The translations under genes and the position numbers were made by a program. Under the pieces are notes generated by a model. The model was not told the origin of the DNA and made no database searches. It was given only the letters and a program-made list of their open reading frames with translations. A stretch of DNA of 64,000 nt from Sparassis latifolia (lineage: Eukaryota; Basidiomycota; Agaricomycetes; Polyporales; Sparassidaceae), in contig CM031560.1 in assembly GCA_018466975.1 (NCBI GenBank), positions 310,001-374,000 of the forward strand. The letters are read 5' to 3'. Of the stretch, positions 1 through 64,000 are shown piece by piece; the stretch's first letter is position 1; the number at the start of each line of letters is the position of its first letter.

Positions 1-537
1 CCGTTTACAGTCCCTCCTGCCTAGTCCGTCCAATGTCCTCGATATCAAATCACCTGGAAATCCGCAAATGACTACGGAAAATTAAACATCCCTGGGCCGA
101 AAGGTATATATGATACTGCTCCTGCTATTGCACTAACGCAACACCTTGCCGCTCTCCACTGTCTGAGCATGCGCCAGCACGAGTCCAAATGCCCCTTCTC
201 GATTGCTCCCCGCCGAGAACGCCTCAGCGTCGTCGTCGTCCACGGTTACTCCTGTACATCCCCGCCCCGTGACCTCACGGCCATCTCGGAAGAAGCTCGT
301 CGCGCAGCCGCACGCCTTGGGCTACCAGTACTCCGCCCCGCTCTTGCTCGACGAGCTCCCTCGAGCCACCCCCGCCCTCCCATGCTCCGCAGTATTGGAT
401 TATGTTTCATTCTATACGCTAGGCTCGATGCTCTCATCTCCCCCGCAACTTCTTGGCCCGCTGGAGGCCTATGGATGGGTACGGATTTCGGACCGGAACG
501 TCTAAGACGTGGACGTGGGTGTGGGTTGTGTTGTTGA
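1..537 (+). pseudogene. Zn2Cys6-regulator pseudogene fragment (partial unit copy at window edge)
   Basis: The first 130 bases match the block at 21,240-21,370 and 41,800-41,920 (shared stretch 'gtccaatgtcctcgatatc'). The frame read from about 203 to 505 encodes an S/T/P-rich segment ending in 'HALGYQYSAPLLLDEL', which aligns with 'HAVGYPCPAPLSLDEL' in the copy at 21.4-21.9 kb; that copy runs into a fungal Zn(II)2Cys6 DNA-binding motif. Here the frame ends before any Cys cluster, and the upstream part is interrupted (TAA near 85, frame shifts). It is therefore a decayed, 5'-truncated relic and not a working regulator. The family call rests on homology to the better copy. Confidence 0.5.
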
Positions 538-539
538 AT

Positions 540-2400
540 GTGGACGTATCATGATCAGAAAAGGTGGGTAACTATTTCACCGGCTTGACGTAGGCAACTT
601 ACTGGTTCTACCATGTCGGCGTTGCGACACCACACTACATCTAACACGCAGGACCCATTCTACTTACCAACGTTAGGACGCAGGCTTGGCATTTCTGGCA
701 AAGACCTCAACATGCTCCACCCATGATCAAGGTAACATTCAACCTCCGATCGTCTCGCATGCCCTCTATTCGGCGACACTGTACCTGTCCGGTAGCACGA
801 CGATCTATGCTCTGCCGGAGACACCGCTTATTCGAGAGTGCTCCACCTTTGCACGTCGTACCTAGTCTTTTTCTGCCTATGTGTTGATATCGTATACTGA
901 TTCTCTTACACAATGCCCGCTTAATACAGCATCGTTTGTGTCGCCATCTCGCGCTGGCATGCACCTGAATATGCTGGTCTATTCTAAGTTAGTGCATACG
1001 CTGACGCTGCGATTGACCGGGAGGAAGATCTATGAAGGGCGGCTCCGATATCGACTGCGGAGGCAGATAACGAGAGGCGGCACGACGTGCGCTCCTCATC
1101 AGTAAGGTCGCTCCAGCTCGTCAACACGCATCTTCCTGGAGGTACACGTGTGTGAGTGCTTCGCCAGCTCGTGTCTCTCGAATAACCGTTTCTCTATTCA
1201 TGCGGATGACGTGCTCTGTGTCCCGTGTCGCCCGTCGCCAACCTGGCGCTTCCATCGGAAGTGTCCAATGTGGGATCTACGTGCACTCTGCACGAGGGCC
1301 CGATGTTCAATTGTTCTCATTGTTACAGCCCTTTCTACGCACGCATGACATGGCGGCGCTTGACCACACACTCCCACTGGAGGGCACGTACGATACTTGT
1401 CGCGATCAAGCGTTTCGCAGCTCAAAACCTTTTGAATTCACTCTATATATAAAGTCCATTGAAATCGAACAGAGCTGTATTACCGAAAGGTGCGGGTTAT
1501 GATTTCTCTGCTATCAATATAACAGGTGACAGCTCCATCCACGCAGTGTCATCCGAAGGCTATAGGCCGGGCAATACGCGCAAGCAGTCTCACGGATGAA
1601 GGCTCTTGACTACGACCGCCAGACCTCGTGGATAGCAGCCCCTCCATCGCAGTCTCGGTTCAAAATTTGTGTCGTTGCTTCGGCCTGCGGTACCAGAGGT
1701 AACTGTAGACATGGTGGGACGAACTGGTGGCACTGTGCGACTTCCTTCGTATGCACTACATTGACATCGAGGCTATGTGATAGGCACTCTACGATCTCGC
1801 GGAGCTCTGGTACGCGCAATGGGACCTAGGAGTGCTCGGCATGTGAGGAGGGGATTAGATTTGCGTATTGCCGATTTCTGCCATCGCAATATGGATCATG
1901 TCGTGGTCGCAGAGCGAGCGAGCGAGCTGCGGCGCGGTTTTATGAATTTATCCCCGAAATCTTCAATACGCCTTCGAAAGATGCACTATAAAGATCGTTT
2001 TCGTGGTGTTACTCCAGCGGTGTTACTCCCTCTATGTCCCGCAGGCCAAGCTCACCTAGTGTGAGGTCGATTAAGATATGGAACTCAGTACATGTCGTGT
2101 CCGTGCGATTTGTATTGTCTGCAAAGTGTATAGCACACCAGATGGTCAATCGTGATAGCTACACATTTAAATCGGGACTTATTATGTGTCACCTCGATGC
2201 CGCCGACTCTGTGAAAAGAAGGACGTGAGAGAAGGCGAGGGATGCACAGGGTTTGAAAACATGACGACAGTGAGTTGCAGCGCTTGCCGCAGCCACACGA
2301 GCACAGCAGGCGTTGAAGACCACGTATCGTAAACAGGCATGGAAGTCGCGAAACTGGAGTGAAGCTATCAGAGCCTTGAGAAACGTCGGACAAAGCAGAT
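540..2400. other. Intergenic, decayed repeat-like sequence; no gene seen
   Basis: Only short overlapping ORFs occur on both strands and none shows a recognisable domain or a consistent exon series. A short GAGC run lies at about 1,911-1,927. A few short phrases resemble the non-coding parts of the segmental units further right, but similarity is too weak by eye to place boundaries. Confidence 0.4.
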
Positions 2401-2569
2401 TTGGCCGTACCGAACCTTGATGACTCAGTGGTCCAACTGGGCAGCTGACCGAATCATGACGTGCGTATATCGCGGCAGCTGCATAGATTCGGAGAGGCCG
2501 TGCTCACACTCCGTCGACCTATCTTGGAGGGCTGCGAAGCTTGGGACGAGTGACAATAAACGAAATACG

Positions 2570-2880
2570 CATACACCTCTGCAACAACACCAGATAGCAG
2601 ATACCCCGCTGCCACGATCCACCCAAACCTCCGGCCGATCACCGCTCTCTAAGGACTCCCTGGCTCGTTGCTAGATGCATCTTCAACGGCTTTAGAGGAA
2701 TTGAACGAAACGAAATTATCTGGAAGGCTCACCTGCTCCAGCAGTGCTTGCGTCCATGCAACGATCCTGGGTGTACATACAGGTATCGCAGTACTTGTTG
2801 GATGCGGTACTTGTTGAGCGCTTAGCAGTGGCGGGGCGGAGCCGTGTGATTGTGACAGGCGCGAGAAGTCACGCGTCCGT
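2570..2880. repeat. Dispersed repeat, copy 1 (partner at 6,297-6,580)
   Basis: The stretch beginning 'cacctctgcaacaacacc' is a degenerate direct copy of 6,300-6,580. Shared landmarks in the same order are 'gataccccgc', 'cgatccaccca', 'ctccggc', 'ctcgttg.tggatgc', 'cttca..ggctt' and 'gtgtacat.caggtat'. Neither copy has an open frame that persists across both, so this looks like non-coding repeat sequence or an old element. The element class is not recognised. Confidence 0.55.
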
Positions 2881-3439
2881 GCCATGGCATCAGAAAATCC
2901 ATGACGGTGCGACAAGGCATTAGCTATGATTGTAATGTAAATAATTTCCGCAATATGCATCAGTCTTGCATTCATTCTGGTCAGGCCTTTTATAGGACAG
3001 TTGAGTTGGTGAACATCTAACTGAAGCATCGGCATGCCATGGGGTTATCGGAGTCAGCACAGCTTGCAGTTGTAAGATCATATGCATTTCCACATGGATC
3101 AGGCATTATAATTGATCCCACAGAGTGCTCAAAAAGAAAACATATCCATTTTTTGCTGTAATGTAAATCTATCTGCATTATCTATGAAAACCGTGCCCAT
3201 ACGGCTACACCCCAGGTTCCACTTAGCAGGCAGGCATGGGGAGCACAACCCCCCGAATCCGCAGAGTGTACCGACGCAACACCGGCACCTTATAGCTCGA
3301 CCCCAGCGGCCATTCCGTAAGTGTCCCGGCGTCTTGATGGTCCAGGTCGGCCATCCAAATAGTCCTCATCGTCGGCCATCCACAGTCCTCGCAAGTCGTC
3401 GCGAGTCATCGGCGAGCCAAACCCTGCGCGCCCGCAAGC

Positions 3440-3616
3440 CGCGGTCCTGGTCAAACATCGGCCCTCCACGGTCTCGGTCAAACGTCGGCCCTCCACGGTC
3501 CTGGCCAAACATCGGCCCTCCACGGTCCTGGCCAAACGTCGGCCCTCCATGGTCCTGGTCAAACGTCGGCCCTCCACGGTCCTGGCCAAATGTCGTGCCC
3601 TCCACGGTTCTGGTCC
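3440..3616. repeat. 27-bp minisatellite (about 6.5 copies)
   Basis: The core 'ggccctccacggtcctgg' followed by 'ccaaacgtc' recurs every 27 bases with point differences, mostly C/T and A/G transitions. More degenerate units extend upstream to about 3,340. Because 27 is a multiple of three, the array is open on both strands and creates repetitive ORFs (GPPRSWPNV-type on plus, GGPTFGQDR-type on minus). I do not regard these as genes. Confidence 0.85.
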
Positions 3617-3861
3617 GAGGTCAGCCTCCTCACCAACGGGGATGGCCTTCCAGAGCGATCTTCACGTCCGTTGTCTTCGGCCAACAGTGGGGAGCCCGAG
3701 CAGTGCGCCAGTCTCGAAGGCAGGGAGATGGAAGCAGAGCAGCAGCGGAGAGGAGAGAGGCTTCGAACCACAGCAAGCAAAGGCAATTGTACTCCGCACC
3801 AACTCCGCTCTCGCCCTGGTCCCACGGACTATGTTATGATTCCGTCGCAAATAAATGCTGT

Positions 3862-3965
3862 GTCTGTGTAGACTAGTTGGTTAGACTGTGAGGCTGATAT
3901 GTGATGTGATTTAATCTAGAGACCTTGAGTTCGAACCCCACTCATGTATTTATTTTAGACGCTAT
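3862..3965 (+). repeat. tRNA-like relic, possible SINE head
   Basis: A near-consensus polymerase III A box (TAGACTAGTTGG, from 3,869) is followed 60 bases later by a perfect B box (GTTCGAACC, 3,929-3,937), then an AT-rich tail. A cloverleaf does not form: only three of five T-stem pairs and essentially no acceptor pairs can be made. It is more likely a tRNA-derived SINE or tRNA pseudogene than a tRNA gene. Confidence 0.35.
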
Positions 3966-4369
3966 GGTTATGAAGCTTCACTGGCAAGCCTTGCGGATTT
4001 TGTGGATTTTGTCATCGCTTTACAATAATTTTGCTGGATTTTAATATCTGGTCATGTCCTCGTCTTAATGATGTTACCTGACACTGTCACATATGAACGA
4101 TAGTTCCCTACAATTTATTGAATGTCTAGATAAATGCTCAGAGAGAGGTGGCGGGCAGCCGTGTGGTTATCAACTCCGCCTGGTCATGCCTGGGTCTCCC
4201 GAATTTGCTGATGATCACGGTGCCAGCGAGCCGTACAGTACTGCCAGTGTACCCGCTCGACTCCATTCCACATAAGTATGCGTTGACCTGTATGTGTCTT
4301 CACAGTCGTTCAATGACTTCGCAGTGAGCTCCTTACTACTTGAATCCCTCAGGACCTTCGCAATGTAAT

Positions 4370-4620
4370 ACCGACCATACTATATCCCTTCCCTCTGTAC
4401 CCTCGGCATACGCGTCCTTGACGGCATCCTGTTGAAGCCACAGTTATTATCTGTAGCTCTGTGCCTGAGCCTGTCGACACCCTTCAGCCTGAGTTAGTGA
4501 CCGCATAATCATCGATTATCCTATGTCCTTCATAGGACCCACTGTCTGCCGTTTGTCTTTTATGAAGGAGTACTCGGTACTTCGCAGTCGTCCAACACAC
4601 ACGCCTGCTGCGGGATTTCC
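4370..4620. repeat. Dispersed repeat, copy 1 (partner at 6,716-6,900)
   Basis: The sequence around 'ctctgtaccctcggcatacgc' and 'ctcggtacttcgcagtcg' is matched at 6,716-6,900 by 'ctgctccctccgcatatgc' and 'ctcggtgcttcgcagtcg' in the same order and orientation. Together with the 2.6/6.3 kb pair this indicates an old duplication of a stretch of at least 2 kb. No conserved reading frame supports a gene. Confidence 0.5.
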
Positions 4621-5439
4621 CGCAGTCTGGTTGGCCCTCGGAAGTGCAACGGTGGACCAGTGGATGTGACTGTAGGAATCGGATGTGACTGCTCGAGGCG
4701 CATCTCAACTATCATGAAGTCAGGGAAGGCTAGTAGTTAGCTGGCCGTCTTGAAATTCGGGTGAGTTTACAACCCGCGGCATTTAGTGCGGCAGTGGTCA
4801 TTCTGCATTAATCTTCTCCGACGTTTAGGCAGAATCGTGGAAATGAACTTTCTTGGTGCTCGAAGGTCCATGTGTACTCGGACGTACCTAACTGGAAAGC
4901 TCGGCGCATCTCCGTAGTCCTATCCGTAAAGGTCAAGGCGGGTCCCGACCTCGTTGCTTCGGTGCCCTCTACTTAGTACCGGTATGCGAACGCTTGCTCA
5001 CGCCACGAAGTCCTGCTAGAACGTATGACCATCCGATGACCATCAAACCTCCAATCATATTTTCTTTGGATGTTCCTGCTTGGCTGGTCGGATGCTCGTG
5101 GCTCCCTGGTGTATGGACTCCATTCTATCAGCTTGTCCTAGCAATACGCACGATAACTCGGTGGCATCACAAGCTACTATTCACCCGCATGCTCCCACAG
5201 AGCAGGAAGCAGCTTTGAAAGATTGAACTTGCTGGCGACTCCAATTTGGCTGACGCAGAGGAGGACAAATAGTATGTAGCTGCCGCTCTATTTTGTCTAG
5301 GTGTATGAGCACTGATGAGACTGCATCTGTTCCATATCTGGTTCAAATACATAGGTGTACGCTCATACAGCACAATCGCAGAATAACACTTTCAGCAATC
5401 ATTGCATATGCGATCCCGATGCGTTATGAGCTTCGCAGT

Positions 5440-6080
5440 GCAATTTGTTCGAAATTCAAGGCTAGCGCAGGATCATCCCTCACGTCCCTCTTCAGCGGAT
5501 GCGCCAACACACGTCTCTCGCAACGCCGCTCCTCCACTCTCACCATCTGTCCTAGGCGCGGAGCTCCTCGATGAATTTGTCTACGGGGTCGCAGGCTTCG
5601 TCCACGCCTCGATCAATTCTCGCTCGGATGGAAAGGGCACCATCGAAGTCGACACAAAAATTAGCGTGTTGAAGGATAAGCTCAGCGGCCAACTTTTGGG
5701 GCTACCCGTTCTCGTCGAGACGCGAGTTTCTCTCTCGCTGTTTTATTTTCGAGCCTCGCCGTCAATGACCTCATTGTAACGTCCTGCCAAACCGAACGAC
5801 CATCGTTTCGAGTCCAACGTGTCCTCGGTGAGTACCCTGGACGTATTCTTCTGTGCCGTAGAAACTGAAACCATGTTTTACAGCGCAGATGGAGCATAAT
5901 TACTTCAACGTCCGTCTCAACAATCTGATGATTTCTTCAAAAACATCCTCCGCGGCCCGCTCATCTACACTTATCTTCACATCGTCAATTTATTTTATCG
6001 AGCCGGACCGCGACTGCATCCGCGTGATGCGCGACGAGAACACGGGCAAGGTACACCCATGCGCAGGCAAGGTATAGCTG
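5440..6080 (+). pseudogene. Possible decayed coding fragment, unknown family
   Basis: One frame (about 5,445-5,780) reads as ordinary protein ('LLDEFVYGVAGFVHASIN', then 'SVLKDKLSGQLLGL'). A plausible splice pair follows (gtgagtac near 5,838; ttttacag near 5,883) and leads into another short frame that ends within about 180 bases. I recognise no domain and no intact start-to-stop model. It may be a captured or relic gene fragment, or chance coding-like sequence. Confidence 0.2.
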
Positions 6081-6296
6081 GGCAATCTCGACATTGGCGT
6101 GCTATGGACTTGCAGATCAGCGTAAATGTGAAGATACAGGGTAAGCTTCGTCCGTTCCGATGTACCGTCTCTCGATCTCTGACGCTCCTCTCTATTTCGA
6201 TCCAGGCGTTTGCTGCAGTTTCTCCACACTAGGGAGTAAGGGGTACATCTACGACACGCAAATTGCTTCGCAAGTCAGAGACTGAGATAAACCAAG

Positions 6297-6900
6297 GCAT
6301 ATACATACATCTCTGCCACGACTCCAATTAGTGGATACCCCGCCGCGGCGATCCACCCAGAACTCCGGCTAATCATGGTCTAAGAAATTTCTGCCTCGTT
6401 GATGGATGCGGCTTCAATGGCTTCATAGGGATCGAAGCACATCTATGGCAGGAAGGTTCACCTTCGACCGGAGTGCGCACAAGCAATGATCTTGAGTGTA
6501 CATGCAGGTATGACGCTGTCCCATGCAGTGGCAGTGCACCATGCATGAGCGCTGAGATGCGTGACAATGATTGTGGCAGGAGCTCGACACCATTATCACA
6601 AGTATGGGTCGAGGTCTGTACCTGTCCGCATCCTTCGACGCAGTCATCCATGATGCTGTGGGATGCTCATCGCTCTTCAATTTCTGAATCCCAGGGCCTT
6701 CTCATGTCCTGACATCTCATCCTCTGCTCCCTCCGCATATGCGTCTTTGACTGCAAACGCACTCCGCAGCTCTCTGCCAGAGCCTACTGATACGGTGACC
6801 ACACAACGCATTCGTCCTTCGCTCTCCATCGGGCACCGTCCACCGCTTGTCTCTTATAATGCAAAACTCGGTGCTTCGCAGTCGCCCAACACTCGTTCTC
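6297..6900. repeat. Dispersed repeats, copy 2 of the 2.6-kb and 4.4-kb blocks
   Basis: This stretch joins the partners of 2,570-2,880 (6,297-6,580) and 4,370-4,620 (6,716-6,900). In the first copy the two blocks lie about 1.5 kb apart; here they are nearly adjacent. The intervening 3.0-4.3 kb, including the minisatellite and tRNA-like relic, was therefore either gained in copy 1 or lost in copy 2. Confidence 0.5.
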
Positions 6901-6949
6901 TCGGAGCATCTCCACGACCATCGTTGCAGAGATTGCTGGCACGACCACC

Positions 6950-9200
6950 TAGGGAGTTGACATCGATAATAGGGGACGCAATCGAGTCGATTGCAACAAG
7001 TCTCAATTCTTTAAATCCGACCTTGACGCGCTCACAGATAGTAAGTTAGCTTAATTTTATGAAAACAGAGCCAAATATCTTACATATTTCACAGCGGAAC
7101 AGCTCAAGCTTCACCGATTCAATGGGTTTCAACTGGTACCAACGCTCGCTCGTGCTCGGAGACACTGGGGCTCGTCTCGCCATCATCCGCATTCGCAAGC
7201 TCTGGATTCATGGGCGCGCATTCAAGCCTAAGTCCCAGTGAGCATACGCGTGTAATGTACTTGCGTCCGAGCGATTTCGCGCCCTGCGCGGAGTCGCGTC
7301 CTTATTACTCCCGACGAAGACGACCGATTGGGCCCATAGGAGCAGCGGGCGGTGATGGGCGACCTCAAGGGCTTGCGTTGTCGAGATGTCTTCGTGCGTG
7401 TCCAGCTGGTCACCTCCTTTCTGTACCATTTAAGCCTGATACTTCGTGGGATGGACAGAAGGGCTATGAACGAGAAGCAGGTGTACTTTTTGACTCTGAC
7501 ACATAGGGCCGTTTCTGTGACTCGGGTGCAATCTGCCCTTTGGTCTCGAGATTCCTATTTCAGGTACTTCAGCTGGCAACATTTTCACGGCCGCCGGCGG
7601 AGTGGTTGCACCAACCGTAGCCGGCGTTGGATGATGCACAATGCGAGGGCCAGAGAGGCGATATGACGAAAATGGTGCATGGGTTGTGCCATCATGGGCC
7701 GGTGAAATTGATCAGGAGCATTTTGATGCCGTTTCAGTGGGTTTTATTTAGAGACCCGGACTTGAACACGGTACTGTACAGGACAATATAGAATCACAGT
7801 GACGCTCCGCCATTCCCGTTCACACTCACACAAGCTCTGCTCAGGGACACGGACGTGGCTTACGAACTAGATCATGACTAAGACCTCATCAATATGTGGA
7901 GAGCTCCTTTGCGAGTTCCCGATGGATACTGTGCGGAGTGTAGTGCGTTGATGTTCGTCCAATAACCGTACTACAGATTGATCAGGCCGGAGAACGCAGA
8001 ACAATCCCCCATAATTAGCAAGGATGTATTCACACGCATAAGTGCTCCAGATATGCGTGACGGCGCTGACCAGCTTTCTCGTTTGGAACTTTGTTCCTCA
8101 CGGAATTGTCAGGTCCAAAGATTGTGCTGCGGATGGAACGGAGACCAGCGAGTCAAAAAGCGGGGCTGCAAGACCTTGTGTTCCACACGTCGGTCTGTCG
8201 CAGTGAGAGACCTCAGCATCGGGCGGGCTAACATCCGAAGGCGATGAAACAACCTGGGAATTCAGAATGATACTGTACATTCCTCTTCGCTTGCACCCGA
8301 CCTACTGACAGACTCCTCAGCTGGTAGAGCACGCAGAGGCAAGTTGCGGGACGTGTATGGTGGAGGTCGAGCTGGGCGACTGCCGTGGAACTGCACGGAG
8401 CCGATGGACAGTGTGTTACCGTCTGTGTGGACGGTGACGATGCCCATTCGTGTCAGTGCCAGAACACTTTTACCACCAGTCTCGCATCGATGTCTTCTCT
8501 CTCGTTGTCGCATCGCTCTCCCACCGGTTCTCATCTACTGCTCTCTCAGTGCGTCCATCTCGCTCTTCGCACCCGTATAAGGCAGCAGAACAGCGCTCGA
8601 GTGTATCGCGATCACTGTATCAATAATAACCTCTTACTCCTTGCAAACACTTGCTGACGAAGGGATTTTTAAGGCAGTCCTCTGTTGTGCGAGAATTGAG
8701 CGCCTCGTTCTTCCACAAGCCCATGTATTCATTTCTTTATTCTGGACTATTTCTCTCTATTTCTGTCGTGTCTTTCTCGATCTCTAGATGTACTTACCAC
8801 ACTGATTTTTTCTCTATTCGCAGTTCTCTCGGGCTGTTCGTAAACGAGTGTTGCCTGATTTGGAGTATCTGCCAAAGATTGACAAACATAGCCTGACCGC
8901 AACCGCCTGGCTGCCTGTACTGTCGCCTGGAGTCAATCTTCCCCTCCACTGCGGTGTGTTCCTCTGTGGAACAGTTTGGCATAACGTGTTCGAACGCAGA
9001 ACATTGGGAAATTGGTTTCCGTTGATAGAGAACTGACGACGGCCAGCTGGGAAAACTGCGAAGTGTTCACTTGCCTTTGCTCTTGATTCTGGAACAGGGC
9101 GCAGCCTCTCCAAATTATTTCTATCTTCCTGGATTGGCACTACTCGCTTATACAAGACTCGCGTCTTCTCACCCACCACCCGTTCACAACTTATTACAGT
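6950..9200. other. No supported gene; upstream region of the Argonaute gene
   Basis: Short unrelated ORFs occur on both strands without a domain or a consistent exon chain. The last 600 bases before 9,240 are pyrimidine-rich in places ('ctctcgttgtcgcatcgctctc') and include a TATA-like 'gtataagg' near 8,575. This could belong to the promoter or 5' leader of the downstream gene, but no transcription start can be placed from sequence alone. Confidence 0.35.
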
Positions 9201-9239
9201 CCAGAGCCCCATTTCTGACGCAGCTGCACCTTAACTTTC

Positions 9240-12200
9240 ATGAGCGCAAGAGGAAATCAGGGTAACCGCGGAGGTCGCGGAGGTCACGGTCGTGGAAGAG
9301 GAAGAGGCAGCCCTGCGACCTCTATCTCAGGATCTGATGCCGGGCTCGGTGGCAGAGGTGGCGGTGGCGGCAACGGCAGCGGCAATCCAAGAGGACAAAG
9401 ACCCAGTGGACGTGGCGGCGGATTTATCGGAAGACCCTCCAGAGCAAGTTTTACCAGAGGCTTCGACGCTCGTGGACGTGGAACTGGTGGCGAGGGAAAG
9501 CAGCTGAACGTGCGGGATGAGATGCCTATGCGCCCTGGCTGGGGCACTCTGGGCACGGAGACGAAAGTTAGGGTGAACTCCTTCGCTGTGAAGATATTGA
9601 AGAACATCGTATATGATTATCATGTCGCTATCACTCCGTACCAGGTAGGTGCGGGGCGCAGAGCTCGCATCTTTGAAATCTTGGAGAGTAACCCTATCTA
9701 TGCTCCCCACGTGCGCTACATTGCCCATGACCGTAGTCAGAGACTTGTCTCTGCAACGAAGCTCCCCCAACCTCTCTCGATACCCGTTCCTTACGTTGAG
9801 GAGGGGCAGACGTCTCCGCTACCGAATGCTCTCGAGTTCACAGTGGAGATAAGGCTTATCCGTGAGCTCGACATGCGTCAGCTGAATGCGTAAGTTCAAA
9901 CATCTTCTCAAGGAATGAATCACTGGCGATACATTGTTCTAGTTACATGGATGGCCAACCAGACCATAGCGACGATGATACGGCTCCCTTGATATCCGCT
10001 TTGAATCTCATGTTACAGCAGCATGCAGCCTCGCATGGCACCCGCGTGGATAAAAACAGGTACTTCTTCCCGTCTTCAGGTCTTTATCCACTGGGCCCCG
10101 GGCTCGAAGCCTACAGGGGTTTTTTCATGTCAGTTCGCCCAACATACAAGCAGCTGATGGTGAACGTCAATGTCTGCATGAAGGCATTCTATACCCCTGG
10201 AAATCTCGCGGACGCGATGATTGCCTTCAACGGATCGACTGGAGGAATGCCCAGGTCATTTACCCGGGGCCTGAAAGTGTCGACGAGATACCTCGGTTAC
10301 ACGAGAAAGAGAACGGTCATGGGTATCATGAGCACTACTGCTCGTCAGATGCGTTTCCAGTGCGATGAGCTGAATGGCGTAGTCACGATGGAAGAGTATT
10401 TTCAGCGACGTGAGTGTGGTCTCTTGTTACGGTTGGTCTGGTTTAATTCCATCAAATACAGGGTATGGAATTCACCTCGATCATGCCCATGACCTTCCGG
10501 TCATCAACGTCTCCGGCATGACATGCCTCCCTGCGGAATTATGTGAAATATTGCCCAATCAGCCATACCGTGGCAAGTTGGGCGACCGCGAGAATGCTGA
10601 GATGACCAAATATGCCTGCAATCCACCGGACACGAATGCAGAAATCATCGTTAACCAGGGATTTCCAGCTTTGGGCCTACGTTGGTATGCACAGGGAGTG
10701 CCTCTGCAGGGGTTTAGAATCACTCTGAACCCGGAGATGGTTACTGTTCCCAGCCGTGTCCTTCCTGCTCCGAGAATCACGTACAGGTCCGGGAATTGTG
10801 CAGTTCACGATGGGAGTTGGAACATCCTGAATGTTAAATTCCATGTCGGGTCGGATCTTAGGAACTGGGCTGTTCTCCTAGTTCAGGATGGAGGTGACGA
10901 GGAGTTCACTGGAACGAACGATCCTGCTCTGCGGCAGTTTATAGAAATGTTCGCTGCGAAGTGCAGATCGAGCGGGATGAATGTTCCGACCCTGCCCACC
11001 TCCATCACAACGTCCCGATTGCCACATCCGCGGGACGACCCATCAAGGACTCAGGCATTGGAGCAGATTCGGAAGGCAATTACACAGAACCTTGATAGAA
11101 ACAACAAACCCAGCTTCGTGCTTGTTTTACTATCCAAGATCGACAGCTATATTTATCCCGGCATCAAAAAACTCTGTGATACTGTCCTTGGCATACATAC
11201 CGTCCACATGCAGCTGAAAAAGGCGAGAGGCAACTGGAACAACCAAGATCAGTACTTCTCGAACGTTGCCCTTAAAGTGAATGCCAAGCTTGGGGGTACG
11301 AACCACTTGCTGGATCCGCAGTCGATGAGGTGGTTGACGGAGAAGAGGACGATGCTCGTTGGTATCAGCCTCACGGATCCTGGGCCTACAAGCAAGCTCT
11401 GTGCTCTATCGATCGTTGCTGTGGTCGCCAGTGTGGACAGCGATTTCGTACAATTTCCTGCCAGCTTGCAACCCCAGAAGTCCAATTTGAACAAAGGTGC
11501 CAAAGAGGTGTGTGCGGTGCATTGGCTTATGCTAGTAGTAGCCGTTCACTGACGAGACTCTACTTTAGATGGTTGAGAAACTTGATGACCTGATGGTAGA
11601 GCGACTACTCCTCTATCAAAAGAAAAATAAGTCTCTCCCAGAACGTATCTTTGTATATCGCAATGGTGTCTCAGAGGTTAGTACTGCACTTTTCACACGC
11701 AGTGCAATACTAATGACAATCCATACAGGGCGAGTATAATTTGGTCCTTCAGCATGAACTTCCGAAACTTCTGGTTGCCTTCAAGAAGGTATCACCGGAG
11801 GCGCCATACCGCCCGAAGTTAACGATCACGGTGTGCGGCAAGACATGCCGCACTCGTATAATTCCCATGGATTATAATGTCATGGACCACAAGGGCAATA
11901 CCCAGCCTGGAACAGTCATTGACAAGGGTATAACTAATGTGTACAGTAACGACTTCTACTTGCAGGCTCGTTGCGATGCATATATCTAGAGTCATACAAA
12001 GGGCTGACCACTTTGGTAGGCGCACCCTGGACTGCAAGGCCATGCCCACCCCAAGCACTATGTGGTCATTTATGATGAGCAGCACTGGTCCGCTGACCAG
12101 ATACAGCAGGGGACACACACGACCAGTTATGGTTACGTGTGTGCGACCAAGGCTGTGAGCTTGGTGCCCCCGGCTTACTACGCTGCTCTTGCGTGCAAGA

Positions 12201-12370
12201 GGGGGAGATCTTACATCAATTCCATCCTTGATGCAGGCGAGGACAAAACTTCAACGATGGGTGGCAGAGAGACCTTGGAAGAGCAGACGCAACAAGTAGA
12301 CGATCGGGCTATGAAGTTCTGGGGCAATGGGGTTCACGTCGACTTGAAGGAGAGTATGTTCTACATCTAA
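9240..12370 (+). CDS. Argonaute protein, probably slicer-inactive
   Basis: Six exons join into one 952-residue frame: 9240-9889, 9943-10409, 10462-11507, 11569-11676, 11729-11965 and 12020-12370. The first 85 residues are RGG-rich. They are followed by the N domain, linker, PAZ (its end shows 'LPAELCEILPNQPYRGKL'), MID and PIWI, the usual eukaryotic Argonaute order and length. PIWI signatures include 'LTDPGP', 'RIFVYRNGVSEGEY', 'GTVIDKGIT' and the terminal 'MFYI'. Argonautes bind small RNAs and silence matching transcripts or loci, in fungi often transposons. Three slicer positions are replaced: the first Asp is Ser675, the third (Asp in RDGVSEG) is Asn753, and the fourth (His/Asp after YYA) is Ala892. 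The glutamate is kept (Glu721). The last intron (11966-12019) needs a GC donor. There is no in-frame stop, so the gene looks functional as a guide-binding protein. Confidence 0.93.
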
Positions 12371-15300
12371 TGTAGCGGTGTCGTTTGTATGCCATATCGC
12401 AGCATGTACTACTTTGTCTCATGGATGGAATCGAATACAGCTTATGCCATTATGTCAATCTATACACATACTTTGTCAGGCGTTATCGAGGGCAGTAACT
12501 GTTCAAACGTTCATTGTGGATGCAACTACATTACATCATAGCTTCTTCTTCTCCCTACCAATCTTCTTCTTGAGCACCAACCGACTGCTTACAGCCATCG
12601 ATTGCCCAATTTTCCTACCCTGTGTGTTTGTTCTGCCTCTACGTATTTGATTTAGCCTTGGACTCGATACTTCCTCAGTGTCTTGCACTCACGTCTCGGG
12701 TTGTGCGTTTTCGTTACCATGCAGTAGGATGGAGCGCTGCAGTTGTTGAATATGAGTATAGGATGCGGACATGGGTGCTAACCTGTCTTTGGATGCCAAG
12801 GAATTAGCAAAGGTGTGTCCCTTGATTGAAAATCTTGAGTATGGAGAGTACCTGACTGACGCCGTCCACGGTGTAAGCTGTGCGGCTTGTTGCGACGGCG
12901 ACGGTCAACCTGGCGCAGGACTAACAAGGACGAAATTACCTGGCGCTCGACATTCTACACGAATTCGAACGTCCCAGATTTAAAGAGAGCCGTCAACATG
13001 TTGCACCCGTAGTGGTGAAATCGGGGCCTCGATTTCTTCCATGGATGTACCTCTGTTTCGTCCTGTATGAAGGCGTTATACTACAACAACGCCCATGGTA
13101 ATGCTACGCTACCATATCTTTAAGATCTCGGTAGTCTCTGGTTTCGTATGCTCCTGGTCCTCTCCATCACCCATCCCTGCGCGAGAACCTTGAAGTGATT
13201 TCAAGCTACACCTTCTAATCAATCCTCCATACCAAATAGCCCTGAAATCCGCAATGATTACTTACGGATGGTCAGACACCCATGAACCAACCCCCGAGGC
13301 CGAAATGTATGCATGATGATGGTATTGCTACTGCACTAACACAGCATCTCGCCGCGCCCCTCGCGCCATCACCCCTACCCACTCGAGGGATTAGCCTGCT
13401 CATTCTCTGCCCAGGCCCGTGCGGGAGCACCAATCCTAAGTAGGGATGCTGTCATCATGGCAGAGTTTCCTGTCCCAAGGACGGGAGAAGAGGATACGGA
13501 CGGAGAAGACAACGAGAGCGATGTATCTGGTAGGTCGCCCCGTACCCGACGAGGAGCTGGCACTGGTCCGAGTTGCAACACGGTGAATGGATAGCATTAC
13601 ATGACATTATCCGTTCTGAGTTATATCGACGTTGGGGCTTCGCACTGATCGCAGCGCTGATGCGCTCGACGCGTGAGATTTTCTGACCCTGTTGTTGTTG
13701 AAGTGCGAATGATGTCAGTGCGAAGCAGGTGTGGCGATGCATTTACCTTTATGTGAATAGATATTTGAGATCACGCGAAGACGAGAGAATAATAAATCAG
13801 GTCTGTTGGATACCTCAGTCTGTCCATCCGTCCGAAGGTGCATCAGGAAGAACCCGTCCGACCAAGCGACCTGGCCGCAATTCTGCACAGAACAACCCGC
13901 GACCAAGTCCGATATCAGATGCACGCTCAGAAATTGCATCACAACGCGTTGTGATCGTTGAATCAGCACGTCTGGTTGAATGACGAAATATTGCAGCATG
14001 CGTCAGGGTAACAGGGCATGAGCCGCATAATGCTGACGGTGCATACTGGATCATTAGAAAATTCTCGAATGGGGAAGGTGCAGAAAGTTGGTCTCCACCG
14101 CAAAACACGTCTGCGTATCTAGATCCTGCATGCCCCCAGCGACGAAAGAGAACACACGTTTGAGCCGCGATGCCCAGCAGATACAGCAGTCTATCTGAAT
14201 TGTCCTCCGCCGAATAGCTTCGCTGGTCACTGTAGATCGAAGCTCGCAGAGTCGCACAGCAAGAGTGACGGAAATTACTGCGGGACAAAGTCGGAACTTC
14301 TGCAATTGCAAAGTTAGCACTATACATGGATAGCGGACGAGAACAGACGTGTGGTCAGTCGAATAATCGCGGCTGAAGTCCCGAGCACCAGCGTTGAATT
14401 GAACGCAGGCGATGCCGATGGGCTGTATGGATCTGCACTATTGGGTGCCTCTCTGGCAGAAAATACAAGCGGGGCTCTCGATGGTGCAACAATAAACTGA
14501 GGTGGGCCATGGCTGTGGAGTACGGGGAGGTTGACTGCGTGCCGTGTGGTGATCGAACAAGATGAATGCTTAGCGCGAGAGGGGCACGATAGGAGTATTG
14601 GATGCACTTGTCGAAGATCAGACAGCATTTGAATTTGGGCGCCAGGGACTATTCGTCGGTGATGATATTTTGCATGGGCCTGGGAAGACGTAGACGAAGG
14701 CGCACAGGGAAAGGAATCAGTCTCGAGCACTGATCATGGTGCCTTTCGCCTTCATTTCATCACGATATCAGCATCAGAAATGTCCAATGTAGAATCCGGG
14801 GTACAGGTATACCAGAGGGACCGCAGAAAAAGTTGGGAGGTCGCGATGAGAACATATACGACACCTCGAAGTCTTCGCGATATCCGAGCTCAAGCGCAAT
14901 CGGCATGGTAAAATCGCGTACTTCCCGTCCGTTGTGCCTAAAAGCCACTGCGTTTCTGCTCCTGGTGCACTTCAGGAGGTATGGCTAATCAAGCTCTGTC
15001 GCCAGGTCATTCGTCAATGATAGTGTATTGGTAACTCAGAGATCAATGGCAAGCACGCCAGTTTCATATTAAATAAATACTAGACGCGGACCAGCCGCCG
15101 GATAGTCGAGCCAAGAAACAGGATGAGTGGAGGCCATACGTGGATGGAATCGACCACACAAGCAGCAGCACTAGTCTGATATCACGCCAGAAGACCGCTG
15201 GTGCTGGCAAACGAATATTCTTTGCCCGGAGAGTAGGAACTGGGCGTCGATGAAAAATACCCTGCAAAGCAGGTGGAGGAGAGAGCTGACTCAAGGAGCC

Positions 15301-15400
15301 ACAGATCAAGATCGCCTCCGTGACGTGACAGGTGAAGCGCTATGAGCGCTTGTTTGGGGTTGTGTATCGATCGCTCTGAGATCTTTCTAGTAGCCAATCA
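12371..15400. other. Gene-poor stretch with one partial segmental-unit copy (13,190-13,600)
   Basis: At 13,200-13,330 the sequence matches the 'caaatcacctggaagtccgcaaatgactacgg' block of the units at 21.25 and 41.8 kb (shared in pieces). At 13,440-13,590 it matches the blocks at 22,240 and 34,940 ('gggatgct', then 'gtatctggtaggt'). The Zn2Cys6 coding part between them is deleted here. The rest (12.4-13.2 and 13.6-15.3 kb) shows only short ORFs, none with a recognised domain. Confidence 0.45.
15300..15365 (+). promoter_or_regulatory. Conserved repeat block with CRE-like site
   Basis: The string 'gatcgcctccgtgacgtgacaggtgaagcgctatgagcgctt' (given here in two readable parts, 'gatcgcctccgtgacgtgac' and 'gcgctatgagcgctt') recurs at 22.5, 35.24 and 45.3 kb. 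At 35,246 and 45,310 the core is the perfect palindrome TGACGTCA, the consensus for bZIP (CREB/ATF-type) factors. A regulatory role is inference from that motif and from its retention in four copies. Confidence 0.35.
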
Positions 15401-17764
15401 TCATCGTGCCACGTCTGTGCTATCCTAGCAGTCCTTACACCGACGGAGGTGACCGTCCTCTCCCCATGCTGTTCTCCGCCCCTGCGACTATACTCGACGC
15501 ATCCAGATCTAGTGGTTGTGTCACCGTGTCGCATTGCGGCGTACTTTCGTTGGCGTGCTGTATATACGGTCTGGTGTGGGATAAGGGCGGGGAAGGTGTC
15601 CTTCGACATCCAAAGAGATGGGTGAGTGGTGAGTTCAACTGCTGCGGTGGGTCTTTGATCTCTTTGATCTATGATATCTATCCCTCGTACCTCATTGAAA
15701 GGGTGCCCTCCATAAAGCGCGGGTATTCGACGGCTGTCTCAGGGCGCGACGACGCAAGGAGGTCTTCCGTGCTATGGTCCCGTTTCCTGAAGATGCTTTG
15801 ATCTTCGTGCGTCGTCTCTGCACGACCTAATTTCTACGTCAGCCTCAGATGCTGACAGCTCACTAACGTCCGGCATCTTTTCGTCTGCCTCCTCCTTATG
15901 CTACATATGTTGGCCCTGCTCACCACCATCAACACTGAGCCTCCGATGAAGTCGCCAGCCGTCCAAAGTGTCAAGACTGCTCGTGTTAATGCCAGTAACG
16001 CCACCGACACAGAGACAGAGAATATCTGGTAGCGCGACGGTTCAAAATGTCATCGTGACTCACCGCAGGAAGCATCGCTCCCCTTTGTTACATCCCGCTT
16101 CTCCTTAGGTGCTCAAATTTGACGATTAGTATTTGTGCGTTTCAACGGTCTTTTCGTTTTCCGGCTCAGCTGGACGTGCCCCAATCGCTCTCTTAATCTC
16201 GTCATGCGCATCGCTGATCGGACGTTCCCTTCAGGGTGTGCTGGATGATGATTCGACACCGAAGGCACTCGCTGTCTCATCGCCAATCCCTTCAACGGCG
16301 CGCTCGCCGCGCGAAACGACTGGCGATCGCAACCGGAAAACTTAACGTTCGCGTCCTCCGCGTCCTCCCTGATCTCGAAGTATGCTTATGTTCGCAGGTT
16401 GTCAGATCTCCGACCTGTCCAGAACCCGTCTGTGGTTGTAACAACATAGGTCACCTCGGCGCTCCTGTTAACAACACTGCTCCGTCAGAAATTCGCGTCG
16501 GTCGTCTCAAAATCCATTCATCTTCCCAAGACTGTCTCTTCGGATCGGCGTCTCCATGTGTCTGTATATTCGCTACTCAACCGCGCATCTATATCCCACC
16601 CCAAATAGCACAAAGTGCTATTCCCCGCATTGGTGCGGGTACCCGTCGCGCTGAGCTGCCCGCTGCCGAGGTCTGTACTATGATCAAACATCATTTTTAG
16701 GGAGGATCGTTCGAGCTCAACAGGTGAGTCATTCGCAGCGCTAAAATCCCGTAAGATTTTTGATCTCACATTTGAGATTGCACAGGACGTATCGCTTCGC
16801 AGGATCAGCGCATTGCACCGTTTCGCCGCATCCTCGGTCAAGCGGACTCGTCATGAGTTCGTTTTTTTCTCGCATCATGGGCTCTATATTGACTTCCCTC
16901 GTCGTTAGGATTTCTGCGCGATTATGGCAGTCTAGCGCGAATTCTTAGATCACTCGGGATCTGGCACTCGGCGTCTTCTCTCCACATCGCCTGCGTACCC
17001 TTCCCCATCAGCGCACACAGGTGCGACTGCGCTCCCACTCAAACACCGCCTTATTGTTATCGACACAATTTCTCCAGACTTGTAGGCGGAGAGAGCACAC
17101 AAGTGTTCTGATGGTGTCCCGCAGTCCAAGACATTCTGCAAGCGGCGAGCTCGTCGTGGATAACACTCTGGTACGCCGTGTGCATTGAGCTGATTTGTCC
17201 TTGGCATTTGTGATCGGCTAGGTCCTATACATATTCCGCAACAATTTGGACATTTGAGTTATGCGCCCTCCCCGCATTGTTCACCAAGGGATTGTCCTCC
17301 GGTGTGCTGTTGGCAGGGATGTGATATTGTTAGGATGCACGATCGATTTCGTGGGTTTCTGTATATGTAAATTCAATGCAATCAGAACTTCAGACCTACG
17401 AACTGCGTGCGCAGTCGGTATCTAAGTATGAACTGTACACAATCCGGTACGCGCAGAAGCCCACACGTCTTTCGGGATTCGCGAGACACTTCTAAGTCTG
17501 TAAAATTACAACGGAAGGACAACAATCTCGAGAATAGAGTGGTAAAAATCATACGTATCTCTGGCACATCGACCTGTTTCCGACTCGGAAACTTGAGTAC
17601 ATATAGTCTGACAAAGAATGATGTCCTGCATAGAAGAACTCGCACCGTCTGGACATTCCAACTTCCGAGTTACCTACCTGTCCTCCCCGCAACGTTGCAG
17701 CCTGCCAGCTGTGCTCGCCGAACCAGAGTGCCTCCGCCATACTGTTTCTCCTGACCTCGTCCGC

Positions 17765-19021
17765 TCAGATGTCAACCTGCAGCTCCGGAGTCTTCGATTG
17801 ACACACTGATATAGTGGGTGAATCGCTGCAATAGACCTTCCAGTTGAAACACAGCCTAAATTCGACACCTCGCTGACGCAAGGCATCGAAACAGTCCAAA
17901 ATGCGCCGCTTCGCTTCCTTGGCAAAGTCATTGCCTCGAACGTCTAGCATGAACTCCCGCAGTGTGAGAAATTGCTGCTCATCCAGGATCTGGGCTGCGC
18001 TCTCCCACTCGCAATCCACTTCTCCTGGCTCCATCAATATGTCGAGTTTGTGAAGGCGGCAATTTGGTGAAATGGTGCGAAGGATCTCTGCCAAAGAGAT
18101 GTTTTGTACCTGCCGCAAGGCGAGGTTGCGAAGTACAGTGCAATGGCCTAGATTCAAATGCTGCACTGTGGGTGATATTAGATCTCACGATACGACTGTG
18201 ATATAAAGTGTAATACTACCACTGGTATGGGAGGTAGTTCCAAGAGGGAGAGATAACCATAGATTCTCCAGCTGAGTTCCGGCGTGCTCCAGTAAGTTTC
18301 TGAGAGAAGATAGAGCTTTATCACGGAGATGTATGTTCAGTGATCTCAGACTCTGGATGGATGCCTGCATCAATACCAGCCAGTCGAGAAGTGCTAAATC
18401 AAGCACTGGATCTGCTTCAGGGCCTGTCAATTTTAGTTCGGTGATTACAGGATATCGCAATGCTGCAATAGTGATTGGGGATGCCTGGGGGGTCTTCACT
18501 GATGATCTCTGCTCCTCTAGGCACCGTAGGTGAGGTAGTGCACAGATGAGACGTTGAAATTGGCGGAAATTCTGGAACTTGCACCCCCATAACGTCAGCC
18601 TGGTAACACATCCAAACTGTCGAAAGCCAAGCGGCAGTGTGTTTCGATGCATAACAACTGCATCCCATTCGATGTCAGAGATATACAACTCCTGGGCTGC
18701 TGAGAACAGTTGTCCAAGGACAAACGGAAATCGATGCACCCATGCAGGCTTTGAATCCTTCAGATCTAGTATGAGCACTGCTCGCAGAGCAGCTGCCACA
18801 TACGAGGCCCTTGATGTCTGCACAAGAGCTTCAAAGCACTTGCTGGATCGTAGAGCCAGCGTAGAGTGATAAAGATGATAACGGCTAGCGGGGAGCCACG
18901 CGCGACAAACGAGAGCACAATTGCACAGCATCTCCTTCTCGGCGTTTAAGAGATCTGGGCTGCCACCCACAAAGCTGATTATACGGTCTGTCAGCTCGGG
19001 AGGAAGCCTGGGTATATTCGT
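17765..19021 (-). pseudogene. F-box protein gene, copy A, start codon lost
   Basis: Two exons (19021-18220 and 18165-17765) give a 400-residue frame parallel to the intact copy at 37.8-39.3 kb. An N-terminal F-box (IPRLPPELTDRIISFVGG) precedes leucine-rich, LRR-like sequence. Such proteins are substrate adaptors of SCF ubiquitin ligases. The codon matching the ATG of the other copies is ACG (19,019-19,021), preceded by an in-frame TAG two codons upstream. The next in-frame ATG lies beyond the F-box helix (at 'MLCNCALVC'). The phase-1 intron is retained, but its donor is GTAGTA because of a one-base loss relative to GTAAGT. Either translation starts at a non-AUG codon, or the copy is a young pseudogene. 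The tail 'SKTPELQVDI' matches copy C and not copy B. Confidence 0.75.
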
Positions 19022-19249
19022 GTACTATGGACGAGAATGTTGATCGTTGCACAGACAGTGATCAATATTCAGATCGGGTACTAGGATCTGGGCGACGTAC
19101 CGGTAAGCATTCCCAAATTGCAGCCTCCCACCCTGTAATGTGCCAGTAGTCCCCGCCAGAATTGTTTTTCTGAACTAGACGATGCAAGACAACCAGTCAT
19201 GTCAGCCATACACTTGGAGAGTTTAGGAGTAGGGACTTACTGGGTGAGG

Positions 19250-19455
19250 CGAAAATGGGCAAGGCGCTTTCAAGCAGGGAGGAACTCATTGGGTTGAATT
19301 CGGGATATCCAAATTCATACGCGGGAAGTTCGGGAAAGGGCAGCTCAGACCAGGCGAGTTCGAATGAGGTGACTTCGGACATGGCGAGTTCGGGTGAGGT
19401 GACTTCGGGCGAGGCGACTTCGGGTAAGTTAAGTTCAGACAAGGAGGAGTTCATT
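19250..19455. repeat. Degenerate 15-bp minisatellite downstream of F-box A
   Basis: Units of the type 'gaggtgacttcgggc' and 'gaggcgagttcggac' repeat at 15-base steps with many substitutions. The same array is homogeneous at 39,676-39,788 and degenerate at 58,600-58,790, in each case 200-600 bases upstream of the F-box start on the minus strand. The frames it opens are by-products of the period. Confidence 0.7.
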
Positions 19456-19999
19456 GTGTCGAGTACGGGGAGGTTGAGAACAAGGAGGAATTCAAGGATT
19501 GGAGGTGGGGTTTGGACAACGACGAGCTCACGAAAAGATAGGACACTGACTCTCACACCCCGAACATGCATAAGAACCTGACGCCTTCATAGCCATGCGC
19601 CTAAAACAAGCACGTGGGTTATCATTGGTTAGCAAATTTGAACAAATGAGTGGTCCATCACGGCAAATAGCAGATAGACGCACGCATATCTGTATAGATT
19701 TTATTGTTGACCTGTCACTATGCACAGGATATGCTATCACGAACGGTTCCCGAGTCGAGCTCGTTATCAGCCTGCCCTACATCGCAAGGCTGTCCGCGAT
19801 TGCGGAACGAACACCAACGAATATCACAGTACGCCTGCTCGGGATAGAACCTGTGGAACATTGTCCGCCACTGCCTATATCGATTTCGTACAGGCGTGGA
19901 CATACCTGGCACTCGGAAAATTAATTCAGTATTTCTAGGAAAGCGATCTTATCGTGCGCAACCGTGCGTGAGTGCTCCAAAGAGCCAAGCGCTGCTAAT

Positions 20000-21010
20000 G
20001 AGAATTCGTCGCAGATGAGTATGGCATCAGCGAGGGAAATCTGAACTGAGGGAATGCAAAGAAAACGTAGTGCGCACTAAAACCCACATCTTCACTTTGC
20101 GACAAACCTCCGTTGATGCTCCGGGATCTGCAAAGTGATCTCGACTGCAGGCGACTGAGTGGAGAAGATGTCCTCGTGCAGCCGAAATGCTTTGCGCAAA
20201 AAAGTACAGGGGATGTGCGTGTTCGCGCTTGACGAGCGGCAAACCCTTCAAAGACGAAGTCGAGGGAGGTGCACTTTGAAACACCGATCCGGTGTCCTCG
20301 CATTGCGTGATGAGGTGAAGAGAAGCCTACGTGCTGCCGTCGTTTATGTGAAGAGGTTGGGAATTCTCGATGTCTGGCAATTAAATTTTCTGGAAAATCG
20401 GGGAGCCGTGAGACATTCAGGGCGAGGGACTACAACAGTTAGTCTACTCACATGTAACCCTGCTCGATAATTTCCCACGACCGGGACAACAGAGCGTGAA
20501 AGAGCGGCCGTAATCGAACAGCCGTTACTCACTGCGCAAAGCGTCCGCGATTGTCGCGATCATAGCTGGGAACAGTTGCGCTCAGAGTGAGGACGAAAGG
20601 GTAGTCGTGGTGTCGCGAAGTGTCTCTGGAGTGAGCGAATTGACAAAGGGTGGAAAAGAAAAGATCCTTGCTCGCAGAGTATTCGCCTTGATCTCGCGAC
20701 GAGGAAGAATGAGTATATTCACGAGTGTAGGTGATACATCCATGAATGTATCTCCTTCCGGAATCAAATGAACGACAACGAAATTGCTGCAAGTCCTTGC
20801 AAAGTAAGAGTTGAGGACGGGTGCACGTACGTGATCATGAACCAGGACACGTACATCTTTATCCCAAGTCCCGACGGCCGATACCCTCCCTCTGCGCCGC
20901 ATCCAAAACTACTTCCAAGAAACTCTTGGATCGTCGCGTATTGGCGATCCCTTCGTCAGCGGCATTGGCGAGGACCCTAGTCATCCATAAACGAGAAAAT
21001 TGAACCACGC
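20000..21010 (-). other. Conserved unknown block, copy 1 (possible relic gene)
   Basis: On the minus strand the phrases 'TSLDFVFEGFAARQART' (about 20,270-20,220) and 'IPEGDTFMDVSPTLVNILIL' (about 20,770-20,715) recur in protein-similar form at 40.5-41.4 kb and 59.4-60.4 kb. The spacing and order are the same. The conservation is at codon level ('FVFEGFA' and 'LPRREI' in several copies), which suggests descent from a two- or three-exon gene. No copy gives a continuous model and I recognise no family. Confidence 0.35.
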
Positions 21011-21063
21011 ACCTTCCCCCAGGCTAGTACTCACCTGAGACCACCCTGGGCACATACAATGGC

Positions 21064-21930
21064 GTGACCGTGGACAATGGACATGAGGCGGAGGAGTCTC
21101 GGAGGCATGTCACGTCGGCGCGTGATCGTGACAGACGCGAGACGCCGCTGGCACGGCCGGCTACTCCGAGTCACCAACGTGCTCAGGTACACTCAGCGCT
21201 GCGCTCGCCATCCCCGCACAACGACCCCGCAGAGATTTCAAGTTACAGCGTCCAATGTCCTGGATATCAAATCACCTGGAAGTCCGCAAATGACTACGGA
21301 TGGTCAGACGTCACTGGGCCAACTACGAGGCCAAAAGGTATGCATGACACTGCTCCTGTAGCTATTGCACTAACAGAGCATCTTGCGAAACTCCTCGCAA
21401 CATCACCCCTACCCACTCGAGGGGTTAGCCCCGACGCCGACTACGACTAGTACTATGACGAAACATCCCCGATCTCTCCCATCAGCGAATCTGTTTACGG
21501 CGCCAGCGCAGACCTCGACTTCCCACTTCTGCAGCTACACCTTCGTCGCCATCACCCTGCTCTAGCCAAGCCTGCGGCCAAGCACGAGCCCAAACACTCC
21601 GTCTTCCTCCCCGCCAAGACGCAGCAGCCAGAGGTCTCCGTGTCGCCGTCGTCCACCGTTACCTCTGCAGCCGCCCCGCGCCCTCGCCACCATCCACGGA
21701 AGGAGCCTGTTGCGCACCCGCACGCTGTAGGCTACCCGTGCCCTGCCCCGCTCTCGCTCGATGAGCTCTCACTGCCGGACCGCGAGGACAAGCCCGGCCA
21801 GGCGCTTTTCCTTCCCACAACGACGGGCGGCACGCGCGAGCCCCAGAAGAAGAATCTCGCGACGGCCTGCCTTTTCTTTCGCGAGCGCAAGATCGCATGT
21901 GGGCCGGGCTGCGGTGCAAGTGCATGCTGA
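21064..21930 (+). pseudogene. Zn(II)2Cys6 transcription-factor pseudogene
   Basis: A single frame runs from 21,064 to 21,930 with one internal stop (TAG, 21,448-21,450). The first half contains 'SSYSVQCPGYQITWKS'. The second half is Ser/Pro-rich and ends in 'ATACLFFRERKIACGPG'. Agaricomycete GAL4-type regulators carry the motif ACLxCRxRKxxCGP there, so the second zinc-ligand Cys has become Phe. The frame ends before the remaining three cysteines. A working regulator would bind DNA as a Zn2Cys6 factor in the nucleus; this one cannot fold its zinc cluster. Copies at 1-537 and 41.7-42.35 kb are more decayed. Confidence 0.6.
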
Positions 21931-21974
21931 GTATTCCTTTTGTGTGGCGTTTGGCGTTGCGTTTGGCGTTGCTC

Positions 21975-22030
21975 ACTCTTCTCTTTTTTTTCTGTTTTTT
22001 TTTCGCTGTTGCTGTTGTTGCTGTAGCAAG
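21975..22030 (+). repeat. Poly-T tract followed by GTT/GCT microsatellite
   Basis: Runs of eight or more T ('cttttttttctg', 'tttttttttcgc') are followed by 'tgttgctgttgttgctg'. This is low-complexity sequence just 3' of the Zn2Cys6 relic. It could mark an old retroposed tail, but no element boundary is visible. Confidence 0.6.
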
Positions 22031-22656
22031 AGCGTGTGCCGCTCGCCTCCAGTGACGACGTAGGTACGTGAGATCCCACTGGCCCTCGCCCAGTCAGTGG
22101 AAGTACGTACACGTGGCCGTGCCCCCATGCCATCACACGCGCACACGCACCGGGGGCAGTACGGTATTGCCTGCAGAGGCGAACTCCTGGCCTGGCGTAC
22201 TTAGGGAACATAGACGGCGGGAGTATCAATCCGGAGTAGGGATGCTAGCATTGTGGCGGAGTTTGGAGTGCCAAGGACATGGGGGAGGAGACGAGGAGGG
22301 CGGTGTATCTGGTAGGTGGCCCGGTACACGACGAGTAACTGGCGCCGATCCGAGATCGGGGTTGGTAAACGAATATTATAATATCTTTACCCGAGCGGTC
22401 GTAGAGACTGCAGCGGTGTCGATGGTAATAACGTGGAAAGCAGACTGCATGCCAATTACAGCCGTATGCATCTGTCGTCAGAGATTATTTAGCCTCGCGA
22501 TCCGGATGGTCGTCCACAGATCAAGATTGCGCTCGTGTCAGAAGTAATTTAATAAACGCGCTACGAGCGCTTATTTGGCCAATCATAGTCGTGACTCGTC
22601 TACGCTATCCTATCAACTCATGCCGACCGAGGCGACCGTACTCCCCCCATTACGGT

Positions 22657-22679
22657 TGCCGAGGATGGACAGGTCTATT
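22657..22679 (+). repeat. Terminal inverted repeat, left outer end
   Basis: These 23 bases (TGCCGAGG...TCTATT) are identical to 27,863-27,885 and are the reverse complement of 33,148-33,170. The TG..CA ends are those used by retroviral-type integrases and related DDE elements. Immediately outside lies TACGGT, which is the reverse complement of ACCGTA next to the right end. Confidence 0.85.
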
Positions 22680-23524
22680 CCCCAAGTTCTCGACACAAAT
22701 CCCAGTTGCGGATCAATTGTTTGATGCAATAAAATAAATATTCAGCCGACTGCCGTGGCTCGTGGTCAATTAGACGCCTGCCAAGCCGGCTGTTTCCCAC
22801 AACAGGGGCAGCACTGCGCAGAGGCGTGGTACTGAGTGGGCCTCTTCTTCTGAGCGATTTGATGAGTTTGCTTCAGCTTTCGTCACTTGTGCGTACTTTC
22901 TACGGACTGCTTTCCCCGTATCAATTTTTGTGCTCTCATCATCACTTTGGGGCTATTGGGGTGACCGCCAAAAAATTGCCATTCGTCATGTTTTCGATCA
23001 CCACACCCCCGTTGTGGAACGTGGTGTTTCAGTTGCTCGGATCGACCCTTAGTCCTACGAGAGACAGTGACTGCATGTCTCTCGAGATTCAGATGGTCTA
23101 GCTACACCGGTAAGTGTTGTGTCTATCACTGTTTGTGTGCTACTAGTACTCCCAAGGTGCCTACGAGTTTGGAAGTATGTCTAGGAGCCCCAGTACCACA
23201 TAGGTGCAGAATCGAGGTAGGTAGCATTGTTATTGCATTATTGACTCCATTGCTCGTAGCTTCGTGGCGGCCCGTGCAAACAGTGGCTGCAATTGGTTAC
23301 CCGTGGTCTAACGAGTCGCCGTCATCCTGCGTGTCCACCTGCTCGCTTCGTATCCGCGGCGCACTCGCAATATCTCATTGGCCTCGTCCTCCTCCTCGTG
23401 GTGCTGCGGATTGCAGGGTCTTGTTTCAATGTCAATGCTGGCTAATGGGAGTGTTCTCGTTGGGGAGTATATAAACACTTGTTGCAGTTTTACTATTCAA
23501 TAGATCTCTTTCTCACCTCTGGCA

Positions 23525-26193
23525 ATGAGCCGGTGTAAGGGCTGTGGTCAAAAGTATGCACATTTGAGTGCTGATTACTGTGGGAAGTGTCACAAGAAGT
23601 GTACAGCAGCAACACCCCGAGAACGAGACGAAATTGATGTAAGTCTACTAAATCCGTACATGAGATATATGACTGAAGGGCACATTAGCTACTATCGCAA
23701 TGCAATCAATGCGGCGACGTCTTTCCCAACCTGGATAGCTCAACATGCGGGCACTGCCAAAATATCAGCAAGGCCGAGTCGGTCGTAGAACGCGAGCGTG
23801 TAGAGGTCTGCATTCACACCTTGAGCTTAAGATACTAAACAATGACCGTACTTTGCAGAAGTTACCACGTTGTGACGGCTGCGGTGTCGTATATCCGTTT
23901 CTGACGGGGAAGCTTTGCGGCTCGTGCGTGGAGCCTGCCCCAACATAGATGGTTAGTAGGGCACCCAATCTTGGTTGTCAACTGTGTAGACACTCACCCT
24001 TTATCCGAACAACTAGTCACCAGCCAAATCAAAGAGCGCACCCACACCTTCGAGAAGCGTGCATCCGAGCACCGACTCAATCAGAACCCATCAAATGCAA
24101 TTGCCTCTCAGAAGCTGAAGAATGTGAAGGAGAAGGTCGGGCAGCTCAAGCAGCAAAGAACCGGGGAGTCATTCTGGGTCGCACTCAAGATTTATCAGGT
24201 TTCGGCGGCGAACAAGCCTAAACAAGTATGCCCCCTGACTCTTCGTGTTCACCTTCTGACTCGAGTTTCTTCAGCTGGCAGGAACACAGTCGGCATGAGT
24301 AAGGTTTGATGGGAACCAAAGAGCGGAGGACATGATCAATCACCTTCTGCAGAAGGGATTGGAAATGTTCTTAATACTTCCAGAGAATACCAGAGTTGGG
24401 CTCAGACCTTTGGTCATGACCCATTTCCGACGGTAAATTTGCATCTACGATCTTGTCTCAGCAGCTTGTACTTACTGTGTTGCAACTGCCGCAGGAATAA
24501 TGTCTCATTCAGCGTGCCGAAGGGTCGAGCTACGTACACACTAGAGCTTGATAAGCTAGCTACGGACAGCGTTCAGCAGCTCTTCGATCGTCTCGTCCGC
24601 GATCAATATATGACAGTGACGGATGTGAAGGACAAAACCATCCCAATTAACCTGAATATTTTCACCGATTCTGAGGTACTACTTGGCTGTATGCATGTCT
24701 CTAACTACTGACAAAAAATGGAAGGTGCAATCCAAGGATGAAGGTGACATAGAGGTCAATGACACCTTCCCAAGGCATCCCCACATGTCTCGGAACCTGC
24801 GTTCTGCGAAATCAATTGTAGCCAAGCATAGCGTGAACATTCCATCATCTGGTGAGTAGTACAATTTGAATGTGTCAATTTTTCGCGAGGTTGATAGCAT
24901 ATTGTATATAGGTCTCAAGAGCAGCATTCGGTCGGGGCAGCCTCGCTACATCAGTGCTTTCCGTGTGCCCACTGCAGTATCTGTACCTCTCGAGTTCGAG
25001 CCTGTCTACTTCAAGGCAACAACTTGTGTTGCGACTGATGGTGGAGAGGTCAACCTGCTTCGCTCTGACATTTCTGATCAAATATATGTTGTAAAAGGGT
25101 GGCAGAAGCATCTTGAGAGTGATGTTCCAAAGAATGGGTGGCTGGGGAAGGGAGGTTCAAAGTTCTGTTTCCAGGTATGTCGCTACCGTGCCACACGTCA
25201 TTACGACTAATCATGTCATGTCGTCCGATTTAGGCAAACTTTCATAATCAGCCATACGCTGTCTTTCAGATCGGCCCACTGGGAAGGGAATGGGCGCAGG
25301 AGTCTGAGCATAAGAATGACCTCATGAACGAGCTCAAACTTACTGTACAAGGCCAGTACTTCATAGATTCCTTCTATCGGCGTGCGGAGGCATATGGCTT
25401 TATGGATGCACTTCCCAGTATGTAAATTTTTTTGTGCAATTTGTGAATGTTGGAGTACTCACAGCATGACCATTTATTCAGAAATTCGTTTCAATTGTGC
25501 CAATGCCTTTCTCGGAGAAGTCACTCCCGAGGATGAGTATAAGATTCCACTCCACCCAAGCGCGGCTCTGAAGGAGCCTGAGAGTTATACTTTGATGTTC
25601 AAAATGTTCCTGGGAGTGCCGCTTATCCGCAAGGATGATGGATACAGCGAGGAGAAATTTTCGGGTGCCTTGGGCGCAGGCTCCAATACAGACATGCACA
25701 TAGGCCGTGTTCTTGATGCCTTTGCTCATCATGTTGTGGTTGACTCGCAATCTTCATTTGTCTTGGTTGATTTGCAAGGTACGTCATCAGAATGTGATGC
25801 AGAACACTGTTTCGCTGAGTGCGACATGGGATTTTTGTAGGATTTGTCAGCCGAAATGAAGACGAAGTTATACTGTTCGACCCTCAAGCACATACTCAGT
25901 ACGTGATCCCTGATTGTGCTTTACATACTGCTACATGACGTGTTTGTAGTGACCGAGCTGGCAGAAGGACAGGGTATTGGGATAGAGGTTTGCAGGCAAT
26001 CAACGGCTTCAAGGAGAAACACAAGTGCAATGTTGTGTGTTGCGAGCTGGGCTTACCATCGTTCACTGACGGAGCTGGCAATGCATGCACAAAAAGGCCT
26101 ATAACAAAGGATCAGTCTGACAGTGCGCATCACCGAGTGAAGAGACAGCGCATTGACATAGTAGACATTATAGACCTATCTACGACGGAATAG
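23525..26193 (+). pseudogene. Zinc-ribbon/alpha-kinase gene, left copy, one frameshift
   Basis: This is the same multi-exon gene as the right-arm copy described at 29,634-32,302, in mirror orientation. One base is missing in a C run near 23,938 (four C, against five in the right copy). The frame therefore runs into TAG just after the third zinc-ribbon ('VEPAP'). Downstream exons, including the alpha-kinase core and the C terminus 'IVDIIDLSTTE', are otherwise identical in the stretches compared. The other differences noticed (for example near 25,190 and 25,812) fall in introns. If the base loss is a sequencing error, this copy would be intact. Confidence 0.75.
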
Positions 26194-26211
26194 TGTACCA
26201 CCGCATAATGA

Positions 26212-27644
26212 CTACATAAGTGGGAGCATTGCTGAGAAAACCTCCCACACATTTTGCAGAGTCAGCTCGGACACCCAAGGAATCATAGACCACCTGTGCA
26301 TGCGTGCGTATGCGGGTTGACAAACTGAATCAGTTCTGCACCGCCAAGCTCCTCCATCATCTTGCTGACAATCTCAACATCAACAGGCTGGAGGCAATTC
26401 TCACCGCCATACCGTTTGTATAGGGTGTGCGCGATGTTAGGTGATACACCTGGCGGCAGCAGCTTACGGCGATCCTTCCTGACTTTGTGGTCATTAAGAT
26501 TGCGCGCAGTTTGTCTAGTTCCTTCTGTATGAGTCCGGGCCACAACCACTGCATGAGATCACTGGGAACATCAGTGAATTCATCACTACCGTGTCAAGGT
26601 CAAAACATAGCCACTCACTATTGGCGAGGATCCATTGGGTCGTACATATCTTGTCCGGCTTGCCAAAATACAATGACATTGTCACCCCATTCCAACCGCA
26701 AGCGCAACCATCCACGCTCAATGGTTGTGTTGTGTACACTTGGCAGGAAGCGATGTGCTAGTAACTCGGAGAGGAAGATCCGGAACAAAGGCCTCTCTAT
26801 CAATAAATAAGATTAGAGTGTCAGTACACAAGAGCTTGATGACTCACCTCAATGCATTTGTGAGCCCATACACCGTCGTCGTCTCGCTCCGCGATCTGTT
26901 GTCGATTGGATTGGCATACCTGGTGAATTCTCAATACATGCAGAAGCTGTCAAGCTACTCAACTTACCACCCAAATCACGAATCAACTTCAAGTAAAGAT
27001 AACCAGTGACATGCTTAAATCGGTTATTCGGAACAACTGAAAGACTGAGCCACTTCCCGGACCACACATCGCGAATGCCCCAGATTGGAAAGCCGATCTT
27101 CACGAGCTTGTCATGCCCGTCCGCACTCCATTCATGGTGGGGTCCAAGCGCGATGAGAGGGTGCGATGCTTCTTCTTACTTGTCGGGTGCGCGGCTTGAA
27201 GCCTTCTGGATCCAGTCGTTTCATTTCCGAAATGATCCAATCCCTAGGTAGCATGAAGTTGAACAGACATACAATTAGTTTATAATCTACACACCTCATA
27301 ATATGGGTACCGGTGTCATTTGCAAGCTCCTCTTTGAGTCTGCGCGGACCGTGTAGTCGATTAGGATGCTTGGCCATCTGGTTGAGCAGGAGCTGCCTCT
27401 TCTCACTCTCAGGCATGAGGCGTGTTGTTTTGCCACTACTGTGAAGGCCTAGGCTGGTTCGTCTCCGATCGATCATCTTGTAGCTGTAATTGTGAGCGTT
27501 CAGCCTTCGTAGGGTACTTGTGACAACCTACCTCATCTTGATACCATACTCCTCCGCAACAGATCAGCAATAACCTTGGCGCTCCCAATGTTTCGGCGAT
27601 GGTAATCTCGCAGCACGCGGCGACACGGAGGTCATTTGGTTGCG
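26212..27644 (-). pseudogene. DDE integrase-type transposase, left copy, multiply frameshifted
   Basis: This is the mirror copy of the right-arm gene at 28,034-29,615. At least seven small deletions relative to that copy break the frame. They include one after 'EGFK' (near 27,195), one at the second catalytic Asp (near 26,893), a two-base loss near 26,773, one near 26,503 and two near 26,300-26,318. Exon 1 with the ATG is missing: between about 27,645 and 27,795 the left arm carries about 150 bases unrelated to the corresponding 220 bases of the right arm. It cannot make an active enzyme as written. Confidence 0.8.
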
Positions 27645-28033
27645 CTGCAGGCGAATTAGTGTCGGCGGCGCTTCCTCGTTCCGAAGCTGTTGGCAAATAG
27701 GTGCAAACAACCAGATAATGATCAGTTTGCACGTCTCCCGAGCTTCGAATTCAATACGTGCAAACAACGCGTTGGGGTATTTGACCCTCTTCACCTGCCT
27801 GATGCACATGCTTGATCGCAGATGCTTTGCCTCGAAACTTGAGTACTGTCACAGACGGTCCATGCCGAGGATGGACAGGTCTATTACTACTCAAGTTTCA
27901 GGCAAAGTATCAAGCGATCAAGCATGTGCATCAGGCAGGTGGGCCGAGGCCAGAACTCAATCTAGATCTTGGCAGATGCCGAGCAATGCCCAGCTACTAG
28001 TTCTGCTCTCGTTGCCCATGTCACAGTGCGACA

Positions 28034-29615
28034 ATGTCTGAGATGTTGGCAGAAGATGACAAGCCTCTGAACTCCTTCAACAGGAATCCGCAAGGTAAAA
28101 ACCAATTCAAGGATTGTCGTACGTGTTTCTAGTATGTTATCAGTGCCGCTGACACTAATTCGCCCTGCAGCGCAACCAAATGACCTCCGTGTCGCCGCGG
28201 TGCTGCGAGATTACCATCGTCGAAACATTGGGAGCGCCAAGGTTATTGCTGATCTGTTGCGGGAGGAGTATGGTATCAAGATGAGGTAGGTTGTCACAAG
28301 TACCCTACGAAGGCTGAACGTTCACAATTACAGCTACAAGATGATCGATCGGAGACGAACCAGCCTAGGCCTTCACAGTAGTGGCAAAACAACACGCCTC
28401 ATGCCTGAGAGTGAGAAGAGGCAGCTCCTGCTCAACCAGATGGCCAAGCATCCTAATCGACTACACGGTCCGCGCAGACTCAAAGAGGAGCTTGCAAATG
28501 ACACCGGTACCCATATTATGAGGTGTGTAGATTATAAACTAATTGTATGTCTGTTCAACTTCATGCTACCTAGGGATTGGATCATTTCGGAAATGAAACG
28601 ACTGGATCCAGAAGGCTTCAAGCTGCGGCACCCGACAAGTAAGAAGAAGCATCGCACCCCTCTCATCGCGCTTGGACCCCACCATGAATGGAGTGCGGAC
28701 GGGCATGACAAGCTCGTGAAGATCGGCTTTCCAATCTGGGGCATTCGCGATGTGTGGTCCGGGAAGTGGCTCAGTCTTTCAGTTGTTCCGAATAACCGAT
28801 TTAAGCATGTCACTGGTTATCTTTACTTGAAGTTGATTCGTGATTTGGGTGGTAAGTTGAGTAGCTTGACAGCTTCTGCATGTATTGAGAATTCACCAGG
28901 TATGCCAATCCAATCGACAACAGACTGCGGGAGCGAGACGACGACGGTGTATGGGCTCACAAATGCATTGAGGTGAGTCATCAAGCTCTTGTGTACTGAC
29001 ACTCTAATCTTATTTATTGATAGAGAGGCCTTTGTTCCGGATCTTCCCCTCTCCGAGTTACTAGCACATCGCTTCCTGCCAAGTGTACACAACACAACCA
29101 TTGAGCGTGGATGGTTGCGCTTGCGGTTGGAATGGGGTGACAATGTCATTGTATTTTGGCAAGCCGGACAAGATATGTACGACCCAATGGATCCTCGCCA
29201 ATAGTGAGTGGCTATGTTTTGACCTTGACACGGTAGTGATGAATTCACTGATGTTCCCAGTGATCTCATGCAGTGGTTGTGGCCCGGACTCATACAGAAG
29301 GAACTAGACAAACTGCGCGGCAATCTTAATGACCACAAAGTCAGGAAGGATCGCCGTAAGCTGCTGCCGTCAGGTGTATCACCTAACATCGCGTACACCC
29401 TATACAAACGGTATGGCGGTGAGAATTGCCTCCAGCCTGTTGATGTTGAGATTGTCAGCAAGATGATGGAGGAGCTTGGCGGTGCAGAACTGATTCAGTT
29501 TGTCAACCCGGCATACGCACGGCATGCACAGGTGGTCTATGATTCCTTGGGTGTCCGAGAGCTGACTCTGCAAAATGTGTGGGAGGTTTTCTCAGCAATG
29601 CTCCCACTTATGTAG
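28034..29615 (+). CDS. DDE integrase-type transposase
   Basis: Seven exons (28034-28094, 28171-28285, 28334-28522, 28574-28851, 28900-28972, 29024-29203, 29261-29615) give 416 residues with all splice phases in register. The integrase core shows the three acidic residues in context: Asp in 'HHEWSADGHDKL', Asp in 'STTDCGSE' and Glu in 'NTTIERGW'. The spacing is D-x58-D-x42-E, as in the rve/retroviral-integrase fold. Upstream, 'AVLRDYHRRNIGSAKVIADL' and 'YGIKMR' resemble a helix-turn-helix DNA-binding part. Agaricomycete genomes carry many proteins annotated as integrase core domain of this type. The TG..CA termini fit this enzyme, so it is the likely transposase of the element. The start ATG was chosen because it splices in frame to exon 2. 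Confidence 0.88.
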
Positions 29616-29633
29616 TCATTATGCGGTGGTACA

Positions 29634-32302
29634 CTATTCCGTCGTAGATAGGTCTATAATGTCTACTATGTCAATGCGCTGTCTCTTCACTCGGTGATGC
29701 GCACTGTCAGACTGATCCTTTGTTATAGGCCTTTTTGTGCATGCATTGCCAGCTCCGTCAGTGAACGATGGTAAGCCCAGCTCGCAACACACAACATTGC
29801 ACTTGTGTTTCTCCTTGAAGCCGTTGATTGCCTGCAAACCTCTATCCCAATACCCTGTCCTTCTGCCAGCTCGGTCACTACAAACACGTCATGTAGCAGT
29901 ATGTAAAGCACAATCAGGGATCACGTACTGAGTATGTGCTTGAGGGTCGAACAGTATAACTTCGTCTTCATTTCGGCTGACAAATCCTACAAAAATCCCA
30001 TGTCGCACTCAGCAAAACAGTGTTCTGCATCACATTCTGATGACGTACCTTGCAAATCAACCAAGACAAATGAAGATTGCGAGTCAACCACAACATGATG
30101 AGCAAAGGCATCAAGAACACGGCCTATGTGCATGTCTGTATTGGAGCCTGCGCCCAAGGCACCCGAAAATTTCTCCTCGCTGTATCCATCATCCTTGCGG
30201 ATAAGCGGCACTCCCAGGAACATTTTGAACATCAAAGTATAACTCTCAGGCTCCTTCAGAGCCGCGCTTGGGTGGAGTGGAATCTTATACTCATCCTCGG
30301 GAGTGACTTCTCCGAGAAAGGCATTGGCACAATTGAAACGAATTTCTGAATAAATGGTCATGCTGTGAGTACTCCAACATTCACAAATTGCACAAAAAAA
30401 TTTACATACTGGGAAGTGCATCCATAAAGCCATATGCCTCCGCACGCCGATAGAAGGAATCTATGAAGTACTGGCCTTGTACAGTAAGTTTGAGCTCGTT
30501 CATGAGGTCATTCTTATGCTCAGACTCCTGCGCCCATTCCCTTCCCAGTGGGCCGATCTGAAAGACAGCGTATGGCTGATTATGAAAGTTTGCCTAAATC
30601 GGACGACATGACATGATTAGTCGTAATGACGTGGGCACGGTAGCGACATACCTGGAAACAGAACTTTGAACCTCCCTTCCCCAGCCACCCATTCTTTGGA
30701 ACATCACTCTCAAGATGCTTCTGCCACCCTTTTACAACATATATTTGATCAGAAATGTCAGAGCGAAGCAGGTTGACCTCTCCACCATCAGTCGCAACAC
30801 AAGTTGTTGCCTTGAAGTAGACAGGCTCGAACTCGAGAGGTACAGATACTGCAGTGGGCACACGGAAAGCACTGATGTAGCGAGGCTGCCCCGACCGAAT
30901 GCTGCTCTTGAGACCTATATACAATATGCTATCAACCTCGCGAAAAATTGACACATTCAAATTGTACTACTCACCAGATGATGGAATGTTCACGCTATGC
31001 TTGGCTACAATTGATTTCGCAGAACGCAGGTTCCGAGACATGTGGGGATGCCTTGGGAAGGTGTCATTGACCTCTATGTCACCTTCATCCTTGGATTGCA
31101 CCTTCCATTTTTTGTCAGTAGTTAGAGACATGCATACAGCCAAGTAGTACCTCAGAATCGGTGAAAATATTCAGGTTAATTGGGATGGTTTTGTCCTTCA
31201 CATCCGTCACTGTCATATATTGATCGCGGACGAGACGATCGAAGAGCTGCTGAACGCTGTCCGTAGCTAGCTTATCAAGCTCTAGTGTGTACGTAGCTCG
31301 ACCCTTCGGCACGCTGAATGAGACATTATTCCTGCGGCAGTTGCAACACAGTAAGTACAAGCTGCTGAGACAAGATCGTAGATGCAAATTTACCGTCGGA
31401 AATGGGTCATGACCAAAGGTCTGAGCCCAACTCTGGTATTCTCTGGAAGTATTAAGAACATTTCCAATCCCTTCTGCAGAAGGTGATTGATCATGTCCTC
31501 CGCTCTTTGGTTCCCATCAAACCTTACTCATGCCGACTGTGTTCCTGCCAGCTGAAGAAACTCGAGTCAGAAGGTGAACACGAAGAGTCAGGGGGCATAC
31601 TTGTTTAGGCTTGTTCGCCGCCGAAACCTGATAAATCTTGAGTGCGACCCAGAATGACTCCCCGGTTCTTTGCTGCTTGAGCTGCCCGACCTTCTCCTTC
31701 ACATTCTTCAGCTTCTGAGAGGCAATTGCATTTGATGGGTTCTGATTGAGTCGGTGCTCGGATGCACGCTTCTCGAAGGTGTGGGTGCGCTCTTTGATTT
31801 GGCTGGTGACTAGTTGTTCGGATAAAGGGTGAGTGTCTACACAGTTGACAACCAAGATTGGGTGCCCTACTAACCATCTATGTTGGGGGCAGGCTCCACG
31901 CACGAGCCGCAAAGCTTCCCCGTCAGAAACGGATATACGACACCGCAGCCGTCACAACGTGGTAACTTCTGCAAAGTACGGTCATTGTTTAGTATCTTAA
32001 GCTCAAGGTGTGAATGCAGACCTCTACACGCTCGCGTTCTACGACCGACTCGGCCTTGCTGATATTTTGGCAGTGCCCGCATGTTGAGCTATCCAGGTTG
32101 GGAAAGACGTCGCCGCATTGATTGCATTGCGATAGTAGCTAATGTGCCCTTCAGTCATATATCTCATGTACGGATTTAGTAGACTTACATCAATTTCGTC
32201 TCGTTCTCGGGGTGTTGCTGCTGTACACTTCTTGTGACACTTCCCACAGTAATCAGCACTCAAATGTGCATACTTTTGACCACAGCCCTTACACCGGCTC
32301 AT
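29634..32302 (-). CDS. Triple zinc-ribbon alpha-type protein kinase
   Basis: The first exons are 32302-32189, 32138-32022 and 31968-31875. Each encodes one CxxC-x11-CxxC motif (CKGC..CGKC, CNQC..CGHC, CDGC..CGSC), likely zinc-binding ribbons. About 200 residues of mixed helical sequence follow. The C-terminal half is an alpha-kinase (MHCK/eEF2K-type) domain: 'DAFAHHVVVDSQSSFVLVDL', 'ILFDPQAHTHD' and 'GFKEKHKCNVVCCELGL', the last being the zinc-ligand tail of this fold. Alpha-kinases phosphorylate Ser/Thr, classically in helical substrates. The product is about 600-650 residues and ends in a basic, serine-rich tail. The junction near 31,520-31,600 could not be resolved: the obvious splice sites put a stop in frame, and a weak GTGTTC donor (55-base intron) restores it. 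All other junctions are clean. Its place inside a transposon suggests a role in mobility or in host control, but that is inference. Confidence 0.85.
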
Positions 32303-33147
32303 TGCCAGAGGTGAGAAAGAGATCTATTGAATAGTAAAACTGCAACAAGTGTTTATATACTCCCCAACGAGAACACTCCCATTAGCCAGCATTGACATTG
32401 AAACAAGACCCTGCAATCCGCAGCACCACGAGGAGGAGGACGAGGCCAATGAGATATTGCGAGTGCGCCGCGGATACGAAGCGAGCAGGTGGACACGCAG
32501 GATGACGGCGACTCGTTAGACCACGGGTAACCAATTGCAGCCACTGTTTGCACGGGCCGCCACGAAGCTACGAGCAATGGAGTCAATAATGCAATAACAA
32601 TGCTACCTACCTCGATTCTGCACCTATGTGGTACTGGGGCTCCTAGACATACTTCCAAACTCGTAGGCACCTTGGGAGTACTAGTAGCACACAAACAGTG
32701 ATAGACACAACACTTACCGGTGTAGCTAGACCATCTGAATCTCGAGAGACATGCAGTCACTGTCTCTCGTAGGACTAAGGGTCGATCCGAGCAACTGAAA
32801 CACCACGTTCCACAACGGGGGTGTGGTGATCGAAAACATGACGAATGGCAATTTTTTGGCGGTCACCCCAATAGCCCCAAAGTGATGATGAGAGCACAAA
32901 AATTGATACGGGGAAAGCAGTCCGTAGAAAGTACGCACAAGTGACGAAAGCTGAAGCAAACTCATCAAATCGCTCAGAAGAAGAGGCCCACTCAGTACCA
33001 CGCCTCTGCGCAGTGCTGCCCCTGTTGTGGGAAACAGCCGGCTTGGCAGGCGTCTAATTGACCACGAGCCACGGCAGTCGGCTGAATATTTATTTTATTG
33101 CATCAAACAATTGATCCGCAACTGGGATTTGTGTCGAGAACTTGGGG

Positions 33148-33170
33148 AATAGACCTGTCCATCCTCGGCA
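33148..33170 (-). repeat. Terminal inverted repeat, right outer end
   Basis: This is the reverse complement of 27,863-27,885 and 22,657-22,679, ending ...CCTCGGCA. The flanking bases ACCGTAC continue directly into a copy of the 'ccattctccgcccctg' host repeat, which places the insertion junction to the base. Confidence 0.85.
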
Positions 33171-35235
33171 ACCGTACCCATACCATTCTCCGCCCCTGTG
33201 ACTGAAGGTGTCTGGTGTGATAAGGGTGGGGCAGGTGTCTTTGCAAACCTAATGGGGCCTGAGAATGGTGAGTTCAACCTGTGCAGTGGGTCTTTGACCT
33301 ACAGCAACGATATCCATGCCTCGCACCTCGTTGAATGGGTGCCCTGCATAAAGCGCAGGTATTCGATGGTCTCTCAGGGTGGTCTGCCCTCCGACAACAC
33401 GCAGGGATCTTCCGTGCTGTGGTCTCGTTTACTGAGGATTCATTGGTCGTCGTACGTCGCCGCTGTACCTCCGTCTATGTTCTACGCCAACTTCGAACGC
33501 TCACAGTTCACTAACGCCGGCGTTGTTTCTTCTGCCTCCTCCAGGCAGTACGTACGTTGACCCTGTCCGCCACATTTTTTTTGACCGCTGAGCCTCGGAT
33601 GAAGTAGCAAGCCCGAGCTGTCGAGACTGCTCGTGTTAACGCTAGTAACGCCACCGACACAGAAGAGAATATTTGGTAGCGCGACGAGCCAATACTCATT
33701 GCGATCGGCCCGATAATGCATTGCACCCTTTCTCAAATTCCGCTTCTCCTCAGGTGCTCAAATTTTGACGACTAGCGTTTGCGCGTTTTCAATGGCCTTT
33801 TCATTTTCCGGCCCAGGTGCGTTAGCTGACGCGTCCTAGTTCCTCTCTCAACCTCGTCGTGCGCCCTGCTGATCGGACACTCACTCCAGGTTGTGCTGGA
33901 TGACGATTTGACATCGAAGACGCTCGCTGTCTCATCGCCGATCTCTTCAAGGGCGCGCTAGCCGCCCGAAGCCTGACTGGCGATCACAATCGAGAAACTA
34001 GACGTTCTAACACTCCGAGTCCTGCGGATCATGTTCGTTATCAGATCTCCGACCTGTCCAGCACCTGTCCGTGGTTGTATCAACATACGACACCTCGGCG
34101 CTCCTCCCAACAACACTCCTACGCACCCAAAGTTGTCGTCGGTCATCTCAAAATCAATTCATCTTTCGAAGACTATCTGATCGGATCGGGATCTTTATGC
34201 GTCTGTGTATTTCTTACTCAACCGCGTGTCTATATCCCAGCGCAAGTAGCACACAGTGCCGTTCCCCGCATTGGTGCGGTACCCATCGCGCCGGGCTACC
34301 GCTGCCGAAGGGCCGTATCCAACATGTACCATGATCAAGTATTGTCATCATGGACGGTCGTTCAAGCTTAAGTCATCATGCATTATTATGCATGCCATAG
34401 CCACCTCTCAGACGGGGAGATCCCGGCCAGCACCCAGAGCGAATAACCATGGTGGTTTACGTCCTCCGTACGTCCTCGAATGCTGAAGCAGATCCAGGAC
34501 CTAGCCCTGCAGTCACATATGCAGGAACGTACGCAGTCCTCGCCGCACCACCACTCCTCCCGACTGCGCCATCCTGTACGCGTGCGTGCGTACGTCGCCC
34601 TTCGATATTCGGCATCGACGAACTCGAGCGTGGTGATCGTGTCAGAAAGCGGATCCGGCTTGAGGATCCCTCGCCCTACATTTGCATGCAGTAAGTACCT
34701 GCATGAGCCGAACCGAGCAGCGCCGTTAATCCTCCGATGGCGACGTCAGCACACGAGATCCCACTAAGTGCAAGCACATACACGTCGCCGTGTCCCCATC
34801 CCATCACACGCACACGCGCACTCGGGCGCAGTGCCATCGCCACGATATTACTGGCTGAGGCGAACGTGTCTCGTGGAAGACTGCGGGCCAGGCATGCTGC
34901 TAGAGAGCATAGAAGGTCGGCGGGAGCCGCAACCCTGAGTACGGATGCTGTCATTATGGTAGAGTTTTGTGTGTCAAGAACATGGCGGAGGAGACGGGTG
35001 GAGAAGACGAGGAAAGCGGTGTATCTGGTAAGTCGCCCGGTACACGACGTCCGAGCACCTGGCGCAGGTTCGGTGTTGGTGAACAAATATTTTAATATCT
35101 TTGCCCGAGTCTATCGAAAATAATTAGCTGGAAAGCCGGGGGGGATACGCGCGCCAATTAGAGCCGTATGTCGTCAGTGAGTACTTGAGTAGTCTTGCAC
35201 GCCAGCGCAGGAGGGACAGTCGTCTACAGATCGAG

Positions 35236-35290
35236 ATCGCCTTCGTGACGTCAGAAGTAAATGCGCCACGAGCGCTTATTTCGGCTTGGC
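35236..35290 (+). promoter_or_regulatory. Conserved repeat block with perfect CRE palindrome
   Basis: TGACGTCA at 35,246-35,253 is followed by 'gcgccacgagcgcttattt'. The same arrangement occurs at 45,310 (TGACGTCA, then 'gcgctacgagcgcttattt') and in weaker form at 15.3 and 22.5 kb. The motif suits a bZIP factor; function is not shown. Confidence 0.35.
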
Positions 35291-37431
35291 TCGGACCGTT
35301 CTCCCGCCTATTGTGTATTGACTCTGCGCACTGCGATCACTCCAGTACCTAGTCTGTGCTATTCCGTCGCTGGCAGTCATTACACTGACGGAGGTGCCTT
35401 CCCTACGCCATTCTCCGCCCCTACGGCGCGCTGCTACGGTAGTCTACACTACATCCAGTTCTGTCGCGCTCTCTCGTCGGCGTGCCGTATAAGGTCGGGT
35501 GAGCGACAAGGGTGCTGAAGGTGTCTTTGAAAGTCTACAGCGGCGTGTGAGTGGTGAGTTTTTTGTTCAGTGAGATCGAGTCTAACAGCGCATGGCTGGC
35601 TGCGTCGGCTGTTTGAACTCCACGCAATTTTAGGGCTGTCGTACGTAGAAGTTGCGCACTGCCCTTGCGAAGGTGAATCAACCGGGTTCCTTTAATCTAT
35701 GCCGACGTGATTGTACCGAACGCTACCCAATTTACTGGTATTCGAAACGTTCCTTGCGATGGCACGCGGGTAAACCTTCGTTATGGTTTTGTTTAATGAG
35801 GAGTCCTCAAGGCTTCATTATTCGTAGTTCATCCCTGTGTTTCATGCTAGTTCCTCCTTCAGACACTTACATCTCAAGTCAGCGCCGTTTCATCTGTCTC
35901 TCCCGTTGGTATGTACCTCGACCTTTCCTGCCATAACAACCGCTGCCCGTTGAGCCTCCAGCGAAGCAGGAGAACTTCCGAACGAGAACATTTGATAGCA
36001 TTACAGGGCACGAATCTTCAGAAAGATCGTTGTGACCGAGAATCAGACACCGCACATGCATCTGGATCGTTTTATAAGTCGCGCTTCTTTGAGTTGTTCA
36101 TAGTATGCCCCCGTTTCTCTCAGTCTCGTTGCGCACGTTGTTGATCTATTGTTCTGCTCCACTCAGAGTGCACTGGTATAATCCTGATACTATTTCGAAG
36201 ACTCCAGCTCAGAAGACACTCGAAGGCAAAGGCTTTCTCATCGCGATCTCAACAGCACGCTTGCCGCACGAAAGCTGACTCACGATCGCAGTCGAAAAAT
36301 ATCGTTCGACTTCCTCCGATTCCTCCTGATACGAAGCGTGCTTATGTTCGCAAGTCGTCATATTTCTGTATGCAGGGTTCGGAGGCTAACGGCTCGGCCC
36401 AGCGTCCTGCAATCGTGCTAGCGGACGATGCCTCGGCACTTCTCCCATCAACTTCACTACCTACCCCCAGCTCTCGTCAGCTGGGATGGCCGTACTATCA
36501 ATCTTGAAGTCAATTCATCGTTCTCAAGATAATGATCGAAGGCAGAGGATGGTGTGTACCATGTTGACCATCCGCACGTCTGTGAGGTCGTTGGTCACAG
36601 TGGACAAGTGTCCACGTCTGCAGCTTAGGTATCAAAAGTGCGCTTATCTCCATCAATGCGGTACTTATGCCACCTGCCTTCCGGCTGCCAAAAGACCGTG
36701 GCAAACATGTACTACGAGCAGATATTGTTTCCAGGTACGGTCGCTCAAACTCAGGCGGTGAGTCCTTCGCAGCTGCAATGACTCCTAAGGCTTATTTTGA
36801 TCCAAGATTGAAGACTGCCGAAGGTCTGTCATACAGCTGGACCAACAGCTTATGGCGCGCATTCTTGCAGTCAAGTGGTTCATCGTGTACTCGTGTTTTT
36901 CTTCCGGCCCAGGTCTTCATTCGGACAACTGCACAGTAAGAACTGATCCTGCACCAATATTGACATCACCCGACTTCTTTCGCCGCGCATCTTCTCTCCG
37001 CAAGTTCTGCATACCCTTCCCTCTCAATTCGCGGAATACAACTGCATTACTGTCGGCGGACCACTTCGTGACGCTCCTTCGAGCGCGGCGATATACCGAG
37101 AGTGTCTGAGGCCAGGTAATCCATGCAAGTAACTTGGAGACTGAGACTCCACCGTCGGACCTCGTTGTATCGCAAACCCGTTTGATAGGCTTCAGCCTCT
37201 TCACTTGTTCTCGTTGCCACTAAGCTCATTTAGAGAGCCGGGACTAGATTAAAATCCGGTGCTTCAGCTAACCTCCGACATTGTACAGGTACTACGGCTT
37301 TAGTGCTGGCTGCGAGGCCACTCTACGATCTCGAACAGCGCAAGTACGCGGGGGCGGATACGATTACACCGTGTTGTGTGAGGTGAATTTGGATCTGCAA
37401 GCTGTCGGTTTACTGTCGTGATAGTACAAAC

Positions 37432-37912
37432 CATGTTGTTCTCACACAGAGGAAGTCATTCAGCTGTATGGTTGTTGGATATTCTCGAAACGAAAATAAG
37501 GGCAGATGAGTTATACAAAGCAGTCGTATGTACTTCAACTTCTAATCTGATATGAAAACCATTTCCCCCACTGGCAGACAGTAGTGTAGTTCTGTGCACC
37601 TTCTCACAGACCACCAGTGACACCCCTGCAACGGTTCATGTGCCTCCGAAGCGCATCCAACCTCCCAAAGGTCATGTTGTTCTCACACAGAGGAAGTCAT
37701 TCAGCTGTATGGTTGTTGGATATTCTCGAAACGAAAATAAGGGCAGATGAGTTATACAAAGCAGTCGTATGTACTTCAACTTCTAATGTGACATGAAAAC
37801 CATTTCCCCCAGACAGTAGTATGGTTCTGTGCACCTACTCACAGACCACCAGTGACACCCCTGCAATGGTCCATGTGCCTCCGAAGCGCGTCCAACCTAG
37901 CAAAGGTCCTTC
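37432..37912. repeat. 241-bp tandem duplication
   Basis: The sequence starting 'catgttgttctcacacagag' at 37,432 recurs from 37,673 with only a few substitutions and short indels. The second copy contains the last 25 codons of the F-box B gene, including the end of its final zinc finger. The first copy carries a spare version of the same 3' end with its own TGA ('RRHMNRCRGVTGGL'). The duplication therefore happened after the zinc-finger tail was in place. Confidence 0.85.
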
Positions 37913-39336
37913 TGCACTTGTCACACGTCGCGGGTGTAGACTGCAAATGGGTCGATGCTACGTGCTTGCCGTAGCTGCCCTGCATCATCCGACATCCGCA
38001 TAGCCCTTGCTCTGTGTTCCACCTGCACTCCCCAGGGTGCTCCCGAATCCAGTGTCCATTGCTGTGTATCGCTTGAATATGACGTTGTATGCCGCCTGCG
38101 GAGATATCGTCCAACCAGACGTCACATTCCCCCCAGAGGCAACGCTGTGGCATAGTAAGCTCCACAATCACACGGACACCTCGTCGTCGCAAGGCATCCA
38201 GACTGCCCGAAATGCACTGCTTCTCTTCCCCGGTCAAGGTTTTGTCTTGAATTGCCAGCTCGAACTTCCGTAGTGAGATAAACTGCTGCTCGTCCAGAAT
38301 ACGGGCCGCACTCTCCCACTCGCGTTCCACTCCTCCTAGATACATCCCTATCCTGAGTTCATGGAGGCGGCAATTTGGTGAAATGATGTGCAGGATCTCT
38401 GCCAAAGACATCCCATGCACCCACCGCAAATTGAGGTTGCGAAGTCCAGTGAAACGGCTGACATTCAAGTTCTGCACTGTGGGTGATATTATGTCTCAGG
38501 ATGCCACTGTGATGTAGGTTATAATACTTACCATCAGAGGCAGTCAGCGCATACAGAGCTAAACATAGAGACTCCAGACTAGTTCCGACGTGTTGGAGTA
38601 AGTTTGTCAGAGGAGCTGAAGTTCTGCGGGATAAATTATTCACGGCTAGTGACTGCAGACTCCGGATGGATGCTGGCATCAATACCAGCCATTCGAGAAG
38701 TGCGGAATGTAGACTTAGTGATTGTTTGTGACCAAGATCACAGGAGAGGGAAAGTCTGGTGAGTGCAGAAAATCGTGATGTCGCAATAGTAATTGGGAAT
38801 GCCTTAGATGTCTTCATCGATAAATTCTTCACCTCTAGCATCTGCAGCCGAGGTAGTGCACAGATAAGATGTCGAAATTGGCAGAAATTGCGGAATGTGC
38901 AGTCAGACAATGTCAGCTTGGTAATACATCCGAACTGAGTGAAGCCAATTAGCAGTACGTGTCGATGCATAACAACCGCATCCCATCTGATGTATTGGAT
39001 ATGCAACTCCTGGACTGCTGAGAATACTTGTCCAAGGACAAAGGGTAATTGATGGACCCATGCAGGCTTTGAATCCTCCAGATGCAGTTTGCGCACCGAT
39101 CGCAGACTACATGCCATATGCGGGATCCTTGATGCCCGCACAAGGGCTTCGAAGTGCTTGCTGGATTGTACAGTCTGTCTAGAGCCATAAAGACGATAAC
39201 GGCTAGCTGGGAACCATGCACGACAAACAAGAGCACAGCTGTACAGCGTCTGCCGATCGGGGAAGCTGAAATCTGGCTTGCCGCCCACAAAGTCAATTAT
39301 GTAGTCCATCAGCTCAGGGGGGAGCCTCGGTATCAT
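37839..39336 (-). CDS. F-box protein with C-terminal C2H2 zinc fingers, copy B (intact)
   Basis: Exons 39336-38532 and 38476-37839 join in phase 1 to a 480-residue protein. An F-box (IPRLPPELMDYIIDFVGG) opens the protein. Leucine-rich LRR-like sequence runs to about residue 360 and parallels copies A and C up to 'LDALRRRGV'. Beyond that point this copy alone has three zinc-finger-like segments: 'CLWGECDVW' with a downstream HIQAIH, 'CRW...CGC' with KHVASTH, and 'CDKCRRTF' with RRHMDHC. F-box proteins recruit substrates to SCF ubiquitin ligases. The fingers could bring the complex to DNA or to a protein partner (inference). The phase-1 intron (38477-38531, GTAAGT..CACAG) is shared with A, C and D. 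It is the only one of the three array copies with start, frame and stop intact. Confidence 0.85.
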
Positions 39337-39675
39337 GATGTACTATGGATGAGAATGTCGATCATTGCACAGACAGCGGTCAATACCTGGATCGGGGAGT
39401 AAGATCTAGGTGGCGTACCGGTATGCGTCCCCAGATTGCAGCTTTCCATTGTTCAAGGTACGATTTGTACGTCCTACGAGGATAAACATCTTCTTGAATT
39501 AGAGGATGCGAGACAACGTGTCATGTCAGTCATACACTTCAAGAATTTAGGAATAGGGACCTACTGGGCGAGGCGAATTTGGGCAAGGCAGGTTCGGCCA
39601 GGGAGGAACTCATCGGGTTGAATTCGGGATAGGCAAATTCATACGAGGGAAGTTTGGGAAAGGAGAGCGTGGACC

Positions 39676-39788
39676 AGGTGAGTTTGGGCGAGGTGAGTTT
39701 GGGCGAGGTGAGTTTGGGCGAGGTGAGTTTGGGCGAGGTGAGTTTGGGCGAGGTGAGTTTGGGCGAGGTGAGTTTAGGCGAGGTGAGT
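39676..39788. repeat. Homogeneous 15-bp minisatellite upstream of F-box B
   Basis: The unit 'gaggtgagtttgggc' repeats about 7.5 times almost without change. The equivalent places beside F-box A and C hold degenerate units of the same period. Expansion and homogenisation in this copy alone points to recent slippage or unequal exchange. Confidence 0.9.
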
Positions 39789-40439
39789 GCAAGAGAGGCA
39801 AATTCGGATAGGGCGAGTTCGGGCGCGGTGAGTTCGGGAAAAGTGAGTTCGGACCAGGAGCTCATTGTGTAGAGTGAGGGGGTTTGGATGAGGAAGAACT
39901 CGAGGAGTGGAGGAAGGGGGGTTGGACGACGAACTCAAGAAAAGACAGGGTATCAACCCACGTGCCTCGAACATGCATACTTGGTGCGTTGATAGCCATG
40001 CATCAAAAGCACGCGCATAGGTTATCATGTATGGAAGCGATGGAACCGGATGGTGCCATCCAAGCCCAGAGGAACGGGACACGACGAAACATGCTTCCTA
40101 CATGGTGAACCTTAACAAATGGGTGGTCCATCACGGCAAATAGCAGATAGACGCACGCATATCTGTATGAAATTTGAAAGAGGCCGTGCGCGCACTCTGT
40201 CGACCTGCCATGAGGACGCGGGCCGGTGCAGAGTCTGTGCACGGGACGTGCTGCTACGAACGGTTCCTCGAGTCGAGCTCCTTACCAGCCTGCTACATCA
40301 CAAGGCTGTCCGCGACTGCGGAACAAACACCGACGAATATCACAGTACACCTCCTGTAGGACATTGGCTGCGTTCCCAATGCCTGTATCATTTCGTACAG
40401 GCGTTGACATACCTGGTAATCGGAAATTTAATTCAGTAG

Positions 40440-41520
40440 TCCTAGGAAAGCAATGTTCTATCTAATATTGTGAGCGACCGTGCGCTCGCGCTCGAAAGAG
40501 CCAAGTGCTGCCAATGAAAGTTCGTCACGGATAAGTATGGCATCAGCGAGGGGAATGTTAACTGAGGGAATGCAGAGAAAAGGTAGTGCGCACCGTCACC
40601 TGCGTCTTCACTTCGCGACAAACCTCCGTCGATACTCCGGGACCTGCAAGGTGATCTCTATGCCAGGCGACTGAGGGGAGAAGATGTCATCGTGCAGCTG
40701 AAACGCTTTGCATGAAAAAGTACAGGGTGTGCGTGTCGTCGATGTTCGCGCTCGACAAGCGGCAAACCCTTCGAAGACGAAGTCGAGGGAGGTGCGTTTT
40801 GAGACACCTGTCCGGTGTCCTCGCGTTGCGTGGTGAGATGACGAGACGTCTGCACGGTATTGACATTGTGAAGAAGGTGGAATTCTTGATCTCGAGCAGT
40901 CCAATTTTCTGGGAAATCGGGGGAGCGCAACGTTCAGGGGAGAAGGACTACAATAATTAGATTACTCACAAGTATCCTGCTCGACAATCTCTGGAGGACC
41001 CGGACCAGAGAACGTGAAAGAGGGTTAGCGGTCGAAGGTTAGCCCGCACACATAGCATCCACAATCGTCGCGATCGTAGCGATTGTAGTTGGGAACGGTT
41101 GTGCTGAGAGTGTGGACGAATGGGAAGTCACGGTTTCAGTAAAGTGTCTGCAGTATCGTCAGCGAACGGACAACGAATTGAAGAAAAATATCCTTGCCTA
41201 CCGAGCAAGAGTCTTCCTTTGGCCCAGCTCGAGTTATTGTCATTTTGACATCGGTGTTGTAGACGACACTTGCTGATGAGAGGATAGGAATCTCGCGGCG
41301 GGGGAGAATGAATGTATTCACCAGTACAACTGATACATGCAAGCAGGGATCTCTCCGAGGGATTACATTGATGAAAAGTAAATGGCTGTGAGTCTGCGCA
41401 AAGTAAGAGTCCAAGATAAGTGGTCATATGTTAGGACACGTACGCCTTTACCGTAAGTCCCAACGGCGGATACCACCCTCTACCCGAAACTACAATTGTA
41501 CTCCAAGAAACACCTGGGTC
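40440..41520 (-). other. Conserved unknown block, copy 2
   Basis: Minus-strand phrases 'TSLDFVFEGFAACRART', 'GIEITLQVPEYRRRF' and 'VNTFILPRREI' match copies 1 and 3 in order and spacing. The frame is interrupted between them and no start-to-stop model was found. Confidence 0.35.
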
Positions 41521-41639
41521 ATTGCACGTTGGCAATACTTCCATTAATAGCGTTGACGAGCTGGAGGCACCTTAGTCAGGTATAAACAGGATAGCTGAAA
41601 TATGCACATTCCCCAGGAATACTCACCTGGTACGACCCT

Positions 41640-42345
41640 GGGCACGGGCATGTATGGAAATGAGGCGCCAGAGGCGGGAGGCATGTCACGTAGTAGGCGC
41701 GTGATCGTGACAGACGCGAGTCGCCACGGCCCGGCTACTCCGAGTCGCGAGTCCCTCCCTTTGTGCACTCGCCATCCCCGCACAACGACCTTGCAGTGAT
41801 TTCGAGTTACACCGTCCAATGTCCTCGCTATCAAATCATCATGAAGTCCGCAAATGACTACGGATGGTCAGGTATCCCTGGGCCCACCTCGAGGCCGAAA
41901 GGTATGCATGATTTAATGCTTCTACTAGTGCACAAACAGGACACCTTGCCACACTCCTCGCGACATCACCCCTACCCACTCAAGGTGTTAGCCGGCTCGC
42001 CCGCTGGAGGAGGTGTAGATTCTCAAATTATCAGCTCGCATCTCAATCCGAATTGACCTCCAGAGCCCCGACGCCGACTATGGCTGTGACGACACCTCTC
42101 GGATCTCTTTCTCAGTGAATTCATTTACGGCGAAAGCGAGGACGTCGATTTCGGCGCACCCGTTTCCACTTCTGCAGCTACACCCTCGCCGCCGCCGTCA
42201 CCCCGCTCTTCGAGCCTGCGCCCAAGCACGAGCCCAAACGCTCCGTCTTCCTCCCCGCCGAGACGCAGCAGCCAGAGACCTCCGCGTCGCCGTCATCCAC
42301 GGAAGATGCCCGTTCGCAGTCCAATCGTCGACTGGAAGTCCTTTC
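41640..42345 (+). pseudogene. Zn2Cys6-regulator relic, copy at unit 2
   Basis: The N-terminal coding block ('SSYTVQCPRYQI', near 41,805-41,840) and the Ser/Pro-rich part ('cccaagcacgagcccaaac', 42,215) are both present and colinear with 21.1-21.9 kb. Several frame shifts separate them, and the zinc-cluster end is missing because the sequence passes directly into the 'ccattctccgcccctcc' block at 42,371. Confidence 0.5.
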
Positions 42346-42509
42346 AGCGACGAAGCCTACCGTCCCCCCACGCCATTCTCCGCCCCTCCGACGCGCTGGT
42401 GTAGTCGACACCCACGCTACATCCGAATCTAGCGCTTTTGTCATACCATGGTGTACCTTCGTTGGCGTGCCGTATAGGGTCGGGTATAGGATAAGGGTGC
42501 TGGAGGTTT

Positions 42510-45290
42510 CGTCGAAATTCTAAAGATGCATGTGAACAGTGAGTTTTTTTCTCAGCGAGGTTGAGTCCAGCGGCATATACAGCTGACCCCCTGGCGAGGT
42601 CGGAAGTGTGACCTCCACGCAAGTCTAGGGGACTGTCGTCCTGAGTCTATTGTCAAAGCCACGCTGGCATGGAGAAGGCGATTCAACCGGTGCGTCTTTG
42701 AACCACAGCGGTGATATCGGTGCCTTGTACCTCATTGTAAGGGTGCCCCTCGTACAGCGCAGGTATTTGAAGGCTTTCCAAGGGCAGCGTGCCCTACGAC
42801 CGACGTGCGAAGAGATCTTCCGTGCTATGTTCTCATTTACTGAGGATACTTTCATCTTTCGTACGTCGTTGCTGCACTTCCTTCTAGTTTCTATTGAAAA
42901 CCTCGGACGCTTACAGCTCGCTGAAGTCCGGCGTCGTTTCCTCCCTCCGGTACGTACCTTGACTCTGCACGCATAATGAACGCTGAGCCTCCGATGAACT
43001 AGGAAATCCCAACTGTAAAGCCTGGCTGTGTCAACTCCGGTATCGCCGACGCGGAGACGGGAGAGAAGGTCTCGTAGCACTACATGGCATGACGAAAAAC
43101 GTGATTACTACATGCTCAAGAAATCTCAATATTTGTACGTCATCCCTACTTTCTTTGGCTGCATATTGATATCGGTACTGATACTGGTACATGCTACAGC
43201 ATTTGGTCTTGTCGCCTTCTGGCGATGGCACGCATCTTGACGTACATATCCCATCCCGAGCTAGTACGTATTGACACCCCTCCGATCGAGGGAAGGTCTG
43301 CGAACAGTCAGGGGTCGCGCCGATACAAACTCTGGCAAGATGGATGATAGCGATAGGTGGCACGACAAACGACGTGAGACCTTCGTGCTCTGTACGATAA
43401 TTCGAAGCTCACGGTTTCCAAGGTCACGCTCCACATCACCGTGCTCGAGCGCATACTCCGCGCCAGGTGTTATACAGTACTAATACCGGTCAGGTGTTTC
43501 GCCGTTCGGACACTTGGGATCCGTCCGTATCTGAAGTCCACTCAATTCGAGTCAAGCTGTTCGACCCGAGGTGCCGTTACGATTTCTCTGCCAGAAATTT
43601 GACTGGTGACGGCTCCCCTACCAGTATTATCCATTGCCGGGCGTATCTCTGCCTTCAGCTTCCGTCCCATCTCCTCTTGTGTGATTCGGGCGCCTTCCGC
43701 GGCCGCGGCCAAAGTTCTCTCAGCCTCCTCTTCCATAGCCCCCGCTGCTTCTTGCTTTCTCGGCTGTCCTGCTGTCCTTCTACCCAGTGCTTGTCCTCGT
43801 TTGTGTGCCTCTTTTTTCATCTTTTTTTTCACAATGTGCATCTCAGTTTTCGCGTGATCTGCCGCCTCTGCCTTTGGGTCTTCCTTTTCGCTTCGTTCAC
43901 AAAACGCTACTCCTCGTCCGCCTTCTATTTCTCTTCATCCGAGTGACGCGTCTCTTCCTCAATACGGTGGCGCTCTGGCTCCTCTGCGCGCCCTATCATA
44001 GCGCCTCGCCGCGCACTTATCTCGTCTCCTCTTCTCAGCACGCCATCGATCTCCCTCCACGTGCTGGCGCTCTTCGTCTGCGCGTTCTATATTCACCACG
44101 CGCTCTGCGCCAATTGTCGTGCCTCGTCCCCGTGGCATCACTCATCTCGGCCTGGCATTTCTCGCACTCGCCCTGCTCGTGGCGGCGATGCTCCTCTCGT
44201 ATGCACCCTTCTAGCTTGTGCGTAATGTTATCTCTTAAACTGGCTCTCCTGGACAATCAAAGCTGCGAAGGAGACATACCGTAGCCACGAGCTGCCCTCA
44301 CATGTCAGATCGAAAGCCAATGGGAGAACGGCAGGAATCCCCCGTTCTCATTGCAAAGACAGGACATGATTTGCGGACTTACAGAGGGCCGCTGACCTAG
44401 GTACTGGGTGCGAGGAGGTCGTCTCCGTAGTGAGGTGGACCTGAGCGGGAGTTCATAGATAATGTATTATGTCGCAAGTATTACAGGAAGCTTTGGTTCA
44501 ATTCACTAAACCGCGTTGTGCTTGGGGGATGCAGAAAAGGGTGAACGGCCGGTGTGCAAGTAGCCTCTAATGTGTAATACATCGCACGTTCTGAGGAATT
44601 ACTGGGACAAACGCGATCATGAACCCGCTGCAATGTGAGCTTAGGCGGATATTGACGCACCACGCAGGTGACTGATTTCATTCGAGACAGCCCTGGCAGT
44701 ATTCTGAAGCTCGGTGTAGTTCAACAGGGATGTGACGAGGCACGAGATACGTAACGTGCAATGAATTAACGGAGAAGTCGTAACCCTCACCACCAGTATA
44801 TCGCGCATGATCTTACATCGAAATATATTGGAGGCCGGCGTTGTCCACCGGAAAAAATGGCAGACAAAATAACATGTTGTCGAAACCGCGGAGGGATCCA
44901 AGTAGGACACACGATGAGCGCTGAGCATGCATGGGAGGTCGATGAACGAAACTCATGTCAAATCTTCACCTAATCTGTGAACCAGACGACCGAGCGTTGC
45001 ACAGAGAACAGCCAAAATTCAGATCAGAGAATAGGATCTGTGCAACATACCGTGTAACTCCCGAACACCGACATGTAATCGGCTAATAGAATGATTCACT
45101 AAATTGGGGACAAGGTCATGCTGACCGGAGGGCCCAGGACAATCAATCGTGATAGATATGCGCCCCAGACTTCTGAGACCGGGACATACTCAGTGAGACG
45201 TCGTGCGCAGGGTGTAGAACTTGTGGAAAAGACCTGCCAAGGAAGTAGATGAGCATTTGCATGCATGAGACCAGCACTTGCAAATTAGAG
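42510..45290. other. Decayed unit sequence and a purine-asymmetric stretch; no supported gene
   Basis: At 43,030-43,080 a diverged copy of the 'gtaacgccaccgacacag' landmark occurs. From about 43,620 to 44,260 the minus strand is purine-rich and encodes Glu/Lys/Arg-rich pieces in all three frames ('ERTLAAAAEGARITQEEMGR', 'ERADEERQHVEGDRWRAEKR'). This suggests a decayed coiled-coil gene or low-complexity sequence. Nothing recognisable lies at 44.3-45.3 kb. Confidence 0.35.
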
Positions 45291-45294
45291 TCAT

Positions 45295-45352
45295 ATGTCG
45301 CCGCCTCTGTGACGTCACAGGTGAACGCGCTACGAGCGCTTATTTTGGGTTG
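45295..45352 (+). promoter_or_regulatory. Conserved repeat block with CRE palindrome, next to MITE
   Basis: TGACGTCA (45,310-45,317) is followed by 'gcgctacgagcgcttattt'. It is the closest match to the 35.24-kb copy and lies 30 bp outside the left end of the foldback element. Confidence 0.35.
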
Positions 45353-45384
45353 TGTATCGACTCCGTCTTCACCGCGTTCAAGCC

Positions 45385-46240
45385 TAGTCTCGGAACCAGC
45401 CGTTCTGTCAGTGCGGGCCCCCAATCGGAGAGCGAAAAACACCTGCACAGCCCGCAGACAGAACGTCTGGTGAAATTCGTATAGGCGGGGATTGTCACAT
45501 TCACGTGACCTTGACGCGTCTTTCTGCACGTCAGGCGTGTCGCGCGTCGCGTCTAGAGATGTAGGTATCAGGTACAATGTCGTACACAATATATATACCC
45601 GGACCTTCTACATGGTACCCGGACTTGCTACACCCGCCTGTACCCGCTATTACAGAGCAATCCAGCCCCAGAACGAAGGCCTCTCCAATGTTGATTTGCC
45701 AGCTGTAAGGGAATTTGTTATTTGCCTCTCTGAACCGTTCAATGAGGCGACAACGGCATGCGCGTGAGTCATACCCGCGCAATTTGGATGCCTCTTCTCA
45801 CGCAGTCTGCAGGATTCTCGCTGAATTTGCTCTCTGGTTCATCGCCGGGATTTGCCTCTCTGAACCGTTCAATGAGGCGACAACGGCATGCGCGTGAGTC
45901 ATACCCGCGCAAACTTGCGGAAGTGGTTGCAGATGCGTGGGTATGGGTTGAAGCTGCAAATGAGCTAGAAGTCGAGGTAGAACTCTCAGGGCAGGACATA
46001 GAAGCAGAATATATATGAGGAAGGCATATCGTGATTGCTACAGACACTACACAGAAGGCGCGTACTACTACACATCGCCCGTAGGACATGTCGCCCTGAC
46101 GCGCTGGTCACGAGTGTGACAATCCCCGCCTATACGAATTTCACCAGGCGTTCTAGGTGGTAGCTGTGCATCTCTTTTCGCTCTCCACTGTCAGTTTCAC
46201 GTGATTCCCTGCTACCACCGAACGTCTGGTTCCGAGACTA
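45385..46240. mobile_element. Foldback-type MITE with about 140-bp inverted ends
   Basis: The left end TAGTCTCGGAACCAG... is mirrored at the right end ...CTGGTTCCGAGACTA. Inward of it, 'gagagcgaaaa' and the string from 'gtgaaattcgtataggcggg' to 'gattgtcaca' (45,469-45,505) are repeated in inverse at 46,113-46,150 almost perfectly. The ends differ by small indels. No transposase-like frame lies between them, so the element is non-autonomous. Long inverted ends suggest a Mutator-like or foldback origin. No clear target duplication was found. Confidence 0.75.
45719..45913 (+). repeat. 130-bp-period direct duplication inside the MITE
   Basis: The 64-base stretch from 'atttgcctctctgaaccgtt' to 'catacccgcgcaa' occurs at about 45,719-45,783 and again, essentially unchanged, at about 45,849-45,913. 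The near identity indicates a recent event within the element. Confidence 0.85.
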
Positions 46241-46813
46241 AAATGGGCCTAGGCTGCGTAGTCGGTCAATCCAAGTCTATGACATTCTTGAGATTGCTAA
46301 TAGGTGTGAGCACGTGGGGTAACTTGATCTGGACGGCGCGTGTCTGCATGAGGCAGTCGTGATGCTGACTACGTCCCGACTAGCTCATTAGTCCAGCGTC
46401 TATCTGACGTCTTTGAATACACAACTTTTTTATCCGTCAAGGACCTAGCTGTTCATGCTTTGACTCGGCCAGCTTCTCTGAGATGGGGACTTAGGAGATT
46501 CAGCTTCTGTGCAAAGCCCTTCACCCTGATTGAACCACCACCGCCCTCGCTGTCAGCAACGTCGCGTCGGTGTCACTGAGATTGAAGTTTCATTCTTGTT
46601 GCATCTCTCTAGTCAGCGTGCATTGAGTTAAACATATCATCTATCTGCATCGAAACTGTACGGGAAGCTGGAGAGGTCGTGTAGCCCGCCACCTCTGTGT
46701 CACCCACATCTCTGAGAGGTGAGCAGCTATCTTGCTGTTGATTTATTGCATCTAAAATTTCAACAATGTGATCGCAGTTACCGGCAACAGACTGACTGTT
46801 GTGAACGTGGATA

Positions 46814-49800
46814 GTGCCACTAAATAGAGACACAGATAATCGAAGACAATCTGGCGGGAAGCGCGTTAGATACACAGCCATGTCAGAGATGAGGCCAGTG
46901 CGTACTCAGCAGTTTCTTGTCATCCTAGCTCACACAACTACAGAATACTGGCGATACAAGCTCGTGACTTGCGACTGTCATCGCTGTGGCGGTATCGAGG
47001 TACCATACTACCTTTGGCAGCAACACACGGATAGAGATGCCCTTGCACAAACAACGTTCGGTGCTCGTGGACGTGCAAAGGCAACTGCTGTGTCATCACA
47101 CACAGTGATAGGCACTGCAATGGCATCTCGAGGTCGAGGACAAAGACGCAGCGCCATTGCCGAGAGCAGCGCTGTGTCTCGCGGCGGGGGCCCGAATTAT
47201 CGAAGTCGAGGTGTAGAAAGAGGAAGTGCAGCGACAATCCCCTCTAAGTGGTCACGGTCGCAGTCTCCAGATCCGCTCCCACTTCCTCACCCTGCAGTTC
47301 GTATGGTGCAGGGTTCGACTATGCAAACGGCAGGCAGTGATGCCCCGGATTACTCTGCACAGGTTTTTTCCAAGGACGCGACCATGACGTTCACCACCCC
47401 CTCACCTCATGGCGATATGCCAAGTGCACTCAGACCATCCTCGGCTTCGCGTTCCCCCACCCCTGTACACATGCTACGAAGTTCTAGCCCAGCCAATCAG
47501 CAACGTGTACTTGGATACTACGAGGACCCAGATGATGATGAGGTACAGCGTGTCCTTGGGCTGTCTGTTCTCGATGGCATCCCATTGGTTGGTGAGACAG
47601 AGATCTCATCAGCTTTGGAACGACGAGCAAGCATTGCAGCAGGTGATACAGTTGGCGCTGCCATCCCCATCGTACAACCCGCAGAATCTGCAGACACCCA
47701 TGACTCGGATTCATTCATAGATACCAGAAACTTGCCGCTGATCGAAGCGCGGCTCTCGGATGAACAGGCATATCTCAATTCCCACCCGAAATGGTTCGTC
47801 CGCACCATCTTGATGCTCGTTGGCACCCTACACATGAAGAACCATGTAACATTTCACGCCTCATCCTTGATTCTATACACGATCTGTGCCATTTTTCTCG
47901 CACTCCGACTTCTTGCAGAAGAGGATTCTATGCCTATAACACTCACCACCCTCCTGAAGCATTTCGACTTGAAGGACCGCTTCCATATCCTACCAGTCTG
48001 CAAAACGTGCAAGTCCCTATTCGAGCCTACAGTTAACCGCAAGTCCTCCTGCCCAAAATGCGGAGAAAAGTTGTTTCCTCCCGGGGAGCATGCGGCGATA
48101 CGTGAGCTAAGACGACTTCTCGGCAGAGATCCGCCAAAACCACCTCCCATTCTCGCAGCTCCGTATGCGCCACTTTCGGCAGAGATCGCTGACTTCCTCA
48201 GCCGCCCGGGCATGGACGAGGAAGTGGTAGCATGGGAGATGGAGCCTTCAACACCAGGACAATACACGCGCATCATGGATGGTGATGTTTGAAAGATGCT
48301 TTCAGGTCCAGACAAATAGCCATTCTTCAGCAAGGATAGCAGTAGACCACCAGAGATTCACCTCGGGGTGTCTCTGAGTCTGGATTGGTGCGTTGTATGA
48401 TTCTCTTGTCACTGACTGGCGCGACTCAGCTCAATTTTTCACAGGTTTTTCTGTGCACGTACATCCTTTTCGCCATCTCATTCATCTGGTCCTCTTGCCT
48501 TCTGTGTACAGAACCTGCACGACAACCTCAAGTGCGTCTCATGCCTTTGATCTGTGCTAACTTGTGCTGATAGATCCTTTACAGATATCGACCACAGAAT
48601 ATCCTGGTTTGTGCGATGACACCGGCCCTACAGAACCAACAGCAGAGCAAGTGCAGAATTATCTCAAGCTTGTTGTCGACGACCTGTTGAATTTGTACGA
48701 AAATGGTGTCATCATGAAGACACCATCATATCCGGATGGTGAGTTCTGTATGTCCTTTTCTCCATGTCGAAGGGTATGAATTGTATCTCCCTCCTTCAAG
48801 GTATTCGTGTTCGTGTCACGCTGGTGGCAGTCGTATGTGACCATCCTGCTATGTGCAAGGTCAGCAGTTTTGCAGACAAGAATCACACTGAGGTGCCATG
48901 CACGAAGTGCAATGTGCAGCAAGAGGACTTTTTTTCCGATGCGGGCTTATCTAATGGTATATACTACTCTATTTTCTGCACTTGTATTGTTATCTGATCT
49001 CATGTAGGTTTTCCAGCATGCGACGGTGAAGAACACAAGCGATTAGCACGAGAGTGGAAGACACTCTCTTCAGAGGAAGAACGAGCTGATTTCTTCAAAG
49101 CTCATGGTGTTCGATGGACAGAGCTTGCCCGGCTACCATATTTTGATCCAGTTCGGATGACCGTGATCGATCCAATGCACAATCTTTTACTCGGTAAGTT
49201 TCTGATGTTTTGCATCTTCTCTGTACTGATTTCGGCTACCAGGTGTCGTCAAATTGCAGTGGTACGGGCAATGGATCAAGCATAATGCTCTGCGCGCAAA
49301 TACTGCAAAGAACAAGTGTGAGCTTGCTCTACTACATGAATTCCTTGAGACGATGAGTTGTACACAACAACGCAATTGACACTATCTTATGCATGGACTA
49401 GTTCGAGGCTCCCCATGGGTGGGGAGGCTTCCACTTCACGTGGGTGAACCTGCGGGTGGATCACTGTCAGCAGATGAGTATAAGGCTCTTGCAATAACTG
49501 TGGGTCCACTTATTGTGAGTACATCTTGCTTGTGATCGTATACTATTATTCATATGCTGCTGGACTAGTTACCAGTGATATGGGAAGAGTCTTGCCCGGA
49601 AGCGGAGGAGAACCACCAGAAAGCACTAAAGAAGTGGAAAAAGGCAAAAAAGAAGTGGGAAAAGAATCAGCAAGAATGGGAACTCCAGCAGGAGCAAGGT
49701 AGGGCTATGCAGAGTCAAAGTGTACCTGCACCTCATGTCTGTCAGTCTCCCAGCCTGCAAATAATGAAGGGACCTCAATGCCTGTGCACATAAAGACCGG

Positions 49801-51300
49801 GCGCAAGGAGAAGACCAAGGATCCTGGTCCACAACCCAAAGAACCACGCCGACGCATGCGGCCTGAAGAGATCAATGGGTACATGAAACTCGCAACTGCG
49901 CTGAAGATTCTTCTTGGTGGATCAATCATAGAGGGACAAATCAATCATGGAGAAAAACTTCTGTTTGAGTACTTGCGCGAATTCAAACAGGCATGTGCAT
50001 ATTCAACTTGCTCAGCTTGATATCACTGGTGTAGCTCTACGGCAATGATGGTATGATGCCAAACCACCACTTCTCGCATATCGCTGCGCAGATACGTGAT
50101 TACGGACCTGTATATAGCTTCTGGTCATTCCTACCAGAACGACTCAACAAATTGCTCAAGAGTTTCCATCTAAATAACTGGGGTGGTGGTCAACTCGAAA
50201 TCAGCATGTTGTGAGCCTTCAAACGAGATGCTCAGCTTCAATCCATGGTCAGTCAGACTCCACTCACGTGTCGAGCCACTCACCTTCTCCGTTGATTTCA
50301 ATTATCTTCCAGGTGCGATTTGTATCACAATCACAAGTTACATCTCGAGAAGATATCTCTGCATCCATCGCACAGCACTTGCTGCATGAAAGTCGTGAAG
50401 CACGTGGTACGGTCCAATCAATAGGGCAAGGCTTTGTGGATGCTGCAGACGACGGTTAGCATTAACTAGTTGCTTTCAATAATATTCACTTCACTCACGT
50501 ACTCTTTATTCAGCACTGTCGTCCTTGTCGATATCATTAGGCCCGACAACAAGTCAAGGGACAAAGCTATCAGATCGTGCAAGAGCTGCCCTTTATGCAC
50601 TCTACAATCGTGACCACAAGCAAGTTTACTATACAACAGAGTCTGATGCACCGCGCGGCGCGCATTTCCTGCAATTTCGTGGACAAATGCATGACTAGTC
50701 ACTATGTATTGATAGATAGTCGGCAAATAACACCAGTGACTCGATCCAGCAAGCTATCTGCTGCGTCTGCCATAGTGAAGGCAGACCTCGATGGCGAAGT
50801 TTTCTCAGGTGAAGTTATGAACGTTTTCGAGCACTTCCAGTCTGGTACCACAGGTGATGCCGTATTCACTGAGATGCGATGGATGAAGTGTCTCAATAAG
50901 ACTCCATGTAGCGATGACATCTGGAATGACTAGTGAGGTCTCATTTATGCAGTGAATCAAACACATAGCTCATACAGCATTTCACTAGTCTGGAGCTCGA
51001 GACCGAGTTTTGGGAGTATCAAAAATACCATACAGATATTGATGGTCCTCCTGCAGTTATCCCTCTGAGACTTATTCGCTGCCAGCTCGCTCGCGGTGTA
51101 TGTCGTACAACTAAACCGAAAATGTGGATGACAACGTCATTGGAGCGGGTGCGTTATCTGAATTTTCAGCTTATTGTGATACTCAACATTTTCCGTAGCA
51201 TGCTGTGTCATTGGTCATAGAGGACTGATCCTGCCAAAGCACATGCCACCTTGAACCAGTGAAGTTGTTTGATTTGCCGCTCGCCATTGAACGACATAGA
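46814..51300 (+). pseudogene. Tnp2-type (CACTA) transposase, decayed
   Basis: A long first exon (46,814 or 46,881 to about 48,290) has the N-terminal 'YKLVTCDCHRCGG' knuckle, a Ser-rich linker and 'CKTCKSLF...CPKCGEKLF'. Downstream exons show family landmarks in order: 'LSLDWC' (48,390), 'FSPSHSSGPLAFC', 'PTEPTAEQVQNYLKL' (48,620), 'TLVAVVCDHPAMCKV' (48,815), 'VIDPMHNLLLG' (49,160), 'GRLPLHVGEPAGGSL' (49,430), 'NDGMMPNHHFSHIAAQI' (50,045) and 'LELETEFWEYQ' (50,990). The enzyme would move CACTA/EnSpm elements. It is broken: TGA stands where the family has Trp after 'MDGDV' (48,290), TAG follows 'GPDK' (48,317), a frame shift lies near 48,620 and a TGA near 51,224. No CACTA termini were identified. 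Confidence 0.8.
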
Positions 51301-51731
51301 GGTATGTCTTATATTTTGAATGATCTCTATTTTTATTATCACATTGATTGTTGATTGCCCTATAAATATCAGGAATTATAGCGTATCTAGGCTACAATAC
51401 TCAGTCGACTGAGCGTAACAGCAAGGTAATGACATGCAGATGAGGTTATAGCACTACGGTGACGTATGCGATCAGCGATTCAATGAGACTTTTTGATGAG
51501 CAGGATAGCATTTGAACAGCAGGAGCAACAAGGGTTCAAGTGGTAAGCACAGCGGTGTCAGTAGCAAGAATAATGAACAGCTTGAAGCGAGAGCAGCAAA
51601 CATGCACAGCGAAGAAGCCAGAACAGCAAGTACAGCGCAGAAGTGAGAATAGAAAGAACAAGCAGTGCAACAAGCACCATTCAATTCTCGGTCCAGGGCA
51701 TGAAACAGCGGCATCTACAGCAGCTTGTGCA

Positions 51732-53896
51732 TTAATTTGAGTTGTCGTCACTGGACTCTGAGTCGCTGCCGGAAGGTGTACCGGAGTGGAAGCTGGGAGA
51801 TTGCGAGCGAGACCGGTGTGTGGAACAAGTTGATCCGTGTGCTCCATGGGCATTGGGCTCATCCTCATCTCCCCCGACAGCAGGATCATCGTCTGCTCCT
51901 CCCTGAGTACTGTCCGCATGTCGCCCGAAGCCAGCAGGATCACCAAAGGTATACCAGTCGTGCAGCAACACGGAGTTTGGGTATGTGTCCTTGTGTTTCT
52001 CGTACCACTCACGATTGATGCCGAAGTTGAATGGAGCAATGGCAGGAGGATGATCGCTTGATCGTGTTTCTGAGTACACACGCTGATTGAATTCCTGCCG
52101 GTCTTTAGGTTGCAGAGTCGCCCAGAAATAGTCCCACAGCTTGTGCAAGATATCGGAGTACTGGAACCTCTTGTGAGTCACGCAATTTTAAGTTCTCTGA
52201 GTTGTAATACTACTCACCTCTTCAGAACGCCAATTGGGCCTTATGATCTCAAAAAATCTAAGCTTCTGCAAGACAGAGTCCGGCAGCTCTCCCATCCCAG
52301 CTTCCTCTGCCATACGTTTCCTCCAGTCGTCCTTGGTTTCTTCACCTACAATCTCAGGTCCGGAGGCATCATCTGACATCATCTCGGGGGTTATCAGCTC
52401 CCTCGGGTCGACACCATGTTCTTTGATATAGGTGGGAATGCCAAGTAGAAGTTTACTGGATTTCTATTGAAGATCGTTGATGTCGAAGTTTATGAAGTAG
52501 GGTAAGTAGCACTGACCAGTCTACGGCACTGCATACGTCTTGTATTCTGCGCATTGCGTTCCTGCAGCACCTTCTTGTCCGCTCTGATTTGCCCACGGTA
52601 AGCCTCCTTGAAGCCGCTCCATAAGGTTTTTGCTAACTCGTACACTGTGTCCGCAGTGATCAACATGGTTGAATCATTCATAAACTCCGGTCGCGTCTTC
52701 TCATCCTGCATACAGCATCAAGGACCATCGTCAGTATCCTAGCAATGAATTTGTAGGGGGAACTGTACCATTAGTTCGCCATACACAATGTCACGCACTC
52801 GGAGCAGCAGCTTCCTATTATCTGCATGTTGTACCCCGAAGTCAAACGAGGGATTCAGGTATGTTTCTCCAGCCTGCTCATTCTTCCGCTCCAGCATAAT
52901 GCCCTGATCTGCAACAGGCCACTTATCCTTCACACTGACACCTGTCACCATTCGAATGCACGATGCGGTGAGTTTCTATGATGTTTGTCAGCAAATACCG
53001 TTGTCACAAAGCACATATAGCCTACTCCGATGGATGTCTTCGCCTTGCGCTGCTCTCCCGTTAAGTCACTTGTTTTGCCTTTGCTTATGTCTACGCGCTT
53101 CTCATTTGATATGCCCGGCGTACAGTCTTCAACATTCTGATCAACTGGATTGGGATGGCGGTGTAAGAAATTGCGCTTGGCTGCAGTAGAGGCACCTCGT
53201 GATGCTGAGTGGGTGCCACGAGCTGTGGAAGTTGTACTCCTGTCTGTGATGCTAAAAGTATGTTCCTGATCATCTGCGTGACCTAAAATAACCTGGCTGC
53301 TACCCGGGACTGCAGCTGTGAACGAGCCCAACATGTTTTGCTGAAGAAGACTGATTATATGCGCCGTCAAGGCAGGCGGAGGAATCTGCAATATTCTAGG
53401 ATCGATATGATTACCAAGCACAGGGGGATGTAGCAGTGGAACAGGCTGTTCCTGGGCACGAGGAGTGGGTATTTGCTCGTGAACAGTACTAGTCGGCCTC
53501 TGCGACCGCAACTGTGATGGGGATCTGGAACGGGACACCTGTTGGTGACAGCTTGGCAAAATGTAAGTTTTTTGTAGTTTTTCATACGTTGTGCTGTGCT
53601 CATACTTACTTCTTTCTTTTCCGTCGTTCCTTTCGGCCCTGGCAATTTTCTTCGCGCTCCTCATCTGTGATGGTGGCAAGTGCATTTCTTCGTCTCTGCT
53701 GCAGCATGGCTGATGCAGCTCCATCTTGGAATGGCATTCCCTGGAAACCTCCTGCAGGCTGAGTTCTTTGCCATTCTGCTGTGCGTTCTTGTTGCTGATG
53801 AAGCTGTCCCAGGTATTGCTCTCGAAGCTCGCGAGGAAGGGTTCCCCAGATGGCTTGCATGGCCGGATCTTGGATTTCAGCCAGTACGGAGTTCAT
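51732..53896 (-). CDS. CACTA-associated companion protein, function unknown
   Basis: The ATG at 53,896 opens an exon with a Gln/Arg-rich helical start ('QQQERTAEW') and a basic run. Introns then alternate with exons encoding a Ser/Arg-rich segment ('VSRSRSPSQLRSQRP'), 'CIRMVTGVSVKDKW', 'DTVYELAKTLWSGFKEAYRG', 'WRKRMAEEAGMGELPDSVL' and a final 'DILHKLWDYFWATL'. The end is a long acidic/Ser-rich tail ('GSDSESSDDNSN') and the stop at 51,732. It converges on the Tnp2 gene and ends about 400 bp from it, the arrangement expected of a second gene of a CACTA element. I recognise no domain. Exon limits are approximate, and intactness across every junction was not proved. Confidence 0.55.
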
Positions 53897-53899
53897 TGT

Positions 53900-54340
53900 A
53901 GGTGATATTTGTGTGCTGATTGCAATGAATAGCGCTTAGTTGAATTCTATCGCGATGAAGTGTATGAGGGATTGTGAGCCGGCGGGGACGCGACGCGACA
54001 CGATCACCAGATCGTGTGTTATCTAATCTTATCTGTAGCTATAAACAGAAATCGATGACGTGCTTGCAGTCCGACTTGACGAGAACATCTGGCGAGTCTG
54101 AGGAGCAGGAGATGGCTTACATGCATATGCTGGTTGCGCAAACAGGACCTTACAGGACGTCTACCCTCATCTAGTTGTATTCCAAATGCTTGAGCTGATA
54201 TCAATGCATAGAATTGAATAATACGGATATATACGGTGTTATTTAGATGTGCTCGAGTCACAAATAGATGGACTTATCGTGCCCCAACTAACTAAATAAT
54301 TTGCGTGTGTTCATGCCTATCCACGGTACAAAAAGCTTAT
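53900..54340. other. Right flank of the CACTA region; no gene
   Basis: AT-richer sequence with no frame of interest. The element terminus should lie here, but I could not identify a CACTA-type end that pairs with anything upstream of 46.8 kb. Confidence 0.35.
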
Positions 54341-56305
54341 TATCCTAGCAGTACTCGCACCGACGCAGCTGACCATCCTGCCCCTCACGCCATTCTCCGC
54401 CCCCTGCGACTGCAGTCGGAGACACACCCGGATCTAGTGGTTCTGTCTTGATCACCGTGTCGCGTTATGATGTACTTTCGTTGGCGTGCTGTATAGGGTC
54501 TGGTGTCGGATAAGAGTGCGGGAGGTGAGATTTTCCGTGCTATGGTCTGAAGATGCCTTGATCTTCGTACGTTGTCGCTATACCTCCTTCTAGTTTCTAT
54601 GCCAACTTCGGATGCTCACAGCTCGCTGGAAGTCCGGCATCATTTTATCTGTATCCTCCCGCTGGTACGCACCTTGACCTTACTCGTCACAATGACCGCT
54701 GAGTGCCCAATGAAGCAGCAAACCGCCCGAGCTGCAAGACTGGTTGTGTTAATGCCAGTAACGCCACCGACACGGAAGAGAACTTCTGGTAGTGCGACGA
54801 GTCAAAACTCATTGCGACGGGCCGCATAATGCATCGCGCCTTTTCTCAATTTCCGCTTCTCCCGAGGTGCTCAAATTTTGACGACTAGTGTTTGTGTGTT
54901 TTCAATGATCCTTTCATTTTCCGGCCCAGGTGTGCTGGCTGACGTGCCCTGATTCCTCTCTCAATCTCGTCGTACGCCTCACTGATAACGCGCTCCCTTT
55001 AGGGTGTACTGGATAGCGATTCAACATCGAAGACGCTCGCTGTCTCATCGCCGATCTTTTCAAGGGTGCGCTCGCCGCCCGAAGCCTGACTGGCGATCAC
55101 AATCGAGAAACTCAACGTCCTAACACTTCGAGTCCTCCTGATCACGTTCGCAAGTTATCAGATCTCCAACCTGTCCAGCACCTGTCCATGGTAGTACCAA
55201 CATACGACACCTCGGCGCTCCTCCCAACAACACTCCTACGCACCGAAAGTTCTCGTCGGTCATCTTAGGATCAATTCATCTTTCCAAGACTATCTGATCG
55301 GATCGGGATCTTTATGCGTCCGTGTATTCCTTACTCAACTGCGTGTCTATATCACAGCTCAAGTAGCAAAAATTGCCGTTCTCCGCGTTGGTGTGGGTAC
55401 CCATCGCGCCGGGCTACCGCTGCCGAAGGGCCGTATCCAACATGTGCCATGATCAAGTATTGTCATCATGGACGGTCGTTCAAGCTTAAGTGGCGACTCC
55501 TTTGGAGCTGAAGTAACTCATAAGACCCTTCGTTTTGCGTTCGAGACTACACAAGATGTATCGTGCCGCTGGATCGGCGCATAATCGCGTTTCGCTGCTT
55601 CCGTGGCCAAGCAAACTCATCATATGTGCGTGTTTTTCTGTCATCATTGGCTCAACGTTGACTTCTCTCGTCGTTAGGATTTCTGCGCAGTAACGGCAGT
55701 AGTGAGCAAACTTTTTTAAATCGCTCGGGATCGGGTGTTCGGTGTCTTCCCTCCGCAAGATCTGTGTACCCCTACCATCAATATGTACAAGTTGAACAGT
55801 TCTGTCATTTCAAGCACCACCTTGCGGTTAGCGGTGCGATTTCCGGAGCTTCAGAAGTGACAGTAGCACAAGAATATGCAGATGTAGCCCAATACTTCTG
55901 AGTATGTGACCTCGCCATATCCCGCTGGAAAACATTGTGGTACGCCGCGTGTGCCGAGCTAAACAGTCTAGTACTTGTGATCAGGGATGTCGCCATCTAT
56001 ATTCTGCATATTTTTCGCCCGTGGACGTTCTGCCTGACCATATTGTTCGCCAAGGCATGGTATACCGGTGCGTGCTGTCGCAGGTATGCAATACCGTCAG
56101 TATGCCTGATTTTATCGCGCTATCAACTTCATGTATACGTATCTCTGTATTGTACATTCAATGCAATCAGAACTTCAGATCTACAAACTGCATACTCGGC
56201 CACTATCTACTAAGTACAAACTGTAGGCAATCCGGTACGCGCAGCCCACACGTCTTGCGCGATTCGCGAGACACTTGTAAATCTGTCAAATTACAACGGA
56301 AGGAC

Positions 56306-56795
56306 AATATTATCGCAGCTGATGCATCAAGCGCTCCTGACCGACGTAGATCTTCACAACTGACATTGTCTCGGCCCAGCTCGCCGACGCCTGTTTCAGG
56401 CGACATCATCTTACCCCTCATGATCTTTGCCGTGGTCAAAGCCAATCCGCCCCGGCTTGTGTCAAATCTTCTCTATATTCAACGTTTTCGCCGCGAGGGC
56501 ACTGGAGGAGGCGAGGAAGGCTACTGTCTGATCAACCTGATGGCCGTCGCAGAATTCTTGGAGAACGTTGATCTAGCAGCCCTCGGACTGGGAGAGAGCG
56601 AGAAGAATGTCATCAGGTATGTTCCTTTTGTCTTACTTTCTGGCCTACCCCCAAGAAAGACAGCCTGAGTTGCTGGGTTGCGCCTCTGTCGTTTCTCGCA
56701 CCCCCTTTGTGCTCCAGCGTCTCACTAACAATTGTGCCCATGATCATTACGCACAGTGCTGCCGCTCTCAGTCCCATCCCCGTTACACGCTCTGC
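56306..56795 (+). pseudogene. Captured VPS9-domain gene fragment
   Basis: Relative to unit 1 (break near 17,525), unit 3 has about 490 extra bases. They begin with a splice acceptor (ttatcgcag), then an exon (56,320-56,616) encoding a Ser-rich start and 'DIILPLMIFAVVKANPPRLV', followed by 'EEGYCLINLMAVAEFLENVD'. This is the C-terminal core of a VPS9 domain, the Rab5-type GTPase exchange module of endosomal traffic. An intron (56,617-56,756, GTATGT..CACAG) and the start of the next exon ('AAALSPIPVTR') follow before unit sequence resumes. There is no start, no N-terminal half and no stop. Because the intron is present, the fragment was captured as DNA and not through RNA. Confidence 0.8.
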
Positions 56796-56998
56796 ATACG
56801 TATCTCCGGTACATCAACCTGCTTCCGAAACTTGCGTATATACAGTCCCACAAAGAATGATATCCTGCATAGAAGGACTCGCACCGTCTGTACATTCTAA
56901 CTCCCGAGTTACTGTCCTCCCCGCAACGTTGCAGCCTGCCAGCTGCGCTCGCCGAATCAGAATGCATCCACTGTCTTGTTTCTCCTGACCTTGTCTGC

Positions 56999-58364
56999 TC
57001 AGATGCTCAATTGGTGCTCGTCGTCATTAGATGTAAGAGGCACTCCAGACAACTGTCTGTCTTCAATGTGCAACTCGGGAGTCTTCGATTGGCCTGCTGA
57101 TACAGTGGGTGAATCACTGTGATAAAGGTCGCCATCGAAAAACAGCCTAAAGTCGACACCGCGCCGACGCAAGGCATCGAAACAGCCCAAAATGTGCCGC
57201 TTCTCTTCCTCAGCAAAGTCTTTGCCATTAACACCCAGCTTGAACTCCCGCAGTGTGAGAAACTGCAGCTCGTCCACGATACGGGCCGCGCTCTCCCACT
57301 TGCAATCCACTTCTCTTGGCTGCATTGATATGTCAAGTTTCTGGAGGCGGCAATTTGGTGAAATGATGCGCAGGATCTCCGCCAAAGAAATGCCTAGCAC
57401 CCACTGCAAAGTGAGGTTATGAAGTACAGTGCAATGACCTAGTATATCTAAGTGCTGCACTGTGGGTGGCATTAGGTTGATACTACTGTGATATAGGGTG
57501 TAATCCTTACCATTGGATGCAGTAGCAGCACCAAAGTCTAAATCTAAATCCTCCAGACTAGTTCCGGCATGCATGAGTAAGTTTCTCAGAGGAGATAGAA
57601 TTTGGTCATATAGAAATGTATCCAGCCTCTGTAGACAGTTTTCACCACAAGATGGAGGTGAACGTGGGAAATGGTGATAAGCTCAGCCACCCAAAAAGTG
57701 CTGAGTGATTGGGGCTATGTCTCGCATCTCTCTAATCTTGAGTAGAGCATCTCCAGTTTTCACCACAAGACAGGTGAACGTGGGAAATGGCGATGCTGCA
57801 TGAGCGATTGGGAATGTCTCGCATCTCTCTAATCTTGAGTAGAGCACATTTAATCCGCAGCCGAGGTAATGCACAGACGAGGTGCCGAAATTGGCAGAAA
57901 TTGCGGAATGTGCAGTTTCGTAATTGCATCTTGGTAACACGTCCAAACTGCCCAAAGCTGATTAGCAGTGTGCGTGGATGTATAACAACTTTACCCCATT
58001 CGAGGCCCTGGATACACAATTCCTGGAGAGCTGAGAACATTCGTCCAAGGACAAGGGGAAATTGATACACCCATGCAGGCTCTGTACCAATCAGGGTTAT
58101 TGCTCGCACTACGCGGAAAGTGGCTGCATGGAGGTTACTTGATGCTCGCGATGCTCGCACAAGAGCTTCGAAGAGGCCGATGTCAATCTTCAAGTAGTCC
58201 TGGCTGTAAAGACGATAGACGCTAGCTGGGAGCCACGTGCGACAAACGAGAGCACAGCTGTACACCGTGACCGTACTCTTCTCCGTGATGTAGAAACGGG
58301 GGTCGCTACCCACAAAGTTAATGATGCGATCTGTTAGCTCGGGGGGAAGCCTTGGTATGTTCAT
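56999..58364 (-). pseudogene. F-box protein gene, copy C, broken
   Basis: The ATG at 58,364 starts an intact F-box (IPRLPPELTDRIINFVGS), and the frame follows copies A and B to 'LVCALPRLR'. It then enters a local tandem duplication and stops at 57,732. The duplicated phrases are 'ttttcaccacaaga' at about 57,638 and 57,757, and 'tctcgcatctctctaatctt' at about 57,718 and 57,815. The central LRR-like region that A and B have is missing. The 3' part survives (57,574-56,999): 'LLMHAGTSLEDLDLDFG', the shared phase-1 intron, then 'SLAEILRIISPNCRLQKLDI' to a stop at 56,999. The truncated N-terminal piece of about 210 residues could still be made. Confidence 0.75.
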
Positions 58365-58599
58365 GTACTATGGATGAGAATGTTGATTATTGTATAGACA
58401 GTGGTCAATATTCAGATAACGGAGTAGGATCTAAGTGACGTACCGGTATGCATTCCCAGATCGCAGCCTCCCACCATGCAAGGTGGTCTCAATTGGAAGT
58501 AGTGCTGATTAGACTGTGCTGAAACTAGAAGAGGCAAGACAACGAGCCATGTCAGTCGTGCGCTTTGAGAGTTTAGGAGTAGGGACTTACTGGGCGAGG

Positions 58600-58790
58600 C
58601 GAATTTGGGCACGGGAGTCAGGAAGCAACTCATTGGGTTGAGTTCGGGATCGGCAAATGCATACCCGGTGAGTTCGGAAAATGGGAGCTCGGACCACTCG
58701 ACTTCTGGACAGGCGAGTTCGGACGAGAAGAGTTCGGACATGGCGAGTTCAGACGAGGCGATTTCGGACAAGGTGAGTTCGGACTAGGAA
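58600..58790. repeat. Degenerate 15-bp minisatellite upstream of F-box C
   Basis: Units such as 'gaggcgatttcggacaag' and 'gcgagttcggacgag' are spaced by 15 bases with many substitutions. It is positionally equivalent to the arrays at 19.3 and 39.7 kb. Confidence 0.65.
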
Positions 58791-59399
58791 GAACTGATCG
58801 TGTCGAGTAAGACGGGGTTGAACAAGGGGGAATTCAAGGACTGGAGGAAGGGGGTTTGGACATTGACAATGAATTCAGAAAAGCGGGGCATCAACTCACA
58901 CGCCTTGAACGCGCATTAGTACTTGGGGTGTTCATCGCCACGCATCTACGCTTAAATATTTAGGGGCCACGAAACCGGAGTAGAGCTGTCAAAGCCCAGA
59001 GGAACGGGACATGACGAAACGTGCTTCCTACATGGTGAACCTTAACAGATGAGTGGTCTATTGCGGCAAGTGACAGGTAGACGCACGCATAGCTGTATAT
59101 ATTTTAAAGAGGCCGTGCGTGCGCTCTGTCGACCTGTCATGAGAACGCGGACTGCTGTAGAGCTTGTGCATAGGACGCGCTGTCACGAGCGGTTCCTCGA
59201 GCTCCTTATCAGCCTGCACCTACACCGCAAGGCTGTCCATGACTGCGGAACAGATGCCAATGAATACTGCAACACACTTACTTGGAGATGAACCTGTGAG
59301 ATGTCGGCTATTACCACTGACTGGCACTGGATCGATTACGCACCGGCGAGGGCGTCTAGGCGAGAACCAGTGCTCCGAAATTAGCTGAGTAGTCCGAGT

Positions 59400-60500
59400 T
59401 GCATCTAATATTAGGCGCGACCGTGCGTGAGTCCTATGGACAATGAAGTTTTGCAAGCAACGTTCATCGCAGAAATGGCTTCAGCGAGGGGAACATGAAC
59501 CGAGAAACATACAATGAAAATCCAGGGCGCACTGGCATCCTCGTCTTGTTTCGCGGCAGACCTACGTTGATACTCCGGGACCTGCAAGGTGATCTCTACA
59601 CCAGATGACTGAGCGGAGAAGGTGTCCTCGAACTGAAACGCTTTGCACGAGAAAAGTACAGAGGATGTGCTTGCCGTTGGTGTTCGCGCTCGACGAGTGG
59701 CAAACCCTTCGAAGACCAAGCCAAGGGAGGTTCCGATTAGGCGCCATCGCGTTGCTCGCTGAGATGACGAGAAGTCTACGCGACGCCGTAATTTATATGA
59801 AGAAGCTGGGAATTCTTCATGTCAAATTTCTGGGAAGTCGGGCGCGGTGAGGTGCCCCGGGCATGCAATACAACAATCAGATCACTCAACTAGATGCTTG
59901 TTGGGTAGTCGGGACAAGGATATCAGAGAACTGGCGACCGAGGTCCAGATCGTGCATAGAGCTACCGCTCACTGCGTCTAAAGCATTAACGATCATCGCG
60001 GTCCTGGGAGCATGGCTGGAGGGCGGCTGCGCTGAGTAGGCGGACGAAAGCGAAGTCGCGGCGTCAGAATTAGTGAGTGGACGGGGAATTGAAAAGGAAA
60101 ACCCCTTGCTAGTAGCATATTCGCGTCAAGTCACAAGTCAGAAAATATTCTTCCATGACGTACTTCCAGTCATTTTCTCCAGTCAGTTTGATGTTGATTG
60201 GCTTTGTGTCGATAGCGTTGACAGAATTCGCCGAAGAGAGGCTAGAAATGTCGCAACGAGGAAGAACGACTGTAATACTATTCGGCAGAGATACATGCAC
60301 AAATGTATCTCTTTGCGGAATCATATTAGCAACGTCGAAACTGCTGCCAGTCCTTGCAAAGTTAGAGTTGAAGACGGGCGATCATAAACCAGGGCACGCA
60401 CGTCTTTGCCCCAAGTTCCAACGGCCGCTACCCTCCCTCTGCGCCGCACCCGAAACTACAATTCCAAGAAACTCCTGGATCGTTTTTTTTGCATATTGGC
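59400..60500 (-). other. Conserved unknown block, copy 3
   Basis: This is the clearest copy of the block. Minus-strand pieces are 'IPQRDTFVHVSLPNSITVVL' (60,324-60,265) followed by 'RCDISSLSSANSVNAID', and 'MVFEGFATRRART' (59,719) with 'GVEITLQVPEYQRR'. The amino-acid pattern is shared with copies 1 and 2, but stops fall between the pieces. No family recognised. Confidence 0.35.
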
Positions 60501-60719
60501 GGTCCTTCCGTCAGCGGCCTTGGTGAGTTTGGGGCACCCTAGTGAGCCATACACAAGAAAATCGAACCACGCACCTTTCCCCAGGCTAGTATACCTCACC
60601 TGGGACCACCCTGGCGTACCGTGGACGTCAGGCGGAGTCTCGGAGGCACGTCACGGCGGCACGTGATCGTGACAGACGCGAGACGCCACACACGGCCCGG
60701 CTAGTCCGCTCTCACCGCA

Positions 60720-62500
60720 ACCACTAGCGTGTGCCAGTGCAACCCCCACACAATACCGCTGTCTGATGGGGCCATATTGGGAGCACCTCTGAATATTCTC
60801 AGTCACCGATCGTTCCTGCGTGTCGCTGTTCTGAGCTCTCCTCCGTCTACGTCGCCCTGCGAGATGTGCGAGTCCCAGTTTGCACCCTGCGGGACGTCGA
60901 GGACATTGCGAGCAATTAATTGCTGGAGCAGTACTTGTCGACAACGAGGCGGACCCTGTACATTATTGCATTCCCTCTCGCCACTTCTCCCACAGGCTCC
61001 GCCGTCCCTTGCCTCCCAGTCCCTGGAGAGGCTGACCTACTACCAGTTCCTGACTCCCCGGTCTGCAAAGGAACATCAGGGTATTGCCCGACGCACGATT
61101 TCAAAGGTTTCTCAGTTATGGGAAATTTAAGGAAAAGCGGATCGCGGAAGGTGAGCGCCTCCAACATTCTCTCTTCATCGCGCTAATGTCTGTTGAAAGG
61201 CGAGATGCAGCGGAAGACGTTCCTCTACGGCGAACAGCTCGTGACCATCCTAGACTTCGAGGAACTTGCGTTGCAGTCTGTGGACCCATCGCTAGAGGTC
61301 CGTAAGGACTTAAACATACCCAGCAGCAGAGCTCAATAAGTTTCATTTGGATCCAATTTTCTCAGTGTTGAAGTCAGAGCGCCAACCGCGTTCGTCCATT
61401 CAACGCGAGTGTCGTAAGGTTCTCCAAGAATGGGTTCCCCTGAAATCACACAGGACGCGAGCTACCCATTGCCTTCGGGCATCTCCGTTATTTGTACGTC
61501 GTCGGTGTTCCTTGTTTCGGTCCAGATGATACTCCCTGCGCAAACTTCTCCTTGGCGAAAACAGAGGAAACTACCATCAGTCACAAATGCTGAAGTTTGC
61601 AAAGGAATGTAGATGGCTGGACTTACGCGGCTTGGGCTTCGTGAGCGAAAGATGTACACATTACCATTACACTAACGACCGACTTCGAGGTACTATTCTC
61701 AGCATTGCTTCGCCCGCACGACGCTTCCGGCAGCTCCTCCGCCCTCTATCGCCATATTGACTTCAATCGGACGACAAGGGTTGCCTACTTTCAATCCCTG
61801 CTTTCCACTGTCGTCCAGCGGCCGCATTGAAGCTTCGTAGAAAGACGTGATTGCAGCCGATCTCCCTCGTTATTCTATTTCTATACCTTCATTCTGTGCT
61901 AGACGCCTGGAGCACGACGCGCGAGGTACTGGGGCGCAGGCATCAATAATTTTGAGGTTGTCTGAGACAGAGAACCCGATCTGCTGTGAGTACATGTTAA
62001 CATTTGTATTGTTTACTCCAGTCTCCGATTTCTGTAAATCAGCTGAATATGCCGAACCTCCGACATCCAAATGCAGTCTATTGGTCGCAAAGCGCAGCAG
62101 GCCACAAAGGAAGCATTTTTTCAGAGTGCATTCGCTATAGCAGGATCTCGATACGATGTTTGCGGTGTTGATAAATAGATCGATCACGATCTTATTGGTC
62201 CACTGGGAACTCATACATTGTCATCTTGGATCACTTAATAAGTCCGGTCTCAGGCAGATTTTACGCTCGGCGAGTCGCGTTGAAGAACCCTCAAGTGGCA
62301 CCCCCTAAGACATTCTGAAGTGTACTTGCACTGTTGGATGGTCTCGATAAGTTATCATGGACCAAACGAACACCCGCCAATTGAAAGCCATGGTGCGGGA
62401 GTTTCTAGTGGAACGCATGCAGTGACCACTTATGTAACAAGTTCCAGCTCCACCAGTGGATGTTACATGTGCATTCCTGCAGATTTGTATGCTCATATAT
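60720..62500. other. Gene-poor stretch with a possible small coding fragment near 61.1 kb
   Basis: A frame at about 61,084-61,150 ('DARFQRFLSYGKFKEKRIAE') can be spliced (gtgagcgc at 61,151, gaaag at 61,199) to 'GEMQRKTFLYGEQLVTILDF' and 'EELALQSVDPSLEVRKD'. The result reads as plausible protein but has no recognisable domain and no complete gene around it. It may be another captured exon pair. The remainder shows nothing. Confidence 0.25.
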
Positions 62501-62547
62501 GCCCCTGATGGTCTACTCCCAACACGTGATGAAAGACACTCGACAGA

Positions 62548-63727
62548 TTAACCTTCTCCACCAGGCCTCGGATAGACATACGGGTACTCGAACGAAACGT
62601 CCGCGCACACACCTCGGTTGCACAATGCTTCGACGGCCTCCGTAACACTCGCATTGGCTTCCTGAGGGAAGGTACTGATAGTGAACCTCTGCAGCTCGGC
62701 GAAACGTGCTTCCTCGAAGATGCTGAGGAGGTTTGGTGAAGACTCCATTGTGTTTACCCGCAGCCAGAGGTCGTGGATCCGGCTGCTGGGTGCAATCACG
62801 CCCAGCATGTGTTCCAGAGCGATTGCACGGGAGCCTCGAAGTCCGAGGGTACGCAGCGATACGCAACTGCGCACGTTCAGCTGCTCTACTGCATGAGGTA
62901 TTTGTTATTAACATCGCATGGTTAAAAAATCGCGCGACAAAGTACTCACAATCTGATGTAGAAAACGATTGGTCCAGGAACAGTGTCAAGTCCTCCAGAA
63001 CGCCCCCAACCACCTCCAAGAATTTGCGGACTTGCGGCGTGACGTTTCTTGAAGAATACAATTGGAATTTCCGCAGCGCCGGCTTGAGAGATGCGCATGC
63101 GAACCACTCCAAAAGCGACTGTACAAGCGGCTGATCCACATTGGGATCCATAGATACTTCGATAAGCGGAGGAAGCCGCAAGGGTGCGGGTGCGGTGTCT
63201 GCCACAGCTGTCTTCGCCGAAGACACCATCGCACTGATTTTCAATATGTTCAGCCGTGTCAGAGCAGAGACGAGGCACTGGAATTGCCGGGGACTGCGAA
63301 ACGTGCAGCCGGATAGCGATAACGTGGTAACACGTCCGAACTGCATGAATCCGAAGGGGACGGTATCGGGGTGCATGCATATTCCGTTCCAGTCGAGGTG
63401 CTCGATCAGAAGTTCCTGAATGTCTGAGAGTATGTGTCCGAGGACAAGGGGTAGCCGGTGCACCCACCCCGGCTTCGTATCCTGCAGCTCCAGCCTGTGC
63501 ACGGAGCTCAGCGACCTTTCAACATTGCGGATCCTCGATGCTCGTATGAGCGACTCGAGACTTCTGCGAGTGTCCAGATGAATGCTGTTATACAGGTTGT
63601 AGTGACTGCGCGGTAACCAAGTATGACAAGTAAGGGCACATCTGCAGAGTGACGGAGCGTCGTCCCACAAGAAATCAATTATGCGGTCCGTCAACTCAGT
63701 TGGGAGACCGGGGATCATCGCGGACAT
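62548..63727 (-). CDS. F-box protein, diverged copy D
   Basis: Exons 63727-62950 and 62888-62548 join in phase 1 to 372 residues. The F-box (IPGLPTELTDRIIDFLWDD) and the conserved 'CALTCHTWLPRSHYNLYNS' that follows it place it in the same family as A-C. LRR-like sequence makes up the rest, with 'LEHMLGVIAPSSRIHDLWLR' matching 'LAEILRIISPNCRLQKLDI' of copy C. The intron (62889-62949, GTGAGT..TGCAG) sits at the same place and phase as in the array copies. No minisatellite, Zn2Cys6 relic or other unit landmark surrounds it, so it may be the older single-copy relative. A second Met three codons in could also serve as start. Role: probable SCF substrate adaptor. Confidence 0.85.
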
Positions 63728-64000
63728 TCACTTGTTGAGCTTGAGCACTGCGCATTGTGAAGAAAAAGAAGAGCAAGTTGAGGCTAACAAGTTGCCATTG
63801 AACAGAAGGATGACAGAGTGCTTCACCTTGTGCGTCAGTCGTCTTGATAAGTATCAGATCGCAGAAGACTAGGCTGAAAATCTGGTACCGTAAGCGAGAT
63901 ATCGCCACGTAGAATAAAATATTGAGAAACGTACAGCGAGCAAGTGTCCAGACGCAGAGTGGACTTTCTTTAGTGGGGGAATGGTGGAAGAGATATGCGA
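63728..64000. other. Upstream of F-box D; nothing recognised
   Basis: Short sequence to the window edge with no frame or repeat landmark. It may contain the F-box D promoter. Confidence 0.3.

Follow-up and report, generated by a model that had tools for sequence, protein, structure and literature searches.

A zinc-ribbon/alpha-kinase gene travels with an integrase-type transposase gene in a probable IS3EU-type transposon of Sparassis latifolia

Fungal IS3EU transposons are described in the text of PMC12730594 as having TAYGG..CCRTA ends, terminal inverted repeats (TIRs) of >30 bp and 6-bp target-site duplications, and in that of PMC10045372 as having TA..TA ends and duplications that are 'usually 6 bp'. 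In all TET+ IS3EU families, which come from rusts and Tuber indicum, the former source (2025) describes oppositely oriented transposase and alpha-kinase genes with a TET/JBP gene lying in between. The pairing of a transposase with an alpha-kinase gene is in general already in print there (PMC12730594), and the first-pass annotation of the locus reported here, which knew of no description of such an element, was mistaken in treating its type as undescribed; no other description was found in the literature covered, with subscription papers and Repbase reports outside its scope. The text of PMC4469406 reports that the alpha-kinase family is highly expanded in rusts, which are one group where published TET+ IS3EU elements occur, and PF02816 appears in a table row of PMC5295586.

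The window, by which we mean the whole 64,000-nucleotide stretch of S. latifolia DNA analysed here (contig CM031560.1, positions 310,001 to 374,000), contains 23-bp arms at 27863-27885 and 33148-33170 that are perfectly complementary, where dinucleotide shuffles of the window give a chance expectation of 0.00 matches at ≤3 mismatches. Searching the genome with this 23-bp terminus returned 17 sites at the same threshold, against 0 for a reversed-pattern control; three sites lie in the window, eight in four other paired units, and six are unpaired. The first-pass annotation had taken the arms as TG..CA ends, and while their complementarity stands and is beyond chance, the real ends of the element read 5'-TACGGTTGCCGAGG..., six bases further outward, the full terminus being TACGGT followed by TGCCGAGG and the element ending TA..TA. 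At 16 of the 17 termini the TG is preceded by TACGGT, TACAGT or TATGGT (one of the latter two replacing TACGGT at three sites), the exception being the terminus at 27863, which rules out TG..CA ends of the retroviral or IS481EU style. The window pair and the units L019, L021 and L024 each begin and end with TACGGT..ACCGTA, L020 having TACAGT at one end, and the TIR of L019, located on C7, extends over 38 bp at 94.7% identity, and so exceeds 30 bp.

Direct duplications lie immediately outside TA..TA in all five paired units, namely CCCAT for the window pair, CAAAG for L019, GTAGG for L020, GATG for L021 and GGAG for L024, giving a length of 5 bp in three units and 4 bp in two; as a control, left and right flanks of the five units were paired wrongly, and 0 of 20 such pairings shared ≥4 bp. 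In the window the identical CCCAT duplications (22646-22650 and 33177-33181, both forward strand) flank 22651-33176, and this interval, with two inverted copies inside it, is the mobile unit. The interval 27863-33170, which had earlier been proposed as the inserted unit, is ruled out since there is no duplication at 27863, and the second, inverted copy had been missed, as had a third terminus at 22657. L019 is a single, independently inserted copy of 5308 bp with both genes between intact ends, and it aligns with the window copy first noticed (copy 1) over 5308 columns at 98.6% identity. L020, L021 and L024 are 2429, 1763 and 981 bp in size and have the same ends as the element, with inverted repeats of 153-217 bp, and both of their ends match its kinase-side end (131-152 columns, 80-85%); none showed similarity to the integrase or kinase protein (tblastn, E 1). 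The sequences thus show directly the ends, the duplications, a second independent insertion, the gene content and linkage of the genes in two other species.

A diverged paralogous segment at 41596-43047 contains parts of both element flanks 371 bp apart with the element absent; since its left match stops 994 bp before the element and its right match starts 84 bp after, it provides only a rough parallel to an empty site. At 41596-42300 the left flank recurs with its order unchanged, and the right flank (window 33210-33480) has related segments elsewhere on C9 (C9:325569, 352672, 433871, 440109 and 449061), a local family spanning about 125 kb. On C7, the left flank of L019 (about 2792130) comes directly after TATAAAAGCA, possibly within a promoter. 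An Argonaute gene with ArgoN, ArgoL2, ArgoMid and Piwi matches also lies in the window (9219-11549), separated by about 11 kb from the transposon pair.

Judged from its sequence, the element is very probably an IS3EU-type (IS3/IS481-like) DNA transposon of ~5.3 kb, with TACGGT..ACCGTA ends, 4-5 bp duplications and two convergent, intron-bearing genes for an integrase-type DDE transposase and a zinc-ribbon/alpha-kinase; this assignment rests on the termini, the gene order and the opposite orientation, the integrase similarity being to rva_4/integrase-core. Copy 1 occupies 27863-33176 on the forward strand, which adds 6 bp at the right end to the element as first annotated. Its putative transposase gene (28034-29615, forward strand; rva_4, PF24764, E 7.1e-07) has seven exons and encodes 416 aa with no internal stop, and its kinase gene (29634-32302, reverse strand) has 12 exons and 681 codons, one of them an in-frame TGA. 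The integrase stop codon (29613-29615) and that of the kinase end at 29615 and 29634, with 18 bp between them. Two convergent multi-exon genes, a D-x58-D-x42-E integrase and a protein with three CxxC-x11-CxxC motifs and an alpha-kinase domain had all been proposed in the first-pass annotation, and each of these readings was borne out.

The integrase motif is formed by D164, D223 and E266, and in an alignment of 18 proteins D164 and E266 were invariant and D223 was at least 90% conserved. We saw no HHCC domain in the integrase by eye, and its profile gave nothing meaningful against the PDB. A protein search found 185 relatives, the best 120 of which were examined by name, and the organisms among the matches listed are presumably Agaricomycetes; when viral contigs were scanned with alignment A2, two stretches fitted the pattern and neither encodes a relative. 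Three close integrase copies were found in the S. latifolia genome, each adjoining a kinase copy. Some ten further rva_4 loci are distant from both places with a PF02816 match, but as each of the two profile searches also missed the three known copies, this is no evidence of absence.

In the copy 1 kinase, Alpha_kinase (PF02816) matched residues 540-631 at E 2.9e-13 (50.8 bits against a cut-off of 21.3), and the three CxxC-x11-CxxC motifs, counted by eye on the gene model, fall in exons 1-3 (31875-32302, reverse strand) with cysteines at C4/7/19/22, C43/46/58/61 and C82/85/97/100. Among four kinase relatives, one has two such motifs, two have one, and one, with an incomplete-looking model, has none. 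The copy 1 kinase also contains VDLQG, FDPQ and HKCNVVC, which we take to be the catalytic aspartates and zinc site of an alpha-kinase. These stretches align to myosin heavy chain kinase A (3lkm); DLQG and DPQ are kept in all five transposon-type kinases and the H-x-C-x3-C site in four, which argues against reading the protein as a degenerate, non-catalytic alpha-kinase that would serve transposition as a cofactor, binding DNA or protein through its zinc ribbons. We consider that reading possible, if doubtful. It draws on the zinc-ribbon cysteines, which recur in four of the five proteins, on the Pfam profile, which was matched only in its C-terminal part in three of the five, and on a stretch, placed by eye, where two other kinases of this genome (L067 and L068) read VAKCF and VAKRC and four transposon-type kinases read YAVFQ, YALLQ, YAIFQ or VAVFQ, the stretch being absent in the fifth. 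An ATP-binding lysine was not evident by eye in the N-lobe, which aligned to no solved chain, but the N-lobe alignment is unreliable, and this tells against the degenerate reading. An accessory or anti-silencing role is the one we favour for the kinase.

Copy 1 and a mirror-image partner form a double copy whose inverted repeat spans 22651 to 33176. Copy 2 (22651-27862), which comparison of the inverted repeats places on the reverse strand relative to copy 1, carries an alpha-kinase gene at 23525-26193 (forward strand) with an in-frame TGA and one one-base deletion, and an integrase pseudogene at 26212-27672 (reverse strand) with frameshifts and a replaced first-exon region. Both outer termini of the dimer, 22651-22679 in copy 2 (forward strand; TACGGTTGCCGAGGATGGACAGGTCTATT, placed by inverted-repeat and terminus comparison) and 33148-33176 in copy 1 (reverse strand), are kinase-side ends. 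The copies meet in a mirror centre read by eye as GTCCAT-GCCGAGG-ATGGAC (27858-27876), where the left end of copy 1 has GGTCCA in place of the six terminal bases. Since the kinase side faces outward at both ends and no target duplication exists except at the outer pair, either the dimer transposed whole, or fold-back copying within one insertion produced it and stopped in the identical terminal repeat.

It is rather unlikely that the double copy is an assembly error and not a real inverted dimer. Compared with copy 1, and beyond the replaced segment, the integrase half of copy 2 has 10 short deletions (8 of one base and 2 of two bases) and 7 substitutions, while its kinase half has 1 substitution, 1 insertion and 1 deletion; such a concentration of deletions is an unusual pattern for natural decay and speaks for an error, and the deletion-rich half could in part be consensus error. 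On the other hand, the left and right flanks differ in DNA and both touch the CCCAT duplication, and copy 2 contains a 119-bp segment (27674-27792) that is unrelated to copy 1 and matches C2:1699158-1699277 at 93%, DNA which a fold-back read would not supply.

None of the three two-gene copies is intact, each having at least one damaged gene: the kinase in copy 1, both genes in copy 2, and in L019 the integrase, which has two TGA codons. The in-frame TGA, which the first-pass annotation had not noted, interrupts the kinase in the window's two copies alike (in copy 1 at codon 186) and is absent from the C7 copy, whose kinase frame is open, though the stretch at DPQ is altered. The differences between copy 1 and L019 comprise 58 transitions, 39 of them at CpG, and 2 transversions, a pattern that would fit deamination of methylated CpG; substitutions number 51 over 3299 coding positions (counting two bases beyond the integrase stop) and 9 over 2000 non-coding ones. 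Between these copies dN/dS was 0.34 for the integrase (p 0.007), which looks constrained, and 0.86 for the kinase (5.5 synonymous and 16.5 nonsynonymous; p 0.61 on rounded counts). The near-neutral kinase divergence argues weakly against recent selection on this gene; the CpG bias between the copies leaves little weight on dN/dS, which offers no help to a claim that the kinase is under selection.

Both genes lie between paired termini in two of the five paired units, neither gene in the other three and the integrase by itself in none, so that in this genome both of the insertions that carry genes and are flanked by target duplications (CCCAT and CAAAG) include the kinase. A kinase protein search, in which the 7992 candidates sharing most words were scored, returned four proteins; in a second round with alignment A1, 7995 candidates were scored and none was returned, not even the alignment's own four members, so this round carries no information. 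Two of the four homologues have a neighbouring integrase. In Trametes versicolor, kinase P0001 (VTO73DRAFT_11838) and integrase P0054 (VTO73DRAFT_11837) have consecutive tags and equal contig sizes (262106), and the same holds in Antrodiella citrinella for kinase P0004 (EUX98_g6111) and integrase P0037 (EUX98_g6112; contig size 50162); the Psilocybe and Gautieria kinases had no integrase partner among the matches listed (120 of 185). When used as query against the S. latifolia genome, the Trametes kinase found only the same three kinase copies (15 exon matches). Given the C7 copy with both genes, the 0 of 5 integrase-only units and the linked pairs in two other fungi, the kinase is, as far as sequence can tell, a constituent gene of the mobile unit and not a chance passenger. 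The first-pass annotation had proposed as much, naming as contrary outcomes termini that enclose only the integrase, of which we found none, and kinases that never adjoin it elsewhere, where T. versicolor and A. citrinella gave the opposite. That a host kinase was captured once in this genome and carried passively, as its near-neutral divergence, its breakage in both window copies and the three kinase-less units with the same ends might suggest, is very improbable in view of the adjacent locus tags of kinase and related integrase in two further genera, the statement for rust and truffle elements in the text of PMC12730594, and the fact that the three kinase-less units also lack the integrase and so look like ordinary non-autonomous derivatives.

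A further locus, L067 (C9:220500-230400), has a different alpha-kinase exon at C9:224586-224789, 2.0 kb before a diverged integrase on the same strand (C9:226782-227862, 27-39% identity), and an open frame further upstream with cysteines resembling a zinc ribbon. It was considered as a second kinase-integrase element but, with same-strand genes and no matching pair of termini by eye, stays a lead; it is possibly an older or differently arranged one.

For the constituent kinase and its partner, we envisage that the transposase, if catalytic, would excise the element after binding its terminal repeats and insert it at target sites cut in a staggered fashion. The kinase would be an accessory protein travelling with the element, its likeliest targets being the transposase or a nuclear silencing protein, and might conceivably modify the transposase or chromatin proteins; the first-pass annotation had raised such modification, and also that the mobile kinase might account for alpha-kinase expansion in these fungi. 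A broader proposal, which we offer tentatively and which may well prove wrong, is that fungal IS3EU elements have long retained the zinc-ribbon/alpha-kinase as a second core gene, which counters host silencing or licenses the transposase and whose ATP site is altered or lost, that alpha-kinase expansion in rusts and mushrooms stems mainly from such element-borne genes, and that TET/JBP was a later addition to this two-gene core.

The ends, duplications and independent insertion show an alpha-kinase gene travelling in a mushroom-type transposon even without a TET/JBP gene, and they make it possible to test concretely whether fungal kinase families described as 'expanded' consist of transposon cargo annotated as host genes. 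Furthermore, the transition and CpG bias, as expected if the copies are methylated, makes an anti-silencing role of element-borne enzymes worth testing.

Compared with the IS3EU elements characterised in the text of PMC12730594 and PMC10045372, the Sparassis element shares TA..TA ends with TAYGG..CCRTA, a TIR of >30 bp and a DDE integrase-type transposase, but its duplications are 4-5 bp and not the usual 6 bp; since 'usually' is the source's word, such a difference tells against full membership but does not disqualify the element. With the TET+ IS3EU elements, as they are set out in print, it shares an alpha-kinase gene opposite to the transposase, and it differs from them in its mushroom-type host and in having no TET/JBP gene between transposase and kinase: none of the 48 genome matches to TET/JBP (PF12851) listed lies inside the window element or the C7 copy. 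Those 48 are exon-level matches at E 0.01 or better, 32 of them over the cut-off, and many have near-equal scores, as expected for transposon-borne copies. The fold-back double copy is a further difference, and so is the triple zinc ribbon, the text of PMC12730594 being silent on the N-termini of the published kinases. The alpha-kinases MHCK-A, TRPM7, eEF2K and ALPK1 resemble the transposon kinase in their C-terminal aspartates and zinc-site residues, which align, whereas the latter has an N-lobe not alignable to solved chains, no evident lysine and N-terminal zinc ribbons. KDZ and Plavaka elements with TET/JBP genes are likewise fungal DNA transposons with a passenger enzyme, although, in the account given in PMC12730594, their transposases belong to other families and the passenger is a dioxygenase. 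Finally, Styx of Zymoseptoria, which has four coding sequences and no kinase named inside the element in the text of PMC10853768, is similar in being called IS3EU-derived and in having tandem-inverted copies on the same chromosome arm.
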